The notes under the pieces were generated by a model. The model searched no databases. It was not told the DNA's origin and saw only the letters and a program-made list of their open reading frames with translations. Shown piece by piece: positions 1 to 64,000 of a stretch of 64,000 bases of DNA (positions are counted from its first letter, which is position 1; every line of letters starts with the position of its first letter). The stretch is from Sutcliffiella horikoshii (GTDB lineage: Bacteria > Bacillota > Bacilli > Bacillales > Bacillaceae_I). The position numbers were made by a program, and so were the translations under genes. The DNA lies in NCBI RefSeq assembly GCF_002157855.1, contig NZ_CP020880.1, positions 682,001 to 746,000 of the forward strand. Reading direction: 5' to 3'.

Positions 1-365
1 TGGATGACATGGAGCGTGCGAAGGGGTTTTATGGAGAGGTGTTTGGTTGGTCGTTTCAAGATTGGAGCGAATATGCTGGGACGCCGTATTTCGGTGCTGT
101 GACAGGTGACGAAGGGGAGCCTGGAATTAATGGTGCCTTGATGCAACGAAAAGGTGCTGCGCCTGAGGCCAATCAGCCTTTAAATGGATTTGCCTGCACG
201 ATGGGTGTGGAAGAGTACGATGCCACGGAAAAGTTGATCCTTGAGCATGGCGGAAAAGTGGCCGTGCCAAAATATGCGTTGCCTGGAATGGCGTGGCAAG
301 GATATTATGTGGACACCGAAGGCAATGTATTTGGTATCCACCAGCCAGATCAGCATGCGAAATAG
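1..365 (+). CDS. VOC (glyoxalase/bleomycin-resistance fold) family protein, 5' end missing
   Basis: The reading frame is already open at the window edge (DDMERAKGFYGEVFGW), which is the usual start of the first beta-alpha module of a VOC protein, so the true start lies upstream. Further family features are a central ACTMGVEEYDAT segment and the C-terminal GYYVDTEGNVFGIHQPD, where the Glu typically contributes to a metal site. These proteins are small cytoplasmic dimers; substrates range from methylglyoxal adducts to antibiotics and cannot be read from sequence. It ends at TAG 363-365 and is followed by a clear terminator. Family call firm, function unknown. Confidence 0.85.
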   Translation, partial: DDMERAKGFYGEVFGWSFQDWSEYAGTPYFGAVTGDEGEPGINGALMQRKGAAPEANQPLNGFACTMGVEEYDATEKLILEHGGKVAVPKYALPGMAWQGYYVDTEGNVFGIHQPDQHAK

Positions 366-377
366 ATAGATTGCGAG

Positions 378-406
378 ACAAGACCTGACGTGCGGGTCTT
401 GTTTTT
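378..406 (+). terminator. Rho-independent terminator of the VOC gene
   Basis: CAAGACC and GGGTCTTG form a stem around a short loop, followed by TTTTTT. It lies just downstream of the VOC stop codon. Confidence 0.85.
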
Positions 407-519
407 TCTTTATGAGCTAGAAATTTTTGAGAATCAGCGAGTTTGCTAGTTTAGGCGGGAAATTAAGGCACAAATTGATGACGAGCTCCCGGAATCGAGG
501 AGGATATGGTCCGTTCGGG

Positions 520-663
520 CGAATTATTTTCCGGTCACGTGATTTTATTTCCCGTTAGCCCCAATTTGTTTTCCAAACTTACCGATATATTTTCCGTTAC
601 GCCCGTTTTATTTTCCAAAGTCACCAATTTATTTTCCGTTACACCAAATTTACCTTCCATTCT
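520..663. repeat. Degenerate ~21-bp tandem repeat, about six units (TTTATTTTCC family)
   Basis: Six or seven imperfect units of 20-22 bp repeat the core TTTATTTTCC, followed alternately by GTTACGCC-like and AAACTTACC-like tails. The repeat fills the gap between the convergent VOC and TetR genes. A long open frame across it is an artefact of the periodicity. The rest of 407-684 holds nothing recognisable. Confidence 0.75.
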
Positions 664-684
664 TCCTAAAACAAACAAACCGGG

Positions 685-1254
685 TCACCGCACCTGTCCC
701 CTCAGCCCACGGTTTAAAAACTCATTCAACAACCCCGCCATCTCCTTGGGCGTTTTGTTCATCCCACTCTCCAACCAATTTTTAATCATATAAATACTCC
801 CGCTAACAAAGAATATACTTAGGTATTCAAAGGTTTCAGCGTCGACTTGTTTATGAGGAATGAAATTTTTAAGTATATATTCCTTCGCGATCATCATGCC
901 TTTTTTTTGAAACTGCACTTCGGTGTTTTCGCTCAATAAAATCCTGCAAATGTCACTCTTAGAGGCGATGTATTCGAAGATTTTCTCGGTCATTTGGTAT
1001 GCCTCGTCTTCTTTTGAGAAATTATATTGGTTAAGCGTTTTGACCATGTCTTCGGTGAATTCGTCGTCAATAGAATCGAGCAGGTCGTATTGACTGGAAT
1101 AGTGGGCGTAAAAGGTGGAGCGGTTAATATCGGCTTTTGTACATATTTCTTTTATCGTAATGCTAGCTATGGATTTTTCTTTTAACAAATCTAACAAACT
1201 TTCCTTTAGCACCATGCGTGTGTATTGCTTTCTTCTATCCATTTTTTCGCTCAT
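685..1254 (-). CDS. TetR/AcrR family transcriptional regulator
   Basis: N-terminal TetR helix-turn-helix (ITIKEICTKADINRSTFYAHY, about residues 30-50) followed by a helical ligand-binding domain; about 189 residues, normal for the family. The frame stays open far upstream, but the added sequence is hydrophobic nonsense overlapping the divergent gene. The start at 1254 (MSEKMDRRKQY) is preceded by GAGG; an ATG at 1242 is an alternative. It is divergent from the MMPL exporter operon, the classic arrangement of a TetR repressor controlling a neighbouring exporter in response to a substrate. Ligand unknown. Confidence 0.88.
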   Translation of the reverse strand: MSEKMDRRKQYTRMVLKESLLDLLKEKSIASITIKEICTKADINRSTFYAHYSSQYDLLDSIDDEFTEDMVKTLNQYNFSKEDEAYQMTEKIFEYIASKSDICRILLSENTEVQFQKKGMMIAKEYILKNFIPHKQVDAETFEYLSIFFVSGSIYMIKNWLESGMNKTPKEMAGLLNEFLNRGLRGQVR

Positions 1255-1333
1255 CTTCCTCACTGCCTTTCTTAAAAAACAACACAATAGAATGATTTGT
1301 TGTCTAACTAACATACGGAACACAACTGTTTGT

Positions 1334-1362
1334 TGTATACCCAACACTGTGTCTAATATAAT
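1334..1362 (+). promoter_or_regulatory. Candidate SigA promoter of the MMPL operon, in a TGTTGT-rich region
   Basis: TTGTAT (1334-1339), a 17-nt spacer and a perfect TATAAT (1357-1362). The intergenic region carries several ACAACA/TGTTGT motifs (about 1278-1350), which could be sites for the divergent TetR protein; that assignment is inference. Confidence 0.55.
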
Positions 1363-1405
1363 AATAAGATGAAAAGGGGTACGACACAAGAGAGGATGAA
1401 CAACG

Positions 1406-3460
1406 ATAAATATTGCATCACGTATTATAAAACATAAAAAAGCTGTTTTAGTTGTGTTTGCGTTGGTGACCATCATCTCGACCGTGGCGCAGTTTTTTGT
1501 CTCGGTCAATTATAATATGGTAGATTATTTGCCAGATGATGCCCAGTCGACAAAGGCAATGGAGATCATGGAAAAAGAATTTACGGGCTCTGTACCGGAT
1601 ACGCGGGTAATGATTTCCGATGTGACGATACAGGAAGCCATTACGAATAAAGAAAAACTAGAAGCCATTGATGGAGTGGCAGAGGTAATTTGGCTCGATG
1701 ATGTGGTCGACTTGAAAACGCCGCTTGAAATAGCGGATCAAGAGATGGTCGAAAGCTACTACAAGGATGGCAATGCCTTGTTTTCCATCAGCGTCCGCAG
1801 CGGGGATGAGGTAGCTATTACGGATGCTGTTTATGAATTGATTGGGGAAAATGGTGCGATTGCTGGGGAAGCAATCAATACGGCAACCTCGCAAAAAATG
1901 GCGGGGAACGAATCGATGTATGCTGCCATGCTGCTTGTGCCGATCATCATTTTCATTCTGATCATCTCCACCACCTCATGGGTGGAGCCGATTTTCTTCC
2001 TGACAGCGATTGGAGTTTCAGTGCTGATCAACTTAGGAACCAATATTTTTATTGGTGAGGTATCCTTTGTGACTCAATCGGTTGCGCCGATCCTGCAGCT
2101 TGCCGTGTCACTTGATTATGCGGTGTTCCTGCTACACAGTTTCTCCGACTATCGAAAAAAAACAAACAATCCTGAAGAGGCCATGGAGCTAGCGATGAAG
2201 AAGTCGTTCCCGGCCATCACGGCAAGTGCGGCGACAACGTTTTTCGGATTTATAGCCCTTACTTTTATGGAATTTGAGATCGGTTCTGACCTTGGGTTGA
2301 ACTTGGTTAAGGGGATTGTCCTTAGTTTCATAAGTGTCATGGTGTTTTTACCAGCATTGACATTGTTCTTTTATAAATGGATGGATAAGACACAGCATAA
2401 GAGTTTTATTCCAAGCTTTGAAGGTATTGGGAACTTCGTGGTGAAGTTAAGGGTTCCAAGTTTACTAATTGTGCTTGCTCTACTTGTACCAGCGTTCCTT
2501 GCGCAGTCCAACACCTCTTTTACATATGGGTTTGGCGAACTGCCAGATCATACGAGAGCTGGAGCGGACTATAATAAAATCAATGAATCGTTTGGGGAAA
2601 TCACACCGATTGTGCTCCTTGTGCCAAAGGGCGAGGTGGCAAAAGAAGAGGAGCTAGTGGAAGAGCTTGAATCCATGGATTATGTCACAAGTGTTGTGTC
2701 CTACGTGAACATGGTGGATCCTGTGATTCCTCCAGAGTATTTAGATGAAGAAGTAAGAAATGAATTCTACTCAGAAAATTATAGCCGAATAGTTATCAAC
2801 ACCAACCAGGCGACAGAAGGGGACATTCCGTTTGCGATTGTGGAAAATGTGGATAAAGCCGCATCCGCGTATTACGGAGATTCTGCGCTCAGCCTTGGAG
2901 AGAGTGTGACGTTGTATGATATTAAAAATACGGTGACGAAGGATAATATCTTGGTTAATGTGTTAACAGTTGTGACCATTGCCATTGTGTTACTGATTGG
3001 TTTCCGCTCGATTTCGATACCGGTTGTATTGTTACTGGCAATTCAGTCCTCTGTGTGGATTAACTTGTCGATTCCCTATTTCTCAGAAACTTCGCTCGTG
3101 TTTGTCGGATACCTAATCATCAGTACGGTGCAGTTAGCGGCTACGGTCGATTATGGAATTTTGTTTACAGAGGCTTACACGCACCACCGCAAGGAAATGT
3201 CTGCGAGAAAAGCAATCGTGAAAACATTGGACGAAAAAACCTTCTCTATTTCCATTTCAGCAGCCATTCTATCAAGTGTTGGGTTTATTTTATGGATTAC
3301 GTCTTCTAACCCGATTGTCGGTTCGATTGGACTGTTGTTAGGAAGAGGGGCGCTGCTGGCGTTTATCATGGTACTATTCTTCCTGCCGGCGATGTTACTT
3401 GTGTGTGATAAATTCATCAAGAAAACGACCTATAAGTCCAATTTTAAAGAGGAGAAGTGA
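1406..3460 (+). CDS. MMPL/RND-family membrane transporter (noncanonical or damaged start)
   Basis: Resistance-nodulation-division type membrane protein of the MMPL family: TM1 (KAVLVVFALVTII), the conserved NYNMVDYLPDDAQSTKAMEIME segment after it, then two blocks of TM helices each preceded by a large extracytoplasmic loop. About 670-685 residues, normal for the family. These proteins export lipids or drugs using the proton gradient. No ATG in frame reaches TM1. A GTG at 1454 starts inside TM1 and has no ribosome binding site. An ATA at 1406 lies 9 nt after AGAGGA and would give xNIASRIIKHKK, the expected N-terminus, so either ATG mutated to ATA or a 1-nt deletion separates an ATG at 1396. 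The stop overlaps the next gene, indicating translational coupling. Confidence 0.85.
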   Translation: MNIASRIIKHKKAVLVVFALVTIISTVAQFFVSVNYNMVDYLPDDAQSTKAMEIMEKEFTGSVPDTRVMISDVTIQEAITNKEKLEAIDGVAEVIWLDDVVDLKTPLEIADQEMVESYYKDGNALFSISVRSGDEVAITDAVYELIGENGAIAGEAINTATSQKMAGNESMYAAMLLVPIIIFILIISTTSWVEPIFFLTAIGVSVLINLGTNIFIGEVSFVTQSVAPILQLAVSLDYAVFLLHSFSDYRKKTNNPEEAMELAMKKSFPAITASAATTFFGFIALTFMEFEIGSDLGLNLVKGIVLSFISVMVFLPALTLFFYKWMDKTQHKSFIPSFEGIGNFVVKLRVPSLLIVLALLVPAFLAQSNTSFTYGFGELPDHTRAGADYNKINESFGEITPIVLLVPKGEVAKEEELVEELESMDYVTSVVSYVNMVDPVIPPEYLDEEVRNEFYSENYSRIVINTNQATEGDIPFAIVENVDKAASAYYGDSALSLGESVTLYDIKNTVTKDNILVNVLTVVTIAIVLLIGFRSISIPVVLLLAIQSSVWINLSIPYFSETSLVFVGYLIISTVQLAATVDYGILFTEAYTHHRKEMSARKAIVKTLDEKTFSISISAAILSSVGFILWITSSNPIVGSIGLLLGRGALLAFIMVLFFLPAMLLVCDKFIKKTTYKSNFKEEK

Positions 3461-5265
3461 TGATGAGAAAGAAAAAACTACTATATGTTACACTTGCCGG
3501 AATGATTTTCTTGCCTTCATTTCTTGGCAATGCGAGTGGCGTTTACGCTGAGGAACAACGGAATGTCCGCACTAAGGAAGAGGTTGTCTATGCCACGCTG
3601 AAAGCCAATGGTGACCTTGGACCGATCTATGTCGTGAATACTCTTGAGGTTGCGAAAGCTGGGGAAATCCTAGATTTCGGTGATTATAAAACGGTTAAAA
3701 ATTTAACGGATATGACAGAGCTTAAGCAAGACGGTGAGCGTGTGGTGGCCGATGTGGAACAGGAAGGGAAGTTCTACTACCAAGGGGACTTGGAAGAAGG
3801 AACGGAACTGCCTTGGGATGTGACGGTTACGTACCTTTTAGATGGACGTGAGATAGATCCTGCTGAGCTTGCAGGGGAAAGCGGACATGTAGAGATACAA
3901 GTTGAGACAGCGGCCAACAACAACGTTGCATCTGTCTTTTATGAAAATTACTTGCTGCAAGTTTCCCTGACTATGCCGAATACGTATCAGAATATCGAAG
4001 CACCCTCTGGTGGCATGCAGGCGAATGTCGGGAAAAATAAACAGATTACCTTTACCGTGATGCCTGGAAAAGAAGAGCAGCTACGAGTGGAGGCAGATGT
4101 GGAAAACTTTGAATTTAATGGTGTCGAGATTGCCGCAGTCCCATCCAGCCTTCCGATTGATACAACCGGAACGGAAGGGATGACCGATGATATGGTGGAG
4201 CTGTCTGATGCCATCGGGCAATTGAATGATGGTGTTGGCCAGTTGCAGGACGGTGTTTCGGAGTTGAATGGCGGTGCCGGGAAGCTTCGAGATGGTTCTG
4301 CACAATATAAAAATGGCATCAATCAGCTGAATGGATCCTCATCTGAGTTGGTTGGAGCATCTGCATCGATAAAAGAAGCGCTAGAAACGATTAACCGTGA
4401 GCTTTCCGGTGGTGCGGCTGAGGCTGATTTGAGCAGTTTGACTGAGTTACCTGCAGGTTTGCGTGAGCTTGCGAAAGGTTTGAATGATACGGCAGATGGC
4501 CTCGGGAAATTGCAGGAAAACTACGGAGCGGCTTATGCTGCACTAGATGGTGCGATTACTGAGATTCCTGCGGGGGACCTTACTGAAGAAGAGATTGCTG
4601 CATTATATGAAAGCGGGGCAGACCCTGCCGTTGTGGATAAGTTGGCAGCTAACTATGCCGCTGCGCAAAAAGTGAAAGGTACTTATGCACAGGTTAGGGA
4701 AGCATTTGCGGCAGTGGAGCCATCCTTGAAGCAAGTCGATGGAGCAGTAAGAGGGATAAGTGGCACGTTGACGACAATTGCGGATGAGCTATCGGCTTCA
4801 CTAGAGGAAACAGATTTGAGCGGGTTGGCAGAGCTGACAAAAGGATTGGAAACGTTGGCAGCCAACTATAATCAGTTCCACTCAGGGCTTGTAAGTTACA
4901 CGAATGGTGTTGGCGAGCTATCCACATCCTATTCACAACTTCACACAGGCTTGATTGGTTTGACAGATGGTACGAGTGAATTGTCTACAGGTGTGGATGA
5001 GTTGTCTGAAGGAACAGAGGAATTGTACGCTGAAACCAAAGACCTTCCTGCGAAAATGCAAGCCGAGATCGACAAGATGAGTCAAGAATACGATAAATCG
5101 GACTTCAAACCAGTGTCGTTTGTATCTGAAGAAAATGAGAAAGTAACTTCTGTTCAGTTTGTTATTAAAACGGAAGCTATCAAGATGGAAGAGAAGAAGA
5201 CGAAGGAAGCGGAGCCGGAGAAGAAGAAGGGGTTCTGGACTTTGTTGAAAGAGTTGTTTAAGTAA
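3460..5265 (+). CDS. Secreted YhgE/Pip-like protein with long heptad-like repeats
   Basis: Begins with a Sec signal peptide (KKKLLYVTLAGMIFLPSFLGNASGVYA). An N-terminal globular part of about 230 residues is followed by regions with L-x-x-G-x-x-x-L-x-x-G periodicity (LNDGVGQLQDGVSELNGGAG and later LSTGVDELSEGTEEL), typical of YhgE/Pip-related phage-receptor-like proteins of Firmicutes. It ends in a Lys-rich tail and a short amphipathic helix (KKGFWTLLKELFK). The start is at the TGATG overlap with the MMPL gene; ATG 3460 or 3463 sits 5-8 nt after AGGAG. The pair probably acts as one envelope export unit. The exact role is unknown. Confidence 0.75.
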   Translation: MMRKKKLLYVTLAGMIFLPSFLGNASGVYAEEQRNVRTKEEVVYATLKANGDLGPIYVVNTLEVAKAGEILDFGDYKTVKNLTDMTELKQDGERVVADVEQEGKFYYQGDLEEGTELPWDVTVTYLLDGREIDPAELAGESGHVEIQVETAANNNVASVFYENYLLQVSLTMPNTYQNIEAPSGGMQANVGKNKQITFTVMPGKEEQLRVEADVENFEFNGVEIAAVPSSLPIDTTGTEGMTDDMVELSDAIGQLNDGVGQLQDGVSELNGGAGKLRDGSAQYKNGINQLNGSSSELVGASASIKEALETINRELSGGAAEADLSSLTELPAGLRELAKGLNDTADGLGKLQENYGAAYAALDGAITEIPAGDLTEEEIAALYESGADPAVVDKLAANYAAAQKVKGTYAQVREAFAAVEPSLKQVDGAVRGISGTLTTIADELSASLEETDLSGLAELTKGLETLAANYNQFHSGLVSYTNGVGELSTSYSQLHTGLIGLTDGTSELSTGVDELSEGTEELYAETKDLPAKMQAEIDKMSQEYDKSDFKPVSFVSEENEKVTSVQFVIKTEAIKMEEKKTKEAEPEKKKGFWTLLKELFK

Positions 5266-5272
5266 TAAAATG

Positions 5273-5314
5273 AGGGAGGTTTCTACAAGTACACAGTAGG
5301 AACCTCCCTTTTAT
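5273..5314 (+). terminator. Terminator after the MMPL operon
   Basis: GGGAGGTT pairs with AACCTCCC across about 20 nt and is followed by TTTTATTT. Confidence 0.75.
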
Positions 5315-5321
5315 TTCAGAA

Positions 5322-6620
5322 CTAAACTTCACTTGTTTCGACTATATCTTTCCGTCTATAAACACTTAAGATAATCCCTAAAACGGCAGAATAAAATAGT
5401 AGTGTGGTTCCGCCATAACTGATGAATGGTAAAGAGACACCTATTATTGGTGCAAAACCTAACCCCATAAGAATATTCCATATAGCTGGGACCACGATTA
5501 AGGTAACTCCTCCTACTACTAGTACCCTTCCATAAGAGTCTTTTGTCTTGCTTGCATTACGTTAAATTTTCCATATGAACACTATTAATAACATACAAAG
5601 AAATATTCCAAATGCCCAACCGAATGAGTGAACAAGATAGGGGAAAGCGAAATCTGTATGGGCGTCCGGAAGGGATTGAATGGCATTGTTCCCATTTAGT
5701 CCATTTCCGAACCAGCCTGCGTCAGCAAGGAATTCCTTGATTAAGATGTACATATAACCCGTTCCATTTGGATCTTGTTCAGGAGAAAGAAAAGTAAACA
5801 ATCTATCACTTAACAGGCTGCCACGGGAGCTTATTAGAATCGGCACGATGATAAAAAGACACGTTGATAATTTTGCTGTGATTAAGTTGATCTTGGTTTT
5901 TTTTCGGATAGATGAAAAAATAAACATTGTTAACACACAAGAGAAATAGATGATACTATAAGGAAAGTATGGAAGCATCATGAAAAGTAGAAATGGCACC
6001 CAAAATAGACCAAACATCATTCCTTGTCTCCACCCGTTAAACATGTCAGATTTAGTGAAAATACCAGACCAAGCCAGGAAAAACAAAAGCATAGATATGG
6101 TAGCCGCATCCACCGTAAATCCGCCAAAAGAAACCCATCTCTTGACTCCGGCTGATGAAACGCCGAATACAAGAAGGTATAAAAGCAAAAGCACGCCACT
6201 ACTATAAAAAAATGACCACCAATTTTTCAGTTTTCTATAATCAAAAAATAGAAAAGAAATCAGGACCATTGTTCCCAGGCTGAACCAGATTGCCTGCTTC
6301 TCCAAAAATATAGAGCCGGGTGCATTCCCCATTAAGGGGAGAAAGCTTATTGCTCCTATAATGGTAAACAGAATAATGAGCATCCAGTCCATTCTAGGTT
6401 TATGAAGCTTATTTAATTTCTCCCCGATTGAATAAGGATTTCCCATTTCTTGAACGGCTTTTTCCTCTGCTTTTTCTTTGGAATCCTCACGATTCTGGAA
6501 TGACTGGCTTAGTTCTAGGAGGTGATGATGGAGCTCTTTTTTTATCATGCTGTGAGCATCTTTGGATTTTACTTTTGATATTACTTTTGTTAAAAATTCA
6601 TCAAAAATGGGCGAACTCAT
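5322..6620 (-). pseudogene. SEDS (FtsW/RodA/SpoVE) family protein with HAAS-like prefix, interrupted by one in-frame TAA
   Basis: Starting at ATG 6620 (GAGGAGG 7 nt upstream) the protein has an N-terminal alpha-helical HAAS/permease-prefix region (about residues 1-75, KKELHHHLLELSQSF) and then SEDS membrane helices. Translation stops at TAA 5562-5564 after FIWKI. Reading on in the same frame gives 79 more codons that complete a SEDS protein, including the family hallmark PFISYGGTT, before TAG at 5322-5324. One nonsense codon therefore separates 352 residues from a normal C-terminus; no frameshift is involved. SEDS proteins polymerise peptidoglycan glycan strands. The gene overlaps the PadR-like gene by 4 nt in a sigma-PadR-SEDS operon. 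Confidence 0.85.
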
Positions 6621-7054
6621 AAGGATGCCTCCTCTAGTAAGTCCTTTAATAAAAACGGTTGTTTGGCGTAACCTTTTTTAGTGTCGGCTGCCAAGTACTT
6701 TCGACCTTTTGCGGTTAGTGCATAATACTTTTTATCCTCTCTCCACATCGAAACCAGAACTTCTTTATTTTCTAAAAAATGTAAAAGTGTATAAAGTTGT
6801 CCTTCATTGTGTAAAAAGCTTTGTTCTTCTTTTTGGAAAAGCTGTGTGGAAATCTCAAAACCATGTTTGGCCTCTATTTGTAGAGATTTCAAAATTGAAA
6901 GGATGGTCTCTTCGCTAAATGAATGAAGAGAAGAGGAAGAACGCTTTGCCTGTATCGCTTCGTTCACTCTAGTTTTCCTTTCGTCCGTAAAAGAGAGATC
7001 CTTGAAAACATTCTTCTTCATAGATTTTTTTAAATTTAGAAATGGATCGTTCAT
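6617..7054 (-). CDS. PadR-like winged-helix regulator
   Basis: A 145-residue protein whose C-terminal two thirds match a PadR winged helix: ILSILKSLQIEAKHGFEISTQL, then the wing-like LYTLLHFLENKEVLVSMWREDKKYYALTAKGRKYL. The N-terminal 45 residues are basic and variable. It lies between an ECF sigma factor (3-nt gap) and the SEDS gene (4-nt overlap), so the three are one transcript. Such PadR-like proteins usually repress their own operon. Confidence 0.8.
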   Translation of the reverse strand: MNDPFLNLKKSMKKNVFKDLSFTDERKTRVNEAIQAKRSSSSLHSFSEETILSILKSLQIEAKHGFEISTQLFQKEEQSFLHNEGQLYTLLHFLENKEVLVSMWREDKKYYALTAKGRKYLAADTKKGYAKQPFLLKDLLEEASL

Positions 7055-7057
7055 CCT

Positions 7058-7606
7058 TTATACCTCCTCTACCATGTATGCTTTTAAAATTTCCCTTGCA
7101 CGTTTCAGTCTTGTTTTTAATGTATTGACATTTACTGAAGTAATAGCGCTTATTTCATTCAAATGGAGCTCCTCATAGTAATGAAGGATCACCACTTCAC
7201 GGAATTGTATCGGTAATTCCATTACTGCATTGGTAAGGCTGGCTTCTTCACTTTTAGCTATTACCTCCACCTCGACATCTTTTGCTTTGGAAGGTATATA
7301 GTTCAATATTTTCTCATTGAGTAATAGCTTTCGATAATGCCAGCTTTTTAGATAATCTTTGCAATGGTTGCTCGCAACGCGGTAGAGCCAAGTTTTAATG
7401 GAAGACTGGTGATTGAATTGCTCCAACTTCTCATAGCACTTAATAAAAATCTCTTGTGTTAAATCCTCCGCTATCGTCTGGTTCTTTACATATGTAAAAA
7501 CAAGATGGAGAACCGCGTCCCCGTTCTCATTCATTAGCTCTTGGATAAGTTGTTCCTTATCTATCACATTTTCCTTAGAAACAACTACATGTTCTAGCTC
7601 GTTCAT
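7058..7606 (-). CDS. ECF-type RNA polymerase sigma factor
   Basis: Region 2 (YVKNQTIAEDLTQEIFIKCYEKL, core binding and -10 recognition) and region 4 (LPIQFREVVILHYYEELHLNEISAITSVNVNTLKTRLKRA, -35 recognition) are both present in a 182-residue protein, as expected for the ECF group. The start ATG has GGAGG upstream. An ECF-type promoter lies 28 nt before the start codon, suggesting autoregulation. No classical anti-sigma gene follows; the PadR-like and SEDS/HAAS proteins occupy that place, and the HAAS-containing membrane protein could be the signal sensor (inference). Confidence 0.9.
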   Translation of the reverse strand: MNELEHVVVSKENVIDKEQLIQELMNENGDAVLHLVFTYVKNQTIAEDLTQEIFIKCYEKLEQFNHQSSIKTWLYRVASNHCKDYLKSWHYRKLLLNEKILNYIPSKAKDVEVEVIAKSEEASLTNAVMELPIQFREVVILHYYEELHLNEISAITSVNVNTLKTRLKRAREILKAYMVEEV

Positions 7607-7633
7607 GTAGACATCCCTCCTTTCTCCATTTTA

Positions 7634-7660
7634 GACGATGCATCCACTGTTTGGGTTTGG
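7634..7660 (-). promoter_or_regulatory. ECF-type promoter of the sigma-PadR-SEDS operon
   Basis: On the minus strand CCAAAC, a 17-nt spacer, then CGTC. This fits the AAC-N16/17-CGTC pattern of B. subtilis ECF sigma promoters and gives a leader of about 20 nt with a good ribosome binding site. Confidence 0.6.
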
Positions 7661-7695
7661 AAAAAAATAAAAAGTTTCATCGTGAAGCAAATTAA

Positions 7696-7726
7696 AAGAG
7701 CCAATCCGACTTAAGGATTGGCTCTT
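7696..7726 (-). terminator. Terminator of spo0M
   Basis: A perfect 12-bp stem (AAGAGCCAATCC with its complement) around a 7-nt loop; on the minus strand it is followed by a T-rich tract. Confidence 0.85.
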
Positions 7727-7733
7727 CTTTGCC

Positions 7734-8528
7734 TTATAACACTCGATCAATGATCTTTTCAAACTCGTCACTCACAGATCTTCTATCATTCAATATCTGT
7801 TCATTCTTAAACGTGACGCTGCCTCTGTTTTTATCCAAGTTCAACTTATCCACAACCGAGGAAAGTGGATTTCTCCGCAGTTTATCCACATCAAACAGTA
7901 CTGTCGTTTCCACATCGCCTTGGAAAATATAAACTTCAATCTCTTCTAATCTCTTAAAATATTTTCCGAATGTAGGGACGAATTCGTACTGTTGGCCGAA
8001 TACTTTTTCTGATTTTAGATTAAAGGGAAGCTTCTGGCTTTCCATTTGGCGGAACTTTAACCCGAGAACTCTCAGTGCGTCGAGGATTTGCTCATGCACT
8101 TTGGTTGGTTCGATGGTGATGTAATCCTTATCTCTTGGATCGATGGCGTTTTTCACATCCGCTTCTGTCGCAATCCAAACGGGAGGAATGTTCTTGCCAG
8201 TTTCAGGATCTTGCATGGTAATAGGTGTATCCAAAGGAATCCGGAAAGAGAATGGAATTTCCTTTCGTTCGCCTGCATGAATAGTAAACGAATCATTTAG
8301 TTTGTGCGTATGTATGACCGTGTTGGTGAGGCGGCTGCTCCCTTCATGACCGTAAAGTGTCATCAGTTTTAAATGAATGGCATCAATCTTTTGATTGGAG
8401 TTTCCACCGAGAATCTCAACCATTCCATCCAATACTTCTCCTTGCATAAAATAGTTCTTCTTTAGCTTCGTATCCACTTTTGCCGAGCCGATCCCGACAC
8501 TTGTAATTAATTTTGTAAACAATGACAT
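7734..8528 (-). CDS. spo0M: Sporulation-control protein Spo0M
   Basis: A 264-residue soluble protein matching Spo0M over its length: N-terminal MSLFTKLITSVGIGSAKVDT, a central arrestin-like beta region (HAGERKEIPFSFRIPLDTPIT) and the conserved KVHEQILDALRVLGLKFR segment. B. subtilis Spo0M is about this size, influences early sporulation and cell shape, and is controlled by SigW. It is a single-gene unit with a terminator. A good SigW-type promoter sits upstream here too. Confidence 0.92.
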   Translation of the reverse strand: MSLFTKLITSVGIGSAKVDTKLKKNYFMQGEVLDGMVEILGGNSNQKIDAIHLKLMTLYGHEGSSRLTNTVIHTHKLNDSFTIHAGERKEIPFSFRIPLDTPITMQDPETGKNIPPVWIATEADVKNAIDPRDKDYITIEPTKVHEQILDALRVLGLKFRQMESQKLPFNLKSEKVFGQQYEFVPTFGKYFKRLEEIEVYIFQGDVETTVLFDVDKLRRNPLSSVVDKLNLDKNRGSVTFKNEQILNDRRSVSDEFEKIIDRVL

Positions 8529-8560
8529 CGCTATTCCTCCTTCAATCGTCTACTAATTAG

Positions 8561-8586
8561 TACGAAAAGGAGTGGGAAAAGTTTCT
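8561..8586 (-). promoter_or_regulatory. SigW-type promoter of spo0M
   Basis: On the minus strand AGAAAC, exactly 16 nt, then CGTA. This is one mismatch from the SigW consensus TGAAAC-N16-CGTA, and B. subtilis spo0M is known to be SigW dependent. Confidence 0.75.
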
Positions 8587-8640
8587 TTAATAGAATTAGT
8601 AATTTGTGGTATTTTACAATCAAAGTACTTCGGTGTAAAA

Positions 8641-8675
8641 ATTACTTTGACACACACAGTAATATGTTGTAAATT
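8641..8675 (+). promoter_or_regulatory. Promoter and candidate operator of the padR-HAAS operon
   Basis: TTGACA (8647-8652), 17 nt, TAAATT (8670-8675). The -35 box lies inside an inverted repeat, ATTACT (8641-8646) and AGTAAT (8658-8663), a plausible autorepression site for the PadR protein. Confidence 0.55.
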
Positions 8676-8696
8676 ATAACCAGGAGGTGATTGGAT

Positions 8697-9050
8697 GTGG
8701 AAAACAAAATCTCGACTGATTTAATACGGGGTCATACGGATACGATTATTCTGAATGTGCTTCGCCAAGGGGACAGTTATGGTTATCAGATTTATAAGAC
8801 CATTATTGAATTAAGTAAAAATCAGTATGAACTGAAAGAAGCAACACTTTATACAGCTTTTCGTCGTCTGGAGAAGGAAGGATCTATTGCTTCTTATTGG
8901 GGAGACGAAACCCAGGGTGGCCGCCGCAAGTACTACCGGATAACGGAAGACGGTGAGACGCGCTACGAGCAATACAAGAAAGAATGGAAGTTTGCAAAAG
9001 AGATACTTAATTACCTGATAGAGGGAGGAATCGAAAATGATGAGAAATAA
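8697..9050 (+). CDS. PadR family transcriptional regulator
   Basis: A 117-residue PadR-N winged helix: LIRGHTDTIILNVLRQGDSYGYQIYKTI, then ATLYTAFRRLEKEGSIASYWGDETQGGRRKYYRIT, the typical recognition helix and wing. GTG 8697 is preferred because AGGAGG lies 9 nt upstream; TTG 8691 would be too close. The stop lies inside the next gene, so the two are translationally coupled. PadR proteins of this type usually repress their own operon with the downstream membrane protein. Confidence 0.9.
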   Translation: MENKISTDLIRGHTDTIILNVLRQGDSYGYQIYKTIIELSKNQYELKEATLYTAFRRLEKEGSIASYWGDETQGGRRKYYRITEDGETRYEQYKKEWKFAKEILNYLIEGGIENDEK

Positions 9051-9696
9051 TGTGGACAAAAAAGTTCAGGCACATGTGGATGGTCTTTTCTCCGGTGTTG
9101 GGGAAAGTCAGCAATTATATGATCTTAAAGAAGAGCTAGCAACTAATCTGAAAGAGAAAATCGCGGACTACAAGAAGGCCGGGATGGATGAGTCGGCTGC
9201 ATTCAAGGAAGCGGTTAGTTCCATGGGAGACCTTAGCGGACTTGTTGATGATATGCGTGAAGTCGGGCAGAACAAAGCGAAGCAGGCGGTGTACTCTTCC
9301 ATGACAGCGCGAATCTCCGCGGCCGGTTTGATCACTGGGATATTGCTTATCTTGTTCGGTGTATTAACATCTGCCATGTTGTATTTTATGGATATGGACT
9401 TGGAGGCTGTGACAGGTACTGCGATTTTCGTCGTGTTTGGGATTGCCATCATTACGTATAGCGGATTAACGAGAGAGAGCAGTAAGAAATATGCGATGAA
9501 TAGGGTTCGGGCGATTTTGTATGCAGTGGCAATCGGGTTGGTCGCATTTAGTCTGTTTGTCGCCTTTACAACAGGTTTTGCGACTGGTGAGGTGTACATT
9601 GCGATTAGTTCTTTCATGATTTTTTTCTTAGTGGGAATTGGTTTATGGCTAGGACTTATATTTACAGGGACCGATCGAAGAAAGATGGTGGCGTGA
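9037..9696 (+). CDS. Permease-prefix/HAAS domain membrane protein
   Basis: Residues 1-80 form an alpha-helical HAAS/permease-prefix domain (VDGLFSGVGESQQLYDLKEELATNLKEKI ending in AVSSMGDLSGLVDDM). Four predicted TM helices follow (for example AAGLITGILLILFGVLTSAML). The protein ends with TGTDRRKMVA. The frame overlaps the PadR gene by 14 nt. HAAS domains commonly accompany PadR regulators and are thought to link membrane state to transcription; no enzyme motif is visible. Confidence 0.82.
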   Translation: MMRNNVDKKVQAHVDGLFSGVGESQQLYDLKEELATNLKEKIADYKKAGMDESAAFKEAVSSMGDLSGLVDDMREVGQNKAKQAVYSSMTARISAAGLITGILLILFGVLTSAMLYFMDMDLEAVTGTAIFVVFGIAIITYSGLTRESSKKYAMNRVRAILYAVAIGLVAFSLFVAFTTGFATGEVYIAISSFMIFFLVGIGLWLGLIFTGTDRRKMVA

Positions 9697-9785
9697 TAGT
9701 GATATCGCAAGGAATTTGGCCAAAAGAAAACCACCTTCTGCTTCGGTAAAAGAAAAAGGTGGCATTCGTACTTAGTTAAATTGTT

Positions 9786-9817
9786 GAGAGAGGTGTTGGC
9801 GCACTTCTCTCTTTTTT
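9786..9817 (+). terminator. Terminator after the padR-HAAS operon
   Basis: GAGAG-A-GGTG pairs with CAC-TT-CTCTC, followed by a run of T. A further weak inverted repeat (CCACCTT/AAGGTGG) precedes it at 9731-9762. Confidence 0.75.
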
Positions 9818-9833
9818 ATTATACACCAGAGTG

Positions 9834-10403
9834 TTACGCAGCTACATCCCCTTTTACCTGCAAAAGGTTAGCCTGCTTCAGACGTCTTCTTACTGTAATC
9901 CCAATCCAACTTGCCAAGAATGCTTTAATGAGACCTACCACAATGAAAGGATAAACACCGAATTTCAATGCATCGGCCCATGTCATATCCATCACAAATT
10001 TTAACTGAACCGTTCCCATCACAAGTGTAATAATCATTCCGACGGTATTGGCAAACATTGCCCACTTTAAAGTGAAAGATGTTTTTTCTAATATGTAGCC
10101 GGTGAAGAATGCAGCTAGGATAAAGCCGAATATGTATCCTCCGGTTGGACCGACAAGGACCCCAGCTCCACCCTTCATTTCAGCAAACACGGGCAAGCCG
10201 ACCGCTCCAAGCAGGACGTAACAGACCATTGACATAGCCCCATATCTGCTTCCGAGAATGGTTGCCGCAAGTCCCACCGCAAGTGTTTGCCCGCTGATTG
10301 GCACAAGAGGCAATGGGATTTCCATTTGTGCGAGCACTGCTGTGATCGCGGCGAACATAGCGCATAAAATTAGCCATCTTAGTTTTTCGTTTTTTGTGGT
10401 CAT
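9834..10403 (-). CDS. bioY: BioY, substrate-binding (S) component of an ECF biotin transporter
   Basis: Six-TM BioY protein: WLILCAMFAAITAVLAQMEIPLPLVPISGQTLAVGLAATILG is the diagnostic N-terminal region, followed by GPTGGYIFGFILAAFFTGY. About 189 residues. BioY captures biotin and works with a shared energising module (EcfA/EcfA'/EcfT) encoded elsewhere. The start is placed at 10403 because GGAGG lies 8 nt before that ATG; an upstream ATG at 10421 overlaps the BirA operator. No biotin synthesis genes are adjacent, so this is a stand-alone uptake gene. Confidence 0.93.
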   Translation of the reverse strand: MTTKNEKLRWLILCAMFAAITAVLAQMEIPLPLVPISGQTLAVGLAATILGSRYGAMSMVCYVLLGAVGLPVFAEMKGGAGVLVGPTGGYIFGFILAAFFTGYILEKTSFTLKWAMFANTVGMIITLVMGTVQLKFVMDMTWADALKFGVYPFIVVGLIKAFLASWIGITVRRRLKQANLLQVKGDVAA

Positions 10404-10420
10404 CTGTTGTTCCTCCATCA

Positions 10421-10451
10421 TTGTTAACTTATTTATTATTTAAGTTTACAT
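10421..10451 (-). promoter_or_regulatory. BirA operator of bioY
   Basis: TTGTTAAC-N15-GTTTACAT, an inverted repeat matching the Bacillus BirA biotin-repressor box (TTGTTAAC-N15-GTTAACAA type). It lies just upstream of the bioY ribosome binding site, so biotin-loaded BirA should repress uptake. Confidence 0.82.
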
Positions 10452-10551
10452 AAAATTTTAGAAATTGAAAAGGCTTTTTTTAGCTCCTTGTTTTGCCACT
10501 ACTCCTACAGGGAACACAAAACGATAACCTATTTTTACAGGAGGAATTCAA

Positions 10552-11334
10552 ATGGCTAAAACAATATTTATTACAGGAGCGGGAACTGGACTTGGAAGAG
10601 GTGCTGCGGTAGGACTTGCCAAGAAAGGACATAGAGTCATCGCTACAACGGAACTGACATCTCAGAAAACCGATTTATTGCGGGAAGTGGAGAATCAAGG
10701 GCTGGATATGGAAGTTTTCAAGCTCGATATTACGAACCCTTTGGATTTGGAACAGATGGAGAAATACGATTTTGATGTGTTTGTGGCAAATGCCGCAATC
10801 AATGAAGGAGGGCCGCTTGGGGAAGTGCCGATGGAAAGATTCCGTGCCCTTTTTGAGATCAATGTTTTCGCGACCCTTGAAACGGCGCAGATTGCTGCAA
10901 GGAAACTGGTGAAAAGGGGAAGCGGAAAGATCGTCTTCATGAGTTCGATGGCTGGCATTTCAGCGACACCTTATGTGGGTCCTTACACGGCAACCAAGCA
11001 TGCATTGGAAGGAATTGCGCAGACGATGAAATCGGAGCTAGAAGAGTTCGGTGTGAAAGTGGCGACCATCAATCCGGGGCCATACGCAACTGGCTTCAAT
11101 AAACGAGCTGCCGAGGAAAAGTGGAAATGGTTTGATGAAGAAAAGCATTTCACAAGAAAAGCAGACATGATCGAGCAGGAAGAGCAGTTAAAGGAGTTCG
11201 ACCCTGAAGACATGATTGAAAAGATGGTGGAAATCATTCCAGCTGATGACCATAAGTTCCGCACTGTTTATCCTGAGGAGACGGAGAAACAGCTGAAAGA
11301 GACGGAGCAAGAGCGTTGGGATATGAGGATTTGA
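10552..11334 (+). CDS. Short-chain dehydrogenase/reductase (SDR)
   Basis: Classical SDR: cofactor motif TGAGTGLGRG (about residues 8-17), the NAA motif (VANAAINEGG), catalytic Ser in VFMSSMAG and the catalytic YTATK motif (PYVGPYTATKHALEG), followed by NPGPYATGF. 260 residues. The start has AGGAGGAATT upstream. It reduces or oxidises a carbonyl/alcohol with NAD(P)H; substrate not predictable. Monocistronic; a weak hairpin follows at about 11348-11385. Confidence 0.88.
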   Translation: MAKTIFITGAGTGLGRGAAVGLAKKGHRVIATTELTSQKTDLLREVENQGLDMEVFKLDITNPLDLEQMEKYDFDVFVANAAINEGGPLGEVPMERFRALFEINVFATLETAQIAARKLVKRGSGKIVFMSSMAGISATPYVGPYTATKHALEGIAQTMKSELEEFGVKVATINPGPYATGFNKRAAEEKWKWFDEEKHFTRKADMIEQEEQLKEFDPEDMIEKMVEIIPADDHKFRTVYPEETEKQLKETEQERWDMRI

Positions 11335-11410
11335 GTGGAAAGTATAGAACCGGGGACCTTCCTTTATGGGATGGTTTCTGGTTTTTTGTTGTTTGAATGG
11401 TGGTGTTTAT

Positions 11411-11683
11411 GAAGACAAGAGTGAGGTAGAAATAGGAGGAAAGATGTCTTCATTCGAGTGATGAAGACGTGAGTGAGGTGAAATTAGGAGGAGAGAAGTC
11501 TTCATTCGAGGTATGAAGACATGAGTGAGGTAGAAATAGGAGGAGAGATGTCTTCATTCGAGTGATGAAGACGTGAGTGAGGTGGAAATAGGAGGAGAGA
11601 TGTCTTCATTCGAGGTATGAAGACGTGAGTGAGGTGGAAATAGGAGGAACGATGTCTACATTTGAGGTAAGAAGACGTGAGTG
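11411..11683. repeat. 52-bp tandem repeat, five copies plus a 13-bp partial
   Basis: Units begin at 11411, 11463, 11515, 11567, 11619 and 11671, exactly 52 bp apart. Each starts GAAGAC and contains its complement GTCTTC (or a variant) 30-odd nt later, so each could fold into a hairpin. Each also carries AGGAGG followed 4 nt later by ATGTCTTCATTCGAG in three of five copies, that is a ribosome binding site and a 5-6 codon mini-frame (MSSFE or MSSFEV); copy 2 has AAG and copy 5 differs. The remainder of 11684-11958 shows no gene. Confidence 0.9.
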
Positions 11684-11958
11684 CTGGAGAAATGAAAGCA
11701 ATAAGGTCATCATCTGCCTATGCTCAACACTCCATCAAAGAAATTCATCCAAGCTGCCCCCAACGCAGCAATTAGCTATGGTAAAATAATCCTAAAAACT
11801 AGTTACTAAAAGAGAAAAGTTAAAACCATTACATATTTCAGATAATGAAGATAAAATCATTGAAACAAATCTGGAATGAAGTGAAGATACTATAAGGAAT
11901 GGTTCTTCTGCTTCTATCTATGAGGCAGGAAGCCATTCTTTTATTTTTAAAATTATTT

Positions 11959-11984
11959 CAAAACTTTTTTGCAGTTCGCCCGTC
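11959..11984 (+). promoter_or_regulatory. ECF-type promoter of the first sigma/anti-sigma pair
   Basis: CAAAAC, exactly 16 nt, CGTC, placing transcription start about 25 nt before the TTG start of the sigma gene. It fits autoregulation by an ECF sigma factor. Confidence 0.65.
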
Positions 11985-12015
11985 TATACAGTGTCAAAAA
12001 AACGAGGGGGAAAAA

Positions 12016-12546
12016 TTGGTGTCAATCTATAAAGAAAATGAGATAGAGGAGTGGTATAGCCAATATCATCAGACTATCTTCAAATATATTATTCTCATGG
12101 TCAAGGACAGTCAGCAGGCGGAGGATTTGACGCAAGAGACTTTTTTAAGGGCTTATAAGCATCATCATACATATAAGAGGGATTCTTCACCTAAGACTTG
12201 GCTCTTTAGGATTGCCCATAACACCACAGTCGATCACCTTCGAAAAATGAAACCAATAAGGTTATTTCAGCATGTCTTTCAAAAAGAGCAGTCCGCTTCA
12301 TCTGAGGATATTGTCATTTTAAAAGAGAACTCACGTGAACTTTATGAGGCACTTAACAATCTAAAGGTTAGCTATAAGCAAGTAATCATCCTTAGAAAGA
12401 TTAAAGGATTTTCTATCCTGGAGACAGCTCACATCTTGGACTGGTCCGAAAGTAAAGTGAAGTCTACTTTGTTTCGGGCAATGCAGACCTTGGAGAAGAA
12501 AATGAAGGGGGAGGTAAATTATGATGAGAAGCAAGTCAGAAGGTGA
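12016..12546 (+). CDS. ECF sigma factor, SigX-like group
   Basis: A 176-residue ECF sigma with region 2 (YIILMVKDSQQAEDLTQETFLRAY, then TWLFRIAHNTTVDHLRK) and region 4 (LKVSYKQVIILRKIKGFSILETAHILDWSESKVKSTLFRAM). The frame is open to 11899, but TTG 12016 (or GTG 12019) is chosen: GAGGGGG lies 5-8 nt upstream and the promoter lies between. The last 26 nt overlap the anti-sigma gene. The region 4 sequence closely resembles that of the second sigma factor at 13372, so the two pairs are paralogues. Confidence 0.9.
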   Translation: MVSIYKENEIEEWYSQYHQTIFKYIILMVKDSQQAEDLTQETFLRAYKHHHTYKRDSSPKTWLFRIAHNTTVDHLRKMKPIRLFQHVFQKEQSASSEDIVILKENSRELYEALNNLKVSYKQVIILRKIKGFSILETAHILDWSESKVKSTLFRAMQTLEKKMKGEVNYDEKQVRR

Positions 12547-13228
12547 TTCCCGTTTGGAGCAATCATTGAAGAGGTTGGAGTATGATTTGGAGTGGAATCA
12601 GGAGCGTGCCGGTTTGGTAAGAGAGCGAATTGGGGGCAATATAAAAACTATTAAAAAAAGGCAGGTTGCATTAAAGTTTCTTATAGCTGTTGCAACATTG
12701 TTACTGATGGTAAGTATTCCGATTATCGTGATTGAAACACAGGAAGTTGTTGTCAAAGAGGAAAATCTTTATCAAGCAGCTCCAAATACAGAGAAGAATG
12801 TCGATGATAAAAGTATCGAATTTGATTCGGAATATCATGTGTTCCCGATGAATGCAGAAGACTATATTGATGCCATCATTGGGGAGCCATTAATTTCGGA
12901 GGAAAGTCTCTTTGGTGTATACTCCTATCAGCTTGGAAATCCGATTCATATTTCTATTTATGAAAATGAGCATTTCACGGAGATGCTATTACCATACGAA
13001 ATAATTCCGTCAGCATCTTATGAATCTATAGACATTCTAGTCGGTGATCACCCGGCGGTATTGACTATTTCAAAAGAAGAATATGGGGGAGTAAATCTTG
13101 AAGTAGTAAGTGGAAAGTATGTCTATGTCTTTTTAACCTATTTACAATTTAAAGATATTACAGACAAAGAAGCAGAGCAGGTGAAAAAGGATATAGTCGA
13201 ACTTGCAAAGCTAGTCAAATATAAATAA
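12521..13228 (+). CDS. Membrane-bound anti-sigma factor (partner of the upstream ECF sigma)
   Basis: 235 residues: a charged N-terminal cytoplasmic part of about 48 residues that would bind the sigma factor, one TM helix (VALKFLIAVATLLLMVSIPIIVI), then an extracytoplasmic domain of about 160 residues. The start ATG 12521 has GGGGAGG upstream and lies within the sigma gene. No zinc-binding HxxxCxxC motif is visible, so it is not a ZAS-type anti-sigma. Identification rests on gene order and topology; the sensor domain is not recognised. Confidence 0.72.
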   Translation: MMRSKSEGDSRLEQSLKRLEYDLEWNQERAGLVRERIGGNIKTIKKRQVALKFLIAVATLLLMVSIPIIVIETQEVVVKEENLYQAAPNTEKNVDDKSIEFDSEYHVFPMNAEDYIDAIIGEPLISEESLFGVYSYQLGNPIHISIYENEHFTEMLLPYEIIPSASYESIDILVGDHPAVLTISKEEYGGVNLEVVSGKYVYVFLTYLQFKDITDKEAEQVKKDIVELAKLVKYK

Positions 13229-13240
13229 ACCAATAAAAGG

Positions 13241-13289
13241 TCCATCTACTTTCTAGTGTAAACTAGAGTTGGAGATGGAATTTTTATTT
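13241..13289 (+). terminator. Terminator between the two sigma/anti-sigma pairs
   Basis: TCCATCT pairs with AGATGGA, with an inner CTAGT/ACTAG stem, followed by ATTTTTATTTTT. Confidence 0.8.
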
Positions 13290-13297
13290 TTAAAAAC

Positions 13298-13323
13298 TGT
13301 AACCAAAGAACAATCCTCACGTC
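13298..13323 (+). promoter_or_regulatory. ECF-type promoter of the second sigma/anti-sigma pair
   Basis: TGTAAC, exactly 16 nt, CGTC: one mismatch from the TGAAAC-N16-CGTC consensus of SigM/X/W-type promoters. It lies about 50 nt before the sigma start codon. Confidence 0.7.
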
Positions 13324-13371
13324 CTTAAAGTAAGCAAATTTGCGATAGCTATAGAGAGATAGGTGAAATAA

Positions 13372-13905
13372 ATGGGGGGAGAATGGTCAATTCGGAAGCT
13401 GAATGATTGGTATGAGCGTTATAGTGATGAGGTTTTTCGTTATGTTCTGATGATGACCGGTGATCCAGAGATGGCGAAGGACTTGACGCATGATACGTAT
13501 ATCAAGGCTTATCAAGCAATAGATCGTTATAAAGGGGAAACGAGTGAAAGGAATTGGCTGTATCGGATTGCGCGGAATGCGACAATAGATGAGTTTCGAA
13601 AGAGGAAGCCTTTTCGATATGTGGCGGATTCTTTTGCCGCTACTGCGATGCTTTCGGCGACGGAATATCTACCAGAACAGGTAGCGCAGCAAGGGGAATA
13701 TGAAGCGTACCTGTATCGTGCCTTGCAGCAATTGAAAAGGTCTTATCGGGAGGTCATTATTTTACGAAAAATAAAGGATTTGACGGTGAGGGAGACAGCG
13801 GAAATCTTGGATTGGAATGAAAGTAAGGTGAAGACGACTTTGCATAGAGCGTTGGAGGCATTGAAAAAACAGATGCTGAAGGAGGGGTATAACCGTGACG
13901 CATGA
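13372..13905 (+). CDS. ECF sigma factor (second copy)
   Basis: 177 residues with region 2 (YVLMMTGDPEMAKDLTHDTYIKAYQAI, NWLYRIARNATIDEFRKRKPFRY) and region 4 (LKRSYREVIILRKIKDLTVRETAEILDWNESKVKTTLHRA). The DWNESKVKTTLHRA end of region 4 is near-identical in pattern to the first sigma (DWSESKVKSTLFRA), which suggests overlapping promoter recognition. AGGTGA precedes the ATG. It overlaps the anti-sigma gene by 11 nt. Confidence 0.92.
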   Translation: MGGEWSIRKLNDWYERYSDEVFRYVLMMTGDPEMAKDLTHDTYIKAYQAIDRYKGETSERNWLYRIARNATIDEFRKRKPFRYVADSFAATAMLSATEYLPEQVAQQGEYEAYLYRALQQLKRSYREVIILRKIKDLTVRETAEILDWNESKVKTTLHRALEALKKQMLKEGYNRDA

Positions 13906-14734
13906 GAAAGATGAGAATCGCTTGGATCGGACGTTGAAAGGGTACCAAGAGATCAGGATGGATGAGGAAGGGAAGAGAGAACTCCATGAAAAAGTGATGG
14001 GTTCAGTTAGGCAACCAGAGAAAAGACAACAAAGGAGATGGGATATGAGGCCGGTATTTTCGTTTATGTTGGCTGGGTTTTTGTTGGTGGTTGGTGGGTA
14101 TTTTCTTGCGAATGAGTTGATTTTTTCCGAAGATAAGGATACAAGTTTGACGGTGGAGGAACAGAATGAAGACGTTGTTGAAAAAGGAAATGGAGGAATA
14201 ACTCCGTACACTAGTTTAGAAAAAGCGGCATCTGCTAAACTGGGGACAGAGGTTAAGATTCCGTTTCATGCTGATGTTCCTTTACAGACTGCTTTTATCA
14301 TTAATGACGGGTATATTTTGGATGATGAGGAGTTTATCGGTGATCCGGTAGTGGCAGCGTTTGTGTATAGTACTCTTGAATCGGGTGAAGAGGAAGAGAA
14401 GTCAGAGGAGCTTAATAAGTTAAAGTTATCGCCGGGGACTGATTTGATTTATGGGGAGTTTTTGATAAATGATAAGCACATGATTGGGCTGAACATTTTG
14501 AATGGAGAAACTACCCATATTGATAGAATTAATCGCAACCTTATTGGTGAAGAGAAAAATATTGCCGGAAAAACGGTTTACTATAGTCATAGAAAAGATT
14601 CTATCCCAGAATCATTCAGAATAAGTTTCCTTGTGAACGAAGATGTGTATGCATTTTATTTTAATGCGGAAAGAGTGTCGGAGAGTTATGCGTATGCTTT
14701 TGTGGAGAAGTCGTTAAAGCAGATGGAAGAGTAA
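13895..14734 (+). CDS. Membrane-bound anti-sigma factor (partner of the second ECF sigma)
   Basis: 279 residues starting at GTG 13895 with AGGAGGGG 7 nt upstream. The topology matches the other anti-sigma: about 50 charged cytoplasmic residues, one TM helix (VFSFMLAGFLLVVGGYFLANELI), then a long extracytoplasmic domain (YTSLEKAASAKLGTEVKIPFHADVP and an acidic loop). It is likely to hold the sigma factor at the membrane until an envelope signal. Sensor fold not identified. Confidence 0.75.
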   Translation: MTHEKDENRLDRTLKGYQEIRMDEEGKRELHEKVMGSVRQPEKRQQRRWDMRPVFSFMLAGFLLVVGGYFLANELIFSEDKDTSLTVEEQNEDVVEKGNGGITPYTSLEKAASAKLGTEVKIPFHADVPLQTAFIINDGYILDDEEFIGDPVVAAFVYSTLESGEEEEKSEELNKLKLSPGTDLIYGEFLINDKHMIGLNILNGETTHIDRINRNLIGEEKNIAGKTVYYSHRKDSIPESFRISFLVNEDVYAFYFNAERVSESYAYAFVEKSLKQMEE

Positions 14735-14743
14735 GAGTAATAT

Positions 14744-14786
14744 AGAGAGGGGTTCTTTCGCATTTAGCGAGAGAACCCCTCTTTAT
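14744..14786 (+). terminator. Terminator between convergent anti-sigma and acetyltransferase genes
   Basis: A long stem, AGAGGGGTTCTTTCGC with GCGAGAGAACCCCTCT, and a short loop, followed by TTTATTT. The symmetry would allow function in both directions. Confidence 0.85.
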
Positions 14787-15425
14787 TTAGAACTCTAATG
14801 TAATAAAGCTTTTAAGGGACTCTTTGAAATTCAAAGGCGCTTCTGTGGTTTTTAGGTTATTATAATCTGCTGAAGGCATCCATTTTTCAAGAATTGGTAA
14901 ACATTCTATCAGGTCATTCTGCCGGGTGCCGATGGTTTTATCCGTTAGTAAGTGAAATCCGAAATCTGAGTATAGTTTTATAGCCCGGTAGCTGCCAGGT
15001 TGAGTGTGCAGGTACACGGGATATTCGTTATTCGGCACTTCCTTCATGATGATGGAAAGCAAGGCTCGCCCGATACCCTTTCCTTCATGTGATTTCTGCA
15101 CTTTGAACCAATGAATAGTCTGGAATTTATTATAAGCCTTCCATAATAAGCAAGTTGCCACAGGGCGATCTTGCTCATCGCAAACGAAAAGGGTGTTCGT
15201 AAAAAAAAGTTTTTCGTTTCCGCCATAGACAGTTTTGAAAAATTCCATCATAAATGAATGGTACTCTTTGGCAGTTGCTTCATCGTCAAACGGCATGCTC
15301 GCCCATATATCCAGTTCGTCCTCTCGCATACTACGGACATAATAACCTTTTGGTACATGGGTTAATGCATCCTTGTTAAGTGACGAACACATCATAAATA
15401 TATTTAAATCAGGGATTTCTTCCAA
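14787..15425 (-). CDS. GNAT family N-acetyltransferase
   Basis: GNAT fold: acetyl-CoA binding motif A appears as VQKSHEGKGIGRALLSIIMKE, followed by the beta-5/alpha-4 segment YLHTQPGSYRAIKLYSDFGFHLL. 212 residues. The start is TTG 15425 with AAAGGAG upstream. The substrate (small amine, peptide or protein) cannot be predicted. Monocistronic, convergent with the sigma/anti-sigma operon. Confidence 0.88.
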   Translation of the reverse strand: MEEIPDLNIFMMCSSLNKDALTHVPKGYYVRSMREDELDIWASMPFDDEATAKEYHSFMMEFFKTVYGGNEKLFFTNTLFVCDEQDRPVATCLLWKAYNKFQTIHWFKVQKSHEGKGIGRALLSIIMKEVPNNEYPVYLHTQPGSYRAIKLYSDFGFHLLTDKTIGTRQNDLIECLPILEKWMPSADYNNLKTTEAPLNFKESLKSFITLEF

Positions 15426-15479
15426 TGGATTTAGCTCCTTTCATATAAAAAAATAAGCTTGTGTGATCTGATTATTTAG

Positions 15480-15629
15480 CTTTTCTCCCCAAAACCTGCT
15501 TTGCCATCTCCATATATTCCTCCAGCTGGATTTAATGGCAAACTCGACTATGGCGTAGTCCAAGTTAGTGAACGCTTCAAGCTAACAGAAGGTAAGAGAG
15601 GAGGGATTTATTCTACATCTCGCTTCTAA
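15480..15629 (+). pseudogene. Possible 3' remnant of an unidentified protein gene
   Basis: A 49-codon open frame without a start or ribosome binding site reads like protein: a Pro-rich stretch (PKPALPSPYIPPAG) and then FNGKLDYGVVQVSERF ending in STSRF. It could be the leftover end of a decayed gene. Otherwise 15430-15680 shows nothing. Weak evidence. Confidence 0.25.
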
Positions 15630-15681
15630 GGTATATGTATTGTAGATTATAATAGAGTTTTTATGAAGGGGGTTATTAAAA

Positions 15682-16317
15682 TTGTTGTTATCACTTTCGA
15701 TTCTCACTATGTTTTTGGGCAGCCTGTATCTGTTTGCAGTGGAAAAACAAGATAAGACATGGGTGTATATCTTGAAGCCTGGTACTATGGTCATCATTAT
15801 TTTAATTGCAATCTTGGGCTTGGGAGAATTGTCTTCAACGTATAGTTGGTGGATCCTAGCTGGATTATTATTTTCTATATTAGGTGATATTTTTTTGATG
15901 CTTCCAAAGGATCGTTTTGTATATGGATTAGGTTCTTTTTTGGTCGGGCATATATGCTATGTTGTGGCATTTTGGTATTTTCCTGGCGGTGGTGCGGTAT
16001 ATATGTGGATTTCTGGTGCACTATCTCTTGTCGCTATTCTATACCTTTTGAAACTTTCGAAAGGGGTTGTGCATTCGGGAGGCATCTTTCTTTTTCTTGC
16101 AGTCACAGCGTATGTAGCGATCATCACGTCCATGGTATGGGCAGCATTCTATAGTCAACAGCCTCTAATCATTGCTGGCGCGATCTTGTTTTTCTTTTCC
16201 GATGCCATTCTTGCTTGGGATAGATTTGTCGGTAAGCTAACCTATAGAAACTATCTGGTGATGATCCCTTATTATTTGGCTCAATATCTATTTGCGATTT
16301 CTTTGCATTGGGTTTAA
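15682..16317 (+). CDS. Lysoplasmalogenase-like (YhhN/TMEM86 family) membrane protein
   Basis: 211 residues, almost entirely hydrophobic with about eight TM helices. YhhN features include KPGTMVIIILIAI, GLLFSILGDIFLMLPKDRFVYGLGSFLVGHICY (the conserved D and H region), FFFSDAILAWDRF and the terminal PYYLAQYLFAIS. The family hydrolyses lysoplasmalogen in animals and some bacteria; its role in Bacillus is uncertain. TTG start with a GGGGG ribosome binding site 8-9 nt upstream. Confidence 0.87.
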   Translation: MLLSLSILTMFLGSLYLFAVEKQDKTWVYILKPGTMVIIILIAILGLGELSSTYSWWILAGLLFSILGDIFLMLPKDRFVYGLGSFLVGHICYVVAFWYFPGGGAVYMWISGALSLVAILYLLKLSKGVVHSGGIFLFLAVTAYVAIITSMVWAAFYSQQPLIIAGAILFFFSDAILAWDRFVGKLTYRNYLVMIPYYLAQYLFAISLHWV

Positions 16318-16415
16318 ATTTTTTCATGTAGATGTGCCTTAGCATCGGATAATATCTTTCTTGATGGGAAATGTAAAAGTATTAAAATTTTCATTCTTGA
16401 TGAAAGGGTGTCCCA

Positions 16416-16883
16416 ATGGAGAGAAGGTTGTTAAATCTATTAAATATACTGTGTATGGTCTACTTACCATATGTATTTAAAGGTTCAAAAATGAGAGAGA
16501 ATTTACTGGTTTTTTTCCTAAAGGGAGTTATTTCGATTTTACTTGATTCTTATGTAGTAGGAACTAAAAAAATTGCTTATCCGGTAAGGCCTTTTTCAAA
16601 AATTTTCAGTACAAATATTATTTATGATTTGTTGTTCTTTCCAATATTAAGTGTCATTTGGGTTAGAATATCTTACCATGATAAATGGAAAACCTTACTA
16701 CTAAAAAGTATGATTTTTAGTGTTCCAATGAGTTTATGTCAATGGTGGCTAGAAAAAAACTCAAGATTATTTGAGTGGAAAAAATGGTCTGCTTTCCATA
16801 CATTTGGCAGTATCAATTTTACCTTGTTTTTAGTTAGAGGTATTATTGGCTTCTTAAAAAGAGTAGAAGCGATGAAGCAGTAG
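16416..16883 (+). CDS. CBO0543 family small membrane protein
   Basis: 155 residues with about four hydrophobic segments and the family's conserved KKIAYPVRPF motif followed by IIYDLLFFPILSVIWVRISY. CBO0543 proteins are common in Bacillaceae and Clostridia and have no known function. AAAGGG precedes the ATG. Its 3' end overlaps the open frame of a histidine kinase remnant. Confidence 0.75.
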   Translation: MERRLLNLLNILCMVYLPYVFKGSKMRENLLVFFLKGVISILLDSYVVGTKKIAYPVRPFSKIFSTNIIYDLLFFPILSVIWVRISYHDKWKTLLLKSMIFSVPMSLCQWWLEKNSRLFEWKKWSAFHTFGSINFTLFLVRGIIGFLKRVEAMKQ

Positions 16884-16894
16884 CGGAAACCCTG

Positions 16895-17266
16895 ATGCAT
16901 GCCTGTATGGAAAGTGAAATGAAGCAAGTGTTCATCAACCTTTTGAAAAATGCCTTTGAAGCGATGCCGCGTGGCGGAGAGGTAACCATCCGTCTAAAGG
17001 AAACAGCCGATTCGGTTTATGTAGAATTTGAAGATCAAGGGGTCGGCATCTCTCCTGAAAAGATTAAGGAGCTGGGGGAACCCTTTTTTACAACAAAAAA
17101 AAGAACAGGCTTAGGCCTGCTTGTTACAAATAAAATTATAAAAAATCATAATGGCTCTCTTAATTATGAGAGTGAATTGAATAAAGGAACGGGTGCAAGG
17201 ATTACACTGGAAAAGCAAAACGCTGGGGCAGCGGAAGTCAAGCTTGCAGCAAATGTGATGGAATAG
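16895..17266 (+). pseudogene. C-terminal ATPase fragment of a sporulation-type histidine kinase
   Basis: The fragment contains only the HATPase_c domain: N box EMKQVFINLLKNAFEAM, G1 DQGVGI, F box EPFFTTKK and G2 RTGLGL. This N-box sequence is typical of KinA/KinB/KinE-type kinases. The dimerisation/phosphoacceptor and sensor parts are missing and no ribosome binding site precedes the first ATG. The upstream sequence belongs to the CBO0543 gene. It looks like the end of a deleted kinase gene, though expression of an isolated ATPase domain cannot be excluded. Confidence 0.8.
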
Positions 17267-17268
17267 AG

Positions 17269-17303
17269 GAGAGTGCTGGGATAATAAGCACTCTCTTATT
17301 TTT
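17269..17303 (+). terminator. Terminator after the kinase remnant
   Basis: GAGAGTGCT pairs with AGCACTCTC, followed by TTATTTTT. It overlaps the end of the convergent thioesterase gene. Confidence 0.85.
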
Positions 17304-17808
17304 GTTCTGAAAATCCACTTGTCAGCTTGGAAGCTAGCGCTTTGGATTCTGCTCTTCTAGTGCGTCGTGCTTTTGCCCGTTCTTCCCCGGTTTTGTTTAG
17401 GTACAACTCTTCTTCTGTTTCTGGTGTGATAGAAGGTACTGGAGCAGGCTTTCCTTGATCATCTAGTGCCACAAACGTTAAAAAGGCTGTCGCTGCAATG
17501 TTCTTGGTACCTTTTGTTAAATCCTCCGCTGTCACTTTGACAAAGACTTCCATGGAAGAATTCCCGGTCCATGTTACAAATGATTCAAAAATAACAGCAT
17601 CTGTCGGTCGGATTGGGGATAGAAAATCCACCGAGTCCATGGAGGCTGTTACACATTCACAACGGCACATGCGGGCAGCAGAAATAGAGGCAAGCATGTC
17701 CACATCCGATAACAGTTTACCTCCGAACAAGGTATTATGGTTGTTAATGTCGTTTGGAAACACTCGGCTGGTTCGAATGACACGGGTATCTTTGCAGGTT
17801 TTGTTCAT
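17296..17808 (-). CDS. Acyl-CoA thioesterase (hotdog fold, YkhA-like)
   Basis: A single hotdog domain of 170 residues: VFPNDINNHNTLFGGKLLSDVDMLASISAAR contains the conserved N-x-x-N-x-x-F-G-G-x-x-x-x-x-x-D active-site pattern, followed by SMDSVDFLSPIRPTDAV. It resembles B. subtilis YkhA and hydrolyses acyl-CoA esters in the cytoplasm. The C-terminal 40 residues are basic and probably flexible. The start has AAGGAG upstream. Confidence 0.9.
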   Translation of the reverse strand: MNKTCKDTRVIRTSRVFPNDINNHNTLFGGKLLSDVDMLASISAARMCRCECVTASMDSVDFLSPIRPTDAVIFESFVTWTGNSSMEVFVKVTAEDLTKGTKNIAATAFLTFVALDDQGKPAPVPSITPETEEELYLNKTGEERAKARRTRRAESKALASKLTSGFSEQK

Positions 17809-17969
17809 TGGGATTCTCCTTCAATTTGTTGTAGATGAAGTTATTTTAGCATTATTTTCCTTGTTGCCAAAATGTGAACTGTCTTATGGTGAGCTTTCTG
17901 TAATTAATTTGGGTGTCCTAGAGGGTATAATAGAAGTAACGACAAGACAGACGAAAAGAAGGGGATATG

Positions 17970-19433
17970 ATGACCAGTCAAAAAAACTTAAATGAAATAG
18001 GTTGGAATTTTGCAAATAGCTATGAATCTCTGCCTGAATTATTTTTTTCTGAAATAGAGCCAAACCCTGTGGAAGCACCTAAATTAATTGTGCTTAATGA
18101 ATCAGTGGCAGATGAACTAGGACTTCGTGCGGATGCATTAAAGGGGTCGGACGGTTTAAACGTTTTTGCAGGTAATACGGTTCCAGAAGGTGGATCCGGA
18201 ATAGCCCAGGCTTATGCTGGCCATCAGTTTGGTAATTTTACGATGCTTGGGGATGGTCGAGCGCTTTTGGTTGGAGAGCAAATTACGCCTGAGGGTGGCC
18301 GTTTTGATATTCAGCTAAAGGGATCAGGACGTACTCCGTATTCCCGTGGTGGGGATGGTCGTGCGACATTAGGGCCAATGTTGCGAGAGTATATTATTAG
18401 TGAAGCCATGCACGGTTTGGGGATACCAACGACTCGCAGTTTAGCGGTGGTGACGACTGGAGAAGAGGTGTTGCGTGAAGGACTGCTACCTGGAGCGGTC
18501 ATGACACGCGTTGCCTCTAGTCACCTGCGTTTTGGAACTTTTCAGTTTGCAGCGCAGTGGGGGGATTTGGAAAAATTAGAGGCCTTGGCTGATTATGCAA
18601 TGAAGCGTCACTATCCTGAGTTAGATACAGGTGATTATCTGGGCTTTTTTAGAAAAGTGATGGAACGACAGGCAGAGCTGATTGCGAAATGGCAGCTCGT
18701 TGGTTTTATCCACGGTGTAATGAACACGGATAACATGACAATCAGCGGGGAAACGATCGACTATGGACCATGTGCGTTCATGGATGTGTATGATCCGGCG
18801 ACCGTGTTCAGTTCCATTGATGGGCAGGGTCGGTATTCTTATGAAAATCAACCGCGTATTGGTGGTTGGAATTTGGCGCGTTTTGCGGAAGCCTTGTTGC
18901 CTTTGTTTGATGAGGACCAGAAGCGTGCAGTGGAGTTGGCGCAAGAGGAGTTATATAAGTTTTCCGATTTGTATAAGGGGTTTTGGCTGTCAGGTATGCG
19001 TGCTAAGCTTGGTTTATTTGGTGAAGAGTCTGGGGATGAAGCTTTGGTACAGGGGCTGCTTGATGTGATGAAGGAAAGTAAGGCCGATTTTACGAATACG
19101 TTTCGTGATTTGACGTTGGGGGAGCTTGATTTGGAAGTGAGGCCTGCTTTTAGTGAGTGGCATTCGTTGTGGCAGGAGCGGTTGGGAAGGCAGAGTGAAA
19201 GTGCCGAAAGTGTGCGGGAGTTGATGCAGAAGAGTAATCCTGCGGTTATCGCGCGTAACCACCGCGTCGAAGCGGCTTTGTTGGCTGCGGTGGAGCATGG
19301 GAATTATGGTGTGATGGAGAATTTGGTGAAGGTGTTGCGTGATCCGTTTGCGTATTCGGTTGAGCAGGATGATTATTGTGTGGCGCCGGGTGCGGGTGTG
19401 ACGGCAGGATACCGGACGTATTGTGGGACTTAA
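17970..19433 (+). CDS. selO: SelO (YdiU) protein adenylyltransferase
   Basis: About 487 residues of the SelO pseudokinase family, which transfers AMP from ATP to protein Ser/Thr/Tyr residues. Visible features: [17 protein letters not shown], the nucleotide-binding [22 protein letters not shown], the [20 protein letters not shown] catalytic/metal-binding block, [17 protein letters not shown], and the C-terminal YRTYCGT. In animals the C-terminal residue before G-x is selenocysteine; here it is Cys, as usual in bacteria. ATG 17970 has GGGG 5 nt upstream; 17967 is an alternative. A possible TATAAT lies at 17926. Confidence 0.93.
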
Positions 19434-19442
19434 TGCGGATTT

Positions 19443-19527
19443 TCGTTTTGGCACGAACTTGACCTGTTTTGGCACGAACTCGGGCGGTTTTGGAACGAAC
19501 TTGGTTGATTTCCGCACGAACTCAGGC
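19443..19527. repeat. ~21-bp tandem repeat, four units (GGCACGAACT family)
   Basis: Four units share TTTTGGCACGAACT with variable 6-8 nt linkers, directly after selO. The same family recurs at 44133-44214. Confidence 0.8.
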
Positions 19528-19559
19528 GTAAATTAGGTTTTTTCTGTTAAAAATACCCA

Positions 19560-19710
19560 TCTCAGTACCCGAAATTTAATTGAAACAGGAAAAACGGTAA
19601 CAGATAGGCCGTCTCAGAGCCCGAACTGCGATTGGAACAAGAAAAACGGTAACAGAGAGGCGGTCTCAGTGCCCAAACTGTCATTAATATTAGAAAAACG
19701 GTAACAGACA
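19560..19710. repeat. 52-bp tandem repeat, about three copies
   Basis: The anchor AAAAACGGTAACAGA occurs at 19590, 19642 and 19694, exactly 52 bp apart, with CTCAG-x-x-CCC in the same position in each unit. Its sequence is unrelated to the 52-bp repeat at 11411. No gene is visible between 19434 and 19810. Confidence 0.85.
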
Positions 19711-19810
19711 ATTTGTCACTGTGCATTCGCCTCCACAGCCACAGTAACTAACCGTCCTCCCTAAGACCAAAGATGATATAATAACTAAAATGATAAACAG
19801 AGGTGATCAA

Positions 19811-20380
19811 ATGTCACTATCAAAAGAGTCATTTACCTCCCTAGAAAAATATTATGAAATCCGCGAATCAAGTGACCATCTGTACGAGTATATTGATGGC
19901 TCTATCTTTATGTCTCCATCTCCGTCCACCAAACATCAACGAATATCAGGCCGGCTTTTGGTAAAAATAAGCAATTACCTCACCCAAAAGAATGACAACT
20001 GTGAAGTGCTTGCCGCTCCAAATGATATTGAACTTTCCAAAGAAGGCATGGAAGAGACTAATATAGTCATTCCCGACCTGGCTGTAATGTGTGATAAAAG
20101 TGGATTCACGGATACCAAATACGTTGGCGTACCCGATATGATTGTTGAAATTTTAAGTCCATCCAATCAATCTCATGATCTTATCACAAAGCTAAATCTT
20201 CACATGAAATACGGGGTCAAAGAATATTGGATCATAAACCCAATGCTGAACTCCATCACAATCTACTCCCTTAACAAAGAGGAAGTATACGAACAACATG
20301 CTATAAAAACAGATCTAGGGACAATTACCTCAAAGCTTTTAAATGGGTTTCACCTTGAACTAGAACATATTTTCAAATAA
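19811..20380 (+). CDS. Uma2 family (PD-(D/E)XK fold) putative endonuclease
   Basis: About 189 residues of the Uma2/DUF820 family: YEYIDGSIFMSPSPSTKHQRISGRL, then NIVIPDLAVMCDK, PDMIVEILSPSNQSHDLITK and YWIINPMLNSITIY. The PDLAV and VEILSP motifs carry the acidic residues of a restriction-endonuclease-like site. Physiological role unknown. The start is placed at 19811 because AGAGGTGATCAA fits that ATG rather than one at 19790. Solitary gene. Confidence 0.85.
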   Translation: MSLSKESFTSLEKYYEIRESSDHLYEYIDGSIFMSPSPSTKHQRISGRLLVKISNYLTQKNDNCEVLAAPNDIELSKEGMEETNIVIPDLAVMCDKSGFTDTKYVGVPDMIVEILSPSNQSHDLITKLNLHMKYGVKEYWIINPMLNSITIYSLNKEEVYEQHAIKTDLGTITSKLLNGFHLELEHIFK

Positions 20381-20381
20381 A

Positions 20382-20412
20382 AAAGGTCAAGGATTCCTCA
20401 TCCTTGACCATC
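20382..20412 (-). terminator. Bidirectional terminator between Uma2 and bmrA
   Basis: GGTCAAGGA pairs with TCCTTGACC. On the minus strand the stem is followed by TTTTTT, so it best serves bmrA. Confidence 0.8.
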
Positions 20413-20428
20413 TTTGTTCCCCAACTAT

Positions 20429-22165
20429 TTAAGTAAGCTGTTGCTCCGCGAACTCACGATACAACTTATGCGACTCCACTAACTCCTGATGAGTCCCCAT
20501 CCCAGTGATCTCACCTTTTTCAATAAAAATAATCTTATCCGCATTCACAATCGTAGACAATCTATGGGCGATCACAAATGTTGTTCGGCCTTCCATCAGC
20601 CTTGTCAACGCCTGCTGGACTATTCCTTCAGATTGACTATCCAGACTTGCCGTTGCTTCGTCCATCATTAAGATTTTTGGATCTCGCAAAAAGGCACGGG
20701 CAATCGCGATGCGTTGGCGCTGCCCGCCTGATAGCATAACTCCGCGTTCACCAACCTCCGTATCAAGTCCTTTTGGGAACTCTTGAATGAACTGATCGGC
20801 ATAAGCCATTTTGGCGACTTCCCATAAGCGATCATCTGTCAAAGATTCTTTATTTTCCAGCCCATAAGTTAAATTATCCCGAATGGTTCCAGCCATCATC
20901 GGGCTGTCTTGAGAGACATAACCAATCTGCTGGCGCCACGCTTTCATAGATAATGAGCGGATTGGCAAAGCCCCAACAAAAATTTCTCCGTCTGTTGGCT
21001 CATAAAAACGTTCAAGCAATCCGAAAAGCGTACTCTTTCCGCCACCGCTCGGTCCTGCAAAAGCCACCATCATGCCAGGTTCGACATCAAAGGAAACATT
21101 GCGCAAAATCGGCTCGTCTTCGTTATAACCAAAGGATAAACCTTTAACGAAAACAGGTTGATTGGTAATATCCGCAGCCAATCCCTCTTGTCCTGGCTCG
21201 TCCTCAATTTCCAGAATATCAATGATTCGTTCTGTCGCCCCTTTAGCCTTCTGTAACTGTGTAAAAAACATTGTAAAGGATGTAATCGGAAAGATAATTT
21301 GAAACAGGTAAAGTAGGAATGCAACCAGCGCACCGGTTGTCATCGTTCCTTCTGCAACACGAATTCCGCCGTAGCCGATGATCACAACGATGACAAGCAT
21401 GACGACCATATACATAAGCGGTCCGATAATGGCAAAGATTCGAGCTTCCCTCAAACCAAATGTCAGTAGTGTACGAATACCTGACTGCCCCTTTGCTTCC
21501 TCTGCCGTTTCCGCGTTGGATGCTTTCATTAGTCGGATCTCACTTAAAGTCTGCTGGACACTGCCGGTAAAATTGGCCGTTTCATCTTGCATGCCACGGG
21601 AGATTTTCGCCATTTTTGTACCAAGTGGAATCATGACAAGCGTCGTGACTGGAACAGATATCAGCATAAGCAAGGTCATTTTCCAATCCATGATAAAGAG
21701 GATCGTGACAGCCCCGATGATAGTGATGATCCCTGTGATGAACTGGGGGAAGTGTTGGGAGATTAAATCTTTCACAATCCCGGTGTCATTGACCACACGG
21801 CTGACCGATTCGCCACTTGTTTTTTTATCAAAATAACTGACAGGAAGGCGGATCAATTTGAACCACATTCTCTCGCGTAGGCCGGCAACGATGCTTTGGC
21901 CGACATAGGCGAGGGAGTAGGTGGAAAGTCCGTCAATAACGGCTCGGACAATAAAGACAGCCGCAATGGCAACAATCAGTCCAACACTGAGCGATTCCAT
22001 GGAAAAACCATCGACAAGTTGCTGAGTGAGCAATGGGATGGTTAATCCAACCATTGTGGTGATAAGGCTGCCGATTAACCCTAGTGTCAATGCAACCTTG
22101 GGAATGTTGGTTGACATGATGAGAGAGATGAATTTCTTCAGATTCTTATTTTTTGCTGGTTCCAT
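20429..22165 (-). CDS. bmrA: BmrA-type multidrug ABC exporter (half-transporter)
   Basis: 578 residues: six TM helices (residues about 25-300), then a nucleotide-binding domain with Walker A GPSGGGKST (371-379), Q loop YVSQDSP, signature LSGGQ (478-482), Walker B ILMMDE (498-503) and switch IAHRLST. Long stretches match B. subtilis BmrA (IPLLTQQLVDGFSM, YFDKKTSGESVSRVVNDT, LREARI). BmrA homodimers pump out drugs and dyes using ATP. Single-gene unit on the minus strand, divergent from a TetR gene with its own target. Confidence 0.93.
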   Translation of the reverse strand: MEPAKNKNLKKFISLIMSTNIPKVALTLGLIGSLITTMVGLTIPLLTQQLVDGFSMESLSVGLIVAIAAVFIVRAVIDGLSTYSLAYVGQSIVAGLRERMWFKLIRLPVSYFDKKTSGESVSRVVNDTGIVKDLISQHFPQFITGIITIIGAVTILFIMDWKMTLLMLISVPVTTLVMIPLGTKMAKISRGMQDETANFTGSVQQTLSEIRLMKASNAETAEEAKGQSGIRTLLTFGLREARIFAIIGPLMYMVVMLVIVVIIGYGGIRVAEGTMTTGALVAFLLYLFQIIFPITSFTMFFTQLQKAKGATERIIDILEIEDEPGQEGLAADITNQPVFVKGLSFGYNEDEPILRNVSFDVEPGMMVAFAGPSGGGKSTLFGLLERFYEPTDGEIFVGALPIRSLSMKAWRQQIGYVSQDSPMMAGTIRDNLTYGLENKESLTDDRLWEVAKMAYADQFIQEFPKGLDTEVGERGVMLSGGQRQRIAIARAFLRDPKILMMDEATASLDSQSEGIVQQALTRLMEGRTTFVIAHRLSTIVNADKIIFIEKGEITGMGTHQELVESHKLYREFAEQQLT

Positions 22166-22273
22166 ATATTGTGATCTCCTTTAAAAAGGTATGCTTGATA
22201 ATTGTACGTTCATAAGACAAGTTAGTTCCTTTATCATTGTGACAGATTGAGGAACATGTTTCCAATTTTACAG

Positions 22274-22303
22274 TTGACAACAGTATTTCCAAAGGTTTAT
22301 ATT
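22274..22303 (+). promoter_or_regulatory. Promoter of the tetR gene at 22342
   Basis: TTGACA, 18-nt spacer, TATATT, immediately followed by the candidate operator at 22308. Confidence 0.6.
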
Positions 22304-22307
22304 TTAA

Positions 22308-22322
22308 TTAAACAGTGGTCAA
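22308..22322 (+). promoter_or_regulatory. Candidate TetR operator 1
   Basis: TTAAACAGTGGTCAA, a near-palindrome (reverse complement TTGACCACTGTTTAA), lies between the -10 box and the tetR start, where binding would block transcription. A matching site precedes the next gene. Confidence 0.65.
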
Positions 22323-22341
22323 TAAAAAGGATGAGTAAGGA

Positions 22342-22911
22342 ATGTCACCTAGAAAAGCGGTAACAAATGAATTAACACAAAGTATGGTAATGGACGCGGC
22401 CCGCGAGTTGTTCCGAAAGAAAGGGTATCAGCAGGTTTCTATGCGGCAGATAGCAACAGCGTTAGGGTATAGTCATGGTGCCATTTATTATCATTTCAAA
22501 AATAAAGCAGAACTTTTTTATGCCATGATTGAAACGGATTTTAAAGAGCTAGATCAATGGCTGGACAATGTGATGATGCAGGACCTTGATAACAGAACGA
22601 AATTAAAGCAAGTTTTGCTTGAATTCATCCGATTTGGCCTCACGCACAAAAGCCAATATGAGATGATGTTTTTGTTGTCAGATGAAGAAGTAAAAAGCTA
22701 TGTAAATAAAGGTCCGAATGATTCTTATGAGAAGTTTGCTAAAGCCATAATGGAGTTGAGCAATCAATCTATAAGCATCCAACATGCATGGTCCATTTTC
22801 CTCTCGTTGCACGGTTTCGTCAGTCATTACTGTCGGTGTGATGCAGACTATGATGAAGTAAAAGGGTTAGCAGAATCACATGTGAATTTTATCCTAACAG
22901 CTTTAGGGTAA
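22342..22911 (+). CDS. TetR/AcrR family regulator
   Basis: 189 residues with an N-terminal TetR HTH (VSMRQIATALGYSHGAIYYHFKNKAELF) and a helical effector domain. Its own promoter and the downstream epimerase gene both carry the TTGACCA-type palindrome, so it probably represses itself and that gene. bmrA lies divergently upstream but shows no such site. Ligand unknown. Confidence 0.9.
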   Translation: MSPRKAVTNELTQSMVMDAARELFRKKGYQQVSMRQIATALGYSHGAIYYHFKNKAELFYAMIETDFKELDQWLDNVMMQDLDNRTKLKQVLLEFIRFGLTHKSQYEMMFLLSDEEVKSYVNKGPNDSYEKFAKAIMELSNQSISIQHAWSIFLSLHGFVSHYCRCDADYDEVKGLAESHVNFILTALG

Positions 22912-22928
22912 AATTTTTTAAAGATTTA

Positions 22929-22943
22929 TTGACCAGTGGTTAA
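22929..22943 (+). promoter_or_regulatory. Candidate TetR operator 2
   Basis: TTGACCAGTGGTTAA, almost perfectly palindromic and matching operator 1 in opposite orientation, 20 nt before the epimerase start codon. Confidence 0.65.
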
Positions 22944-22962
22944 AAATCAGGGGGTATTTTTT

Positions 22963-23901
22963 ATGAAAAAAGCAATGGTAATTGGAGCTTCAGGCGGGAT
23001 GGGGTACGCACTCGTGATGGAACTTGTTAGTCGTGGAGTGGAAGTGGTGGTTTTTGCCAGAGGAAAAGAGAGACTCGGGGAGCTTTTTGGCAGAGAAGAA
23101 AAAGTGACGATCATAGCTGGAGACGCTAGTGAAAAGAAACAAGTTTCCCTTGCTGCCAATGGAGTGGATGTGATCTTTCATGCAATGAACCTTCCATATG
23201 AAGAATGGAAGGGAAAACTTTTGCCAGTCACCCAAAACATCATAGAAGCAGCAATAGAGAACGGTGCAAAGCTTGCGGTGGTGGATAATATCTATGCATA
23301 TGGTAAAAGCGGTGGGAGTCGGCTGAAAGAGTGTATGGAGAAAAAACCGCATACCAAAAAAGGGAAGCTTCGAAAGGAAATGGGGGAAATGATTCAACAG
23401 GCCAACATTCCGACTTTGATCTGCCACTTTCCAGACTTCTACGGACCAAATGCAACGAATACCTATATTCACTTTACCCTTGAACAACTTTTGAAAAAGA
23501 AGAAGGGTGGTTTTGTAGGACCAAATCATATTGAAAGAGAATTTATTTTTACAAAAGATGGGGCAAGGGTGATGGTGGAATTAGCTTTAAGAGAGGATGC
23601 CTATGGACACAATTGGAATATCCCTGCTGTGTCGACCATTACAGCGAGGGATTTCGAAAAGATAATAAAAGAGCAACTAGGAAAAGATAAGCAGCTTTAC
23701 TACATCACCAAACCGATGTTTGCGCTTTTTGCCCTTGTTGCTGGAAAAGGGATGCGTGAGGCAGTGGAAATGCAGTATATCAATGCCGAGCCTACCATTC
23801 TATCAGGGGAAAAGCTAACAAGGTTTTTAGGAGAATGGAACAGTACTCCATATGAAAAAGGTATAGAAGAAACCATAGGGTATATGAAGAACCAAATATA
23901 A
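22963..23901 (+). CDS. NAD-dependent epimerase/dehydratase family protein (extended SDR-like)
   Basis: A 312-residue Rossmann-fold protein with the N-terminal nucleotide motif MVIGASGGMGYAL (GxxGxxG pattern), GVDVIFHAMN, and DNIYAYGKSGG in the position of the active-site Tyr region; later CHFPDFYGPNATN. The classical YxxxK is not conserved, so it may be an atypical NAD(P)-binding protein. The start at 22963 has GGGGG upstream. Probably controlled by the neighbouring TetR protein through the operator just upstream. Confidence 0.83.
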   Translation: MKKAMVIGASGGMGYALVMELVSRGVEVVVFARGKERLGELFGREEKVTIIAGDASEKKQVSLAANGVDVIFHAMNLPYEEWKGKLLPVTQNIIEAAIENGAKLAVVDNIYAYGKSGGSRLKECMEKKPHTKKGKLRKEMGEMIQQANIPTLICHFPDFYGPNATNTYIHFTLEQLLKKKKGGFVGPNHIEREFIFTKDGARVMVELALREDAYGHNWNIPAVSTITARDFEKIIKEQLGKDKQLYYITKPMFALFALVAGKGMREAVEMQYINAEPTILSGEKLTRFLGEWNSTPYEKGIEETIGYMKNQI

Positions 23902-23908
23902 GCTAGAA

Positions 23909-23941
23909 AAGGGGAATCAGTTGTTATGTCTGATTCCCCTT
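23909..23941 (+). terminator. Terminator between the epimerase and AI-2E permease genes
   Basis: AAGGGGAATCAG pairs perfectly with CTGATTCCCCTT around a 9-nt loop. A-rich on one side and weakly T-rich on the other, so it may act in both directions. Confidence 0.8.
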
Positions 23942-23958
23942 AAAAAGTTAGTGTTCAG

Positions 23959-25026
23959 CTACGCCCTTCGCAGCCGGTAAACTTCATAAAGATTCTTCGT
24001 CACAACCTTCAACACCGAATACACCGGAACCGCCAATAGGATTCCAATAAATCCGTAAAGCTTTCCTGCTGCAAGAAGAAGCAAAATGACGGTTAAAGGG
24101 TGAATGGACAGCTTGTTTCCGATAATCTGCGGGGACACAAGATTTCCTTCAATTTGTTGCACGATTGCAAGAAGTATCAATATTTTCACGACCATAAATG
24201 GATCTGTCATCAGTCCGATGATCACTGCGGGCAGTACGCCTAAAGCAGGACCGATAATGGGAACGACAGCCGTAATCACGATAAATAGGGCCAACACAAG
24301 CGCATAATCCAATCCGATGATGAGATAGCCTATGTACATAAGAAAGCCGTTTACCAATGCCACAATCATTTGTCCGCCAATGTAGGTGGATAAGGTTTTG
24401 TCGATATCGGTCAACAATCTCTTCCCTTCGTCATGGTGCTTGTTCGGCAGCATTTTCAAGATAAACGGCAAGAGTTTATGGCCATCCTTTAGAAAATAGA
24501 ACAAGATGAATGGGACGACCACAAGGATGGTCACAAAGTTGGTGATGGAGGAAATGATGGAAGATACGTTTTCTCCAATGCGCTGGGACTGGTCCTTTAA
24601 AAAGGCTAGCCCTCTCTTTTTAGCTTCCTCATAAGAAATGAGACCGAAGTTATTGTCATCCATCAGTTCCTTTGTTTGTTCTTCATTTTTTTCAAGAAAA
24701 GCTGGGAAGTCTTCTGCAAACTGTACGACCTGCTCCTCAATTTTCCCTCCAACAGAAAAGCCACCTAATACTGCTCCTCCAATAATAGCTGAGAATACAA
24801 GAATGATAGCCAAAGTCCTGGGGATATACTTTGACTTTGCGAGAAAATTCACGAGAGGCTTTAAGATATAAAATAGAAAGCCGGCAAATAGAATTGGAAA
24901 GAATAGAGTTGTGATGAAGCTGATAATTGGATTTACTATAAATTGAACTTCACTTAATAGAAAAACAATAAGTAATACTAGAATGGTACCTGTTGCATAT
25001 TTAAAGAACGGGTGTCTAATCCACAT
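23959..25026 (-). CDS. AI-2E family (PerM/TqsA-type) membrane transporter
   Basis: 355 residues with about eight TM helices: an N-terminal group (YATGTILVLLIVFLLSEV, FFPILFAGFLFYILKPLV), a central cytoplasmic helical section (residues about 110-190), and the conserved VVPFILFYFLKDG, TAVVPIIGPALGVLPAVIIGL and QQIEGNLVSPQIIGNKLSIHPL motifs. Members export autoinducer-2, sodium or other solutes; the substrate is unknown. The start has GGAGG upstream. Confidence 0.88.
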   Translation of the reverse strand: MWIRHPFFKYATGTILVLLIVFLLSEVQFIVNPIISFITTLFFPILFAGFLFYILKPLVNFLAKSKYIPRTLAIILVFSAIIGGAVLGGFSVGGKIEEQVVQFAEDFPAFLEKNEEQTKELMDDNNFGLISYEEAKKRGLAFLKDQSQRIGENVSSIISSITNFVTILVVVPFILFYFLKDGHKLLPFILKMLPNKHHDEGKRLLTDIDKTLSTYIGGQMIVALVNGFLMYIGYLIIGLDYALVLALFIVITAVVPIIGPALGVLPAVIIGLMTDPFMVVKILILLAIVQQIEGNLVSPQIIGNKLSIHPLTVILLLLAAGKLYGFIGILLAVPVYSVLKVVTKNLYEVYRLRRA

Positions 25027-25124
25027 GCTATCCCTCCAATTGAAGTAATAGTAGTTTATTCCCTTTTTTAGAGTTGGATTAAACAGGAATAAACACGGAT
25101 CAAAGTATTTACTTTTTTCACCTT

Positions 25125-25173
25125 CATACTGTATGATACATAGTATAAAACATACTGTACGACATATAGTATG
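25125..25173 (+). promoter_or_regulatory. Two tandem PadR-type operators
   Basis: Two 23-bp near-palindromes, each beginning CATACTGTA and ending in ATAGTATR, at 25125-25147 and 25151-25173 (26 bp apart). They lie immediately upstream of the padR ribosome binding site and fit autorepression. Confidence 0.75.
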
Positions 25174-25188
25174 AAAAGAGGTGAGCAG

Positions 25189-25542
25189 ATGGGCGATGGA
25201 TTGTTGCAGTCGATGACGACGGAATTGAGAAGGGGAACGTTGACGTTGGCGGTGTTAAGTCAATTGAGGACTCCTCAGTATGGATATTCACTTGTCCAAT
25301 TGCTTGAGAAAAGTGGAATTACTATTGAGCAAAGTACGCTATATCCTTTACTCAGGCGTTTGGAGAAGCAGGAGCTTGTAACAAGCAGTTGGGACAAAAC
25401 GGAAAGCCGGCCCCGGAGGTATTATGTTTTGAGTGATTATGGAAAAGAGGTTCTCGAGAAGTTGAAAAAAGAATGGGAGAAAACGTCTCAAGAACTATCT
25501 ATTTTACTTAGGGAGGAGAGTGGAGAAAATGAAACTGATTGA
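25189..25542 (+). CDS. PadR family transcriptional regulator
   Basis: 117 residues: LRRGTLTLAVLSQLRTPQYGYSLVQLLEKSGI, then QSTLYPLLRRLEKQELVTSSWDKTESRPRRYYVLSDYGKEVL, a canonical PadR winged helix. The start at 25189 has GAGGTGAGCAG upstream; an in-frame ATG at 25171 lies inside the operator. It overlaps the HAAS gene by 14 nt. Confidence 0.92.
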   Translation: MGDGLLQSMTTELRRGTLTLAVLSQLRTPQYGYSLVQLLEKSGITIEQSTLYPLLRRLEKQELVTSSWDKTESRPRRYYVLSDYGKEVLEKLKKEWEKTSQELSILLREESGENETD

Positions 25543-26518
25543 GTTATATATTCAGGAGGTGACAAGGAGGCTACCTGAACGCCAGCGGGAGGATATCGGT
25601 CTTGAATTGCGATCGACCATTGAGGATATGTTGCCAGATGACCATAAGGAGGAAGATGTTAAAGCAGTACTGTCGGAGCTTGGGCATCCTGCAAAACTTG
25701 CCAGCGGCTATCTGGATAAGCCAATGCATTTAATAGGGCCACGATTTTTTGATGTGTATGTTAGTTTATTAAAGTTGATCATTCCAATTGCGATGATTTT
25801 TTCCTTTTTAGCTGTGACATTCAGTCATGTTTTTTCCTTCAGTGGAGAAGGGGAAGTGGTTTCTTCTATATTGAGTATCATAGGTGATGCGACTTGGAAC
25901 AGTATAGGGGCAGGGATGCAAACATTTTTTTGGATAACGGTCACGTTTGCGATTGTGGAAAGATACGATACATCCAATAAAACCAATCCAATAACGTCCA
26001 AATGGAAGGAGTGGACACCTGAAGACCTCAAGGATGTCCCATATATTCCTAAGGAAAAAGCTATTACAAAAGTTGAGTTGTTCGGCAGTTTGATTTGGAC
26101 GGCCATTTGGGTAGCGGGGTATTTTAACGCCGATAATCTCCTGGGAATCTATGCAAAAGGGGGAGAAGGTCTAACCCTTACCACGCCATTGTTCAATCAA
26201 ACGGAATTACTTTCCTTCTGGCCACTGGTTATATTGGTAATCTTTTTGGAGCTTGGATTGGTCGCGTATAAATGGAGGCTTGGACAGTGGACAATGAAGC
26301 TTGCTGTGGCGAATGTATTTGTCCATATGGGATCCCTTGCTGTGTTTATTCTCGTGTTCAGCAACGTAACTGTGTTCAATCCAGCGTTCTTAGACTATTT
26401 TCAAGAGAGGTTCGGCTTTACGCACCAGCTTCATTTAGTTTTTTGGTTCGCGGTATTGATATTCCTCGTTTCTTCTATTTCTGATATCTATCAAGGCATT
26501 AAAAAAGCAAGACATTGA
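25529..26518 (+). CDS. HAAS signalling domain membrane protein
   Basis: Residues 1-75 form a HAAS domain (LIELYIQEVTRRLPERQREDIGLELRSTIEDMLPD ending in LGHPAKLASGYLDKP). About six TM helices follow, separated by a cytoplasmic loop with KWKEWTPEDLKDVPYIPKEKAI. About 329 residues. Coupled to the PadR gene. The protein probably senses a membrane condition and works with PadR; direct function unknown. Confidence 0.85.
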   Translation: MKLIELYIQEVTRRLPERQREDIGLELRSTIEDMLPDDHKEEDVKAVLSELGHPAKLASGYLDKPMHLIGPRFFDVYVSLLKLIIPIAMIFSFLAVTFSHVFSFSGEGEVVSSILSIIGDATWNSIGAGMQTFFWITVTFAIVERYDTSNKTNPITSKWKEWTPEDLKDVPYIPKEKAITKVELFGSLIWTAIWVAGYFNADNLLGIYAKGGEGLTLTTPLFNQTELLSFWPLVILVIFLELGLVAYKWRLGQWTMKLAVANVFVHMGSLAVFILVFSNVTVFNPAFLDYFQERFGFTHQLHLVFWFAVLIFLVSSISDIYQGIKKARH

Positions 26519-26547
26519 TATTTCACCAATTAGAATATATGATGAGT

Positions 26548-26589
26548 GCAAGGGAGTTGGGAAATAACGTTACACTTCCTTGTTTTTTT
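26548..26589 (+). terminator. Terminator after the HAAS gene
   Basis: CAAGG-G-AGT pairs with ACT-T-CCTTG, followed by TTTTTTT. Confidence 0.65.
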
Positions 26590-26662
26590 GTCGAATGAAA
26601 GAGGATTATTCAGCTTTTTATAGAAGTAGGAATTAATAAATATATTTAAAGGGGATTAACTA

Positions 26663-27031
26663 ATGAATGTGAAATTTGTCAGCAATGGAGAGGTTACCAG
26701 TTACCTAAAGGACCATAAAGATGAGTTCGAGGCTACTCTGCTGTCAGAGGCTGTAAATGTCGCATCGAAAATCAATGATATTTTGCAAAAGGGAAATATT
26801 GATCTTCTTAAAAATGCTCAAACTTTGATTCAACGAGTGGTGGAGCAGAAAGAGTCGGAAGTGATAGCTTTTGCTGAGCAAGAAGGGATTGCGTGGGCGA
26901 AGCATTCTGATTCGCTTACCTTATCATTCAAGTTAGAATGGGTCCAGGCAATTAGAAGAACCTTATGGAAATTTATCAATAAATTCATTGAAGAAAGAGG
27001 TCAGTATCTTGATATGCTCCCTTTTAAGTAG
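26663..27031 (+). pseudogene. 5' fragment of an RsbR-type stressosome protein, cut by an IS element
   Basis: Encodes the N-terminal non-heme-globin-like region of an RsbR paralogue (NDILQKGNIDLLKNAQ, then FAEQEGIAWAKHSDSLTL and LEWVQAIRRTLWKF, the usual linker to the STAS domain). Host sequence ends at 27009; the last residues (DMLPFK) come from the IS end. Removing the IS and one copy of the 3-bp duplication joins this frame exactly to the 3' fragment, giving an uninterrupted 280-residue protein, the normal RsbR length. Confidence 0.88.
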
Positions 27032-27078
27032 ACAGATAAAAAACTAAAAATCTGTTTCTGCTAAGGGGAGTATTTATT

Positions 27079-27753
27079 ATGTCAAAAAAAGCTAACTCTT
27101 TCGATGTCAAAATCAATGTCATAAGAGCCTGGGAAAATCGCACGCACACTATTACAGATTTAGGCCATATAAATAATGTTAGTCCATCCACTATATATAA
27201 TTGGATCGATAGATATGAAAGTCTGGGGGAGAAAGGTTTACACCCTACCTCAAAAGCGTATTCGAAGGAATATAAGCTGAAGGTAGTCCATGAATACCTT
27301 AACGGTGGGTATTCTCAAAAAGAACTTGTTAGGAAGTATGAAATATCAAGTAAATCTGTCCTCCAAAAGTGGATTAAGAATTATAATAGCCATAGAGAGT
27401 TAAAGGATACTTCAAAAGGAAGGAAATTCACTATGACTAACAAAAGAAAAACTACCTTAAATGAACGAATAGAGATTGTGCACTATTATCTAGAGAACGG
27501 CATGGATTTCCATAAGGCAGCTGAGACCTTCCAGGTCTCTTACCAACAAGTGTATCAATGGGTTAAAAAGTATGAGAATGGTGGCGAAGAAGCCCTCCGA
27601 GATAAACGTGGGAGGAAAAAGGAAGAAGTGGAACTTTCTCATGAACAGAAAATACAACGAGAGATGCATAGGCTAGAAAGGGAAAATGAACGATTGCGAG
27701 CTGAGAACGCATTTCTAAAAAAGTTAGAGGAGATCGAAAGGAGGCAAAAATAA
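27079..27753 (+). CDS. IS3-family transposase OrfA
   Basis: 224 residues with two or more helix-turn-helix units (NVSPSTIYNWIDRYESLGEKGL; ISSKSVLQKWIKNY; VSYQQVYQWVKKYENGGEEAL) and a C-terminal leucine zipper-like coiled coil (HRLERENERLRAENAFLKKL). OrfA binds the inverted repeats. AAGGGGAG lies upstream of the ATG. The frame ends at GGCAAAAATAA, where a -1 slip on the A-run would continue into orfB. Confidence 0.92.
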   Translation: MSKKANSFDVKINVIRAWENRTHTITDLGHINNVSPSTIYNWIDRYESLGEKGLHPTSKAYSKEYKLKVVHEYLNGGYSQKELVRKYEISSKSVLQKWIKNYNSHRELKDTSKGRKFTMTNKRKTTLNERIEIVHYYLENGMDFHKAAETFQVSYQQVYQWVKKYENGGEEALRDKRGRKKEEVELSHEQKIQREMHRLERENERLRAENAFLKKLEEIERRQK

Positions 27754-27821
27754 GTCAGGTACGCCATGAGGAGAAATATTTAGCTATTCAGGAACTGGAA
27801 CAGGAAGAAGGATTTTCTATC

Positions 27822-28631
27822 GTGATGCTCTGTGACATTGCGGAGATTGCCCGGTCTGCCTATTACAAATGGTTGAAGCGCGAGCCTTCAAAACGTGAAC
27901 GGGAAAGTGAAAAGTTAATGAAAGAGATTTCTACTATATTCCAAAAAGTGAAGGGGATTTATGGATATCGTAGAGTGGCCATTACTTTGAATCGAAAGTT
28001 AGGAAAAGCTTATAACCATAAACGTATCTATAGATTAATGCGTGTTTTAGGCATTCAAAGCATTATTCGAAGAAAAAAGAGCCGTTACAAAAAAGCGACC
28101 CCTAATCATATTGCCCAAAACTTGTTAAACCGGGAATTCCAAGCGGAAAAGCCAAATGAAAAGTGGGTGACGGACGTTACGGAGTTTAAGTTCGGTAAGG
28201 CTACAAAGGCTTATTTGAGTGCCATTCGAGATTTATATGATGGGGCTATTATTAGTTATGTGTTAGGACTTAAAAATAACAATCAGCTAGTGTTTAAAAC
28301 CTTGGATCAAGCAACTGCCATGTTGAATGGTGAACAGCCGCTTTTACATAGTGATCGAGGATTTCAATATACCCACCTTGAATTCAAAAGAAAAATTGAT
28401 ACAGCAAAGATGACTCATAGTATGTCCCGAGTTGGACGATGTATTGATAATGGTCCAATAGAGTCTTTTTGGGGGACATTGAAATGCGAGAAGTATTATT
28501 TGGAGAAATATGAAACGTTCGACGATCTTGAAGAGGCGATTGATGAGTACATTCATTTTTATAATCATGACCGCTATCAAAAACGTTTAAACGGTCTTAG
28601 CCCTTTAGAATACAGGGCTAAGACCGCTTAG
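27822..28631 (+). CDS. IS3-family transposase OrfB (DDE integrase domain)
   Basis: HTH_21 region (GIYGYRRVAITLNRKLG, YNHKRIYRLMRVLGI) followed by an rve integrase core with catalytic D in VTDVTEF, D in LHSDRGFQY and E in PIESFWGTLKCEKYY, spaced as in active IS3 enzymes. The open frame extends upstream to about 27741 without a good start, so the working product is most likely an OrfAB fusion made by -1 frameshifting at the A-run near 27746-27751. GTG 27822 is the first conventional start. Confidence 0.92.
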   Translation: MMLCDIAEIARSAYYKWLKREPSKRERESEKLMKEISTIFQKVKGIYGYRRVAITLNRKLGKAYNHKRIYRLMRVLGIQSIIRRKKSRYKKATPNHIAQNLLNREFQAEKPNEKWVTDVTEFKFGKATKAYLSAIRDLYDGAIISYVLGLKNNNQLVFKTLDQATAMLNGEQPLLHSDRGFQYTHLEFKRKIDTAKMTHSMSRVGRCIDNGPIESFWGTLKCEKYYLEKYETFDDLEEAIDEYIHFYNHDRYQKRLNGLSPLEYRAKTA

Positions 28632-28679
28632 TCTTGTTTTATTATTTCGAGTGTCTACTTGACAGGGGGCAGTTCATCT

Positions 28680-29175
28680 CTCTCAAGATGATTTCTTTGA
28701 ATTAGAAAAGAAAATCAATAATAATATCGACTTTTTCTTAAATAGCTTTTTCCTTAGTTATTCCCAATTTAAGGATGATTTGATTAGTTCGCAAAGGAAA
28801 TTGGTGGAGCATTTATCTGTACCTATTATTCCTGTTAGTGCGTCGGTTGCTGTGTTGCCTTTGATTGGACATGTGGATGAATATCGAATTCGCATCATTG
28901 AAGAGAAGGCCTTGATAGAGATTTCGAACTTGAAGTTACAGACACTTGTTTTAGACCTCTCTGGTGTAACTACGATGGAGCAGAGCGTTATTGCAAAATT
29001 TGAAGATATTCTTACTGGGGTTTCGATGATGGGGTGCAAAGCGGTCCTTACTGGTTTGCGTGCAGAGCTTGTTAGGAAGATGGTCAGTATGGGAGTGACT
29101 TTCCATCAGCATGCGGAGACACATGGTACGTTGCAGCAGACGTTGAGGAAATATCTTGTTGCGCAGGAAATTTAA
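28680..29175 (+). pseudogene. 3' fragment of the IS-split RsbR-type protein (STAS domain)
   Basis: Continues the gene begun at 26663: SQDDFFELEKKINNN linker, then the STAS domain (KLVEHLSVPIIPVSASVAVLPLIG, LVLDLSGVTTMEQSVIAKFEDI, GCKAVLTGLRAELVRKMVSMG, LQQTLRKYL). RsbR proteins form the stressosome core with RsbS and signal to SigB via RsbT. The usual phosphorylated Thr position falls in DLSGVTTME. It could be translated alone from TTG 28780, giving a STAS-only polypeptide. Confidence 0.87.
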
Positions 29176-29185
29176 GAAGAATCTG

Positions 29186-29225
29186 GGAACCTGGATGAAG
29201 GGTTTCCCGGGTTCTTTTTTTTATT
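29186..29225 (+). terminator. Terminator after the RsbR-type gene
   Basis: GAACC-T-GG pairs with CC-C-GGGTTC, followed by TTTTTTTT. Confidence 0.7.
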
Positions 29226-29230
29226 TAAAC

Positions 29231-29372
29231 ACGCTGTTGATTTCCGCAAATGGCTTCGCTTTCCGCGAGACGGTGTTTGAGCCTCCTCACAACGCTTCAG
29301 GGGTCTCAACCTACCGTTATTCCCCCGATGGAGTCTTCGCCTTTTGCTCCAATGAACAGCTGAGAGTCTGGA
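29231..29372. repeat. Degenerate copy of a dispersed Bacillaceae intergenic repeat
   Basis: CTGTTGATTTCCGC, GCTTTCCGCGAGACGGT, GAGCCTCCTC, CGCTTCAGGGGTCTCA and GGAGTCTTCGCCTTTTGCTCC follow in the order seen in an intergenic repeat that I recognise from many Bacillus-group genomes. An open frame through it is not a gene. The rest of 29226-29587 shows nothing else. Confidence 0.55.
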
Positions 29373-29587
29373 ATTTCATGCAATTCCCCCAATTTTCTCG
29401 CCTTAACTTCCGACTTTTCGCCTATTGTTTTGTTTATTTCGACATGGAGTAATAGCAAAAAAGGTAGGTTGGCGTCATTTTCAGGACTTATTTCCCGAAA
29501 AATAACCCCAAGAGGAATTTGGTTAGTTTTCTTTAATTCTATACATACAACAATTTTAGCTAATTGCTGCCAAAAGGGGACATGAAC

Positions 29588-30814
29588 ATGATCGTAGGGG
29601 AAATTATCAGGTTTTATCGGGAACGAGCTGGACTAACACAATCTCAATTGGGGGAAGGAATTTGTACGACGACTCACGTGAGTAAAATTGAGCGGGGAAA
29701 GACAGCTTTTTCCGAAGAGATTATTGCTTTATTTTCAGAGAGATTGAATATTGATATACAGGAAGAATTGGCATATCTCCATCAGGTTAAAAAGCTTCTG
29801 CGAGATTGGCATAACGCGATAATTTTACGAAGAGAAAAGGAAATTGAACAGTTGAAAGAAAGGCTGGAGGAGTCGACTATTGTTCATGCCTCTAAGTATG
29901 CTGCGCGCTATCAACTTTTGATGGCAAGGTATCATCTGTTTCAAAATGAATTGGAGTCTGCATACGAGATTATTAGTAAAGTGGAAAAAGAGTACCCTAA
30001 TATGCTGGCATTTGATTATAATTTATATCTTCATGTGAAGGGGATTTATTATCTGGCTTCCTCAAATAGTGAAGATCATCAGAAAGCAATCAGTGTGTTA
30101 AATCAGATTGATTTAAAGGAGTATGGAAATAAAGAGTATTATTTTCACCTTGGAACGGCCTACTATTTGATTGATTCAAAGGTAATGTCTTTCTTTTATG
30201 TTGATAAGGCTCTGCGTCATTTTCAAGAGACGAATAACTACATGCAAGCGAACAAGGCGGAAGCGTTGATGTTGTTGCAGTTGAGTGGTGATTTGTATAG
30301 TGATTTTCATTATATTGTAGGGAGATATAAGGATTTGATCAGCAATTGTGAGCAATATGGGTTGGAGGAAAATAAAGGCCTTTTACTGAATAACCTTGGA
30401 TTTGAATATTACAATAGAGGATTTTTTGAGGAGGCGAAGACTTATTTTGAAGAAGCACTGTCACTTGTGGACGAAGATTCTAACAGCTACTTGGTTAGAC
30501 TGTATAACTTCGTTGATAGTTGTATGGAAGGGAAACTTGCTAAGAAGCGTGTCCTTCAGCGACTCATCAAGGAAGGGGCGAACAAAGCAAAAGAAAGAGG
30601 GATCACTTTACATATTACCTTATTTAAATTATTGAAATATCGGGTGGAAGAAGACTATGAAACGTATTATACATTCATGGAAGAAGTAGCCCTTCCCCAA
30701 TTTTATTCAGGCAAACATGTACCATTGATGAAACGATATGGGAAGCTATTGTTTCTTCATTATATAGGAACCAATAAACACGAAAAAGCGACGGAAGTAT
30801 CCTTGTATATTTAG
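29588..30814 (+). CDS. HTH-TPR regulator of RRNPP type (NprR/PlcR-like)
   Basis: 408 residues: N-terminal Cro/C1 HTH (IIRFYRERAGLTQSQLGEGICTTTHVSKIERGK, about residues 5-35) and a long helical C-terminal part with TPR-like pairs (YQLLMARYHLFQNELESAYE; LLNNLGFEYYNRGFFEEAKTYFEEAL). This layout is that of peptide-sensing RRNPP regulators. The start at 29588 has GGGG 8 nt upstream. No small peptide gene follows; a terminator begins 10 nt after the stop. The C-terminus is about 14 residues shorter than in its paralogue at 34284. Confidence 0.85.
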   Translation: MIVGEIIRFYRERAGLTQSQLGEGICTTTHVSKIERGKTAFSEEIIALFSERLNIDIQEELAYLHQVKKLLRDWHNAIILRREKEIEQLKERLEESTIVHASKYAARYQLLMARYHLFQNELESAYEIISKVEKEYPNMLAFDYNLYLHVKGIYYLASSNSEDHQKAISVLNQIDLKEYGNKEYYFHLGTAYYLIDSKVMSFFYVDKALRHFQETNNYMQANKAEALMLLQLSGDLYSDFHYIVGRYKDLISNCEQYGLEENKGLLLNNLGFEYYNRGFFEEAKTYFEEALSLVDEDSNSYLVRLYNFVDSCMEGKLAKKRVLQRLIKEGANKAKERGITLHITLFKLLKYRVEEDYETYYTFMEEVALPQFYSGKHVPLMKRYGKLLFLHYIGTNKHEKATEVSLYI

Positions 30815-30824
30815 AGACAAAAGA

Positions 30825-30852
30825 ACCCGCACAGAAGATTGTGCGGGCTTTT
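30825..30852. terminator. Bidirectional terminator between the HTH-TPR gene and tasA
   Basis: CCCGCACA and TGTGCGGG form a perfect stem around a 6-nt loop with T-rich flanks on both strands. Confidence 0.85.
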
Positions 30853-30858
30853 AATCTA

Positions 30859-31458
30859 TTATTGCTCACTGCCCTCTGCTTGGTGGGCATTAAATTTCCA
30901 TTCAAGTTCTAGGGAGTCGCCTTGGAATTCATTTTGATCTTCGCCATTATCAACAAATTCGAAGTAGGCAATGATCTTGTCTGTTTCTCCTGGCTTCAAT
31001 CCGTCTGGACGTTGGCCGCCACCGACGAAATTATCGATTGCTGTTAGGTCTGGTGTTTCATTTTGCAGTTCATGAAGGGTCATTTCGGCTACTTGAACGC
31101 TTGCATTAGCTTGATTGTAAAGAATCGTTACTTTGATGTGATGTCCAAGGTCCTCTGCATTCGCTGCCCCATTTAGTTGAGCATCATTCACTGTGTAGTT
31201 TGTTTCTAACAGAATTTTTGAGATGTCCAAGGTACCATTGTTTGTCACGTCAAACTCACGGACAATCTGATCTCCTGGCTTTAAATTAGGAAGGTTCACA
31301 ATCGTTTCCGGATTAACAGATAAGTCCAATGTTCCTACTGCAAATGTATTGTTGGTTACTACAGTATCGCTGAAATACGCATATGTACCCCCGCCAATTA
31401 AAGAAAAACCTAATGCTGCCGTTAATAATCCTTTGCTTACTGTTTTCGTAAAGCTCAT
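30859..31458 (-). CDS. TasA/camelysin family secreted protein
   Basis: 199 residues: signal peptide with SipW-type site (KTVSKGLLTAALGFSLIGGGTYAYFSDT), then the family motif NNTFAVGTLDLSVNPETIVNLPNLKPGD, a beta-rich domain and a late conserved LKPGETDKI. TasA forms biofilm amyloid-like fibres; camelysin/CalY of the B. cereus group is a shorter relative of about this length. The start is placed at 31458, where GAGGAATT lies upstream; an upstream open extension is not coding. Co-transcribed with the signal peptidase gene 82 nt upstream. Confidence 0.88.
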   Translation of the reverse strand: MSFTKTVSKGLLTAALGFSLIGGGTYAYFSDTVVTNNTFAVGTLDLSVNPETIVNLPNLKPGDQIVREFDVTNNGTLDISKILLETNYTVNDAQLNGAANAEDLGHHIKVTILYNQANASVQVAEMTLHELQNETPDLTAIDNFVGGGQRPDGLKPGETDKIIAYFEFVDNGEDQNEFQGDSLELEWKFNAHQAEGSEQ

Positions 31459-31540
31459 GTCCAATTCCTCCTCTTTCCTTTTTTCATATATTATTAATCT
31501 CTTAACTATCAAGGTGACAACTAAGAGTACTAACCAATTA

Positions 31541-32086
31541 TCAGGCTGTTTTAGCCTTCTCAAATTCCCGCAATGCACGGACGATCGAAAGCCCGGCAGA
31601 TGCCACTAGCAGTATCCCAGGTACGACCAACAGAAAAGTGGAGCCTTCTTTGGTACTAGCTAAATTTACTAGGAAGCCGATATAAGGAACTGTTAAATCG
31701 GCATATTTCCCGACAATCTGATCCTCTGTAACATAGACAGGATCTGGGGCGTTGTTGTTATCCCCTTTAGTTTGATAGATTTCTTTGCCATTCACATCCT
31801 TGATATCGATGATTCTATGGGTGATCAGGATATCTTCGGAGCGGAATGTGATCACATCATTCTTTTTAAAAGCGGAAGAAGGGGTTGTCTTCTCCATAAG
31901 GATGATGGATCCTGTCATAAAGGTCGGTTCCATGGAACCTGATAGCACTACTTTCAGCTGGTGACCTAGAATGGTCGGCTCCCCGCCAGATGCTTTGGCG
32001 GAAAGGACAATAAAGAACAGGGTGCAAAATAGTAGAATCGATACTAGTTTTGACAGCTTCCAAAGCAACGCAAGTAGAATCTTCAA
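31541..32086 (-). CDS. sipW: SipW-type (ER-type) signal peptidase I
   Basis: 181 residues with an N-terminal TM helix, catalytic Ser in VLSGSMEPT (Ser51), His in ILITHRI (His90) in place of the Lys of ordinary bacterial enzymes, the box DNNNAPDPVYV, and a second TM helix near the C-terminus. This Ser-His arrangement marks the ER-type peptidases such as B. subtilis SipW, which processes TasA and TapA. The start is TTG 32086; its AAAGGA ribosome binding site is rather far (about 12 nt). No tapA gene is present. Confidence 0.9.
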   Translation of the reverse strand: MKILLALLWKLSKLVSILLFCTLFFIVLSAKASGGEPTILGHQLKVVLSGSMEPTFMTGSIILMEKTTPSSAFKKNDVITFRSEDILITHRIIDIKDVNGKEIYQTKGDNNNAPDPVYVTEDQIVGKYADLTVPYIGFLVNLASTKEGSTFLLVVPGILLVASAGLSIVRALREFEKAKTA

Positions 32087-32136
32087 ATGGCTTTCACATC
32101 CTTTCGCATTCTTGGGGTTCGTGTTGCTATGAATCT

Positions 32137-32166
32137 AGCATATGTTAATAGTCTGAATATTGTAAA
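32137..32166 (-). promoter_or_regulatory. Candidate promoter of sipW-tasA
   Basis: On the minus strand TTTACA, 18-nt spacer, TATGCT, about 50 nt upstream of the sipW start. Confidence 0.4.
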
Positions 32167-32261
32167 TTGGGTTATTTTGAGGGGTGAATTAGGATTTTTC
32201 ACATAACTATTGGCCTATTAAACGGTTGGAAGGCTCCTTTTAGTAGCTTAAATTAACCCAA

Positions 32262-32290
32262 TTGACCGTTTTGTGAATTGTCAGAATAAT
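32262..32290 (+). promoter_or_regulatory. Candidate promoter of the neutral protease gene
   Basis: TTGACC, 17-nt spacer, AATAAT, 40 nt before the start codon. Confidence 0.45.
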
Positions 32291-32330
32291 AGAGGGTGTA
32301 GCACAAAATTGATAGAAGAGGTGAACCGTT

Positions 32331-34106
32331 TTGAAGAGTAATCATTTGAAGAAGAAAGTGGTTCCTGCAGTTCTCGCAGCATCCATCGCTTTTGCTGGAC
32401 TAGCTCTACCGGCAAAGAATGTGTTAGCGAATGAAGAAGTAGTAAGGATTCAACAACAGCTGATGGAAGCACCGACAGGTCTTAGCAAACAAGAGATCCT
32501 GTACTCCTTCTTAGGATCACAAGTTGGTGCTGAAGGGAAAGCAAGAGTGACTAGTGTAGACGCGACAGAGCAATTTTCAATCATCGAAGAAAAAGCAGAC
32601 AGTAAAACGAATACGTACCATTTTAAAACACAGGAAATGTATCAAGGAATTCCAGTATATGCTTCCCAACAGACAATCGCCTTGGATAAAGACAACAATG
32701 TTATTTCTTATATCGGGGACGTGAATAAGGACCTGTCCCGTTCGATTATTCCAACCGAGCCTTCGTTAACAACAGAAGAGGCGGAAACGGTGGCAAAAGA
32801 GAGCATTGAAGCAAAAATTGGAGAAGTATCCTCCTATGATGGAGTAGAGTCAGAACTGATTATTTACCCATCTGACGCTGGAAAACGTTTAGCCTATTTA
32901 GTGAAGGCTTCTACTTCCATACCTGCACCTGGATATTTCCATTACTTTGTTGATGCTACTAGTGGAGAGGTTCTGCACAACTTCGACGCAGTGGCGGCAT
33001 TGACTCCTGCCTTAGAGGAAGATGAGAATGCGAAGTTCACACCACTAGCAGGTGGAGGGACTACTCCAGCTCCACGTGCACTGCCAATTGAATACGTGGA
33101 CGTAACAGCAAAAGGGATGGACATCTTTGGAAAGCTTCATTCATTTAATGCAGTTAAAGATGCAAGCTCAAGTAAACATTTCCTTTATGATGGAACTCGT
33201 GGTAAAGGCGTTCACACGTTTAAAGCCAATAGAATGCCGGAAACTTCCTTCATCCTATTGTCTGGGCTTCTTGGCTTGACTGGCTTTGAAGTCGAGAGTA
33301 ATAAAAACTTCTTCTATGATCCAGCGGCCGTTTCTGCCCATATTAATGCATCGAAAACATTTGATTACTTTAAAAATATCCATGGCAGAAATTCTCTTGA
33401 TAATAACGGAATGAAACTTGTTTCGACTGTACATATCGGGGACAAGTGGAACAATGCAGCGTGGAATGGCAAGCAGATGCTTTACGGAGATGGAGATGGA
33501 CAACGAATGATCTCCCTATCAGGTGGGCTTGATGTTATTGCGCATGAAATGACACATGGAGTAATCGAAAAAACGACGAATCTCATCTATGAAAATGAAT
33601 CTGGCGCTATCAATGAGTCTATTGCAGACATCTTCGGTGCATTTGCGGAAAATAAAACTGGTGAAGGCCTATGGTTGCTAGGAGAGGATATTTGGACTCC
33701 TGGAATTCAGGGGGATGCCCTGCGATCCATGAGTGATCCAGGTTCTGTTTACATTGGTGGTTACACAGAGGATGGATACTACCCAGATCATTACGACAAG
33801 CGTTATCTAGGAGAGCTGGACCGAGGTGGGGTTCACATCAACTCCAGTATCAACAATAAAGCCGCACAGCTTATCACAGACGGCGGTACGCATTATGGTG
33901 TAACGGTGAATGGAATCGGAAAAGCTAGGACTGAAAAGATTTTCTACCGTGCTCTGACACTTTACCTGACACCATCATCTGGCTTTGCGGAAATGCGCCA
34001 AGCAGCAATCCAGGCTGCAAGAGACCTTCATCCTGACAGAAACGGTGCACCATCCTTAGAAGTGCAGGCGGTTATGGCAGCCTATGATGCGATTGGGGTT
34101 TACTAA
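32331..34106 (+). CDS. Secreted neutral metalloprotease (M4, thermolysin/NprA type)
   Basis: 591-residue preproenzyme: signal peptide (residues 1-34), FTP/PepSY propeptide (about 70-220) and mature M4 domain. Zinc motif HEMTH (405-409, catalytic Glu406), third ligand Glu429 in GAINESIAD, proton-donor His502 in GGVHINSSI. Processing probably occurs near 245-255. The start is TTG 32331 with AGAGGTGAACC upstream. It lies between two HTH-TPR regulators; in the B. cereus group the homologous nprA is activated by the RRNPP regulator NprR. Confidence 0.93.
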   Translation: MKSNHLKKKVVPAVLAASIAFAGLALPAKNVLANEEVVRIQQQLMEAPTGLSKQEILYSFLGSQVGAEGKARVTSVDATEQFSIIEEKADSKTNTYHFKTQEMYQGIPVYASQQTIALDKDNNVISYIGDVNKDLSRSIIPTEPSLTTEEAETVAKESIEAKIGEVSSYDGVESELIIYPSDAGKRLAYLVKASTSIPAPGYFHYFVDATSGEVLHNFDAVAALTPALEEDENAKFTPLAGGGTTPAPRALPIEYVDVTAKGMDIFGKLHSFNAVKDASSSKHFLYDGTRGKGVHTFKANRMPETSFILLSGLLGLTGFEVESNKNFFYDPAAVSAHINASKTFDYFKNIHGRNSLDNNGMKLVSTVHIGDKWNNAAWNGKQMLYGDGDGQRMISLSGGLDVIAHEMTHGVIEKTTNLIYENESGAINESIADIFGAFAENKTGEGLWLLGEDIWTPGIQGDALRSMSDPGSVYIGGYTEDGYYPDHYDKRYLGELDRGGVHINSSINNKAAQLITDGGTHYGVTVNGIGKARTEKIFYRALTLYLTPSSGFAEMRQAAIQAARDLHPDRNGAPSLEVQAVMAAYDAIGVY

Positions 34107-34123
34107 GCTTAAACTATAAAAAA

Positions 34124-34176
34124 GGACAGTCCCCCTTAATCTACGAAATGGTAGTAGGGGGACTTGTCTTTTATTT
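34124..34176 (+). terminator. Terminator of the neutral protease gene
   Basis: GGAC-A-GTCCCCC pairs with GGGGGAC-T-TGTC, followed by TTTTATTT. Confidence 0.8.
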
Positions 34177-34283
34177 AGTAGTCATATGTCCGACTTGTTT
34201 CATTTGGGAGAAGCTGTCTGTCACCCGTAAACGAACTGTGGTAGGATTAAAAAAATTATATGATTTTCACAGGGGATGACAGC

Positions 34284-35534
34284 ATGCTGGAAGGTAAGAT
34301 TATTAAATTTTATCGAGAATTTCAGGGATTAAAGCAAAAAGATCTAGGAGATGGAATTTGTTCCAGTACCCATATAAGTAAGATAGAACGGGGACTGACG
34401 GAGGTTTCCGGTGAGACTATTGATTTTTTATGCAAGCGTCTGGGAATTGAGATGGAATCGGAAATAAAGAATTACAGGGAGATCGAACAACTATTGAAAG
34501 AGTGGCAGGAAGCTATTGTGAAAAAGCTTAAACCTAGGGTGGAATCTATCAAACGACAACTCCAGGGTTTCAACCTATTACACATGCAGGACTTTTATCA
34601 CCTGTACACACTGATTCTGGCAAGATACTATTTATTTATTGGTGAGGCGAGAATGGCGGATGGATTAATGGAGGAAATATCGGCTTGGACGGATTCAGAT
34701 TTAACCCCTTATGAAAATAATCTGCTGCTTCACGTAAAAGGCGTTTACCACTTAAACTTGAAGAACAACTACGTGGAGGCGCTTGCATATTTGAAGGGAA
34801 TTAATCTGGAAGGTTACCCCAATCAAGAGTACTATTATGATTTGGCCTATGCATACCATTCTTTAAATTCTAGGGTCTTGGCGTTTTTTAATGCGAATAA
34901 AGCCCTTCAATATTTCACTAAAATACGGAGTTTTTCCCGCATCATAGAAGCAGAAATGCTCATGGTCATTCAACTTGAACAATCTGAAGACCATCCTACC
35001 TTAAGTCAAGAATACCACAGACTGATAGAAATGACGGAAGACTACGGGCTAGAACATCAAAAAGCGATGCTATATCATAATGTTGCCTATCTCTATTTAC
35101 GAAATGCCGAATACCAAAAAGCCAGTGGATTTTATAAAAAATCAATGGATGCGAGAGAAAAGAGTCATCCAAATTATTTAGGCTCCTTAGAAGGCTATGT
35201 GAATGCTTTAACCAAAGAAGGAAAGACCTCTAAAGAAAAGCTTCTAACCTTGGTGGAACAAGGGTTGGATTTATCCAAAGCCTCAAGTTCAACAACATTT
35301 ATCCACATTTTTAAGATGCATTATTTCTATCTGTCACATCAAACCGAAAAGTATTATGAATACTTGGAAGAGGAAGCATTCCCTTATTTTAAGGAAAAAG
35401 GTTATATGTTGCTAGTCGAGCACTATGGGGTCGTTCTTTTTGATTATTATATGGAAAAGAATGATATGGAAAGAGCAAACCGTTTTGCTGGGCCGGTGAT
35501 TAATAAGTTCAGGCGGAATAATCAGTTTGTGTAA
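34284..35534 (+). CDS. HTH-TPR regulator of RRNPP type, paralogue of the gene at 29588
   Basis: 416 residues with the same plan: HTH IIKFYREFQGLKQKDLGDGICSSTHISKIERGLTEVSGETI and TPR-like helices (YHNVAYLYLRNAEYQKASGFYKKSM). The linker LLKEWQEAIVKKL corresponds to LLRDWHNAIILRR in the other copy, showing common ancestry. The start at 34284 has AGGGG upstream. A terminator hairpin follows directly, leaving no room for a cognate peptide gene. Likely targets are the adjacent protease genes (inference). Confidence 0.85.
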   Translation: MLEGKIIKFYREFQGLKQKDLGDGICSSTHISKIERGLTEVSGETIDFLCKRLGIEMESEIKNYREIEQLLKEWQEAIVKKLKPRVESIKRQLQGFNLLHMQDFYHLYTLILARYYLFIGEARMADGLMEEISAWTDSDLTPYENNLLLHVKGVYHLNLKNNYVEALAYLKGINLEGYPNQEYYYDLAYAYHSLNSRVLAFFNANKALQYFTKIRSFSRIIEAEMLMVIQLEQSEDHPTLSQEYHRLIEMTEDYGLEHQKAMLYHNVAYLYLRNAEYQKASGFYKKSMDAREKSHPNYLGSLEGYVNALTKEGKTSKEKLLTLVEQGLDLSKASSSTTFIHIFKMHYFYLSHQTEKYYEYLEEEAFPYFKEKGYMLLVEHYGVVLFDYYMEKNDMERANRFAGPVINKFRRNNQFV

Positions 35535-35575
35535 AAAAAGTGGAGCATGAAAACCTTTGAAGGTACCATGCTCCA
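35533..35575 (-). terminator. Terminator of the large subtilase gene
   Basis: TGGAGCATG pairs with CATGCTCCA; on the minus strand it is followed by TTTTTTT. It may also serve the convergent HTH-TPR gene. Confidence 0.8.
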
Positions 35576-35583
35576 TATATTTG

Positions 35584-38500
35584 TTAGCGTAGTCCGTATG
35601 CTTTGATGATTTCTTGTGTAATCTTGTTACCTTGGTCGTCCCATGCGGATGCTTTTAGGGAGACGGATTTTGCAGATTTAGGATTTGTAATGGAAGCTGT
35701 AAACATATCCCCATCGCGGTTCAGTTTTACTTTCTTCCATTTTTTCCCTTCATTGAAGGATACCTCAAGGGTTGCTCCGTCCACATTTCCATAGCCAATT
35801 GCATCTTTTACTTTTTCTACAGAAATTTTCAGCTGGGTAGGTCTGTTTAACAAGGCATCACCGTTCACGTCGGTGTCGACACCATAATTCAACGTATAGA
35901 ATGGAAGAGGAGATTGCCATGGTTCCATTTCTTCTTTTGCTTTGAAGATCCATTCTGTTTTTGTGCTAGTAGATGTATTCCATCGTTCAGCATCACGTTT
36001 TGCCTCTGTGACTACCCGGAATTCTTGCAACTCATCCGTTAATTCGCCAAAGCCATAGACAGCTTGCCCTTTTCCTTCACGGATAAGCGTGTCCCCTTTG
36101 AATAGTTTGGTTGTTTGGTTTTGAACGGAAATATCGTAGTCTGTTCCACCTGTATTACCTGAACCAGCATCTGCCCATGCCGGTACGTTAATTTGCATCG
36201 AGTTCCCTTGGCGTTTAGGAGCCCAGTAGCCTTCTCCTAAAGCAGGGCGAACAACTGGTGAGAACCAATTTTCTACAAGCTTTTGCCCTTTTTCATAAAC
36301 AACACGAGGCTGACGGATCTCCCAAGTTTGATCTAGTACTGTTGCTTGGTGGTACCAGTACGTATCCTTTGTGGCGGACACATATTCCGTTCTAGTAGTC
36401 GGGAAGGAAATCTTGTATAGGAATCCGATTGCTCGAACTGTGTAAGGTCTCATGTCAAATCGGAATTCCCCGCCATCTGTTTCCACATGGGAATTGTAAT
36501 TTGTTTCAATAACTGCCAGATCTCTGTTTTTTGGTTCGTATGCTAATTTTTTCGGAACATTGCCTTGGTGGACATAATCTAGATCATAAGCGTAAGGGGA
36601 GTCCTTTGTTCCTTCGACTTGAAGCTTCACATTGCCAGAACGAACCGCTTTAATCAGTTTGTCTCCTTCTGATTTACTGATGGCTGCAACAGTAATAGGT
36701 ACTTCTCCTACATAAGCATTGAATTCCACATTTTCATAGTTTGCGATAATCAATAGTTTCGCACCTGCTGCAACTGCAGCAGCAGCTTGTTCGGATTCAC
36801 TGATCGTTTTGCTGCGATCTACCACAACCACTTTGCCTTTTGCATTCAGGCGGTCGTAGTCAGCATGTGATCCCTCTCCTGCATAGATTGCCTTTAAGTT
36901 ATGTTTTCCTTCCAGAAGAGTACTTCCAGGCATCGCAATTTCATCAAGTTCTTTGCCTTTAAAATTAATGGTCAGATATGGCTTTGTTAAGCGCCAGCGT
37001 GTTAAAAATTCAAACTCACCAAGCTTTGTCTTTTTCGTAGGTGCTGCATAAAGTTTATCTATCCATACAGGCATCAAATAAACACTGTGTACCGTACCTG
37101 TTCCCATCGTTTGGTAATATTCCATACGCTGATACATCGGTTCTGTTTTCTTTGGAACTTTGACTGTGATTTCGTTGGCTTTTCTTGCATCCAACTCCAC
37201 CGTCTTAGGCCCATCGAGTACGACTTCCGGTTCCCCTACAAGGGCAACACCTTTATGGTCAGTATTCACATCCACGTCCATCATGGACATCACGGAATAG
37301 GTGCCTTTTTTCAAGCGAAGTTCTCTTGTCCCTGGTACTGCAATAGCTTCTGGCAGCATCGTTTCGTTGAACATGACGACATATGCAAGGGCAGGTGAAC
37401 CGTCACGGTCTGTTGCATTTAACGTTAGTGTGTATCTTTCATCTTCTTTTATTGTAGCCATGGTTGTGTGAACCACTGCTTCTCCATTTGAACTTGCTGT
37501 TAAGTGCCCTTGGTAGCGTTGACCGCTTTCTCCATGTGCAGGGTCTACTGTTACTTTGACGTCAGCCGTTCCATTAGCTGGAACAGTGACAGAAGTTTGT
37601 GCGAGTGTCAGCATGCCTTCAGGAGCCGACTTGCCGTTTGCATCTGCAAAAGTAGCTTCAAGATCAAGGGTGATGTCTTGGTCACTTTCATTTGTGTACG
37701 TAACTGTTTTGTCTACAGGTGCTGCCTCATCATGCGGCCATTGGAAGAAACCAAATGAAACGGAGCCTGTTGCTCTTATGTCTGTATTTAACGCTTTTAC
37801 AATATCAATGCGTCCAGTCCCGATATGGTACGGCTGATAGTTTGGTAGTTTTTTCGCTGTATTCATTAGTGTTTCTTTTAATTCTTGAGGAGTGGCTTCA
37901 GGATTTTGTTGTAAAAGAATAGCCACTGCTCCTGCTACGTGAGGAGTTGCCATGGATGTACCGTTCAAACTTTTATAAGAACCTGTGCCTGATGAGTATT
38001 GAGAACGCGCAGCCATGATTCCTACTCCAGGTGCGGAAACATCTGGTTTTAATGCCATGTCACCAAGTCGCGGTCCTTTGGAAGAGAACCAGGCAAGTTG
38101 ATCATTTTTGTCAACCGCACCTATCGTCAGGGCAGCATCCGCAGCACCAGGAGAGCCAACGCTTCCTTCTGCCCCAGCATTACCCGCTGCAATGACGAAT
38201 AATGTTCCATGCTCTTCTGTCAGTGTGTTAACTGCTTGTGCCATTGGGTCCGTTCCGTCACTGCCGACAGTACTGCCAAGACTCATGTTAACAACATCTG
38301 CATTTTGAGCTGCCCATTCCATTCCTTCGATGATCCATGAGGCAAGACCCGAACCGTTATCGCCCAGTACTTTTCCTACTAGTAATCTAGCATCTGGGGC
38401 CACACCTTTATGTTGGCCTTCAGAAGCAGCACCAGTTCCAAGGATCGTAGAAGCTACGTGTGTGCCGTGGCCATTTTTATCCTGGACTTCTTCACCAGGT

Positions 38501-39300
38501 ACAAAACTTATTGCTTCATCCAGTTGCGGAGCAATGTCAGGGTGAGTCGAGTCTATTCCGCTATCAAGGACGGCCACCTTGATCCCTTCACCTGTTAAGC
38601 CTGCTTCCCAAGCAGTGTGCGTTCCAATCTGTGGCACACTCTCGTGAAGGGTAGCTTCGACTTTAGCATCCAGCCAAATTTTTTCGATTGCATAGTTAAG
38701 TTGTACAGATTCTGGTTTAGATTTGTCTGTCTTTTTGGATTGAACATCATTCCAGAAAGTTGTTGCTTCATCTTTGTTTGTTTCTAAGGCTGCAGCGTTA
38801 ATACTTTTGAGTTCACGCTGTTTTTTTGCGCCTTTTGGAGCTGCTTTTGTGGAAGCTGCTTTTGCTTTCGTTTCTTGGTATTCGACGATGACAGGAACGG
38901 TGGAGCTGTTAGTGTCATCAAATTGGTATTCTACTAGTTTTGTAATGTTGAAAAGATTGTGATCAAGCTTTCCCTCTGCCAGATATGGCATCGCAGCATT
39001 TGGGTACACATATGTGTCTTCACCGACTGTGATGACGCGAATTCCATCACCGTTGTTCTCGGCAGGTTCTACATTAATGACACTTTGTCCAGATGGCAAA
39101 GAGGTTACATGAACAATATCCCCAGTAATTAAGGTGATTTTAGTTTCGCCAGTTCCAAGTTGATCGTGGATGATGGTTGGTTCATTAGTGGTTGTGGATT
39201 TGGTGTTTGCCCCAAGCGCCTGTCCTTGAAAAAGGGATGTGGCAAGCATGAAAACGGCGATGACTGCTATAAAGAAAGTCTTAAGTGTTAGCTTTCGCAT
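35584..39300 (-). CDS. Large secreted subtilisin-like serine protease (S8)
   Basis: 1238 residues: signal peptide (1-30), propeptide region (about 40-225), S8 catalytic domain with Asp246 (AVLDSGID), His278 (NGHGTHVAST), oxyanion Asn374 (AAGNAG) and Ser449 (GTSMATPHVAGA). A PA-like insert (KLLIIANYENVEF, ITVAAISKSEGDKLI) and several beta-rich C-terminal domains follow. No LPxTG anchor is seen, so it is probably released or cell-wall associated non-covalently. The start is placed at 39300, where GGAG lies 7 nt upstream; a 69-residue upstream extension is noncoding. Confidence 0.92.
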   Translation of the reverse strand: MRKLTLKTFFIAVIAVFMLATSLFQGQALGANTKSTTTNEPTIIHDQLGTGETKITLITGDIVHVTSLPSGQSVINVEPAENNGDGIRVITVGEDTYVYPNAAMPYLAEGKLDHNLFNITKLVEYQFDDTNSSTVPVIVEYQETKAKAASTKAAPKGAKKQRELKSINAAALETNKDEATTFWNDVQSKKTDKSKPESVQLNYAIEKIWLDAKVEATLHESVPQIGTHTAWEAGLTGEGIKVAVLDSGIDSTHPDIAPQLDEAISFVPGEEVQDKNGHGTHVASTILGTGAASEGQHKGVAPDARLLVGKVLGDNGSGLASWIIEGMEWAAQNADVVNMSLGSTVGSDGTDPMAQAVNTLTEEHGTLFVIAAGNAGAEGSVGSPGAADAALTIGAVDKNDQLAWFSSKGPRLGDMALKPDVSAPGVGIMAARSQYSSGTGSYKSLNGTSMATPHVAGAVAILLQQNPEATPQELKETLMNTAKKLPNYQPYHIGTGRIDIVKALNTDIRATGSVSFGFFQWPHDEAAPVDKTVTYTNESDQDITLDLEATFADANGKSAPEGMLTLAQTSVTVPANGTADVKVTVDPAHGESGQRYQGHLTASSNGEAVVHTTMATIKEDERYTLTLNATDRDGSPALAYVVMFNETMLPEAIAVPGTRELRLKKGTYSVMSMMDVDVNTDHKGVALVGEPEVVLDGPKTVELDARKANEITVKVPKKTEPMYQRMEYYQTMGTGTVHSVYLMPVWIDKLYAAPTKKTKLGEFEFLTRWRLTKPYLTINFKGKELDEIAMPGSTLLEGKHNLKAIYAGEGSHADYDRLNAKGKVVVVDRSKTISESEQAAAAVAAGAKLLIIANYENVEFNAYVGEVPITVAAISKSEGDKLIKAVRSGNVKLQVEGTKDSPYAYDLDYVHQGNVPKKLAYEPKNRDLAVIETNYNSHVETDGGEFRFDMRPYTVRAIGFLYKISFPTTRTEYVSATKDTYWYHQATVLDQTWEIRQPRVVYEKGQKLVENWFSPVVRPALGEGYWAPKRQGNSMQINVPAWADAGSGNTGGTDYDISVQNQTTKLFKGDTLIREGKGQAVYGFGELTDELQEFRVVTEAKRDAERWNTSTSTKTEWIFKAKEEMEPWQSPLPFYTLNYGVDTDVNGDALLNRPTQLKISVEKVKDAIGYGNVDGATLEVSFNEGKKWKKVKLNRDGDMFTASITNPKSAKSVSLKASAWDDQGNKITQEIIKAYGLR

Positions 39301-39635
39301 GTGCATTCTCCTGTTCTTGTTTTTGATAGAATATGTAGTTCTTAGAAGTTGGCCAAAGGTAGAGTAGAGCGGGAATTCACCTCCTGAAGTGAGATTCAAT
39401 TGTCTGTCGATGTTAAGAAATGTCTTAGGTGTGAGAAAAAAATGAGCGTGAGTAATTCGTGTTGCGAAGTTAATTGAATTGTAAGGGCTGTTAGGCTTCG
39501 CTGACAAATGGTGTTTTGAATGGGTCTAGAGGGCTATCAAAAAGAGACGCGAGAGTGGTTGAATGGCCGGGAATAACCTTTGGAGTGTGAAAAAAGAACT
39601 AAAAGGGAGGAGGAGAGTTGGGGTTTTGAGAGTAT

Positions 39636-39671
39636 AAGGGGTCTGACCCGCTGTGCGTTAATGCGTTAAAG
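39636..39671 (+). repeat. 36-bp dispersed exact repeat, copy 1
   Basis: Identical over 36 bp to 54368-54403; it begins AAGGGGTCTGACCC and ends AATGCGTTAAAG. At this copy the matching terminator arm is missing. It lies in the gap 39301-39746, which otherwise holds the leader of the subtilase gene and the tetR terminator. Confidence 0.9.
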
Positions 39672-39675
39672 CTAC

Positions 39676-39722
39676 ACAAAAAGGACTGCTTCAAAGTCTA
39701 GTATTTGGACTTCGAAGCAGCC
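39676..39722 (-). terminator. Terminator of the tetR gene at 39747
   Basis: GGCTGCTTCGAAGTC pairs with GACTTTGAAGCAGTCC on the minus strand, followed by TTTTTG. Confidence 0.8.
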
Positions 39723-39746
39723 TGTGATGGTGGTATTCAGTTTGGG

Positions 39747-40649
39747 TTAGTTGTTTTGGTGGAAGTATTTTTCTATTAATTTTTGTAGTGTAGTCCATTC
39801 CTGTTGGTTAGAGGAATGGATAGAGACGCTTTTGGTAACGGTTTCCAATGCGCTCTCTACTAGGAAACGCCTTGGTGGAGTGCTGTTTTTCCCGCTTAAC
39901 TCCACCTGAATAAAGTCTAACAGCTCTGCTGATTTCTCATAATCGGCACTACCAGATAGATTCTTTTTCAAGTCGCTCACTGCATGCGCGATAGCATGTG
40001 GCAACGGCAGTTCTTTGTCTCCTTCATGTGGCACCCAACGCGCCATAGACTCTGCTTCTACCAGGACCTCCCCGGACTCCGCCACATCCTCCACGATCTT
40101 GACTAAGCGATTGACGCTGTATTGCACAACTCTATGAATGTCCAGTTTCTTGTCGTGGGTCATGGTGTAGTATCTGATGCCGTGATTCAGGATTCCAAGA
40201 TACATAATGGCACAGTCCCAGAGGTATTCGCGTTTTTCTTCACCGAAGATCTCCAAGAATCGTTGATGCACCCAGCGCAGCATCCTTAGCTGACTCTTTT
40301 GGATGAAGTCCTTTAACTCTGAATCATTAATGAAGATGACTTCTTCAAAAAGAGAAATCAATTTATTTGCCCGATTAGTCTCCATTTGAAGTTCAAACTG
40401 TTTGATGAAAATGTTTATGTCGGAAGGGTCCTGTCCAATTAAGAGGTCGTTCCGCTCTTTTTCCATATTTTTATATAAAGTTTTAAATAACGCAATTAAA
40501 AGTTCGTTCTTAGAAGAAAAATAATTATATAAGGTTCCTTTGGCAATCCCGCTCTCATCCAGAATGTCCTGAATCGAAGTCGCTTGAAAGCCTTTTTCAA
40601 TAAAAAGTTTATGAGCACATGTAAGAACATGCAGTTTACGATCCTTCAT
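39747..40649 (-). CDS. TetR/AcrR family regulator of the adjacent exporter
   Basis: 300 residues, longer than most TetR proteins. HTH: QATSIQDILDESGIAKGTLYNYFSSKNELL (about residues 22-51). The long C-terminal part is helical. Divergent from an MFS drug exporter with AGTATAAA/GGTATAAA repeats in the shared region (40761-40815), where it presumably binds. AGGTGATAAA precedes the ATG. Confidence 0.9.
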   Translation of the reverse strand: MKDRKLHVLTCAHKLFIEKGFQATSIQDILDESGIAKGTLYNYFSSKNELLIALFKTLYKNMEKERNDLLIGQDPSDINIFIKQFELQMETNRANKLISLFEEVIFINDSELKDFIQKSQLRMLRWVHQRFLEIFGEEKREYLWDCAIMYLGILNHGIRYYTMTHDKKLDIHRVVQYSVNRLVKIVEDVAESGEVLVEAESMARWVPHEGDKELPLPHAIAHAVSDLKKNLSGSADYEKSAELLDFIQVELSGKNSTPPRRFLVESALETVTKSVSIHSSNQQEWTTLQKLIEKYFHQNN

Positions 40650-40831
40650 TTTATCACCTGACTAAAATAGACTAGTGGTACAAAAATAATAGTACACCAA
40701 AACATTTTTTTACACAAATAGCAAATTGACAAAGTTTTCAAGATTGAAAAATATGAACTGATGGTATAAAATTGGTGTAGATGTAATAGTAGTATAAAAA
40801 ATGTACTGTTAGTATAAATGGAGGAGAAAGA

Positions 40832-42403
40832 ATGCAGCAAGCAGCACCAAACACCACTATAAATCGTCCGCCATATGGTATTTTGGCCATTTTAATGATC
40901 GGCGCATTTATTGCTTTTTTAAATAATACATTATTGAATATTGCCCTGCCGTCCATTATGACGGAACTTCAAGTGGGGCCTTCTACCGTACAATGGCTGA
41001 CAACCGGCTTCATGTTGGTCAACGGGGTATTGATTCCGACCACAGCTTTTCTAATTCAAAAGTATTCTGTGCGGAATTTGTTCATCGTCGCGATGGGTCT
41101 TTTTGCCGTTGGAACAGTGATGGCCGGTTTTGCACCGATTTTCGGGGTTCTTTTAGCAGGCAGAATGATGCAGGCATCCGGGTCGGCGATCTTAATGCCG
41201 TTATTGATGAATGTCATGCTGGTCAGCTTTCCAATTGAAAAGCGCGGAACCGCGATGGGGATATTTGGACTTATTTTGATGGGAGCACCTGCAATCGGGC
41301 CGACGCTTTCTGGTTGGCTGATTGAGCATTATGATTGGAGAATGCTATTTCATTTCGTTTCTCCGATTGCCGTCGGCGTTTTGCTTCTTGGGGTATTTTT
41401 GTTGAAAGATAGAAAAGAAAAACAGGATATTCGCTTGGATAGATTCTCTGTCGTTTTATCGAGTCTTGGGTTCGGTGGACTGCTATACGGTTTTAGTTCC
41501 GCAGGCGCCAAGGGTTGGGACAGTCCGCTTGTTTACGGTACGATTGCCATCGGAACGTTATCGTTAGTTTGGTTCATTTTACGTCAGCTTGGAAAAGAAA
41601 AACCGATGCTAAACTTCCGAATCTACCGTTATCCAATGTTCGCTTTATCATCTGCCATCTCCATGGTTATCACAATGGCGATGTTCTCCGGGATGATCTT
41701 GTTGCCAATTTATGTGCAGACGATCCGTGGAATTTCACCATTGGATGCAGGATTGTTGATGCTACCTGGTGCAATTGTGATGGCGTTGATGTCGCCCATC
41801 ACAGGGAAGTTGTTTGATAAATACGGTGGACGCGCGCTCGCCATTACTGGTTTGGCGATTACGGTCGTAACCACATACTTCTTTAGTCAATTGACATTTG
41901 AAACAACTTACACACAATTATTGATTTTATATACGGTGCGGATGTTTGGGATGTCGATGGTGTTTATGCCGGTGTCCACAAACGGGTTAAATCAACTTCC
42001 AACTCGCTTCTATCCGCATGGTACCGCGATGAACAACACGCTTCAGCAAGTGTCCGGAGCGATTGGAACGGCGTTGCTTGTGACATTGATGTCTACTAGG
42101 GCGGAAAGTGTTGGCCGCGAACTTTCAGGTGATGCGATGGCCGCTTTGGGTGCAAATCCCTCCACCGAAGCCATTGCGGGTGTGCAGCAGCAAGTCATGA
42201 TGCAAGGGATGTTAGAAGGAATCAATTTCGCCTTTTTCGTGTCCACGTTTATTGCGGTGGTTGCGCTTGTGTTGTCTTTCTTTATTAAGCGAGCGACACA
42301 GGCAGAGGATTCAGAGGCAGAAGTGGAGACGGCGCCGATGGGCGAACTCGCGGGTGCCGATGGTGAGCGCAAGGTGAAGACGAAATTGGTTGGGAATAAT
42401 TAA
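40832..42403 (+). CDS. DHA2-family (EmrB/QacA type) MFS multidrug exporter
   Basis: 523 residues with 14 predicted TM helices. DHA2 marks: FLNNTLLNIALPSIMTELQ in TM1, VQWLTTGFMLVNGVLIP, LLAGRMMQASGSAILMPLL (motif A/B region), GIFGLILMGAPAIGPTLSGWLIEHYDWRMLF (motif C antiporter signature). It expels lipophilic drugs in exchange for protons. AGGAG precedes the ATG. The divergent TetR gene is the likely repressor. Confidence 0.92.
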   Translation: MQQAAPNTTINRPPYGILAILMIGAFIAFLNNTLLNIALPSIMTELQVGPSTVQWLTTGFMLVNGVLIPTTAFLIQKYSVRNLFIVAMGLFAVGTVMAGFAPIFGVLLAGRMMQASGSAILMPLLMNVMLVSFPIEKRGTAMGIFGLILMGAPAIGPTLSGWLIEHYDWRMLFHFVSPIAVGVLLLGVFLLKDRKEKQDIRLDRFSVVLSSLGFGGLLYGFSSAGAKGWDSPLVYGTIAIGTLSLVWFILRQLGKEKPMLNFRIYRYPMFALSSAISMVITMAMFSGMILLPIYVQTIRGISPLDAGLLMLPGAIVMALMSPITGKLFDKYGGRALAITGLAITVVTTYFFSQLTFETTYTQLLILYTVRMFGMSMVFMPVSTNGLNQLPTRFYPHGTAMNNTLQQVSGAIGTALLVTLMSTRAESVGRELSGDAMAALGANPSTEAIAGVQQQVMMQGMLEGINFAFFVSTFIAVVALVLSFFIKRATQAEDSEAEVETAPMGELAGADGERKVKTKLVGNN

Positions 42404-42417
42404 ACTGTGTGAGGGAA

Positions 42418-42456
42418 GTCCGCTTCTGCCTTTTAGGTGGGGGCGGATTTTTTTTT
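42418..42456 (+). terminator. Terminator of the MFS gene
   Basis: TCCGC and GCGGA, with inner pairing, followed by a run of nine or more T. Confidence 0.7.
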
Positions 42457-42520
42457 TGTGAATGGCGTGCGGAGGTGTGTGTAAATGATGTGTGTTTGTG
42501 TCGAATGGCATTTATATGGG

Positions 42521-42600
42521 GAAAAGTGGCTTATAAAATGAAAAGTTGGACTATAAAATGAAAACTTGGCTTATAAATCGCGAAAGTGGCTTATAAAATG
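42521..42600. repeat. ~20-bp tandem repeat, four units (GGCTTATAAAATG family)
   Basis: Four units of 18-22 bp share AAAAGTGGCTTATAAAATG with small changes. They follow the MFS terminator and precede the monooxygenase gene. Confidence 0.8.
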
Positions 42601-42689
42601 AGGAGAAGCTACGTATCTGGTTTTTAATTCTAGTGTTTTTAAAGCATAATGGAAGTATGAGAAATTTTACTAGTGAGAGGAAGATACCT

Positions 42690-42983
42690 ATGATAACGGA
42701 AGTAGCATTTTTCTATATAAATGAAGGAATGGAAGTGAGATTTGAAAAAGATTTTGCGGTAGTAGCCCAAGAAACAATCGCTCTTTCCAAAGGCTATATT
42801 GCCCATACTTTACATAAATGCATTGAGACAGAAGGGAAGTATATGGTGCAAGTTGAATGGGAAACCCTTGAGGACCATATGGAAGGCTTTGTGGGTTCTG
42901 ACTTATTTAAGGAGTGGGTTAAGAAAATGGACCATTATTTCAAACCTAATATTTATATGGAGCATTTTCAATTAATAAAATAA
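42690..42983 (+). CDS. Antibiotic biosynthesis monooxygenase (ABM) domain protein
   Basis: 97-residue ferredoxin-like ABM fold: MITEVAFFYINEGMEVRFEKDFAVVAQE, then GYIAHTLHKCIETEGKYMVQVEWETLEDHMEGF. Family members are dimeric monooxygenases or haem-degrading proteins, but most are uncharacterised. The start at 42690 has GAGAGGAAG upstream; an earlier in-frame ATG at 42633 lacks support. Confidence 0.82.
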   Translation: MITEVAFFYINEGMEVRFEKDFAVVAQETIALSKGYIAHTLHKCIETEGKYMVQVEWETLEDHMEGFVGSDLFKEWVKKMDHYFKPNIYMEHFQLIK

Positions 42984-42993
42984 TTCGAAAGGG

Positions 42994-43482
42994 GTGCTAA
43001 AACTGAAGGGAGATAAAGAGGTTCAGTATCAAAATGAGGAGTATTATCATGTGTACCTATATGGATTTATGGCCATAGCTTTATTTTTGAATATCGTGTT
43101 TCATACTTTGTATCCGTTGCTTCCAAGAGAAAGTCATTCCAGTTATTACGATATGGGAGGTTTATCAGGCGCTACTTTTGTTATCTATTATTTTTTCTTC
43201 TTGGTGTTCGTCCTATTTGTAGGTGGTGCGGTTTATTGGGTGGTAAATATGTCAATAAAGAAATGGAATGTGTGGAATCCATTCCTCCATTTTATATTGT
43301 ATTTTTTAATGGGGAGTTTTTCTGGTTTTCTTATTCCTATCTTTCCAACAACGAGCATGATATTCTCATCAGATAATATAAACACAACATTCAATCCCTA
43401 TTATGTTTTTGGTGTGCTATTAGGGGGTGGGTTGTTTGTATTGAATAGAATCGTAGGTAAAAGAAAAATAAACACAACCTAA
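42994..43482 (+). CDS. Hypothetical membrane protein, four TM helices
   Basis: About 160 residues with TM segments near YHVYLYGFMAIALFLNIVFHTLY, GATFVIYYFFFLVFVLFVGG, FLHFILYFLMGSFSGFLIPIF and YYVFGVLLGGGLFVL. No family recognised. The start is uncertain: GTG 42994 is too close to AAAGGGG, whereas CTG 43003 is 8 nt away. It lies 10 nt after the ABM gene, so the two and the methyltransferase may be one operon. Confidence 0.6.
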   Translation: MLKLKGDKEVQYQNEEYYHVYLYGFMAIALFLNIVFHTLYPLLPRESHSSYYDMGGLSGATFVIYYFFFLVFVLFVGGAVYWVVNMSIKKWNVWNPFLHFILYFLMGSFSGFLIPIFPTTSMIFSSDNINTTFNPYYVFGVLLGGGLFVLNRIVGKRKINTT

Positions 43483-43496
43483 AAGGGGAGATGGAT

Positions 43497-44108
43497 ATGC
43501 CAAAATCTCCAGTTAATTATGATCAGAAACTTTACATCGAAACGACTGATATACAGATGGGTATTCACCGCTCTTTTACATATCATCGCTATGAGCCGAC
43601 TCCATATGAAGCGCTTGACCGGCTGTTTGAAACATATTTGGTAGATTCCTGTGATCACGTGGTTGACTTTGGTTGTGGAAAAGGCAGGTTGAATTTTTAC
43701 TTAGCGCATCAGTTTGGACCAAGGGTAACCGGAATTGAAATGAATGAGACATTTTACGAGGCTTGTTTGAAGAATTTGACCATGTATAAAGGTAAGGGAA
43801 GACAGAATATCATGTTTGAAAAGTGCTTGGCCGAAGAGTATAAAATACCTGAAACGGCCAATGTATTCTATTTTTTCAACCCGTTTACGGTAGATGTTTT
43901 CAGGAAAGTGGTGAGTAAAATTCTCTTATCTATAGAACAACATTATCGGCCGATAGAGATCGTGCTTTATTATCCGGCTCCTGACTTTGTGTTCTTCTTG
44001 GAAAATCATTCTATGTTTACTCTTAAGCTAGAGGTCCAGCTTGATGGGTTTGAGAAAAATGTGAATGAGCGATTTTTGGTGTATGAGTTGGGGCTGAGCT
44101 CGAGCTAA
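43497..44108 (+). CDS. SAM-dependent methyltransferase
   Basis: About 203 residues with class I methyltransferase motif I VVDFGCGKGRLNFYLAHQ, followed by VTGIEMNETFYEACLKNL (motif II acidic residue) and VFYFFNPFTVDVFRKV in place of motif IV. The substrate is unknown. ATG 43497 is 6 nt from AAGGGGAG; an ATG at 43491 touches it. Confidence 0.85.
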   Translation: MPKSPVNYDQKLYIETTDIQMGIHRSFTYHRYEPTPYEALDRLFETYLVDSCDHVVDFGCGKGRLNFYLAHQFGPRVTGIEMNETFYEACLKNLTMYKGKGRQNIMFEKCLAEEYKIPETANVFYFFNPFTVDVFRKVVSKILLSIEQHYRPIEIVLYYPAPDFVFFLENHSMFTLKLEVQLDGFEKNVNERFLVYELGLSSS

Positions 44109-44132
44109 AACTGGTTTCATTTGCATGTTTGC

Positions 44133-44214
44133 TCGTTCGGCACGAACTCGGGGCATTTTGGCATGAACTCGCCCTCTTTCGCACGAACTTTTCGACTTTT
44201 GGCATCAACTTGTG
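44133..44214. repeat. ~21-bp tandem repeat, four units (GGCACGAACT family, second locus)
   Basis: Four units with GGCACGAACTCG-like cores between convergent genes, matching the family at 19443-19527. Confidence 0.8.
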
Positions 44215-44243
44215 TGTCCAGATCAAAAAGTCCGAAAAGACAA

Positions 44244-44280
44244 TAAGAAAACCAGCCCCTTCACGTACAAAGTGGCTGGC
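44244..44280 (-). terminator. Terminator of the UvrC-like gene
   Basis: On the minus strand CCAGCC pairs with GGCTGG (with an inner CAC/GTG), followed by TTTTCTTATTG. Confidence 0.65.
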
Positions 44281-44296
44281 AATAGTGAATTTTTCC

Positions 44297-45361
44297 TTAT
44301 TCCTCTGAAAAAACATCTGAAATCACAGCATCCAACGCATCCAAATCCTCGCGACCGACCATTTTATACTTACATTTCCCACTGCGCAGATAACTGTAGA
44401 TAATTTGCGCTTTATCGATTTCAAAGCGGCTTACTTCACGTGCCGAAGCAGGTCCGGCATCGGCCAGTTCACGCGAAAGCCGTGCGAAAATATCGTGACG
44501 TACTTCCTCACTCACACCGTTCCCACCGCCATAAACCTCACTAAACAACACATCCGTCCTCCTGATCACAAAGCATTTCACTCTGTTTTCATCCAATCTT
44601 TCCACCACGAGCATTAAGTGATTTCCTTCCGTAAAGTCCATCACATCTTCTTTTTGCAAGAGTGCCTGCAAGGATTGAATGCAGTTGCGGTATTTGGCTG
44701 CACGTTCAAAATCCAGGTCGGCAGCAAGCTGGTTCATCTCCCGCTGCATGTCTTCGAGCAACTCTGCACTTTCCCCATTAAGCAAGGCGATGAGCTGTTC
44801 CACACTGGCATTGTATTCTCCGACCGCTTTGCCGCCAAGACAGATGCCGCGGCAAAGACCAAGGGAATAATTTAGGCAAGGAGATCCGTTGATGGCGGGG
44901 TTAGAGCAGTTTAGTCGGTACACATCTTTCAATCCTCGTATCGCAAAGCTGACTGTTTTTCTGCTTGTATAGGGGCCAAAGCTCCAGCCGCCGCCGCCGC
45001 GCAAGGGCTGGGTGGATGGACGGAGGCGATAGAGCTTGCCGACTTTTCGAATCGTTAAATAGAGGAAGGCCTCTGGTGTTTTCATTTGTCGGTTGTATTG
45101 TGGGCGGATTTCTTGGATAAGCTGCCATTCGAGCAGTAGGGCTTCGAATTCCGTATCCGTCTCGATGATCTCTAAATCTCTTATATGTTTGACGAGTTTT
45201 CGGATCTTGTTTGAGTGATTGGATGACTCCCTGAAGTAGGACTGAACTCGCTGACGAAGGCGTTTTGATTTTCCGACATAGATGACTTGGCCAATAGAGT
45301 CTTTCATAAGATAAACGCCTGGTGTTGCAGGGATTTCTTTTATTTTTTGTACGAGACTCAT
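44297..45361 (-). CDS. Short UvrC-like GIY-YIG endonuclease (Cho-like)
   Basis: 354 residues: N-terminal GIY-YIG nuclease domain (PGVYLMKDSIGQVIYVGKSKRLRQRVQSYF; Tyr, Arg and later Glu conserved), a UvrC-type Cys-containing middle (LNCSNPAINGSPCLNYSLGLCRGICLGG), and a UVR-like motif (LAADLDFERAAKYRNCIQSL). The C-terminal RNase H-like nuclease and HhH domains of full UvrC (about 600 residues) are absent, as in E. coli Cho, which makes only the 3' incision of nucleotide excision repair. The start has AGGTGA upstream. Confidence 0.87.
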   Translation of the reverse strand: MSLVQKIKEIPATPGVYLMKDSIGQVIYVGKSKRLRQRVQSYFRESSNHSNKIRKLVKHIRDLEIIETDTEFEALLLEWQLIQEIRPQYNRQMKTPEAFLYLTIRKVGKLYRLRPSTQPLRGGGGWSFGPYTSRKTVSFAIRGLKDVYRLNCSNPAINGSPCLNYSLGLCRGICLGGKAVGEYNASVEQLIALLNGESAELLEDMQREMNQLAADLDFERAAKYRNCIQSLQALLQKEDVMDFTEGNHLMLVVERLDENRVKCFVIRRTDVLFSEVYGGGNGVSEEVRHDIFARLSRELADAGPASAREVSRFEIDKAQIIYSYLRSGKCKYKMVGREDLDALDAVISDVFSEE

Positions 45362-45546
45362 GACCAATCACCTCTCTCAAATAGCAACAACCTTTTAGAA
45401 AAGAGTTCTCTAGGAAGATAGTTCTATGTTTAAATTTTCGAAACCTTACAAAAACGTGTATGTTCATGTAGAATTAGAAGTGTCATTACTTAATAGATTA
45501 CCAAAGAAAATAGGAAACTAACAAGAAATTAGAGGGGGTCATTCAA

Positions 45547-46623
45547 TTGAGCAGGGAAACATGGAAAAAGGTATTTAGTACGATTCCAGATGTGGAATTG
45601 GTGGAGTTAGCGGACTTTTGGTCGATACAGGTAAAAGGTTTTCGCCAAATAAATCAGGAAAATATAAAACACGCAAGGGCGATGGTCATCACAGAGGCAT
45701 TGAAACCGCGAAATCTGAAAATGATTAAAGCTTATTACACGATAAACGATGACGAAACAGATGAACCGGCAGACAAAGGAGAAGAGATTACGCTGGATGC
45801 ATTGATTGAGATATATGAAGAAGGGAAAGAGTTGCATCTGATCCTTGGAGGCTTGTATGCGAGCGAAGAGGAGAAGTTTGAAAAGCTTGCGTTGGAGCTG
45901 GAAGAGGCGTTGCTAGAAAAATATAAGGTGGATGATTTAAGTAGTCTTGTAGACAGCAAGGAAAAAAAGGAAGATGAGGTCCCGCAGGAAAAAGGGGAGT
46001 CCAAGTCCACATCGGAGTGGGAGAAAAAATGGAATAAATCGGAAGACAAGAATAAGGATCTGCGTGCGAAAATAGGGGAGTGGGAGAAAAAGTACTCTCA
46101 GTTAAAGCAGCAATCTAAGGAAGAGAAACAATCGGCATTGAGCGAGAAGTTTAAACTGCAACAGGAACTTGGTACAGAACGGGCGCAACACAGGGAAACC
46201 GTGGAGAATAACAAGAAGACTGCCGATGAAAACGAAACGCTGAAAGAGGAAGTGGCAAAGTTGAAGGGGGAGATTTCTCACTTGAACGCGATGTTGCTTC
46301 ATCAACAGCAAGAAGTGGCCGCAACAGCAGCTAAGGTAGATGAAAAACAACCAGCTATAACGGATCAAAAGGAAGTCGTCTTGGTGGGTGATCCAAAGAA
46401 TAAATTAACAGAAAATTCAGCAAAACATACCATTCGTGTATTAGAACTGAAGGATGTTCCAGAAGCACTTGAATCGGATTGGCTTGAAAAGTGTGATGAG
46501 GTTTGGATGATGACGTATTTAGTGCCGCCACAGGTGAGACGGAAAATAAAACGAACGGTGCAGAAAAGTATAAAAGAATTTAGCGATTTCCCGACAATGA
46601 AACGTTATATAGAGAAAGGTTGA
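45547..46623 (+). CDS. Coiled-coil protein of a McrBC-like cassette
   Basis: 358 residues with three parts: an N-terminal globular region (1-130) not matching a known family, a highly charged coiled coil (about 145-265: EWEKKWNKSEDKNKDLRAKI through ETLKEEVAKLKGEISHLNAML), and a C-terminal region (about 290-358; HTIRVLELKDVPEALESDWL). TTG start with GAGGGGG 8 nt upstream. The next gene begins within about 5 nt, so it is the first gene of a three-gene operon. It probably serves as a sensor or assembly partner of the AAA+ protein (inference from order). Confidence 0.72.
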   Translation: MSRETWKKVFSTIPDVELVELADFWSIQVKGFRQINQENIKHARAMVITEALKPRNLKMIKAYYTINDDETDEPADKGEEITLDALIEIYEEGKELHLILGGLYASEEEKFEKLALELEEALLEKYKVDDLSSLVDSKEKKEDEVPQEKGESKSTSEWEKKWNKSEDKNKDLRAKIGEWEKKYSQLKQQSKEEKQSALSEKFKLQQELGTERAQHRETVENNKKTADENETLKEEVAKLKGEISHLNAMLLHQQQEVAATAAKVDEKQPAITDQKEVVLVGDPKNKLTENSAKHTIRVLELKDVPEALESDWLEKCDEVWMMTYLVPPQVRRKIKRTVQKSIKEFSDFPTMKRYIEKG

Positions 46624-46628
46624 GAGAG

Positions 46629-48656
46629 ATGAATAAGGTTTGGGAGAATGACTTAGTTGGTGTGCTGGCAGATGTGGATCAAAGTGAGCTACTTTACAGG
46701 GACTCCATTTTAATAAATAAGCAGGACAGTCTCCAGTTTTTTGTCCGAATCATTTCACAGCCTGCCGAAAGCTTTCCGAATGTCAAAGCGGTAACAGGAT
46801 TCTATTCGGATTTGGAGAAATGGGGATTTGAAGATGATTATTTGCAGCCGGAATTTATTCGGAAAGAAAAATTACGCGAATGGTTGGATGATCGGCTGTT
46901 AATTTTCAAGGTGGAAAAACGCATTCGTTACAATCATGAAGAAGTGTATAACATGTTCGGTGTGAGGGTGATGCCAAAGCTGCCAAGTTATGAAAAAGAT
47001 TTGAAGCTGATTCCTGTTCCTATTTTCAGCAAAAAAGTAAATGGGATGGAGCAGGTTGAATTCATTTCAAGGCTTGTAGAGAAGAAATTTGTCGGCCGCA
47101 TTGCAGAAGTGTCGCATGAGACGAATGATACCCCTCCGATTGTGCTTTGGAAGGAAGAAACGGAAGAGGATGAACAATTTACCGTGTACGGCGTGTTTGA
47201 AAAACATCAATATGCGCATGGTGGTTTCAACTTTGAATTGCGGGATGAGTTGAAAGGGTTGGACTTGGAGGAAGAGTGGCTTGATGAGTGCTACCTCACG
47301 GATGAAAGTCCAAATGTTGCATTTTTGCCAATTGGGTTTTATCAAGAGTTATTGAATCGTTTAGAAGAACAAGAGGTGGTACAGGTATCTAGCGAGTTTG
47401 CTAGAGAAAATTACCCGCAAGAGACGGGGAGCGGGTCAGCTTCCTTAGAGCAGCAAGCCTCACCGGACATTCAAAGCAGCAGGCAAGAAGTTGCCGTTAC
47501 GGTGATGGAAAAGCCGACAAGCGAAAATAATGTATTGGCAACAAAGGAAAACGAAAAGGAACAGGAGTTTTTGGAGCTTCTATACAGTCATACGCAGGAT
47601 GCCGGACTCATCTATCGAAAAGAAAACTTGATTAATTTTCATACTTCCATGAAGTCATCCTCACTTGTGATCTTGTCAGGGATGAGCGGAACGGGGAAAA
47701 CGAAGCTGGTGGAGTTGTACAGTCAGTCACTCGGGTTAAAAGGAGAGCAGCTTACAGTCATTCCGGTAAGTCCGTCCTGGACGTCGGATTCTGATCTAAT
47801 CGGTTATGCGGACACGCTGAATATGGTGTACCGTCCTGGGGATTCCGGGCTGATTAATGCCCTTCGAAAAGCGGAAGATGATAAGGATAAGCTTTATATT
47901 ATCTGCTTTGATGAGATGAATCTGGCAAGGGTGGAGCATTATTTTTCTCAGTTTTTATCGATTTTGGAAATGGATCATGGGAAGCGTGTGTTGAGACTGT
48001 ATAACGATGATTTAGAGAGCAGGTTGTATAATTCCGCTCAATATCCGCCGACCATTGTAATCCGCGAGAACGTCTTGTTTGTCGGAACCGTCAATATGGA
48101 TGAGTCGACTTATCACTTTTCCGATAAGGTGTTGGACCGGGCAAATGTGTTGTCTCTTGATGTGATGCCATTCACGGAGATGAAACAGCTTCCAGAGAAG
48201 AAAAAAGGAATGGTCGCGCGGGCCGATGAAGTCGATTATGACACGTTTGAATCTTTTCAATATAAAAATAGAAGTTTATGCCTTCAAGATGATGAACTTG
48301 CATTGTTATGGGAGATTCATCAAATGATGCAGAATGTGAACAAGCAGGTGGGGGTAGGTCCGCGGATTGTGAAGCAGATTAATCAGTATTTGGGCAATCT
48401 TCCGGTGCAGGACTATATTTTACGGGAGGATGCCTTTGATCTCCAAGTTGTCCAGCGTGTTCTGACGAAGGTGAGAGGGTCTGAAGATCAGCTAAGGGAT
48501 TTGCTTGGCCGCTATAACCGGGAAAAGGATACCGTGGAAGGTAGTTCGATTATTCGGTTATTTGACCGCTATACAAGTGTTTCGATTTTCAAGGAAAGCA
48601 GAAATGTCATCAAACAAAAAGCGAAAGAGCTGAAATATAATGGATACACCATGTAG
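46629..48656 (+). CDS. McrB-like AAA+ NTPase of a McrBC-type cassette
   Basis: About 675 residues. The N-terminal 330 residues (specificity part, unassigned) precede an AAA+ domain: Walker A GMSGTGKT (about 351-358), Walker B YIICFDEMN (about 423-431) and a sensor segment GTVNMDESTYHFSDKVLDRAN. The last corresponds to the NxxD region of McrB GTPases; here it reads NMDE, so GTP versus ATP use is open. No DUF3578 or EVE-like DNA-reading domain is obvious. ATG 46629 has AAAGG 9 nt upstream. It overlaps the nuclease gene by 17 nt. Confidence 0.83.
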   Translation: MNKVWENDLVGVLADVDQSELLYRDSILINKQDSLQFFVRIISQPAESFPNVKAVTGFYSDLEKWGFEDDYLQPEFIRKEKLREWLDDRLLIFKVEKRIRYNHEEVYNMFGVRVMPKLPSYEKDLKLIPVPIFSKKVNGMEQVEFISRLVEKKFVGRIAEVSHETNDTPPIVLWKEETEEDEQFTVYGVFEKHQYAHGGFNFELRDELKGLDLEEEWLDECYLTDESPNVAFLPIGFYQELLNRLEEQEVVQVSSEFARENYPQETGSGSASLEQQASPDIQSSRQEVAVTVMEKPTSENNVLATKENEKEQEFLELLYSHTQDAGLIYRKENLINFHTSMKSSSLVILSGMSGTGKTKLVELYSQSLGLKGEQLTVIPVSPSWTSDSDLIGYADTLNMVYRPGDSGLINALRKAEDDKDKLYIICFDEMNLARVEHYFSQFLSILEMDHGKRVLRLYNDDLESRLYNSAQYPPTIVIRENVLFVGTVNMDESTYHFSDKVLDRANVLSLDVMPFTEMKQLPEKKKGMVARADEVDYDTFESFQYKNRSLCLQDDELALLWEIHQMMQNVNKQVGVGPRIVKQINQYLGNLPVQDYILREDAFDLQVVQRVLTKVRGSEDQLRDLLGRYNREKDTVEGSSIIRLFDRYTSVSIFKESRNVIKQKAKELKYNGYTM

Positions 48657-50388
48657 CACGCAGCCTTTTTCGGTTATTTTTACACATGTTTTTCAAAATG
48701 GATCTCGGGAGGATACCGAGGTTCAAAGCTTTGTCGAGCATCTCTCAGATTGGGATGAAAGCGTACATGTCTACACGGCGATTCGGGAGAATGTGAACCT
48801 TGAGCTGCGGTTTCGATGTGAGGATCAGGGTGCAAGATGTTATATGGACGGATTTGATGGGCTAGGGGATAACAGATTGTTGGTTGATCAGGAGTCAGAG
48901 GAGAATTATCTTGGTTGCAATGGCCATGTAACACTCTTCAGGCATTCTACTTCTGATAATTATTATCCCTATATTCCCGGTCTGTACAGCTTGAGGGTGG
49001 AAACGTCAGATGGGAGGACGTTTTATACGCTCGTAAAGGTTATTTCGAACAGACTTTTTGACGATCAGCTTGCAACGATGCGCTCTGATGTAGAAGGAAA
49101 ACTAAAGGGTGTTGCCCTCGACGTCATCCGCAAACAGCATAGCCCGAAGAGTTTAGCGGCCTTGCGGATTGATCCGGTATTGTTTCGTCAGTACCAGGTG
49201 CTGCAGCATTATTTTGCGGATATATACGCCATTGTTTCTGATCTAGCCAAAAAGGTGCGGTCGTCGGTCGCGAAGGAATACCAGATGCAACCAGCTGAAA
49301 TGCCGGCGCATGTAGATGTTGTGTCCATTCAGCATCGACTGAAACGGCCAGACACGATGAATCTGGTGAAATCGGTGCATAAACGCATTAATTATGACCT
49401 GCCGGAAAATCAGATGTTGAAGGCGATTTTGGAAAAATGGAACAGGTTGTTGCATGAGTTTGTGGCTTGTATGGACACGACCATTAAAGGGTTATCGAGT
49501 CGTAAGGATTATTCCTTCTCCATTTCTCTTCCATTAGAGAGGAAACGGCGCCTTGTGGAGGAGTTAAAGGAGTATCGTGGAAAAGCGATGCGCATGAGTG
49601 GCGCGTTAAGTCTGGTTAAATCCAGCCATTGGTATCGGGAGGTGTCTTATAAAAAGGCACTTGCGGTTCCGACGGTCATGTTTGTGGATGTAAGGTACCG
49701 AAAGCTTTATCAAATCGACCAGGCTCTTCAAGGGGATGAGATTCCCGTTCACACAGGGCTTGGACAGCAGTGGAAACGAACCGATCAGTTATATGAGATT
49801 TGGGGTTGGCTGCAGGTGGTGGATGTGTTTGGCGAGATGGGCAGTGGTGAGGACGGGCAACGTGGCAGCTTCGAGATAACTAGTAAGCCTGTTGCAAAGG
49901 ATAATATGATTCAGTATAGGTTTGGCGATATCTCACTGCATATTACCTATGACGGAACCATCCCAAGCCATCCAGAAGCAACGGATAAATGGACGGTACC
50001 TGTGTATACGACTGGTACAAATAATAACCCGGATGTACGGATGGATCTGTTCTTGCGGGAGATCTATATTGGCACCATTATGATTGACATGAAGTATCGC
50101 AAGCGTCATGCGCTGACAGATTCAATGAGGCAGCTGACAAGCTATGCCGATAATGTCAGGTCTCCGTATATCTATGGGAAAAAGCGATGGCAGAAGTATC
50201 GTCCGGTGCACCAGGTGCTTGTGTTATATCCGGAAAAGCATGGTGGAATTGAAGTGGAGGAGCTGGACGGGAAAAGTATTAGTCTTGTCCCATTGACGCC
50301 TGCAGAAGATCAGACTGTTTTCCAAGAGACATTACGGTGGCTTGTGGCGGAAATGCTGTTGGAGGCAGAGGAAGAAGGGATACAGTAG
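48640..50388 (+). CDS. McrC-like DUF2357/PD-(D/E)XK nuclease of the cassette
   Basis: 582 residues. N-terminal beta-rich part, a central helical DUF2357-like region (IQHRLKRPDTMNLVKSVHKRINYDLPENQMLKAIL), the YEIWGWLQVV segment, and a C-terminal nuclease core with Asp469 (RMDLFL), Asp483-Met-Lys485 (IMIDMKYRK) and Gln498 (RQLTSYA), an intact D...DxK...Q site. McrC proteins cut DNA or RNA after stimulation by McrB. Coupled to the McrB-like gene by overlap. Confidence 0.8.
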   Translation: MDTPCSTQPFSVIFTHVFQNGSREDTEVQSFVEHLSDWDESVHVYTAIRENVNLELRFRCEDQGARCYMDGFDGLGDNRLLVDQESEENYLGCNGHVTLFRHSTSDNYYPYIPGLYSLRVETSDGRTFYTLVKVISNRLFDDQLATMRSDVEGKLKGVALDVIRKQHSPKSLAALRIDPVLFRQYQVLQHYFADIYAIVSDLAKKVRSSVAKEYQMQPAEMPAHVDVVSIQHRLKRPDTMNLVKSVHKRINYDLPENQMLKAILEKWNRLLHEFVACMDTTIKGLSSRKDYSFSISLPLERKRRLVEELKEYRGKAMRMSGALSLVKSSHWYREVSYKKALAVPTVMFVDVRYRKLYQIDQALQGDEIPVHTGLGQQWKRTDQLYEIWGWLQVVDVFGEMGSGEDGQRGSFEITSKPVAKDNMIQYRFGDISLHITYDGTIPSHPEATDKWTVPVYTTGTNNNPDVRMDLFLREIYIGTIMIDMKYRKRHALTDSMRQLTSYADNVRSPYIYGKKRWQKYRPVHQVLVLYPEKHGGIEVEELDGKSISLVPLTPAEDQTVFQETLRWLVAEMLLEAEEEGIQ

Positions 50389-50409
50389 AGTAGAACAACA
50401 GGTATATTG

Positions 50410-50443
50410 GCAAAGCTCCCGTTTTGGGGGAGCTTTGTTTTTT
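50410..50443 (+). terminator. Terminator after the McrBC-like operon
   Basis: GCAAAGCTCCC pairs with GGGAGCTTTG, followed by TTTTTTG. A near-identical hairpin follows mtlD at 59919. Confidence 0.85.
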
Positions 50444-50455
50444 GTTTTGGAGGGC

Positions 50456-50552
50456 TAAAATGGATATATTGCATTTACAATGGATATATGACTTTTATGA
50501 TGGATATATTGTTTTTACAATGGATATATCCCCGCTTACAATGGATAAGTCC
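50456..50552. repeat. ~20-bp tandem repeat, five units (AATGGATATAT family, first locus)
   Basis: Five units spaced 19-21 bp share ACAATGGATATAT. The array directly follows the terminator hairpin. Almost the same composite occurs at 59919-60088. Confidence 0.85.
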
Positions 50553-50583
50553 AATCAGCTTGTTACAAATCGAACTTACCCTA

Positions 50584-51561
50584 CTACCGTATCGCCGGCA
50601 CTTTAATTTTCACGGTAAATTCCTCGTTTTTACACACAAAATCCAAGAAACCTTGGTGATCCTCGACGATATCCTTGATTATTTTCGTACCTAACCCTTC
50701 GTGATCCACGCCCTTAGTTGTATGTCCATAAGTAGCGAACAAGGAGTCCAACACGTCAACCGGTACAGGCAAGGTGTTATTTTTGCAGATTAGCATATAC
50801 AGGCCGCTGCGTTTATAAAACTGTAAGGTCAATATTGCCTGCTCCCCGCACTCACGCTGCCATTCTTCGCATGCATCTAAACTATTGCTTAACATATTTC
50901 CAAGTAGAGCAACGATCTTCTGGTCGCCAATAGGCAATGTAGACAAAGGCAAGTCTAAATCATATACCATACTAATTCCTGAAGCTTTTCCACGCCGATA
51001 CATTTGATGAAGAACGCCAGCGACTACTCCGCGCTCTCCTCTAATGGAATAGTTTGTTTCTTCATAGTTTTCCACTAGATCATCGAGATACAATTTAGCC
51101 TCTTCTGCCTTACGGTTCTCAAGCATAAAGTGGACGGCAGATACGTGCTTGAGGAAATCATGGCGCTCGCTGCGGACGATCCGGAACGTTTCATTGATAT
51201 GAGCTCGTTGCTCTTCGTGTTGAGCAAGGTCCCGGTGCAATCTAGTAAAATAGTGACCAATCGATATCCGGACGTATTCGCATGCAATTAATGCGATTAG
51301 TGGTCCTACCGCCAACCATGCAGGAAGGTTCACCCCTAAAGCAACCGCCACCACGATAACTTGCACACACCAAAGCCCGCTGTTGGCTTTCCAATCTAAA
51401 CCTTCCATCTCAACTGCTATTTTTCTATGAAAATAAAATGAAAGAGCTGCGGCAACCACTAAACTAACATAAAACGCAATCCACTCTTCTAAAAGAGCAT
51501 GCATATGTAAAAATAAGAGCGCCCCCAGCGCCACCCAGTAAATAAAGGAAGTCTTCAACAC
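50584..51561 (-). CDS. natK: GHKL sensor histidine kinase (NatK-like)
   Basis: 325 residues with about five N-terminal TM helices, then a cytoplasmic part with the H box RSERHDFLKHVSAVHFML (His about residue 143), N box LLGNMLSNSLDACEEW and G box HEGLGTKIIKDIVEDHQG of the AgrC-like GHKL group. Start GTG 51561 with GAGG upstream. It is 15 nt after natR and divergent from natAB, the same order as B. subtilis natK-natR/natAB. Confidence 0.85.
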   Translation of the reverse strand: MLKTSFIYWVALGALLFLHMHALLEEWIAFYVSLVVAAALSFYFHRKIAVEMEGLDWKANSGLWCVQVIVVAVALGVNLPAWLAVGPLIALIACEYVRISIGHYFTRLHRDLAQHEEQRAHINETFRIVRSERHDFLKHVSAVHFMLENRKAEEAKLYLDDLVENYEETNYSIRGERGVVAGVLHQMYRRGKASGISMVYDLDLPLSTLPIGDQKIVALLGNMLSNSLDACEEWQRECGEQAILTLQFYKRSGLYMLICKNNTLPVPVDVLDSLFATYGHTTKGVDHEGLGTKIIKDIVEDHQGFLDFVCKNEEFTVKIKVPAIR

Positions 51562-51576
51562 TAATCCATCCTCTTT

Positions 51577-52275
51577 TTAGAAATAGTTCTCTTGCAGAAA
51601 GTCCACTTTATCTTTTGTGATCATTGCCTGTTCCTCCATGCCTTCAAACGTTACGATGTATGAGTTCTTCGCATAGAGGGAGAAGTTTTTCACGTGATGA
51701 ATGTTAATGATGAAAGAACGGTGGGAGCGGAGAAAGTCTCGCTCGCGCAGTTCTCCTTCTAGTTCATTTAATGTTTGGTAGGTTTTGATAGGGCCGCCTT
51801 TTGTGTAGATGGTGGTGGAGCGGCCAGATCTTTCAATAAAAACAATGTCCTTTTTTTGAACGATGTGGATGTCGTTTTTTTGTTTAAGATAGAGTCTGCC
51901 GGCGATCTCGGCAGACTTGGATTTTTCCAATAATCTTTCTATGCTTTTCACCAGACGGTCTTTTGGATAGGGCTTCATGATGTAGTCGTGCACGTTCAAT
52001 TCGAAGGCGTGGACGGCATAACCACTGCTGCCAGTGACAAATATAACTGCGATATTCAATGCGTGTGAGTGGATGATGTCTGCTAGTTCATAGCCGGAAA
52101 GGTTTGGCATTTCAATATCTGCAATCAAAAGGTCCACGGCTTCTTTTTTTATATAATCATAGGCTTCTTCGGCAGATTGAGTAGAGAAGACGATCTCCAC
52201 ATTCGGAACGGCTGCCACAATTCCATTTAGTTTGTCCAAATCTATGTATCTGTCATCTACAAGACCAACTCGCAT
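51577..52275 (-). CDS. natR: LytTR response regulator (NatR-like)
   Basis: 232 residues: receiver domain with phosphoacceptor Asp in DLLIADIEMPNLSGYE and a C-terminal LytTR DNA-binding domain (DIVFIERSGRSTTIY, LEGELRERDFLRSHRSFIINIHHVKNF). LytTR proteins bind paired direct repeats. In B. subtilis NatR controls natAB, which is located identically here. Confidence 0.9.
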   Translation of the reverse strand: MRVGLVDDRYIDLDKLNGIVAAVPNVEIVFSTQSAEEAYDYIKKEAVDLLIADIEMPNLSGYELADIIHSHALNIAVIFVTGSSGYAVHAFELNVHDYIMKPYPKDRLVKSIERLLEKSKSAEIAGRLYLKQKNDIHIVQKKDIVFIERSGRSTTIYTKGGPIKTYQTLNELEGELRERDFLRSHRSFIINIHHVKNFSLYAKNSYIVTFEGMEEQAMITKDKVDFLQENYF

Positions 52276-52364
52276 TGTTTTACCCTCACCTTGATGATAT
52301 TAGTACATCCCATTTTCATGATAATTATCTTTATTTTACCATCAAAAATGTAGAAATGGTTATT

Positions 52365-52395
52365 TTCGCGACATCAAACGGAATATTCACGACAT
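52365..52395 (+). promoter_or_regulatory. Candidate NatR binding repeats
   Basis: TTCGCGACAT (52365) and TTCACGACAT (52386) are direct repeats 21 bp apart, two helical turns, as expected for a LytTR dimer, in the natR-natA intergenic region. Confidence 0.6.
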
Positions 52396-52465
52396 ATCTA
52401 GAGATTCATAACAAAATAGTTTGTATGATGAAAACAAGAAATCAAACAGAAGAGGTGAAAGAAAC

Positions 52466-53218
52466 ATGATTGAAATTAATCAAGTAACAAAGAAATTTCA
52501 AGATAAAAAGGCGTATGTGACGGCGCTTAAGCATGTAACATTTACGGTGAATAAAGGGCAGGTAGTCGGTTTGCTAGGGGAGAACGGTGCGGGAAAGACG
52601 ACTTTATTAAGATCTATTGCAACGTTATTAACTCCGACAGAAGGGTCCATCAGTGTGGCGGGTTTTGATACCGTAAAAAATTCAGACTCTATTAAAAGAA
52701 AAATCGGAGTACTGTTCGGGGGGGAAACGGGCTTGTATGACCGACTGACTGCTCGTGAGAACCTGGAGTACTTTGCGGCCTTATACGGAATGAGCAAGCA
52801 TGAGACAAAGGTGCGGATTGAGGATTTGGCGAAAATGTTCGGGATGAAAGATTACTTGAATCGGAAGGTCGGCGGCTTTTCGAAAGGAATGCGTCAAAAG
52901 GTGGCAATAGCCCGCACGTTGATTCACAATCCGGATATCATTTTGTTCGATGAGCCAACAACGGGTTTGGATATAACGTCTTCTAATGTATTCCGCCAGC
53001 TTGTCCATCAGTTGAAGCATGATGGAAAAACAATCATTTTCTCTAGCCACATCATGGAAGAAGTGAGCTTGCTGTGCGATACGGTGGCAATGATGCATAA
53101 AGGAGAACTTGTCCACCATGGCTCTTTGGAAGCCTTATATAAATCAGAAGGTTCTCGTGACCTTAACTATATTTTCATGAGTAAACTTGTAAGGGGGAAC
53201 GAAGACTATGCTTCGTAA
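52466..53218 (+). CDS. natA: NatA, ATP-binding subunit of a sodium-extruding ABC transporter
   Basis: About 250 residues: Walker A GENGAGKTT, Q loop LFGGETGLYDRLTARENL, signature FSKGMRQKVAIA, Walker B IILFDEPTTGLD and switch His in IIFSSHIME. Typical DRI/NatA-type ATPase. The start at 52466 has GAGGTGAAAG upstream; an earlier in-frame ATG at 52421 is not supported. It overlaps natB by 11 nt. Confidence 0.92.
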   Translation: MIEINQVTKKFQDKKAYVTALKHVTFTVNKGQVVGLLGENGAGKTTLLRSIATLLTPTEGSISVAGFDTVKNSDSIKRKIGVLFGGETGLYDRLTARENLEYFAALYGMSKHETKVRIEDLAKMFGMKDYLNRKVGGFSKGMRQKVAIARTLIHNPDIILFDEPTTGLDITSSNVFRQLVHQLKHDGKTIIFSSHIMEEVSLLCDTVAMMHKGELVHHGSLEALYKSEGSRDLNYIFMSKLVRGNEDYAS

Positions 53219-54365
53219 AATATACTTTAAAGAAATGAAAGATTCATTCCGAGATAGAAGGACACTATTATTGACCGTTTTATTGCCGATTGTGATGATG
53301 ACAGGACTTGTATTATTTTACGAAAGCATGTTGTCAGATGGGGAAGGGGAAACTTATACCCTAGCTGTGAATGAAGAGTTTGGTGCAGAGGAAGAAGCTT
53401 TGTTTGCTGGAGTGGAAAATATTGAATTTTTAAAAGCGGAAGATCCAGAAGCGTTGTTGGAAGAAGGAGAAGCGCAGGCTGTATTGATTATAGAAAACGG
53501 ATTTTTTGGAAAAGTTGAAAATGGCGAAGCGACTGTTGTGACACTTATAGGTAATTCTTTTAGTCAAAGCTCTTCCATGCTAATGGGGGAGGTCACTAGT
53601 GTTCTTGGAGCCTATGAAAAATTGGTGATTGCAGATCGACTAGAAGCAGAAGGTACGCCTCAGGAGCTTGTTCAACCATTTACGATTGAGCAGAAGGAAC
53701 TGACAGAGGAGACAGCAGGTGTAAACATGGTTGCCATGCTTGTACCGTTAATTTTAGCTTTAGCGATTGGAATTGGAGCAGGCCCTTCAGCCTCTGATTT
53801 GTTTGCGGGAGAAAAAGAGAAGAAAACGATGGAAGCGTTATTGATGACACCAGTAAACCGAATGACTTTGTTACTTGCTAAATGGTTAACTATTTCAACG
53901 ATTGGTGCACTGACTGGTATTGTCACGTTGATTGTAGTTGCGCTGGAAATCACCTTCTTAACGGAAAATATGAAAAATGCCATTTCGTTTGGTGAAAATG
54001 TTTACTTAGTGGTCGGATTTGCAATCTTCGTATCGGTTGTCTATGCCATGTTCATTGCTACGTTGCAAATGATCACAAGCATCATGGGTAAAACAGTAAA
54101 AGAATCACAAAGCTATAGCACCCCAATTATGATGATCGCCGTGTTCCCAATCATGATTATCTCTGGTATTGGAATCAATGAACTATCATTTGAACACTTT
54201 GCGATACCAATCATGAACATCTTCACCGTACTAAAAGAACTAAGCTTCGGCATCATCAACTACGAACACCTCGCCATCATGATCGGCAGCAACCTAACCT
54301 GCATCATCGTCGCATTTGTGATCGCTAGGATTATGTTCTTGAAGGACAAATGGGTGATGAACTGA
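53208..54365 (+). CDS. natB: NatB, membrane subunit of a sodium-extruding ABC transporter
   Basis: 385 residues of ABC-2 type: TM1 (LLLTVLLPIVMMTGLVLFY), a large extracytoplasmic loop (about 45-175), then five TM helices including the conserved ASDLFAGEKEKKTMEALLMTPV cytoplasmic segment. With NatA it exports Na+ in B. subtilis. Regulated through NatK-NatR encoded divergently. Confidence 0.9.
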   Translation: MLRKIYFKEMKDSFRDRRTLLLTVLLPIVMMTGLVLFYESMLSDGEGETYTLAVNEEFGAEEEALFAGVENIEFLKAEDPEALLEEGEAQAVLIIENGFFGKVENGEATVVTLIGNSFSQSSSMLMGEVTSVLGAYEKLVIADRLEAEGTPQELVQPFTIEQKELTEETAGVNMVAMLVPLILALAIGIGAGPSASDLFAGEKEKKTMEALLMTPVNRMTLLLAKWLTISTIGALTGIVTLIVVALEITFLTENMKNAISFGENVYLVVGFAIFVSVVYAMFIATLQMITSIMGKTVKESQSYSTPIMMIAVFPIMIISGIGINELSFEHFAIPIMNIFTVLKELSFGIINYEHLAIMIGSNLTCIIVAFVIARIMFLKDKWVMN

Positions 54366-54367
54366 AA

Positions 54368-54428
54368 AAGGGGTCTGACCCGCTGTGCGTTAATGCGTTA
54401 AAGAGGGGCCAGACCCCTCTTTATTTTT
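54368..54428 (+). terminator. natAB terminator carrying copy 2 of the 36-bp repeat
   Basis: GGGGTCTG-A-CC pairs with GG-C-CAGACCCC, followed by TCTTTATTTTT. The 5' arm and loop (54368-54403) are identical to 39636-39671. Confidence 0.75.
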
Positions 54429-54493
54429 GCTTATTTTAATTATGTCAACAATACATTTGCCAAATGGGTCTTTAGTAACAATGGATTGTTTGG

Positions 54494-54507
54494 TGAAACC
54501 GCTTTAT
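54494..54507 (+). promoter_or_regulatory. cre-like site upstream of mtlA
   Basis: TGAAACCGCTTTAT agrees with the CcpA catabolite-repression element TGWNANCGNTNWCA except at the conserved C near the end. Located 42 nt before mtlA, fitting repression by preferred sugars. Confidence 0.4.
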
Positions 54508-54548
54508 CATAAAGTTAAGCAAGAATTATATGATAAGGGGGCAGGATA

Positions 54549-55967
54549 ATGAGCTCTGAGACAAAATCATCTTCTAACTTCAAAGTGAAAATACAGCGTT
54601 TTGGAAGTCATCTTAGTGGAATGATCATGCCTAATATTGGGGCGTTCATCGCATGGGGACTTATCACGGCATTATTTATACCTACTGGCTGGTGGCCAAA
54701 TGAGGAATTAGCGACACTTGTCGGTCCAATGATTACGTTCTTATTGCCGATTTTGATCGGTTTTACTGGGGGGCGCCTAGTTTATGACCTTCGCGGTGGG
54801 GTTGTTGGTGCAACTGCGACCATGGGGGTTATCGTCGGAGCGGATATTCCGATGTTCCTTGGTGCGATGGTAATGGGACCGCTTGGTGGATATGCCATCA
54901 AGAAGTTTGACCAGGCAATTGATGGAAAGGTAAGACAAGGATTTGAAATGCTTGTAAACAACTTTTCTGCCGGGATTATTGCCGGGATCCTTACGATCAT
55001 TGGTTTCAAAGGAATCGGTCCGATTGTCTTAACATTGAATAAGACGCTTGCGGCCGGGGTGGAAACACTAGTACAAGCGAACCTGCTTCCACTTGCAAGT
55101 ATTATCATCGAGCCTGCGAAGGTACTATTCTTGAACAATGCGATCAACCATGGAATCTTAGGGCCGATTGGAATTGAGCAGGCCGCACGTGAAGGTATGT
55201 CAATCTTATTCCTTCTTGAAGCGAACCCTGGACCGGGTCTTGGAATCTTGTTGGCATTTGTTTTCTTTGGAAAAGGAATGGCTAAACAATCTGCATCTGG
55301 TGCAACCGTTATCCATTTCTTTGGTGGAATTCATGAAATTTACTTTCCATATATCCTGATGAAGCCTGCACTTATCTTGGCAGCAATCGGTGGGGGAGTA
55401 GCTGGTGTGTTCACACTTCTACTGTTTAACGGAGGGTTGGTTGCCGCACCATCACCCGGTAGTATTTTTGCAATCGTAGCAATGGCGCCAAGAGGTGGGT
55501 TCCTTGCAGTCATGGCTGGTGTCCTTGTAGCTACTACGGTTTCCTTCTTGATTGCATCTGTCATCTTAAAAGGTTCTAAATCGACAGATGACGATTTGAC
55601 AAAAGCAACAGAAAAGACGTCTGCACTAAAAGGGAAAGAAAGCAGAGCGAGTGCTCTTGTAGCTAAAGAAGAGGAAGCTCCTGTGGAAGAAAAAGAAGTA
55701 AACAAAATCATCTTTGCATGTGATGCAGGAATGGGTTCAAGTGCAATGGGTGCATCCATCATGAAAAATAAAGTGAAAAAAGCTGGACTGTCGATTGATG
55801 TGACTAACTCCTCTATCAGTAATATTCCAATGGATGCAGACATCGTCATCACACACAAAGATTTAACAGACCGAGCAAAAGCAAAGCATCCAAATGCGAC
55901 TCATATTTCTGTGGAAAATTTCCTGAACAGTCCTAAATATGATGAGCTAATTGAAAACCTAAAATAA
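54549..55967 (+). CDS. mtlA: Mannitol-specific PTS EIICB component MtlA
   Basis: 472 residues: EIIC membrane domain (GSHLSGMIMPNIGAFIAWGLITALF, the substrate-binding NNAINHGILGPIG and GGIHEIYFPY motifs), an acidic linker (about 345-380), and an EIIB domain with phosphocysteine Cys391 in FACDAGMGSSAMGAS. It imports mannitol as mannitol 1-phosphate. The EIIA domain is separate (mtlF), as in Bacillus. A terminator separates it from mtlR. Confidence 0.95.
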   Translation: MSSETKSSSNFKVKIQRFGSHLSGMIMPNIGAFIAWGLITALFIPTGWWPNEELATLVGPMITFLLPILIGFTGGRLVYDLRGGVVGATATMGVIVGADIPMFLGAMVMGPLGGYAIKKFDQAIDGKVRQGFEMLVNNFSAGIIAGILTIIGFKGIGPIVLTLNKTLAAGVETLVQANLLPLASIIIEPAKVLFLNNAINHGILGPIGIEQAAREGMSILFLLEANPGPGLGILLAFVFFGKGMAKQSASGATVIHFFGGIHEIYFPYILMKPALILAAIGGGVAGVFTLLLFNGGLVAAPSPGSIFAIVAMAPRGGFLAVMAGVLVATTVSFLIASVILKGSKSTDDDLTKATEKTSALKGKESRASALVAKEEEAPVEEKEVNKIIFACDAGMGSSAMGASIMKNKVKKAGLSIDVTNSSISNIPMDADIVITHKDLTDRAKAKHPNATHISVENFLNSPKYDELIENLK

Positions 55968-55984
55968 TAAAATAATCATAAAAA

Positions 55985-56022
55985 AGAAGGAAAAGAGCAA
56001 TGACTCTCTCCTTCTTTTTTTA
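55985..56022 (+). terminator. Terminator after mtlA
   Basis: GAAGGA-AA-AGAG pairs with CTCT-C-TCCTTC, followed by TTTTTTT. Confidence 0.8.
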
Positions 56023-56099
56023 TAGGGTTGGAATGTTAAATGGATGTCATTATTAACTTTTGTCAACAACGAACCTGACGAATTCTTATTTTCCTTTTA

Positions 56100-56128
56100 T
56101 TGAATCAATAAAAAAGGTGATTTATGAT
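56100..56128 (+). promoter_or_regulatory. Promoter of mtlR-mtlF-mtlD
   Basis: TTGAAT, 17-nt spacer, TATGAT. It lies about 60 nt upstream of mtlR. TGTCAACAA occurs near both this promoter (about 56059) and mtlA (about 54443), a possible shared regulator site. Confidence 0.5.
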
Positions 56129-56187
56129 GAAGCTATAAACATAGTATTTAAATTTTGTCATCATCCATGGGTATTGGAGTGAGCGCT

Positions 56188-58320
56188 ATGTATATTACCG
56201 CAAGAGAGCGGCAAATCCTGGAGATTCTATTATCAACAGATAAAGAACTGACAGTCGGTGATCTTTCGAACGAAATAAATGTTAGTACCCGAACTATCCA
56301 CCGTGATTTAAAGGAAGTCGAGGGAACCTTGGCTCAGTATCAACTTTCTTTAATAAAAAAATCAGGTGTGGGTATCCAGATAATCGGGGAACAAGAAAAT
56401 ATAGAACATTTAAAGCTCTTTCTTTTCAATGTAGATCATAATCAATACACCGCTGAAGAAAGGCAGACAATCATTTTATGTGCACTATTGGAATCGGTCG
56501 AACCGGTCAAGTTGATTGCGCTCGCTAATGATTTGAATGTCACCATCGCGACAGTAAGCAATGACCTCAATAAAGTGGAGGAGCGGCTAGAACAATTTAG
56601 CAATCTATCACTTATCCGAAAAAGAGGATATGGTGTACAGATTGAAGGCGACGAGAATGCCAAGCGTAAGGCGATGAGTAAGGTAATCACTGATAATGTG
56701 GATGAATATGAACTGCTGAGCCTTATAAAAGAGAGCATCCAAAAGAAGAGTAAGCAGTCTTCAAATCCAATATCGGAAAGATTGCTTGGTCTAGTGGAGA
56801 AAAAGAATCTGCATATTGTAGAGCGGACAGTGGATGAAATGAACAAAGAGCTTCTCTATTCCATTGCAGACAGTGCTTATATGGGGTTGGTTGTCCATCT
56901 GGCATTGGCGATGGAGCGAATCATGCGAGGGGAGAATATTACAATCGATCAGAGCTACCTTTCCGAACTGGAAGGGACGCCTGAATACATGATTGCTAAA
57001 AAAATCATTGAGAAGCTTGAAAAGGTGTACCAAACAGAGATTCCAGTCGCTGAAATTGGCTACATCACCATGCACTTAAGAGGAGCAAAGTTAAGGCAGG
57101 ACAAGGAATATTTTGCAGTAGAAGCGGGAATGCAGGATGCGTTAAAAGCAAAGCACCTCATCCGTTATGTAGAAAGAAGAATCCATCAGAATCTATCAGA
57201 TAATCCTTCTTTATTGCAGGGGCTGGTTGCCCACCTTGGTCCAGCGTTATTCCGCATCAAGCAAAACATGGGGATAACGAACCCGCTTTTAGACCGGATC
57301 AAAACGGAATATGCAGAATTATTTTCCATTATAAAAGAAGGCGTCGAGGTGACATTTCCTGATCTCTCGATTCCAGAAGAAGAGGTCGGTTTTCTGGTCA
57401 TGCACTTTGGGTCTGTCTTATTAAACATCCACCAAAAAAGACCGTTGGAGGCACTTGTCGTTTGTTCGACAGGCATTGGAACCTCGAAAATGCTGGCAAC
57501 AAGGCTTCAAAAAGAAATTCCAGAGATAAAGGTTTGCCAGAATGTATCTCTATTTGAGTTGAATCAGTTAGATCACGAAAACTATGATTTGATTATCTCT
57601 ACGATTCGACTACATGATTTGAATAGAGATTACTTTATAGTCAATCCAATATTAACAGAAGAAGAAATAGACAAAATCAAACAGTATATCTATAAACAGC
57701 ATAAAAGCAAATTGATAGAGATAAAGGGAAATCTCGAACAAGAGGAAGCATTTTATTACCCCGAGCTTCCAAAAGAAGCGGTGGCAGATAATCTGGAAAA
57801 GGTCTCTCTCTATTCTAAAGCAGTTTCAACCTTATTGAAGGGCTTTATTTTTAAAAAGGGAGAAGGTCGCGAATCCATTCGGGCTGCGTTGCAGACTCTT
57901 TGCATGGAATTGCAACATATGGAGCAGCTCTTAGATGAGGAACAAGTACTTCAAGACCTTTTGGAGAGGGAAAAGCTTGGCGGACTAGGGATACCGGGCA
58001 CAAAACTTGCATTGTTCCACGCCAAAAGTGATGCCCTTTTAAATCCATCCTTTTCTATCTACAAATTAGCTCATTCTTATCCGACCACAGGCATGGATCA
58101 GCAGCCGATGGAAGTGGAATCAGTCCTCCTTCTTCTCGCGCCATCTGAGGTGAAAAAAGAGGTTTTGGAAGTACTGAGTCATATTAGTGCATCCATTATA
58201 GAAGATGAGCGAAGTATTGCACGATTTGAATCATTGGACGGGGTTGCGATCGGGAATCATCTCGCCGCCACATTGAACCGCTACTTTAACGAAAAATTAA
58301 CTGAATTAAGGAGTGTTTGA
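56188..58320 (+). CDS. mtlR: MtlR, PRD-containing activator of mannitol genes
   Basis: About 710 residues: N-terminal HTH domains (LTVGDLSNEINVSTRTIHRDLKEVE; VTIATVSNDLNKVEERL), two PRD domains with regulatory His (VVHLALAMERIMRGE, ITMHLRGAKL; GLVAHLGPALFRI, LVMHFGSVLL), an EIIB-like domain with Cys in VVCSTGIGTSKM, and an EIIA-like domain (GIPGTKLALFHAKSDALL). PTS phosphorylation of these sites tunes activity to mannitol supply. The start at 56188 (MYITARERQ) has GGAG upstream; an earlier in-frame start is less likely. Confidence 0.93.
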   Translation: MYITARERQILEILLSTDKELTVGDLSNEINVSTRTIHRDLKEVEGTLAQYQLSLIKKSGVGIQIIGEQENIEHLKLFLFNVDHNQYTAEERQTIILCALLESVEPVKLIALANDLNVTIATVSNDLNKVEERLEQFSNLSLIRKRGYGVQIEGDENAKRKAMSKVITDNVDEYELLSLIKESIQKKSKQSSNPISERLLGLVEKKNLHIVERTVDEMNKELLYSIADSAYMGLVVHLALAMERIMRGENITIDQSYLSELEGTPEYMIAKKIIEKLEKVYQTEIPVAEIGYITMHLRGAKLRQDKEYFAVEAGMQDALKAKHLIRYVERRIHQNLSDNPSLLQGLVAHLGPALFRIKQNMGITNPLLDRIKTEYAELFSIIKEGVEVTFPDLSIPEEEVGFLVMHFGSVLLNIHQKRPLEALVVCSTGIGTSKMLATRLQKEIPEIKVCQNVSLFELNQLDHENYDLIISTIRLHDLNRDYFIVNPILTEEEIDKIKQYIYKQHKSKLIEIKGNLEQEEAFYYPELPKEAVADNLEKVSLYSKAVSTLLKGFIFKKGEGRESIRAALQTLCMELQHMEQLLDEEQVLQDLLEREKLGGLGIPGTKLALFHAKSDALLNPSFSIYKLAHSYPTTGMDQQPMEVESVLLLLAPSEVKKEVLEVLSHISASIIEDERSIARFESLDGVAIGNHLAATLNRYFNEKLTELRSV

Positions 58321-58323
58321 ATC

Positions 58324-58761
58324 ATGACTTTACCAATCTTGTCAAAAGAAAACATCTTATTGAACACAACTGTTGGAACAAAAGAGGAAGCAATCAGGAA
58401 GACAGGACAATTATTGGTGGACCGTGGGTATGTGGAAGAAACATATATTGAAAAAATGTTGGAACGTGAGCAATTGACATCCACTTACATGGGTAACTTG
58501 GTTGCGATTCCACACGGTACAGAGGATGCAAAAAAAGCAGTAAAAGAGTCCGGAATCGCTATTTTACAAGTTCCAGCCGGTGTGGAATTTGGTGCAGGCA
58601 ATGAAGTGAAATTATTGATCGGTATTGCAGGGAAAGGCGATGAACACTTGGAAATTCTTTCACAAATTGCGATTGTTTGCTCGGAAGAAGAGAATGTTCA
58701 ACAGATTGTGAAGGCAACATCTGCTGAAGAAATCCTTGAGCTATTCGAAGGGGTTCAATAA
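58324..58761 (+). CDS. mtlF: Mannitol-specific PTS EIIA component MtlF
   Basis: 145 residues with the phosphohistidine His64 in AIPHGTEDAKKAV and the conserved GIAGKGDEHLEILSQIA. It passes phosphate from HPr to the EIIB domain of MtlA. It starts 3 nt after the mtlR stop codon, with AAGGAG upstream, and mtlD follows 1 nt after it. Confidence 0.95.
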   Translation: MTLPILSKENILLNTTVGTKEEAIRKTGQLLVDRGYVEETYIEKMLEREQLTSTYMGNLVAIPHGTEDAKKAVKESGIAILQVPAGVEFGAGNEVKLLIGIAGKGDEHLEILSQIAIVCSEEENVQQIVKATSAEEILELFEGVQ

Positions 58762-58762
58762 A

Positions 58763-59905
58763 ATGAAGGCATTACATTATGGTGCTGGTAATATCGGTAG
58801 AGGTTTTATTGGAGCATTACTTTACCAGGCCGGCTATGCCACCACTTTCGTAGATGTAAACAGTGAAATAGTGGATTTGCTAAATGAAAAGAAAGAGTAT
58901 CGAGTGGTACTGGCGGATAAAACGCAGGATGAGCTGGTTATACGTAATGTATCTGCCATCAATAGTATGGAAAAACCGGAGGAGTTGGAAGCGGCAATTG
59001 TGGAAGCGGATATTATTACTACTGCGGTTGGTCCGTCGATCCTTCCAATCATCGCTAAGTCACTTGCGAGTGGATTGCGAAAGCGTGTGGAAATCAACAA
59101 AGCGCATTTGAATATCATAGCATGTGAAAATCTTATTGGAGGAAGTTCCTTGTTGAAACAGCATGTATACGAAGGTCTTACCCCTGAAGAAGTCGTGGTA
59201 TTCGATGAGCTGTTCGCTTTTCCGGATGCTGCAGTAGACCGGATTGTACCAAATCAAACAAACGCTGATAAGTTGATGGTCACAGTGGAGCCATATTATG
59301 AGTGGGTAGTGGATGAATCTGCACTTGTTGGAGAAACTCCGGCCGTTGAAGGAATCACCTTTGTCCGTGATTTGACACCATATATTGAACGTAAGTTGTT
59401 CACGGTCAATACAGGACATGCCACAGTTGCCTATTTGGGTTATAAGAAGGGCTGCAAAACGATAGATGAAGCACTGACAAATGAAGAAGTTCGTAAGGTG
59501 GCGAAGTCCGCTTTGAAGGAAACAGGAATGGTCCTAGTCGGGAAATATGGCTTTGATAAAAAGGAACATGAGGCATATATTGTCAAGATTCTTTCCCGAT
59601 TTGAAAACTCCTATATCACGGATGATGTCACAAGGGTAGGACGCGCTCCGCTCAGAAAGCTCGGCGGGAACGACCGCTTAGTAGCACCGGCCAAACAATA
59701 CCTTGAGCTATTCGGTCATCCACCAGCAAATCTTATAAAGGCAATCGCAGCTGCCATTACTTATGATGGGGCAGAAGATGAAGAAGCCCAGACAATTCAA
59801 CAAATAATCCGTAGTAATGGATTGCAAAAGGCCATCACGGAAATAACTGGACTTGAAACCGACAACCCCATTACGATGCAGATTATGAAGGAAGTAGGGG
59901 TCTGA
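58763..59905 (+). CDS. mtlD: Mannitol-1-phosphate 5-dehydrogenase MtlD
   Basis: 380 residues: N-terminal NAD-binding motif LHYGAGNIGRGFIG and C-terminal catalytic part (KLFTVNTGHATVAYLGYKKG, then RDL and GRAPLRKLGGNDRLVAPA). It oxidises mannitol 1-phosphate to fructose 6-phosphate with NAD. The start at 58763 has AAGGGG upstream. The stop TGA lies inside an AGGGGTCTGACCC sequence related to the 36-bp repeat. Confidence 0.95.
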   Translation: MKALHYGAGNIGRGFIGALLYQAGYATTFVDVNSEIVDLLNEKKEYRVVLADKTQDELVIRNVSAINSMEKPEELEAAIVEADIITTAVGPSILPIIAKSLASGLRKRVEINKAHLNIIACENLIGGSSLLKQHVYEGLTPEEVVVFDELFAFPDAAVDRIVPNQTNADKLMVTVEPYYEWVVDESALVGETPAVEGITFVRDLTPYIERKLFTVNTGHATVAYLGYKKGCKTIDEALTNEEVRKVAKSALKETGMVLVGKYGFDKKEHEAYIVKILSRFENSYITDDVTRVGRAPLRKLGGNDRLVAPAKQYLELFGHPPANLIKAIAAAITYDGAEDEEAQTIQQIIRSNGLQKAITEITGLETDNPITMQIMKEVGV

Positions 59906-59918
59906 CCCTCTATTCGGT

Positions 59919-59955
59919 GGCAAAGCTCCCTTTTGTGGGAGCTTTGTTTTTTTTT
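59919..59955 (+). terminator. Terminator after mtlD
   Basis: GCAAAGCTCCC pairs with GGGAGCTTTG, followed by TTTTTTTTT; nearly the same hairpin as at 50410. Confidence 0.87.
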
Positions 59956-59970
59956 GTTAACGGCGGGAAG

Positions 59971-60088
59971 GCTAAAATGGATATATTGGATTTACAATGG
60001 ATATATAACTTTTACGATGGATATATCGTTTTTACAATGGATATGTCCCCACTTACAATGGATATATCATTTTTACAATGGATAAGAC
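59971..60088. repeat. ~20-bp tandem repeat, six units (AATGGATATAT family, second locus)
   Basis: Six units share ACAATGGATATAT. They align closely with 50456-50552, with one extra unit, and again follow directly on a GCAAAGCTCCC hairpin. The remaining gap 60089-60213 shows only a ribosome binding site for the next gene. Confidence 0.87.
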
Positions 60089-60213
60089 CATTTGTTGGTG
60101 GTTTCCGTTAGATTGCCGCCTACCAATTCTCCAAAAACACCATCTTCCATGCAGGATTAACCCTTTGTTTATATAATACTATCAATATAGGTGAAATAAA
60201 GGAGGATGAAAGC

Positions 60214-60576
60214 ATGGCAGTTAACACATTAATGACATGGACATTCTTGTCAGAAACAGCTGTAACCCGAGACATTGAGGATATTTTAATTGAAGGGGAA
60301 AGGGCGGAAATTGCGTATAAAACTATCCGGGATATAGCGGTTGTCACAAATAAGCGGATTATAATTGCGGATCGTCAAGGCCTCACTGGGAAAAAAGTTG
60401 AGATGTACACGATTCCTTTTAAATCCATTGTGATGTACTCTTCGGAAAACGGTGGGATGCTCGATACCAATGCGGGATTAGAGCTATGGACAAAGGCGGG
60501 TACGTTCAAACTGAATATTAACAAAAAAGTGGATATCCGCAAGCTAGACCGTTTAATTGCTGAGCAAATCCTATAA
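60214..60576 (+). CDS. Bacterial PH domain (bPH_1, DUF1696) protein
   Basis: 120-residue single domain: EDILIEGERAEIAYKTIRDIAVVTNKRIIIADRQGLTGKKVEMYTIPFKSIVMYSSENGG and a C-terminal helix (IRKLDRLIAEQIL). This pattern defines the bPH_1 family, soluble proteins forming ring-like oligomers of unknown function. AAAGGAGGATG precedes the ATG. Confidence 0.88.
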   Translation: MAVNTLMTWTFLSETAVTRDIEDILIEGERAEIAYKTIRDIAVVTNKRIIIADRQGLTGKKVEMYTIPFKSIVMYSSENGGMLDTNAGLELWTKAGTFKLNINKKVDIRKLDRLIAEQIL

Positions 60577-60609
60577 TACCTTCGCACCTTTAATCACATA
60601 GAACATGCA

Positions 60610-60671
60610 CCTCCCCACACTCTCTCTGCATAAGCTATTAGGCAGAAGTCTAGTTAGGGGAGGTTTTTTTT
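60610..60671 (+). promoter_or_regulatory. Hairpin hiding the ribosome binding site of the Trp-rich repeat gene
   Basis: CCTCCCC (60610-60616) is complementary to GGGGAGG (60657-60663), which is the ribosome binding site for ATG 60672. Inside, TCTGC (about 60626) pairs with GCAGA (about 60642). Eight T follow the stem, so it resembles a terminator that ends one base before the start codon. Confidence 0.7.
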
Positions 60672-61745
60672 ATGTATTCCAATCAACACTTTGGGCAAAA
60701 TCATCATGCATATCGGCAAACACCGGCTGATGAGCGTTTGATTTATGTCTACCCTCGTCCAAGGCCATTTTATCCTTATTATTATCCATACTATCCGGCG
60801 CCATATTTTTATCCTTACTACTATCCTCGTCCACGCCCGTACCCGTATTACAGAACGGACGATAATGAAAATGAAATGCGTGCAAGTTGGCGGGAATGGG
60901 AGGACCTTGGATCGCCGTTACTTGGAATGAAAGGGGCACCTGCAGTATCTTCTTGGTCTGCTAATCGTCTAGACACGTTTGTTCGCGGAGAAGACAATCG
61001 ATTATGGCAAAAGTTCTGGAACGGAAGACGCTGGAGTCGCTGGAATGACCTTGGTGCACCACGAGGTGGCTTGAGAAGTTCTCCGGCAGCCGTATCATGG
61101 GGACAAAATCGTATTGATACGTTCGCGCGCGGTGCCAATGAAACGATGTGGCACAAGTGGTGGGATGGGCAGCGTTGGAGTCAGTGGGAGGATTTAGGTT
61201 CCCCACGAGGAGGCTTTAAAGGAACGCCATCTGTAGCTTCTTGGTCAGCCAATCGTTTGGATTGTTTTGTACAAGGCATGGACAATAACATGTGGCACAA
61301 GTGGTGGGACGGATCTAGCTGGAGTCAGTGGGAAAACCTTGGTTCCCCACGAGGCGGCTTGACCGGTTCCCCGGGTGCAGTCTCATGGGGGCCAAACCGG
61401 ATCGATTGCTTTGTCAGAGGATTGAATGAGCGCATGTGGCACAAATGGTGGGACGGAAGAAGTTGGAGCCGCTGGGAGAACCTTGGCACCCCACGAGGCG
61501 GATTTGAAGGTGCACCTGCTGCTGCTTCATGGGCACCAAATCGGATCGATGTTTTTGTAAAAGGTGATGACAACCGCATGTGGCAGAAATATTGGAACGG
61601 CCAACGTTGGAGTGAGTGGGGCAATCTTGGTGCACCTCGTGGCAGTGTGCAATCCCATCCAGCAGCAGTCTCATGGGGAAGAGGCAGAATCGACACCTTT
61701 GTAAGAGGCAACAACAAGAAAATGTGGCACAAGTGGTATGCTTAA
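60672..61745 (+). CDS. Trp-rich six-repeat protein (DUF346/PLL-like propeller) with Tyr/Pro-rich N-terminus
   Basis: 357 residues. Residues 26-60 are Pro/Tyr/Arg-rich (PRPRPFYPYYYPYYPAP). Residues about 71-357 are six repeats of about 48 residues, each of the form W-x-(D/N)-LG-x-P-(R)GG ... SW-x-x-(N)R-(I/L)-D-x-FV-x-G-x-(D/N)N-x-MW-(H/Q)K-(W/Y)W-(D/N)G-x-x-WS. This resembles DUF346 repeats of PLL-type fucose-binding lectins, which form seven-bladed propellers. No signal peptide. Carbohydrate binding is likely but unproven. Confidence 0.8.
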   Translation: MYSNQHFGQNHHAYRQTPADERLIYVYPRPRPFYPYYYPYYPAPYFYPYYYPRPRPYPYYRTDDNENEMRASWREWEDLGSPLLGMKGAPAVSSWSANRLDTFVRGEDNRLWQKFWNGRRWSRWNDLGAPRGGLRSSPAAVSWGQNRIDTFARGANETMWHKWWDGQRWSQWEDLGSPRGGFKGTPSVASWSANRLDCFVQGMDNNMWHKWWDGSSWSQWENLGSPRGGLTGSPGAVSWGPNRIDCFVRGLNERMWHKWWDGRSWSRWENLGTPRGGFEGAPAAASWAPNRIDVFVKGDDNRMWQKYWNGQRWSEWGNLGAPRGSVQSHPAAVSWGRGRIDTFVRGNNKKMWHKWYA

Positions 61746-61787
61746 TTAACAGAAAATTATTGAAACTAGTTAAATATAAGGATAAAC

Positions 61788-61830
61788 TGGTAATACCACG
61801 CATAAATTTGGTATTACCAGTTTTATTTTA
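61788..61830 (+). promoter_or_regulatory. Two GntR/FadR operators that also form a terminator hairpin
   Basis: TGGTAATACCA (61789-61799) and TGGTATTACCA (61810-61820) each match the FadR-subfamily consensus TNGTNNNACNA. Together they are an 11-bp inverted repeat followed by TTTTATTTTA, a terminator for the upstream gene. They lie 39 nt before gntR. Confidence 0.8.
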
Positions 61831-61858
61831 TGCGAATAAAAGGAGGGCCTTAACCATC

Positions 61859-62536
61859 ATGAGGGCAAGCGATAAAATCGAAAAGCTATTTATTCAAAAA
61901 ATCCTCAAGGGAGAATTTGCGCCAGGCACTCAAATTCCGTCGGAACGTGAACTTGCAACAGCATTTAAAGTTGGCCGGCCTGTTATCCGTGAGGTGTTGC
62001 AACGTCTTGAACGGGATGGGTGGCTCACCATTCGCCATAATCAACGTGCTACAGTGAATGACTATTGGAAAGAGGGCAATCTTATGACAATCGCCCACAT
62101 TCTAAATGAAGAGGACAGTATTCCGAACGAATTTATCATCCACCTCCTCGAGCTAAGAAAAAACCTTTCACCTTCCTATGTAAAAGGAGCGGTCCTACAT
62201 AAACCGATGGCGGTCATATCTTTGTTAAAAGAAAGCGAAAACGTTGCCGACAACCCTGTTTCTTTTGCCGAATATGACTGGCATCTTCAACGGGGACTTG
62301 CGGCGGCTGCACCGAATCCTATCTATTTGCTCATTCTTAATAGTTTTGGAGATCTTTATCTTAAACTTGCAACCTATTATTTCACAGAAGCCTCCTACCA
62401 GAATGCCTCGAAGAGCTACTATATGAAGCTGATGGAAGCTGTATTAGAAAAAGATGGTGACAAAGCGGAAAAGCTTGTGCACAGCATGATGGAACAAAGC
62501 ATCAAGATGTGGCAAGAGCAAACCGCTATAAAATAA
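61859..62536 (+). CDS. GntR family (FadR subfamily) transcriptional regulator
   Basis: 225 residues: GntR winged HTH (LFIQKILKGEFAPGTQIPSERELATAFKVGRPVIREVLQRLERDGWLTI, about residues 10-60) and an all-helical FCD-like effector domain. The start at 61859 is 11-12 nt from AGGAGGG, slightly long; the frame is open far upstream through the preceding gene but that is out of register with it. Probably autoregulated through the adjacent operators and may control the downstream hydroxylase gene (22-nt gap). Confidence 0.88.
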   Translation: MRASDKIEKLFIQKILKGEFAPGTQIPSERELATAFKVGRPVIREVLQRLERDGWLTIRHNQRATVNDYWKEGNLMTIAHILNEEDSIPNEFIIHLLELRKNLSPSYVKGAVLHKPMAVISLLKESENVADNPVSFAEYDWHLQRGLAAAAPNPIYLLILNSFGDLYLKLATYYFTEASYQNASKSYYMKLMEAVLEKDGDKAEKLVHSMMEQSIKMWQEQTAIK

Positions 62537-62557
62537 ACTGAACAAGGGGGAAAAGAA

Positions 62558-63169
62558 ATGAAGGGGTATTACAGGGAGTTCTTTTTGTTTCCGGACATCA
62601 CTATTTTACTAGTGCTGATTGTGGGAAGTATCGGGTGGCAGGTCTGGAGTGGGTTAACGTGGGGAGCGTTTATCGTGTTTGCATTCGGAATGCTGACATT
62701 TATGTTCAGCGAGTATCTTACACACCGGTTTGTGTTTCACCTCAAGCCCCCCAAAAATCCATTCTTATTAAAAATGTTAAAACGTCTTCATTATGACCAC
62801 CATACGGATCCAAATGATTTGCATTTACTATTTTTACCGCTCTGGTATAGCCTGCCGAATCTGTCGGTGCTCGCTATTATTTTCTATTTGATTGCTGGCA
62901 GCTGGGGGTTAACGCTTGGATTTGCAAGCGGGTTGATGATGATGCTCTTTCTCTATGAGTGGAAGCACTACGTTGCGCACCGACCAATCAAGCCTCGTAC
63001 GAAATTTGGGAAATGGGTGAAAAAGACGCATATTCTTCATCACTTTAAAAACGAAAACTTTTGGTATGGGGTATCGACGCCATTTGTGGATGTACTGTTT
63101 GGCACGCTGAAAAATGAAAAAGACGTGGAAACAAGTAAGACTGCCAAGGACTTAGAGAAGCGAGTGTGA
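62558..63169 (+). CDS. Fatty acid hydroxylase/sterol desaturase family membrane protein
   Basis: 203 residues with four TM helices and the di-iron histidine motifs: HRFVFH, HYDHHTDP, HYVAH and HILHHF. The family hydroxylates or desaturates lipids or carotenoids at the membrane. AAGGGGGAAAAG precedes the ATG. It probably shares a transcript with the GntR gene, suggesting a lipid-related signal. Substrate unknown. Confidence 0.87.
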   Translation: MKGYYREFFLFPDITILLVLIVGSIGWQVWSGLTWGAFIVFAFGMLTFMFSEYLTHRFVFHLKPPKNPFLLKMLKRLHYDHHTDPNDLHLLFLPLWYSLPNLSVLAIIFYLIAGSWGLTLGFASGLMMMLFLYEWKHYVAHRPIKPRTKFGKWVKKTHILHHFKNENFWYGVSTPFVDVLFGTLKNEKDVETSKTAKDLEKRV

Positions 63170-63393
63170 GGGGGATACCCATCTCTTTACTATAGTAAAG
63201 TCCGGAAATGGAAGCATCTTTAACTATTCTGTCGCAATCCTTCCTATGAGAAAGGTAATTGCGTCTTGGAAGAATATATTGCGAAATATACTGGAATATC
63301 ATTCCTCCTCCCTTTTTCCAATCTGCTAGTATTATGGTTTAATTAATAGGCATTGTAGGGAATAGAATAAAAAAATGTGAAAAAGGGATGTTG

Positions 63394-64000
63394 ATGCTTA
63401 TGGACAGGTCAGTTTTTAAAATTTCAGTGGGAATCGCAGCGTTATTTGTATTAATAGGCGTATTAATTCCAGAGCAACTTGGAAATGCGATGGGAGTTGC
63501 GCAAGCTTTTGTTTTGGAAACGTTTGGTTGGTTCTATCAATTAGTTGCCACGTTCTTCCTCTTATTTGCCGCATTCATGATCTTCAGTAAATATGGAAAA
63601 ATTAAACTCGGAAAAAAAGATGATAAGCCTGAATACAATCGCCCCACGTGGTTTGCGATGCTTTTTTCTGCCGGGATGGGGATAGGGCTGCTTTTCTATG
63701 GCGTATCAGAGCCGATTTCTCATTTCTCTGCACCGCCACTTGGTGAAGGAAGCACGGAACAGTCAGCCATTTTAGGGATGAGATACACGTGGTTGCATTG
63801 GGGGCTTCATGCATGGGCTATCTATGCAATAGTAGCGCTGGCACTTGCCTATCAAAAATTCAAAAATAATGCACCAGGTTTAATGAGTGCCACACTTCGC
63901 CCTGTACTTGGTGAAAAGGTGAAAGGCCCTATCGGAAAAACGGTTGATGTTGTTGCAGTATTTGCTACATTGTTCGGTGTAGCGGCATCATTGGGACTAG
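63394..64000 (+). CDS. BCCT family betaine/choline/carnitine transporter, 3' end missing
   Basis: The frame is open to the window end. TM1 is ISVGIAALFVLIGVLIP. The sequence WFAMLFSAGMGIGLLFYGVSEPISHF is the BCCT hallmark glycine-rich segment, followed by WLHWGLHAWAIYAIVALALAY. BCCT carriers use Na+ or H+ to import compatible solutes, usually for osmoprotection. ATG 63394 is 6 nt after AAAGGG; ATG 63388 and 63400 are alternatives. The gap 63170-63393 shows no further feature. Confidence 0.93.
   Translation, partial: MLMDRSVFKISVGIAALFVLIGVLIPEQLGNAMGVAQAFVLETFGWFYQLVATFFLLFAAFMIFSKYGKIKLGKKDDKPEYNRPTWFAMLFSAGMGIGLLFYGVSEPISHFSAPPLGEGSTEQSAILGMRYTWLHWGLHAWAIYAIVALALAYQKFKNNAPGLMSATLRPVLGEKVKGPIGKTVDVVAVFATLFGVAASLGL

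Follow-up and report, generated by a model that had tools for sequence, protein, structure and literature searches.

The window analysed here is a 64,000-nucleotide stretch of Sutcliffiella horikoshii DNA. Three open frames on its forward strand (45547–46623, 46620–48656, and 48640–50388) make up a three-gene operon of 4.8 kb at 45547–50388, designated cnuA, cnuB, and cnuC (Table 1). The initial annotation had described a coiled-coil, an AAA+, and a DUF2357-like gene in this operon, and all three frames were found there. The tight spacing that it reported holds for the cnuB/cnuC overlap, which by annotation is also 17 nt long in all five unbroken plasmid copies. The start of cnuB was moved. 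The Met specified by ATG 46629 was aligned in 34 of 35 CnuB homologues, and cnuB probably begins at this codon rather than at the TTG at 46620, leaving a gap of 5 nt after cnuA. Promoter-like and terminator-like sites flank the operon; the consensus scan gave 17 promoter-like sites in the region compared with 9.4 in shuffled sequences, and terminator-like hairpins numbered seven compared with 3.7 in shuffles.

Table 1. Features of the cnuABC operon and its flanks (positions in the window)
Feature	Coordinates	Strand	Remarks
Promoter-like site CTTACA-N18-TAGAAT	45445..45474	+	72 nt 5' of cnuA; consensus scan alone, 9/12 matches
cnuA, separate coiled-coil protein, 358 aa	45547..46623	+	ORF; CnuA-like gene in the same place at 34/34 loci
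CnuA coiled-coil helix, residues 155–261	46009..46329	+	AlphaFold2 model; pLDDT 83–92 for residues 161–250, ends lower
CnuA C-terminal alpha/beta domain, residues 272–358	46360..46620	+	pLDDT 61–83 for residues 291–358, <50 for 272–290
cnuB, McrB-like AAA+ NTPase	46629..48656	+	675 aa from ATG 46629 (678 from TTG 46620)
CnuB N-terminal region, residues 1–240	46629..47348	+	Conserved in alignment A7
Walker A GMSGTGKT	47679..47702	+	G-x-S-G-x-G-K in 35/35
Walker B FDEMN	47907..47921	+	DEMN in 35/35
NxD signature NMDE	48093..48104	+	N, D, and E in 35/35
cnuB/cnuC overlap, 17 nt	48640..48656	+	Exactly 17 nt at 32/34 loci
cnuC, McrC-like protein, 582 aa	48640..50388	+	DUF2357 Pfam match
DUF2357 domain, CnuC residues 114–359	48979..49716	+	Pfam PF09823, 3.8e-7, above curated cut-off
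PD-(D/E)XK motif P464-D465 ... D483-x-K485	50029..50094	+	P, D, and K in 35/35; D or E at 483 in 35/35
Terminator-like hairpin with T run	50409..50439	+	12-pair stem, 20 nt 3' of cnuC

The 35-row alignments consist of the window and 34 loci, of which 26 were collected via CnuB or CnuC and eight via CnuA; duplicate copies (L116–L126) and five loci with MrcB_N paralogues (L090–L094) were left out. CnuC matched 38 genomes, and 26 were followed up; the other 12 gave weak matches with E from 3e-6 to 9e-4 (G038, G137, G172, G192, G217, G240, G261, G299, G302, G321, G360, and G378). The CnuA alignment holds the window and 30 loci. Alignments A1, A2, and A3 retain 21, 25, and 24 rows after near-identical members of the genus were dropped; A7 omits L088, L089, and L095, A9 omits L133, and A10 and A11 omit L095. 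Neighbours were drawn from 212 frames located up to 7 kb from 23 loci, the nearest three per side of at least 120 aa being chosen (125 proteins; A6 holds 124, with one of 1986 aa left out). Profiles were built for REC (29/36 domains), EVE (15/18), DUF2325 (14/20), and CSD (18/30 loci), and the null for profile comparisons was column shuffling, an easy null used without a positive control.

The order cnuA-cnuB-cnuC was kept at all 34 loci having cnuB and cnuC homologues, so the trio is not a chance arrangement; eight of these loci were found via CnuA itself, and without them the count is an unbiased 26 of 26. The CnuA-like gene was recognized by BLASTP at 30 loci and by position and inspection at four. 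The latter had been candidates for loci without cnuA, which was rejected, as each of them has a coiled-coil gene upstream.

Structure prediction agreed with the earlier description of a charged coiled-coil protein encoded by a separate gene: in the AlphaFold2 model, the coiled coil of CnuA is one helix, and residues 1–125 contain seven predicted helices, residues 1–79 mostly having pLDDT <50. The available text of Bell et al. (2024; PMC11090510) reports a REC-like C-terminal domain and a PYD/CARD-like helical N-terminus for CnuA. The C-terminal domain of the Sutcliffiella protein differs from this description in having no conserved phosphoacceptor Asp; no conserved Asp was found in the alignment columns after the third strand, and D282, located after the first strand, was kept in 13 of 20 sequences. 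Against the easy column-shuffle null, without a positive control, the C-terminus scored 12.2 with the REC profile (null maximum 15.2) and 18.7 with the DUF2325 profile (null maximum 14.5), which weakly suggests a resemblance to DUF2325, not REC. PDB sequence-profile matches of both termini looked like chance, designed proteins, or coiled coils, and the window's own CnuA had no significant match among PADLOC models.

CnuB matched Pfam AAA_5 above its curated cut-off (2.6e-7), the PADLOC candidate-defence model PDC-M26A (4e-48), and E. coli McrB chains (4.9e-5). The Walker A, Walker B, and NMDE motifs named in the initial annotation are all present, and 35 of 35 homologues conserve the residues given in Table 1. 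NMDE (N492-M-D494-E495 in TTG numbering) indeed stands in place of NTAD, but this is not peculiar to the present protein because the available text of Bell et al. (PMC11090510) gives NxD, in most cases with D or E after it, as the signature that replaces NxxD in CnuB of the CoCoNuT branch. According to the same source, Type I CnuB has a CSD-like OB fold, often together with a YTH-like domain. In the window's CnuB, no Pfam match to CSD or EVE/YTH was found, and hhalign scores of the N-terminus, read against an easy column-shuffle null without a positive control, were 12.6 for CSD (null maximum 18.5) and 15.9 for EVE (null maximum 19.9). The N-terminal region likewise had no meaningful PDB sequence match.

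The window's CnuB did not match MrcB_N even when E values of up to 1 were admitted, and MrcB_N/DUF3578 was absent among the 25 of 47 families listed for 25 CnuB homologues; the genome's other McrB matched MrcB_N at 5.9e-59. A canonical methyl-dependent McrBC lying by chance beside a coiled-coil gene would fit the AAA_5 match and the weak match to E. coli McrB, but NxD replaces NxxD in 35 of 35 sequences, the window's CnuB has no MrcB_N match, and all 34 loci carry the coiled-coil gene. We consider this explanation highly improbable, and a canonical McrBC identity was rejected on the NxD signature and the absence of an MrcB_N match.

CnuC had been described as a DUF2357-like protein with an intact nuclease site. 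Its DUF2357 domain and the D483-x-K485 element stood, and the nuclease region was matched to a PD-(D/E)XK family through the homologues, 23 of 24 of which match PDDEXK_7 (best 2.1e-10); DUF2357 was likewise found by Pfam in 23 of 24, and the window's own CnuC scored 0.083 with PDDEXK_7, below the cut-off. The assignment of D469 as the first Asp is probably incorrect: D465 is kept in 35 of 35 sequences and D469 in 33 of 35, and the catalytic residue is probably D465. The window's CnuC had no significant match among PADLOC models, including PDC-M26B, which by one model recognized up to five of 24 homologues. Residues 8–140 align across 23 sequences without a PDB sequence match, and an immunoglobulin-like N-terminal domain is reported for CnuC of Type I-B in the available text of Bell et al. 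(PMC11090510). PDB sequence profiles of the N-terminus, the nuclease region, and whole CnuC returned matches that looked like chance, designs, or coiled coils.

The earlier placement of the operon among McrBC-like, CoCoNuT-like systems was right and could be narrowed by comparing the published definition with Pfam matches, homologue alignments, the CnuA model, and motif columns. Type I-B CoCoNuT, as defined in the available text of Bell et al. (2024; PMC11090510), has a separate coiled-coil gene in a CnuA-CnuB-CnuC arrangement, its CnuB carrying no fused coiled coil. The Sutcliffiella operon shares with it the separate coiled-coil gene, the McrB-like AAA+ protein with NxDE, the partner with DUF2357 and PD-(D/E)XK, and the occurrence in Bacillota. 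We therefore predict, with a probability of about 0.8, that the operon is a Type I-B CoCoNuT, a putative Type IV-like restriction/defence system directed at phages or plasmids, with CnuC as the nuclease. It departs from the published type in the CnuA C-terminal domain, in that CSD and YTH were undetected in CnuB by a weak profile test, and in its fixed site in most of Sutcliffiella, which is unmentioned in the available text of Bell et al. This kind of CoCoNuT has already been described; the Sutcliffiella trio is a further example, unusual mainly for occupying the same site in most genus genomes examined. The Type I-B CoCoNuT of Staphylococcus aureus JSNZ (PMC12554148), so assigned by its authors, is likewise a three-gene operon; compared by description, it lies on a lineage-specific island-like structure, unlike the Sutcliffiella operon, and two of its genes are broken by stop codons in another strain. 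PADLOC candidate PDC-M26 (A/B models) is shared via CnuB only. Pseudo-Type I-B CoCoNuT of Bacillus is a close relative of Type I-B in the available text of Bell et al.; this identity was rejected here, as it is defined by loss of CnuA and cnuA is present at the locus.

By analogy with E. coli McrBC and the systems of Bell et al., the operon most likely has a role in defence. E. coli McrBC also combines a Walker-motif AAA+ protein with a DUF2357/PD-(D/E)XK protein, from which a ring-and-stimulator logic is expected; it differs from the Sutcliffiella operon in the NxxD signature, the MrcB_N domain, and the lack of a third, coiled-coil gene. On this model, CnuB would form an NTP-driven AAA+ ring, on which CnuC would dock through DUF2357 and stimulate hydrolysis at the NxD site. 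The coiled-coil CnuA may link this ring to a trigger, which is probably a foreign or altered nucleic acid that CnuA and the N-terminus of CnuB encounter, and activation would lead to nucleic acid cleavage by the PD-(D/E)XK domain of CnuC, the putative sole nuclease of the operon. DNA is the likelier substrate in Type I-B since the McrC-type motif is intact in every examined CnuC and the trio was not seen to be accompanied by any other nuclease gene. A CoCoNuT of the same type could instead act on tRNA, rRNA, or mRNA and cause abortive infection, in line with the general proposal of Bell et al., who predict an RNA target from the CSD- and YTH-like domains of Type I CnuB and the RNases of other types in the available text (PMC11090510). 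This is a real but less probable alternative, given that the only nuclease encoded is of the McrC type, with its motif intact in 35 of 35 sequences, and that a weak test of the CnuB N-terminus produced neither a CSD nor an EVE signal. In P. aeruginosa, protection against at least one phage was conferred by CoCoNuT Type II, a related subtype (PMC12735699).

In the window, the operon is surrounded by ordinary chromosomal genes. The question of housekeeping contexts raised by the initial annotation has a divided answer: some homologous copies are on plasmids or near R-M systems, and in its own genus the operon is fixed in the chromosome. IS elements adjoin several copies. Of the plasmid copies, L137 has Type I R-M genes nearby and L136 an annotated abortive-infection protein; a complete Type I R-M system accompanies L127, a Type ISP enzyme is near L088, and an IetA-like ATPase and a UPF1-like helicase accompany L107. 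The large gene adjoining the L107 copy had been considered as HsdR, which was rejected; it encodes the UPF1-like SF1 helicase. Clear defence neighbours occur at at least four of 23 other loci, as judged from the 25 of 285 PADLOC and 25 of 121 Pfam families listed and without a background control. Among the families listed, none from Pfam was present in more than three of 124 neighbour proteins, so a third-party effector is not a regular companion. The published REC label suggested a functional link to a histidine kinase/LytTR pair; in 10 of the 12 genomes with the fixed site, the kinase adjoins the operon. This link was rejected, as the kinase stays put in relatives with an empty site and was unseen beside copies at other sites.

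Twelve of 16 Sutcliffiella genomes carry the operon at one chromosomal site, next to a GIY-YIG gene, as a fixed chromosomal resident. These copies form one clade (100/100 support), and dN/dS values of 0.04–0.15 show that the operon is under purifying selection. The empty site is visible in others; two genus members hold other copies elsewhere and in two of 16 the operon was not found, so it is dispensable in the genus. Beyond the genus, the CnuB N-terminus has a patchy distribution, occurring in 10 of approximately 380 genomes of the order, and the pairing of one copy (G017) with a copy from another family (100/97 support) indicates horizontal transfer of the operon. The single site, the well-supported clade, and purifying selection would suit a core function in stress response or cell regulation, domesticated from a CoCoNuT, and the available text of Bell et al. 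(PMC11090510) suggests a domesticated function for Pseudo-Type I-B in Bacillus. Such a role is unlikely here, as relatives are patchy and partly plasmid-borne and the operon is dispensable. Slightly more doubtful still is a wider proposal that CnuA across Type I-B is no two-component-type receiver and that its C-terminal domain acts as a DUF2325-like sensor, perhaps responding to a ligand instead of phosphorylation, with the coiled coil linking it to the CnuBC nuclease, combined with a resident role in Sutcliffiella beyond phage defence.

The operon favoured here as a Type I-B CoCoNuT is compact, has promoter- and terminator-like sites, and occurs as twelve natural variants at one site, with empty-site relatives. 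Its compactness, the variants, and these relatives make it a convenient object for studying CnuA sensing, NxD nucleotide use, and DNA versus RNA cutting. This matters because no NxD McrB has been characterized, as stated in the available text of Bell et al. (2024; PMC11090510), and our literature searches found no experimental study of a Type I-B system. Viral contigs yielded a divergent trio at one locus (L135) as well as another two pattern matches, and phage records contained two partial AAA matches.

The genes cnuA, cnuB and cnuC formed a single operon in the 4.3-Mb Sutcliffiella horikoshii genome (G000; window at C1:682001-746000), flanked by a GIY-YIG/UVR-motif gene and a histidine kinase gene, both on the opposite strand. 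The cnuB gene probably starts at ATG 46629, since the Met encoded there was aligned in 34 of 35 homologues.

Coordinates of the operon, its surroundings and related loci (window positions unless a genome or locus is named)
Feature	Coordinates	Strand	Remark
GIY-YIG/UVR-motif gene	44297-45367	-	product like a shortened UvrC
Promoter-like site	45445-45474		one end of operon bracket; consensus match only
cnuA	45547-46623	+	coiled-coil protein
cnuB	46629 (or 46620)-48656	+	McrB-like AAA+ protein
cnuC	48640-50388	+	McrC-like protein
Terminator-like hairpin	50409-50439		other end of operon bracket; consensus match only
First tandem array	50455-50550		20-bp unit
Second tandem array	59972-60067		20-bp unit, same orientation
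Second McrB-like gene	G000:C1:643579-644709 (L090:9161-11728)		product 855 aa; about 83 kb upstream of operon
Helicase and ATPase genes	L107:2256-7187		directly adjoin a Type I-B trio
Divergent trio	L135:4940-9703		in viral-classed contig

Pfam searches identified AAA_5 in CnuB and DUF2357 in CnuC of the window. DUF2357 together with PDDEXK_7 was found in 23 of 24 CnuC homologues, and the match of the window CnuC to PDDEXK_7 (0.083) was below the cut-off. PADLOC assigned CnuB to PDC-M26A (4e-48) and a few CnuC homologues to PDC-M26B. Type I-B CoCoNuTs have been described as a subgroup of the McrB branch that carries NxD; their CnuA is a coiled-coil protein encoded separately, and they occur mainly in Bacillota. 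Further published marks are CSD and YTH domains in CnuB, an IG-like domain in CnuC, and PYD/CARD and REC domains in CnuA (Bell et al., 2024; PMC11090510). The operon is a member of the kind described in 2024. The initial annotation was sound and its CoCoNuT-like placement right in outline; the operon fits the NxD branch as Type I-B with a separate CnuA. Residues 1-240 of CnuB matched neither CSD or EVE profiles nor PDB sequences.

CnuB adjoined CnuC at 34 loci fetched from other genomes. BLASTP detected a CnuA homologue at 30 of these, and the remaining four carried a gene in the cnuA position that we read as CnuA-like from its coiled coil and recognisable end; eight of the 34 loci came via the CnuA search, giving an unbiased trio count of 26/26. 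The overlap between cnuB and cnuC was exactly 17 nt at 32 of the 34 loci and, by annotation, in all five unbroken plasmid copies. Its retention although CnuC identity dropped to 20-25% points to translational coupling of the two genes.

The motifs G-x-S-G-x-G-K, D-E-M-N and N-x-D-E as well as R507 were invariant in 35/35 CnuB sequences, as were P464-D465 and K485 in CnuC; position 483 of CnuC was Asp in 34 sequences and Glu in one, and Q498 was substituted in two. D469, initially listed as part of the nuclease site, is unlikely to be the catalytic Asp, because it was replaced in two of the 35 CnuC sequences, while P464-D465 was invariant; D465 is the likelier candidate. Four related Sutcliffiella CnuCs (loci L102, L103, L104 and L105) carried an insertion of ~55-70 residues before the nuclease motif, after about residue 400 in window numbering. 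This insertion, in which a G-D-R-L-V phrase recurs, was missing from the window CnuC and from the other aligned sequences listed.

The AlphaFold2 model of CnuA, based on a shallow alignment of 10 sequences (mean pLDDT 63), showed an extended helix and, at the C-terminus, a small alpha/beta domain, and gave no defined fold for the N-terminus. A D-E-[IV]-W-x-L-x-Y-x-V-like strand and G281 (at least 90%) were common to twenty C-terminal domains. The Asp that follows the first strand, D282, was retained in 13 of the 20, and no consistent Asp followed the D-E-[IV]-W strand (D in 2/20 at position 323, 0/20 at 324 and 1/20 at 325). With in-house profiles, this domain scored 18.7 against DUF2325 (mean 10.3 and maximum 14.5 over 40 shuffles) and 12.2 against REC (mean 10.3, maximum 15.2); an initial comparison using 30 shuffles yielded 17.5 for DUF2325 (maximum 12.1) and 10.0 for REC (maximum 16.1). 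The likeness to DUF2325 is a lead, because the hhalign probability was only 7%. The receiver (REC) label of CnuA is open to doubt.

Matches were found in 268 plasmid records, three of which covered at least 80% of CnuB, and seven records were inspected individually. Five contained an unbroken gene pair and, shortly before it, a gene annotated as "hypothetical protein" at the place expected for cnuA; these plasmids were mobilizable (Lactococcus lactis and Lactiplantibacillus plantarum), conjugative (Companilactobacillus futsaii) or, by typing, non-mobilizable (Pontibacillus and Paenibacillus). The Enterococcus faecium copy was broken by IS elements, and the form on the Chlorohelix plasmid had two genes, its AAA+ protein being annotated with an EVE domain. 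L135, a contig of 120 kb with a viral classification (IMGVR_UViG_2910903598_000004), held a trio with 20, 34 and 24% identity to CnuA, CnuB and CnuC.

The neighbour survey comprised 124 proteins from 23 loci, and several of the twenty examined singly had no match. Clear defence genes were recognised near four loci: a complete Type I R-M system at L127, a Type ISP enzyme at L088, an IetA-like AAA+ ATPase with a UPF1-like helicase at L107, and at L089 an ATPase of the AAA_21 family ("AbiEii toxin, putative"). The generic matches at L109 and L086, UvrD-like and SMC-like, were excluded from this count. Because the tallies cover the best 25 families and have no background set, we do not claim enrichment. 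At L107 the helicase belonged to SF1. A UPF1-like helicase (CnuH) is part of other CoCoNuT types (PMC11090510), which may point to a link.

By analogy with E. coli McrBC as summarised in PMC11090510, CnuB would assemble as an AAA+ ring, CnuC would dock on this ring and stimulate it, and the CnuC nuclease would perform cleavage. The role of adaptor or sensor would suit CnuA, because it is present at every locus, is a coiled-coil protein and has the highest dN of the three genes (6/6 pairs). Bell et al. favour RNA as the target of CoCoNuTs in general (PMC11090510). For this subtype we consider DNA the more likely target, because the nuclease motif was intact in every CnuC examined and there was no regular companion gene, no Pfam family among the best 25 listed occurring in more than three of the 124 neighbours.

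In eight named relatives (S. horikoshii and allied "Bacillus" strains), CnuC identity to the window ranged from 97 to 71%. The operon occupied one shared site in 12 of 16 genus genomes, beside the GIY-YIG gene in 12/12 and the histidine kinase gene in 10/12. In genomes G011 and G017 this site was empty, with the two flanking genes 152 and about 24 bp apart, and copies lay at other positions. In G004 the kinase gene adjoined a methyltransferase gene with no operon there; no copy was found in G004 or in G003 (80% complete). The GIY-YIG/UVR-motif gene was rejected as a cassette member, being also present without an adjoining operon in G003, G011 and G017. In the tree, in which some deep branches were long and of unsure placement, the twelve fixed-site copies formed one clade (support 100/100), and the G017 copy paired with one from another family (100/97). 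The longest branch was that of L095, a second, very divergent CnuA/B/C-like trio in G007, which holds the fixed-site operon as well. Pairwise dN/dS in six close pairs, one with dS near or above 1, was 0.09-0.15 for cnuA, 0.04-0.07 for cnuB and 0.04-0.10 for cnuC. Of 397 genomes, 24 had the CnuB N-terminus: 14 within the genus and, outside it, 10 out of about 380 from the order. Among 398 genomes from the class, CnuA was recovered in 11, eight of which the preceding searches had not reached. The tree pairing, selection and distribution data indicate that the system is horizontally mobile in general, yet has long been kept at a single site in Sutcliffiella.

The description by Bell et al. also exists as a preprint. 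A 2025 preprint adds a Type IV CoCoNuT group (PMC12458937), a Type I-B operon has been noted in S. aureus JSNZ (PMC12554148), and protection of P. aeruginosa from at least one phage has been reported for a Type II CoCoNuT as well as for other systems (PMC12735699). The text consulted of a Streptococcus thermophilus survey with PADLOC candidates makes no mention of McrB, McrC or DUF2357 (PMC11514479), and no experimental study of a Type I-B operon emerged from the open-access literature searched, of partial coverage. Specialists may still take an interest in how the site is fixed within a genus, how strictly the 17-nt overlap is conserved, the revised choice of catalytic Asp and the uncertain receiver label of CnuA.

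The second McrB-like protein of G000 contained an MrcB_N domain (5.9e-59) and an NxDE motif. Relatives of the same length (855 aa) occurred in four further genomes of the genus. The two tandem arrays, 9.5 kb apart, shared the consensus AATGGATATATTGCTTTTAC, whose exact 15-bp cores occurred 13 times in the genome versus 0 for the reversed control. At L099 and L100, cnuC was followed by the genes that in the window come after the second array, the kinase-to-mtlD segment being absent, and L097 lacked the mtl part; these losses look as if they arose by recombination between arrays.
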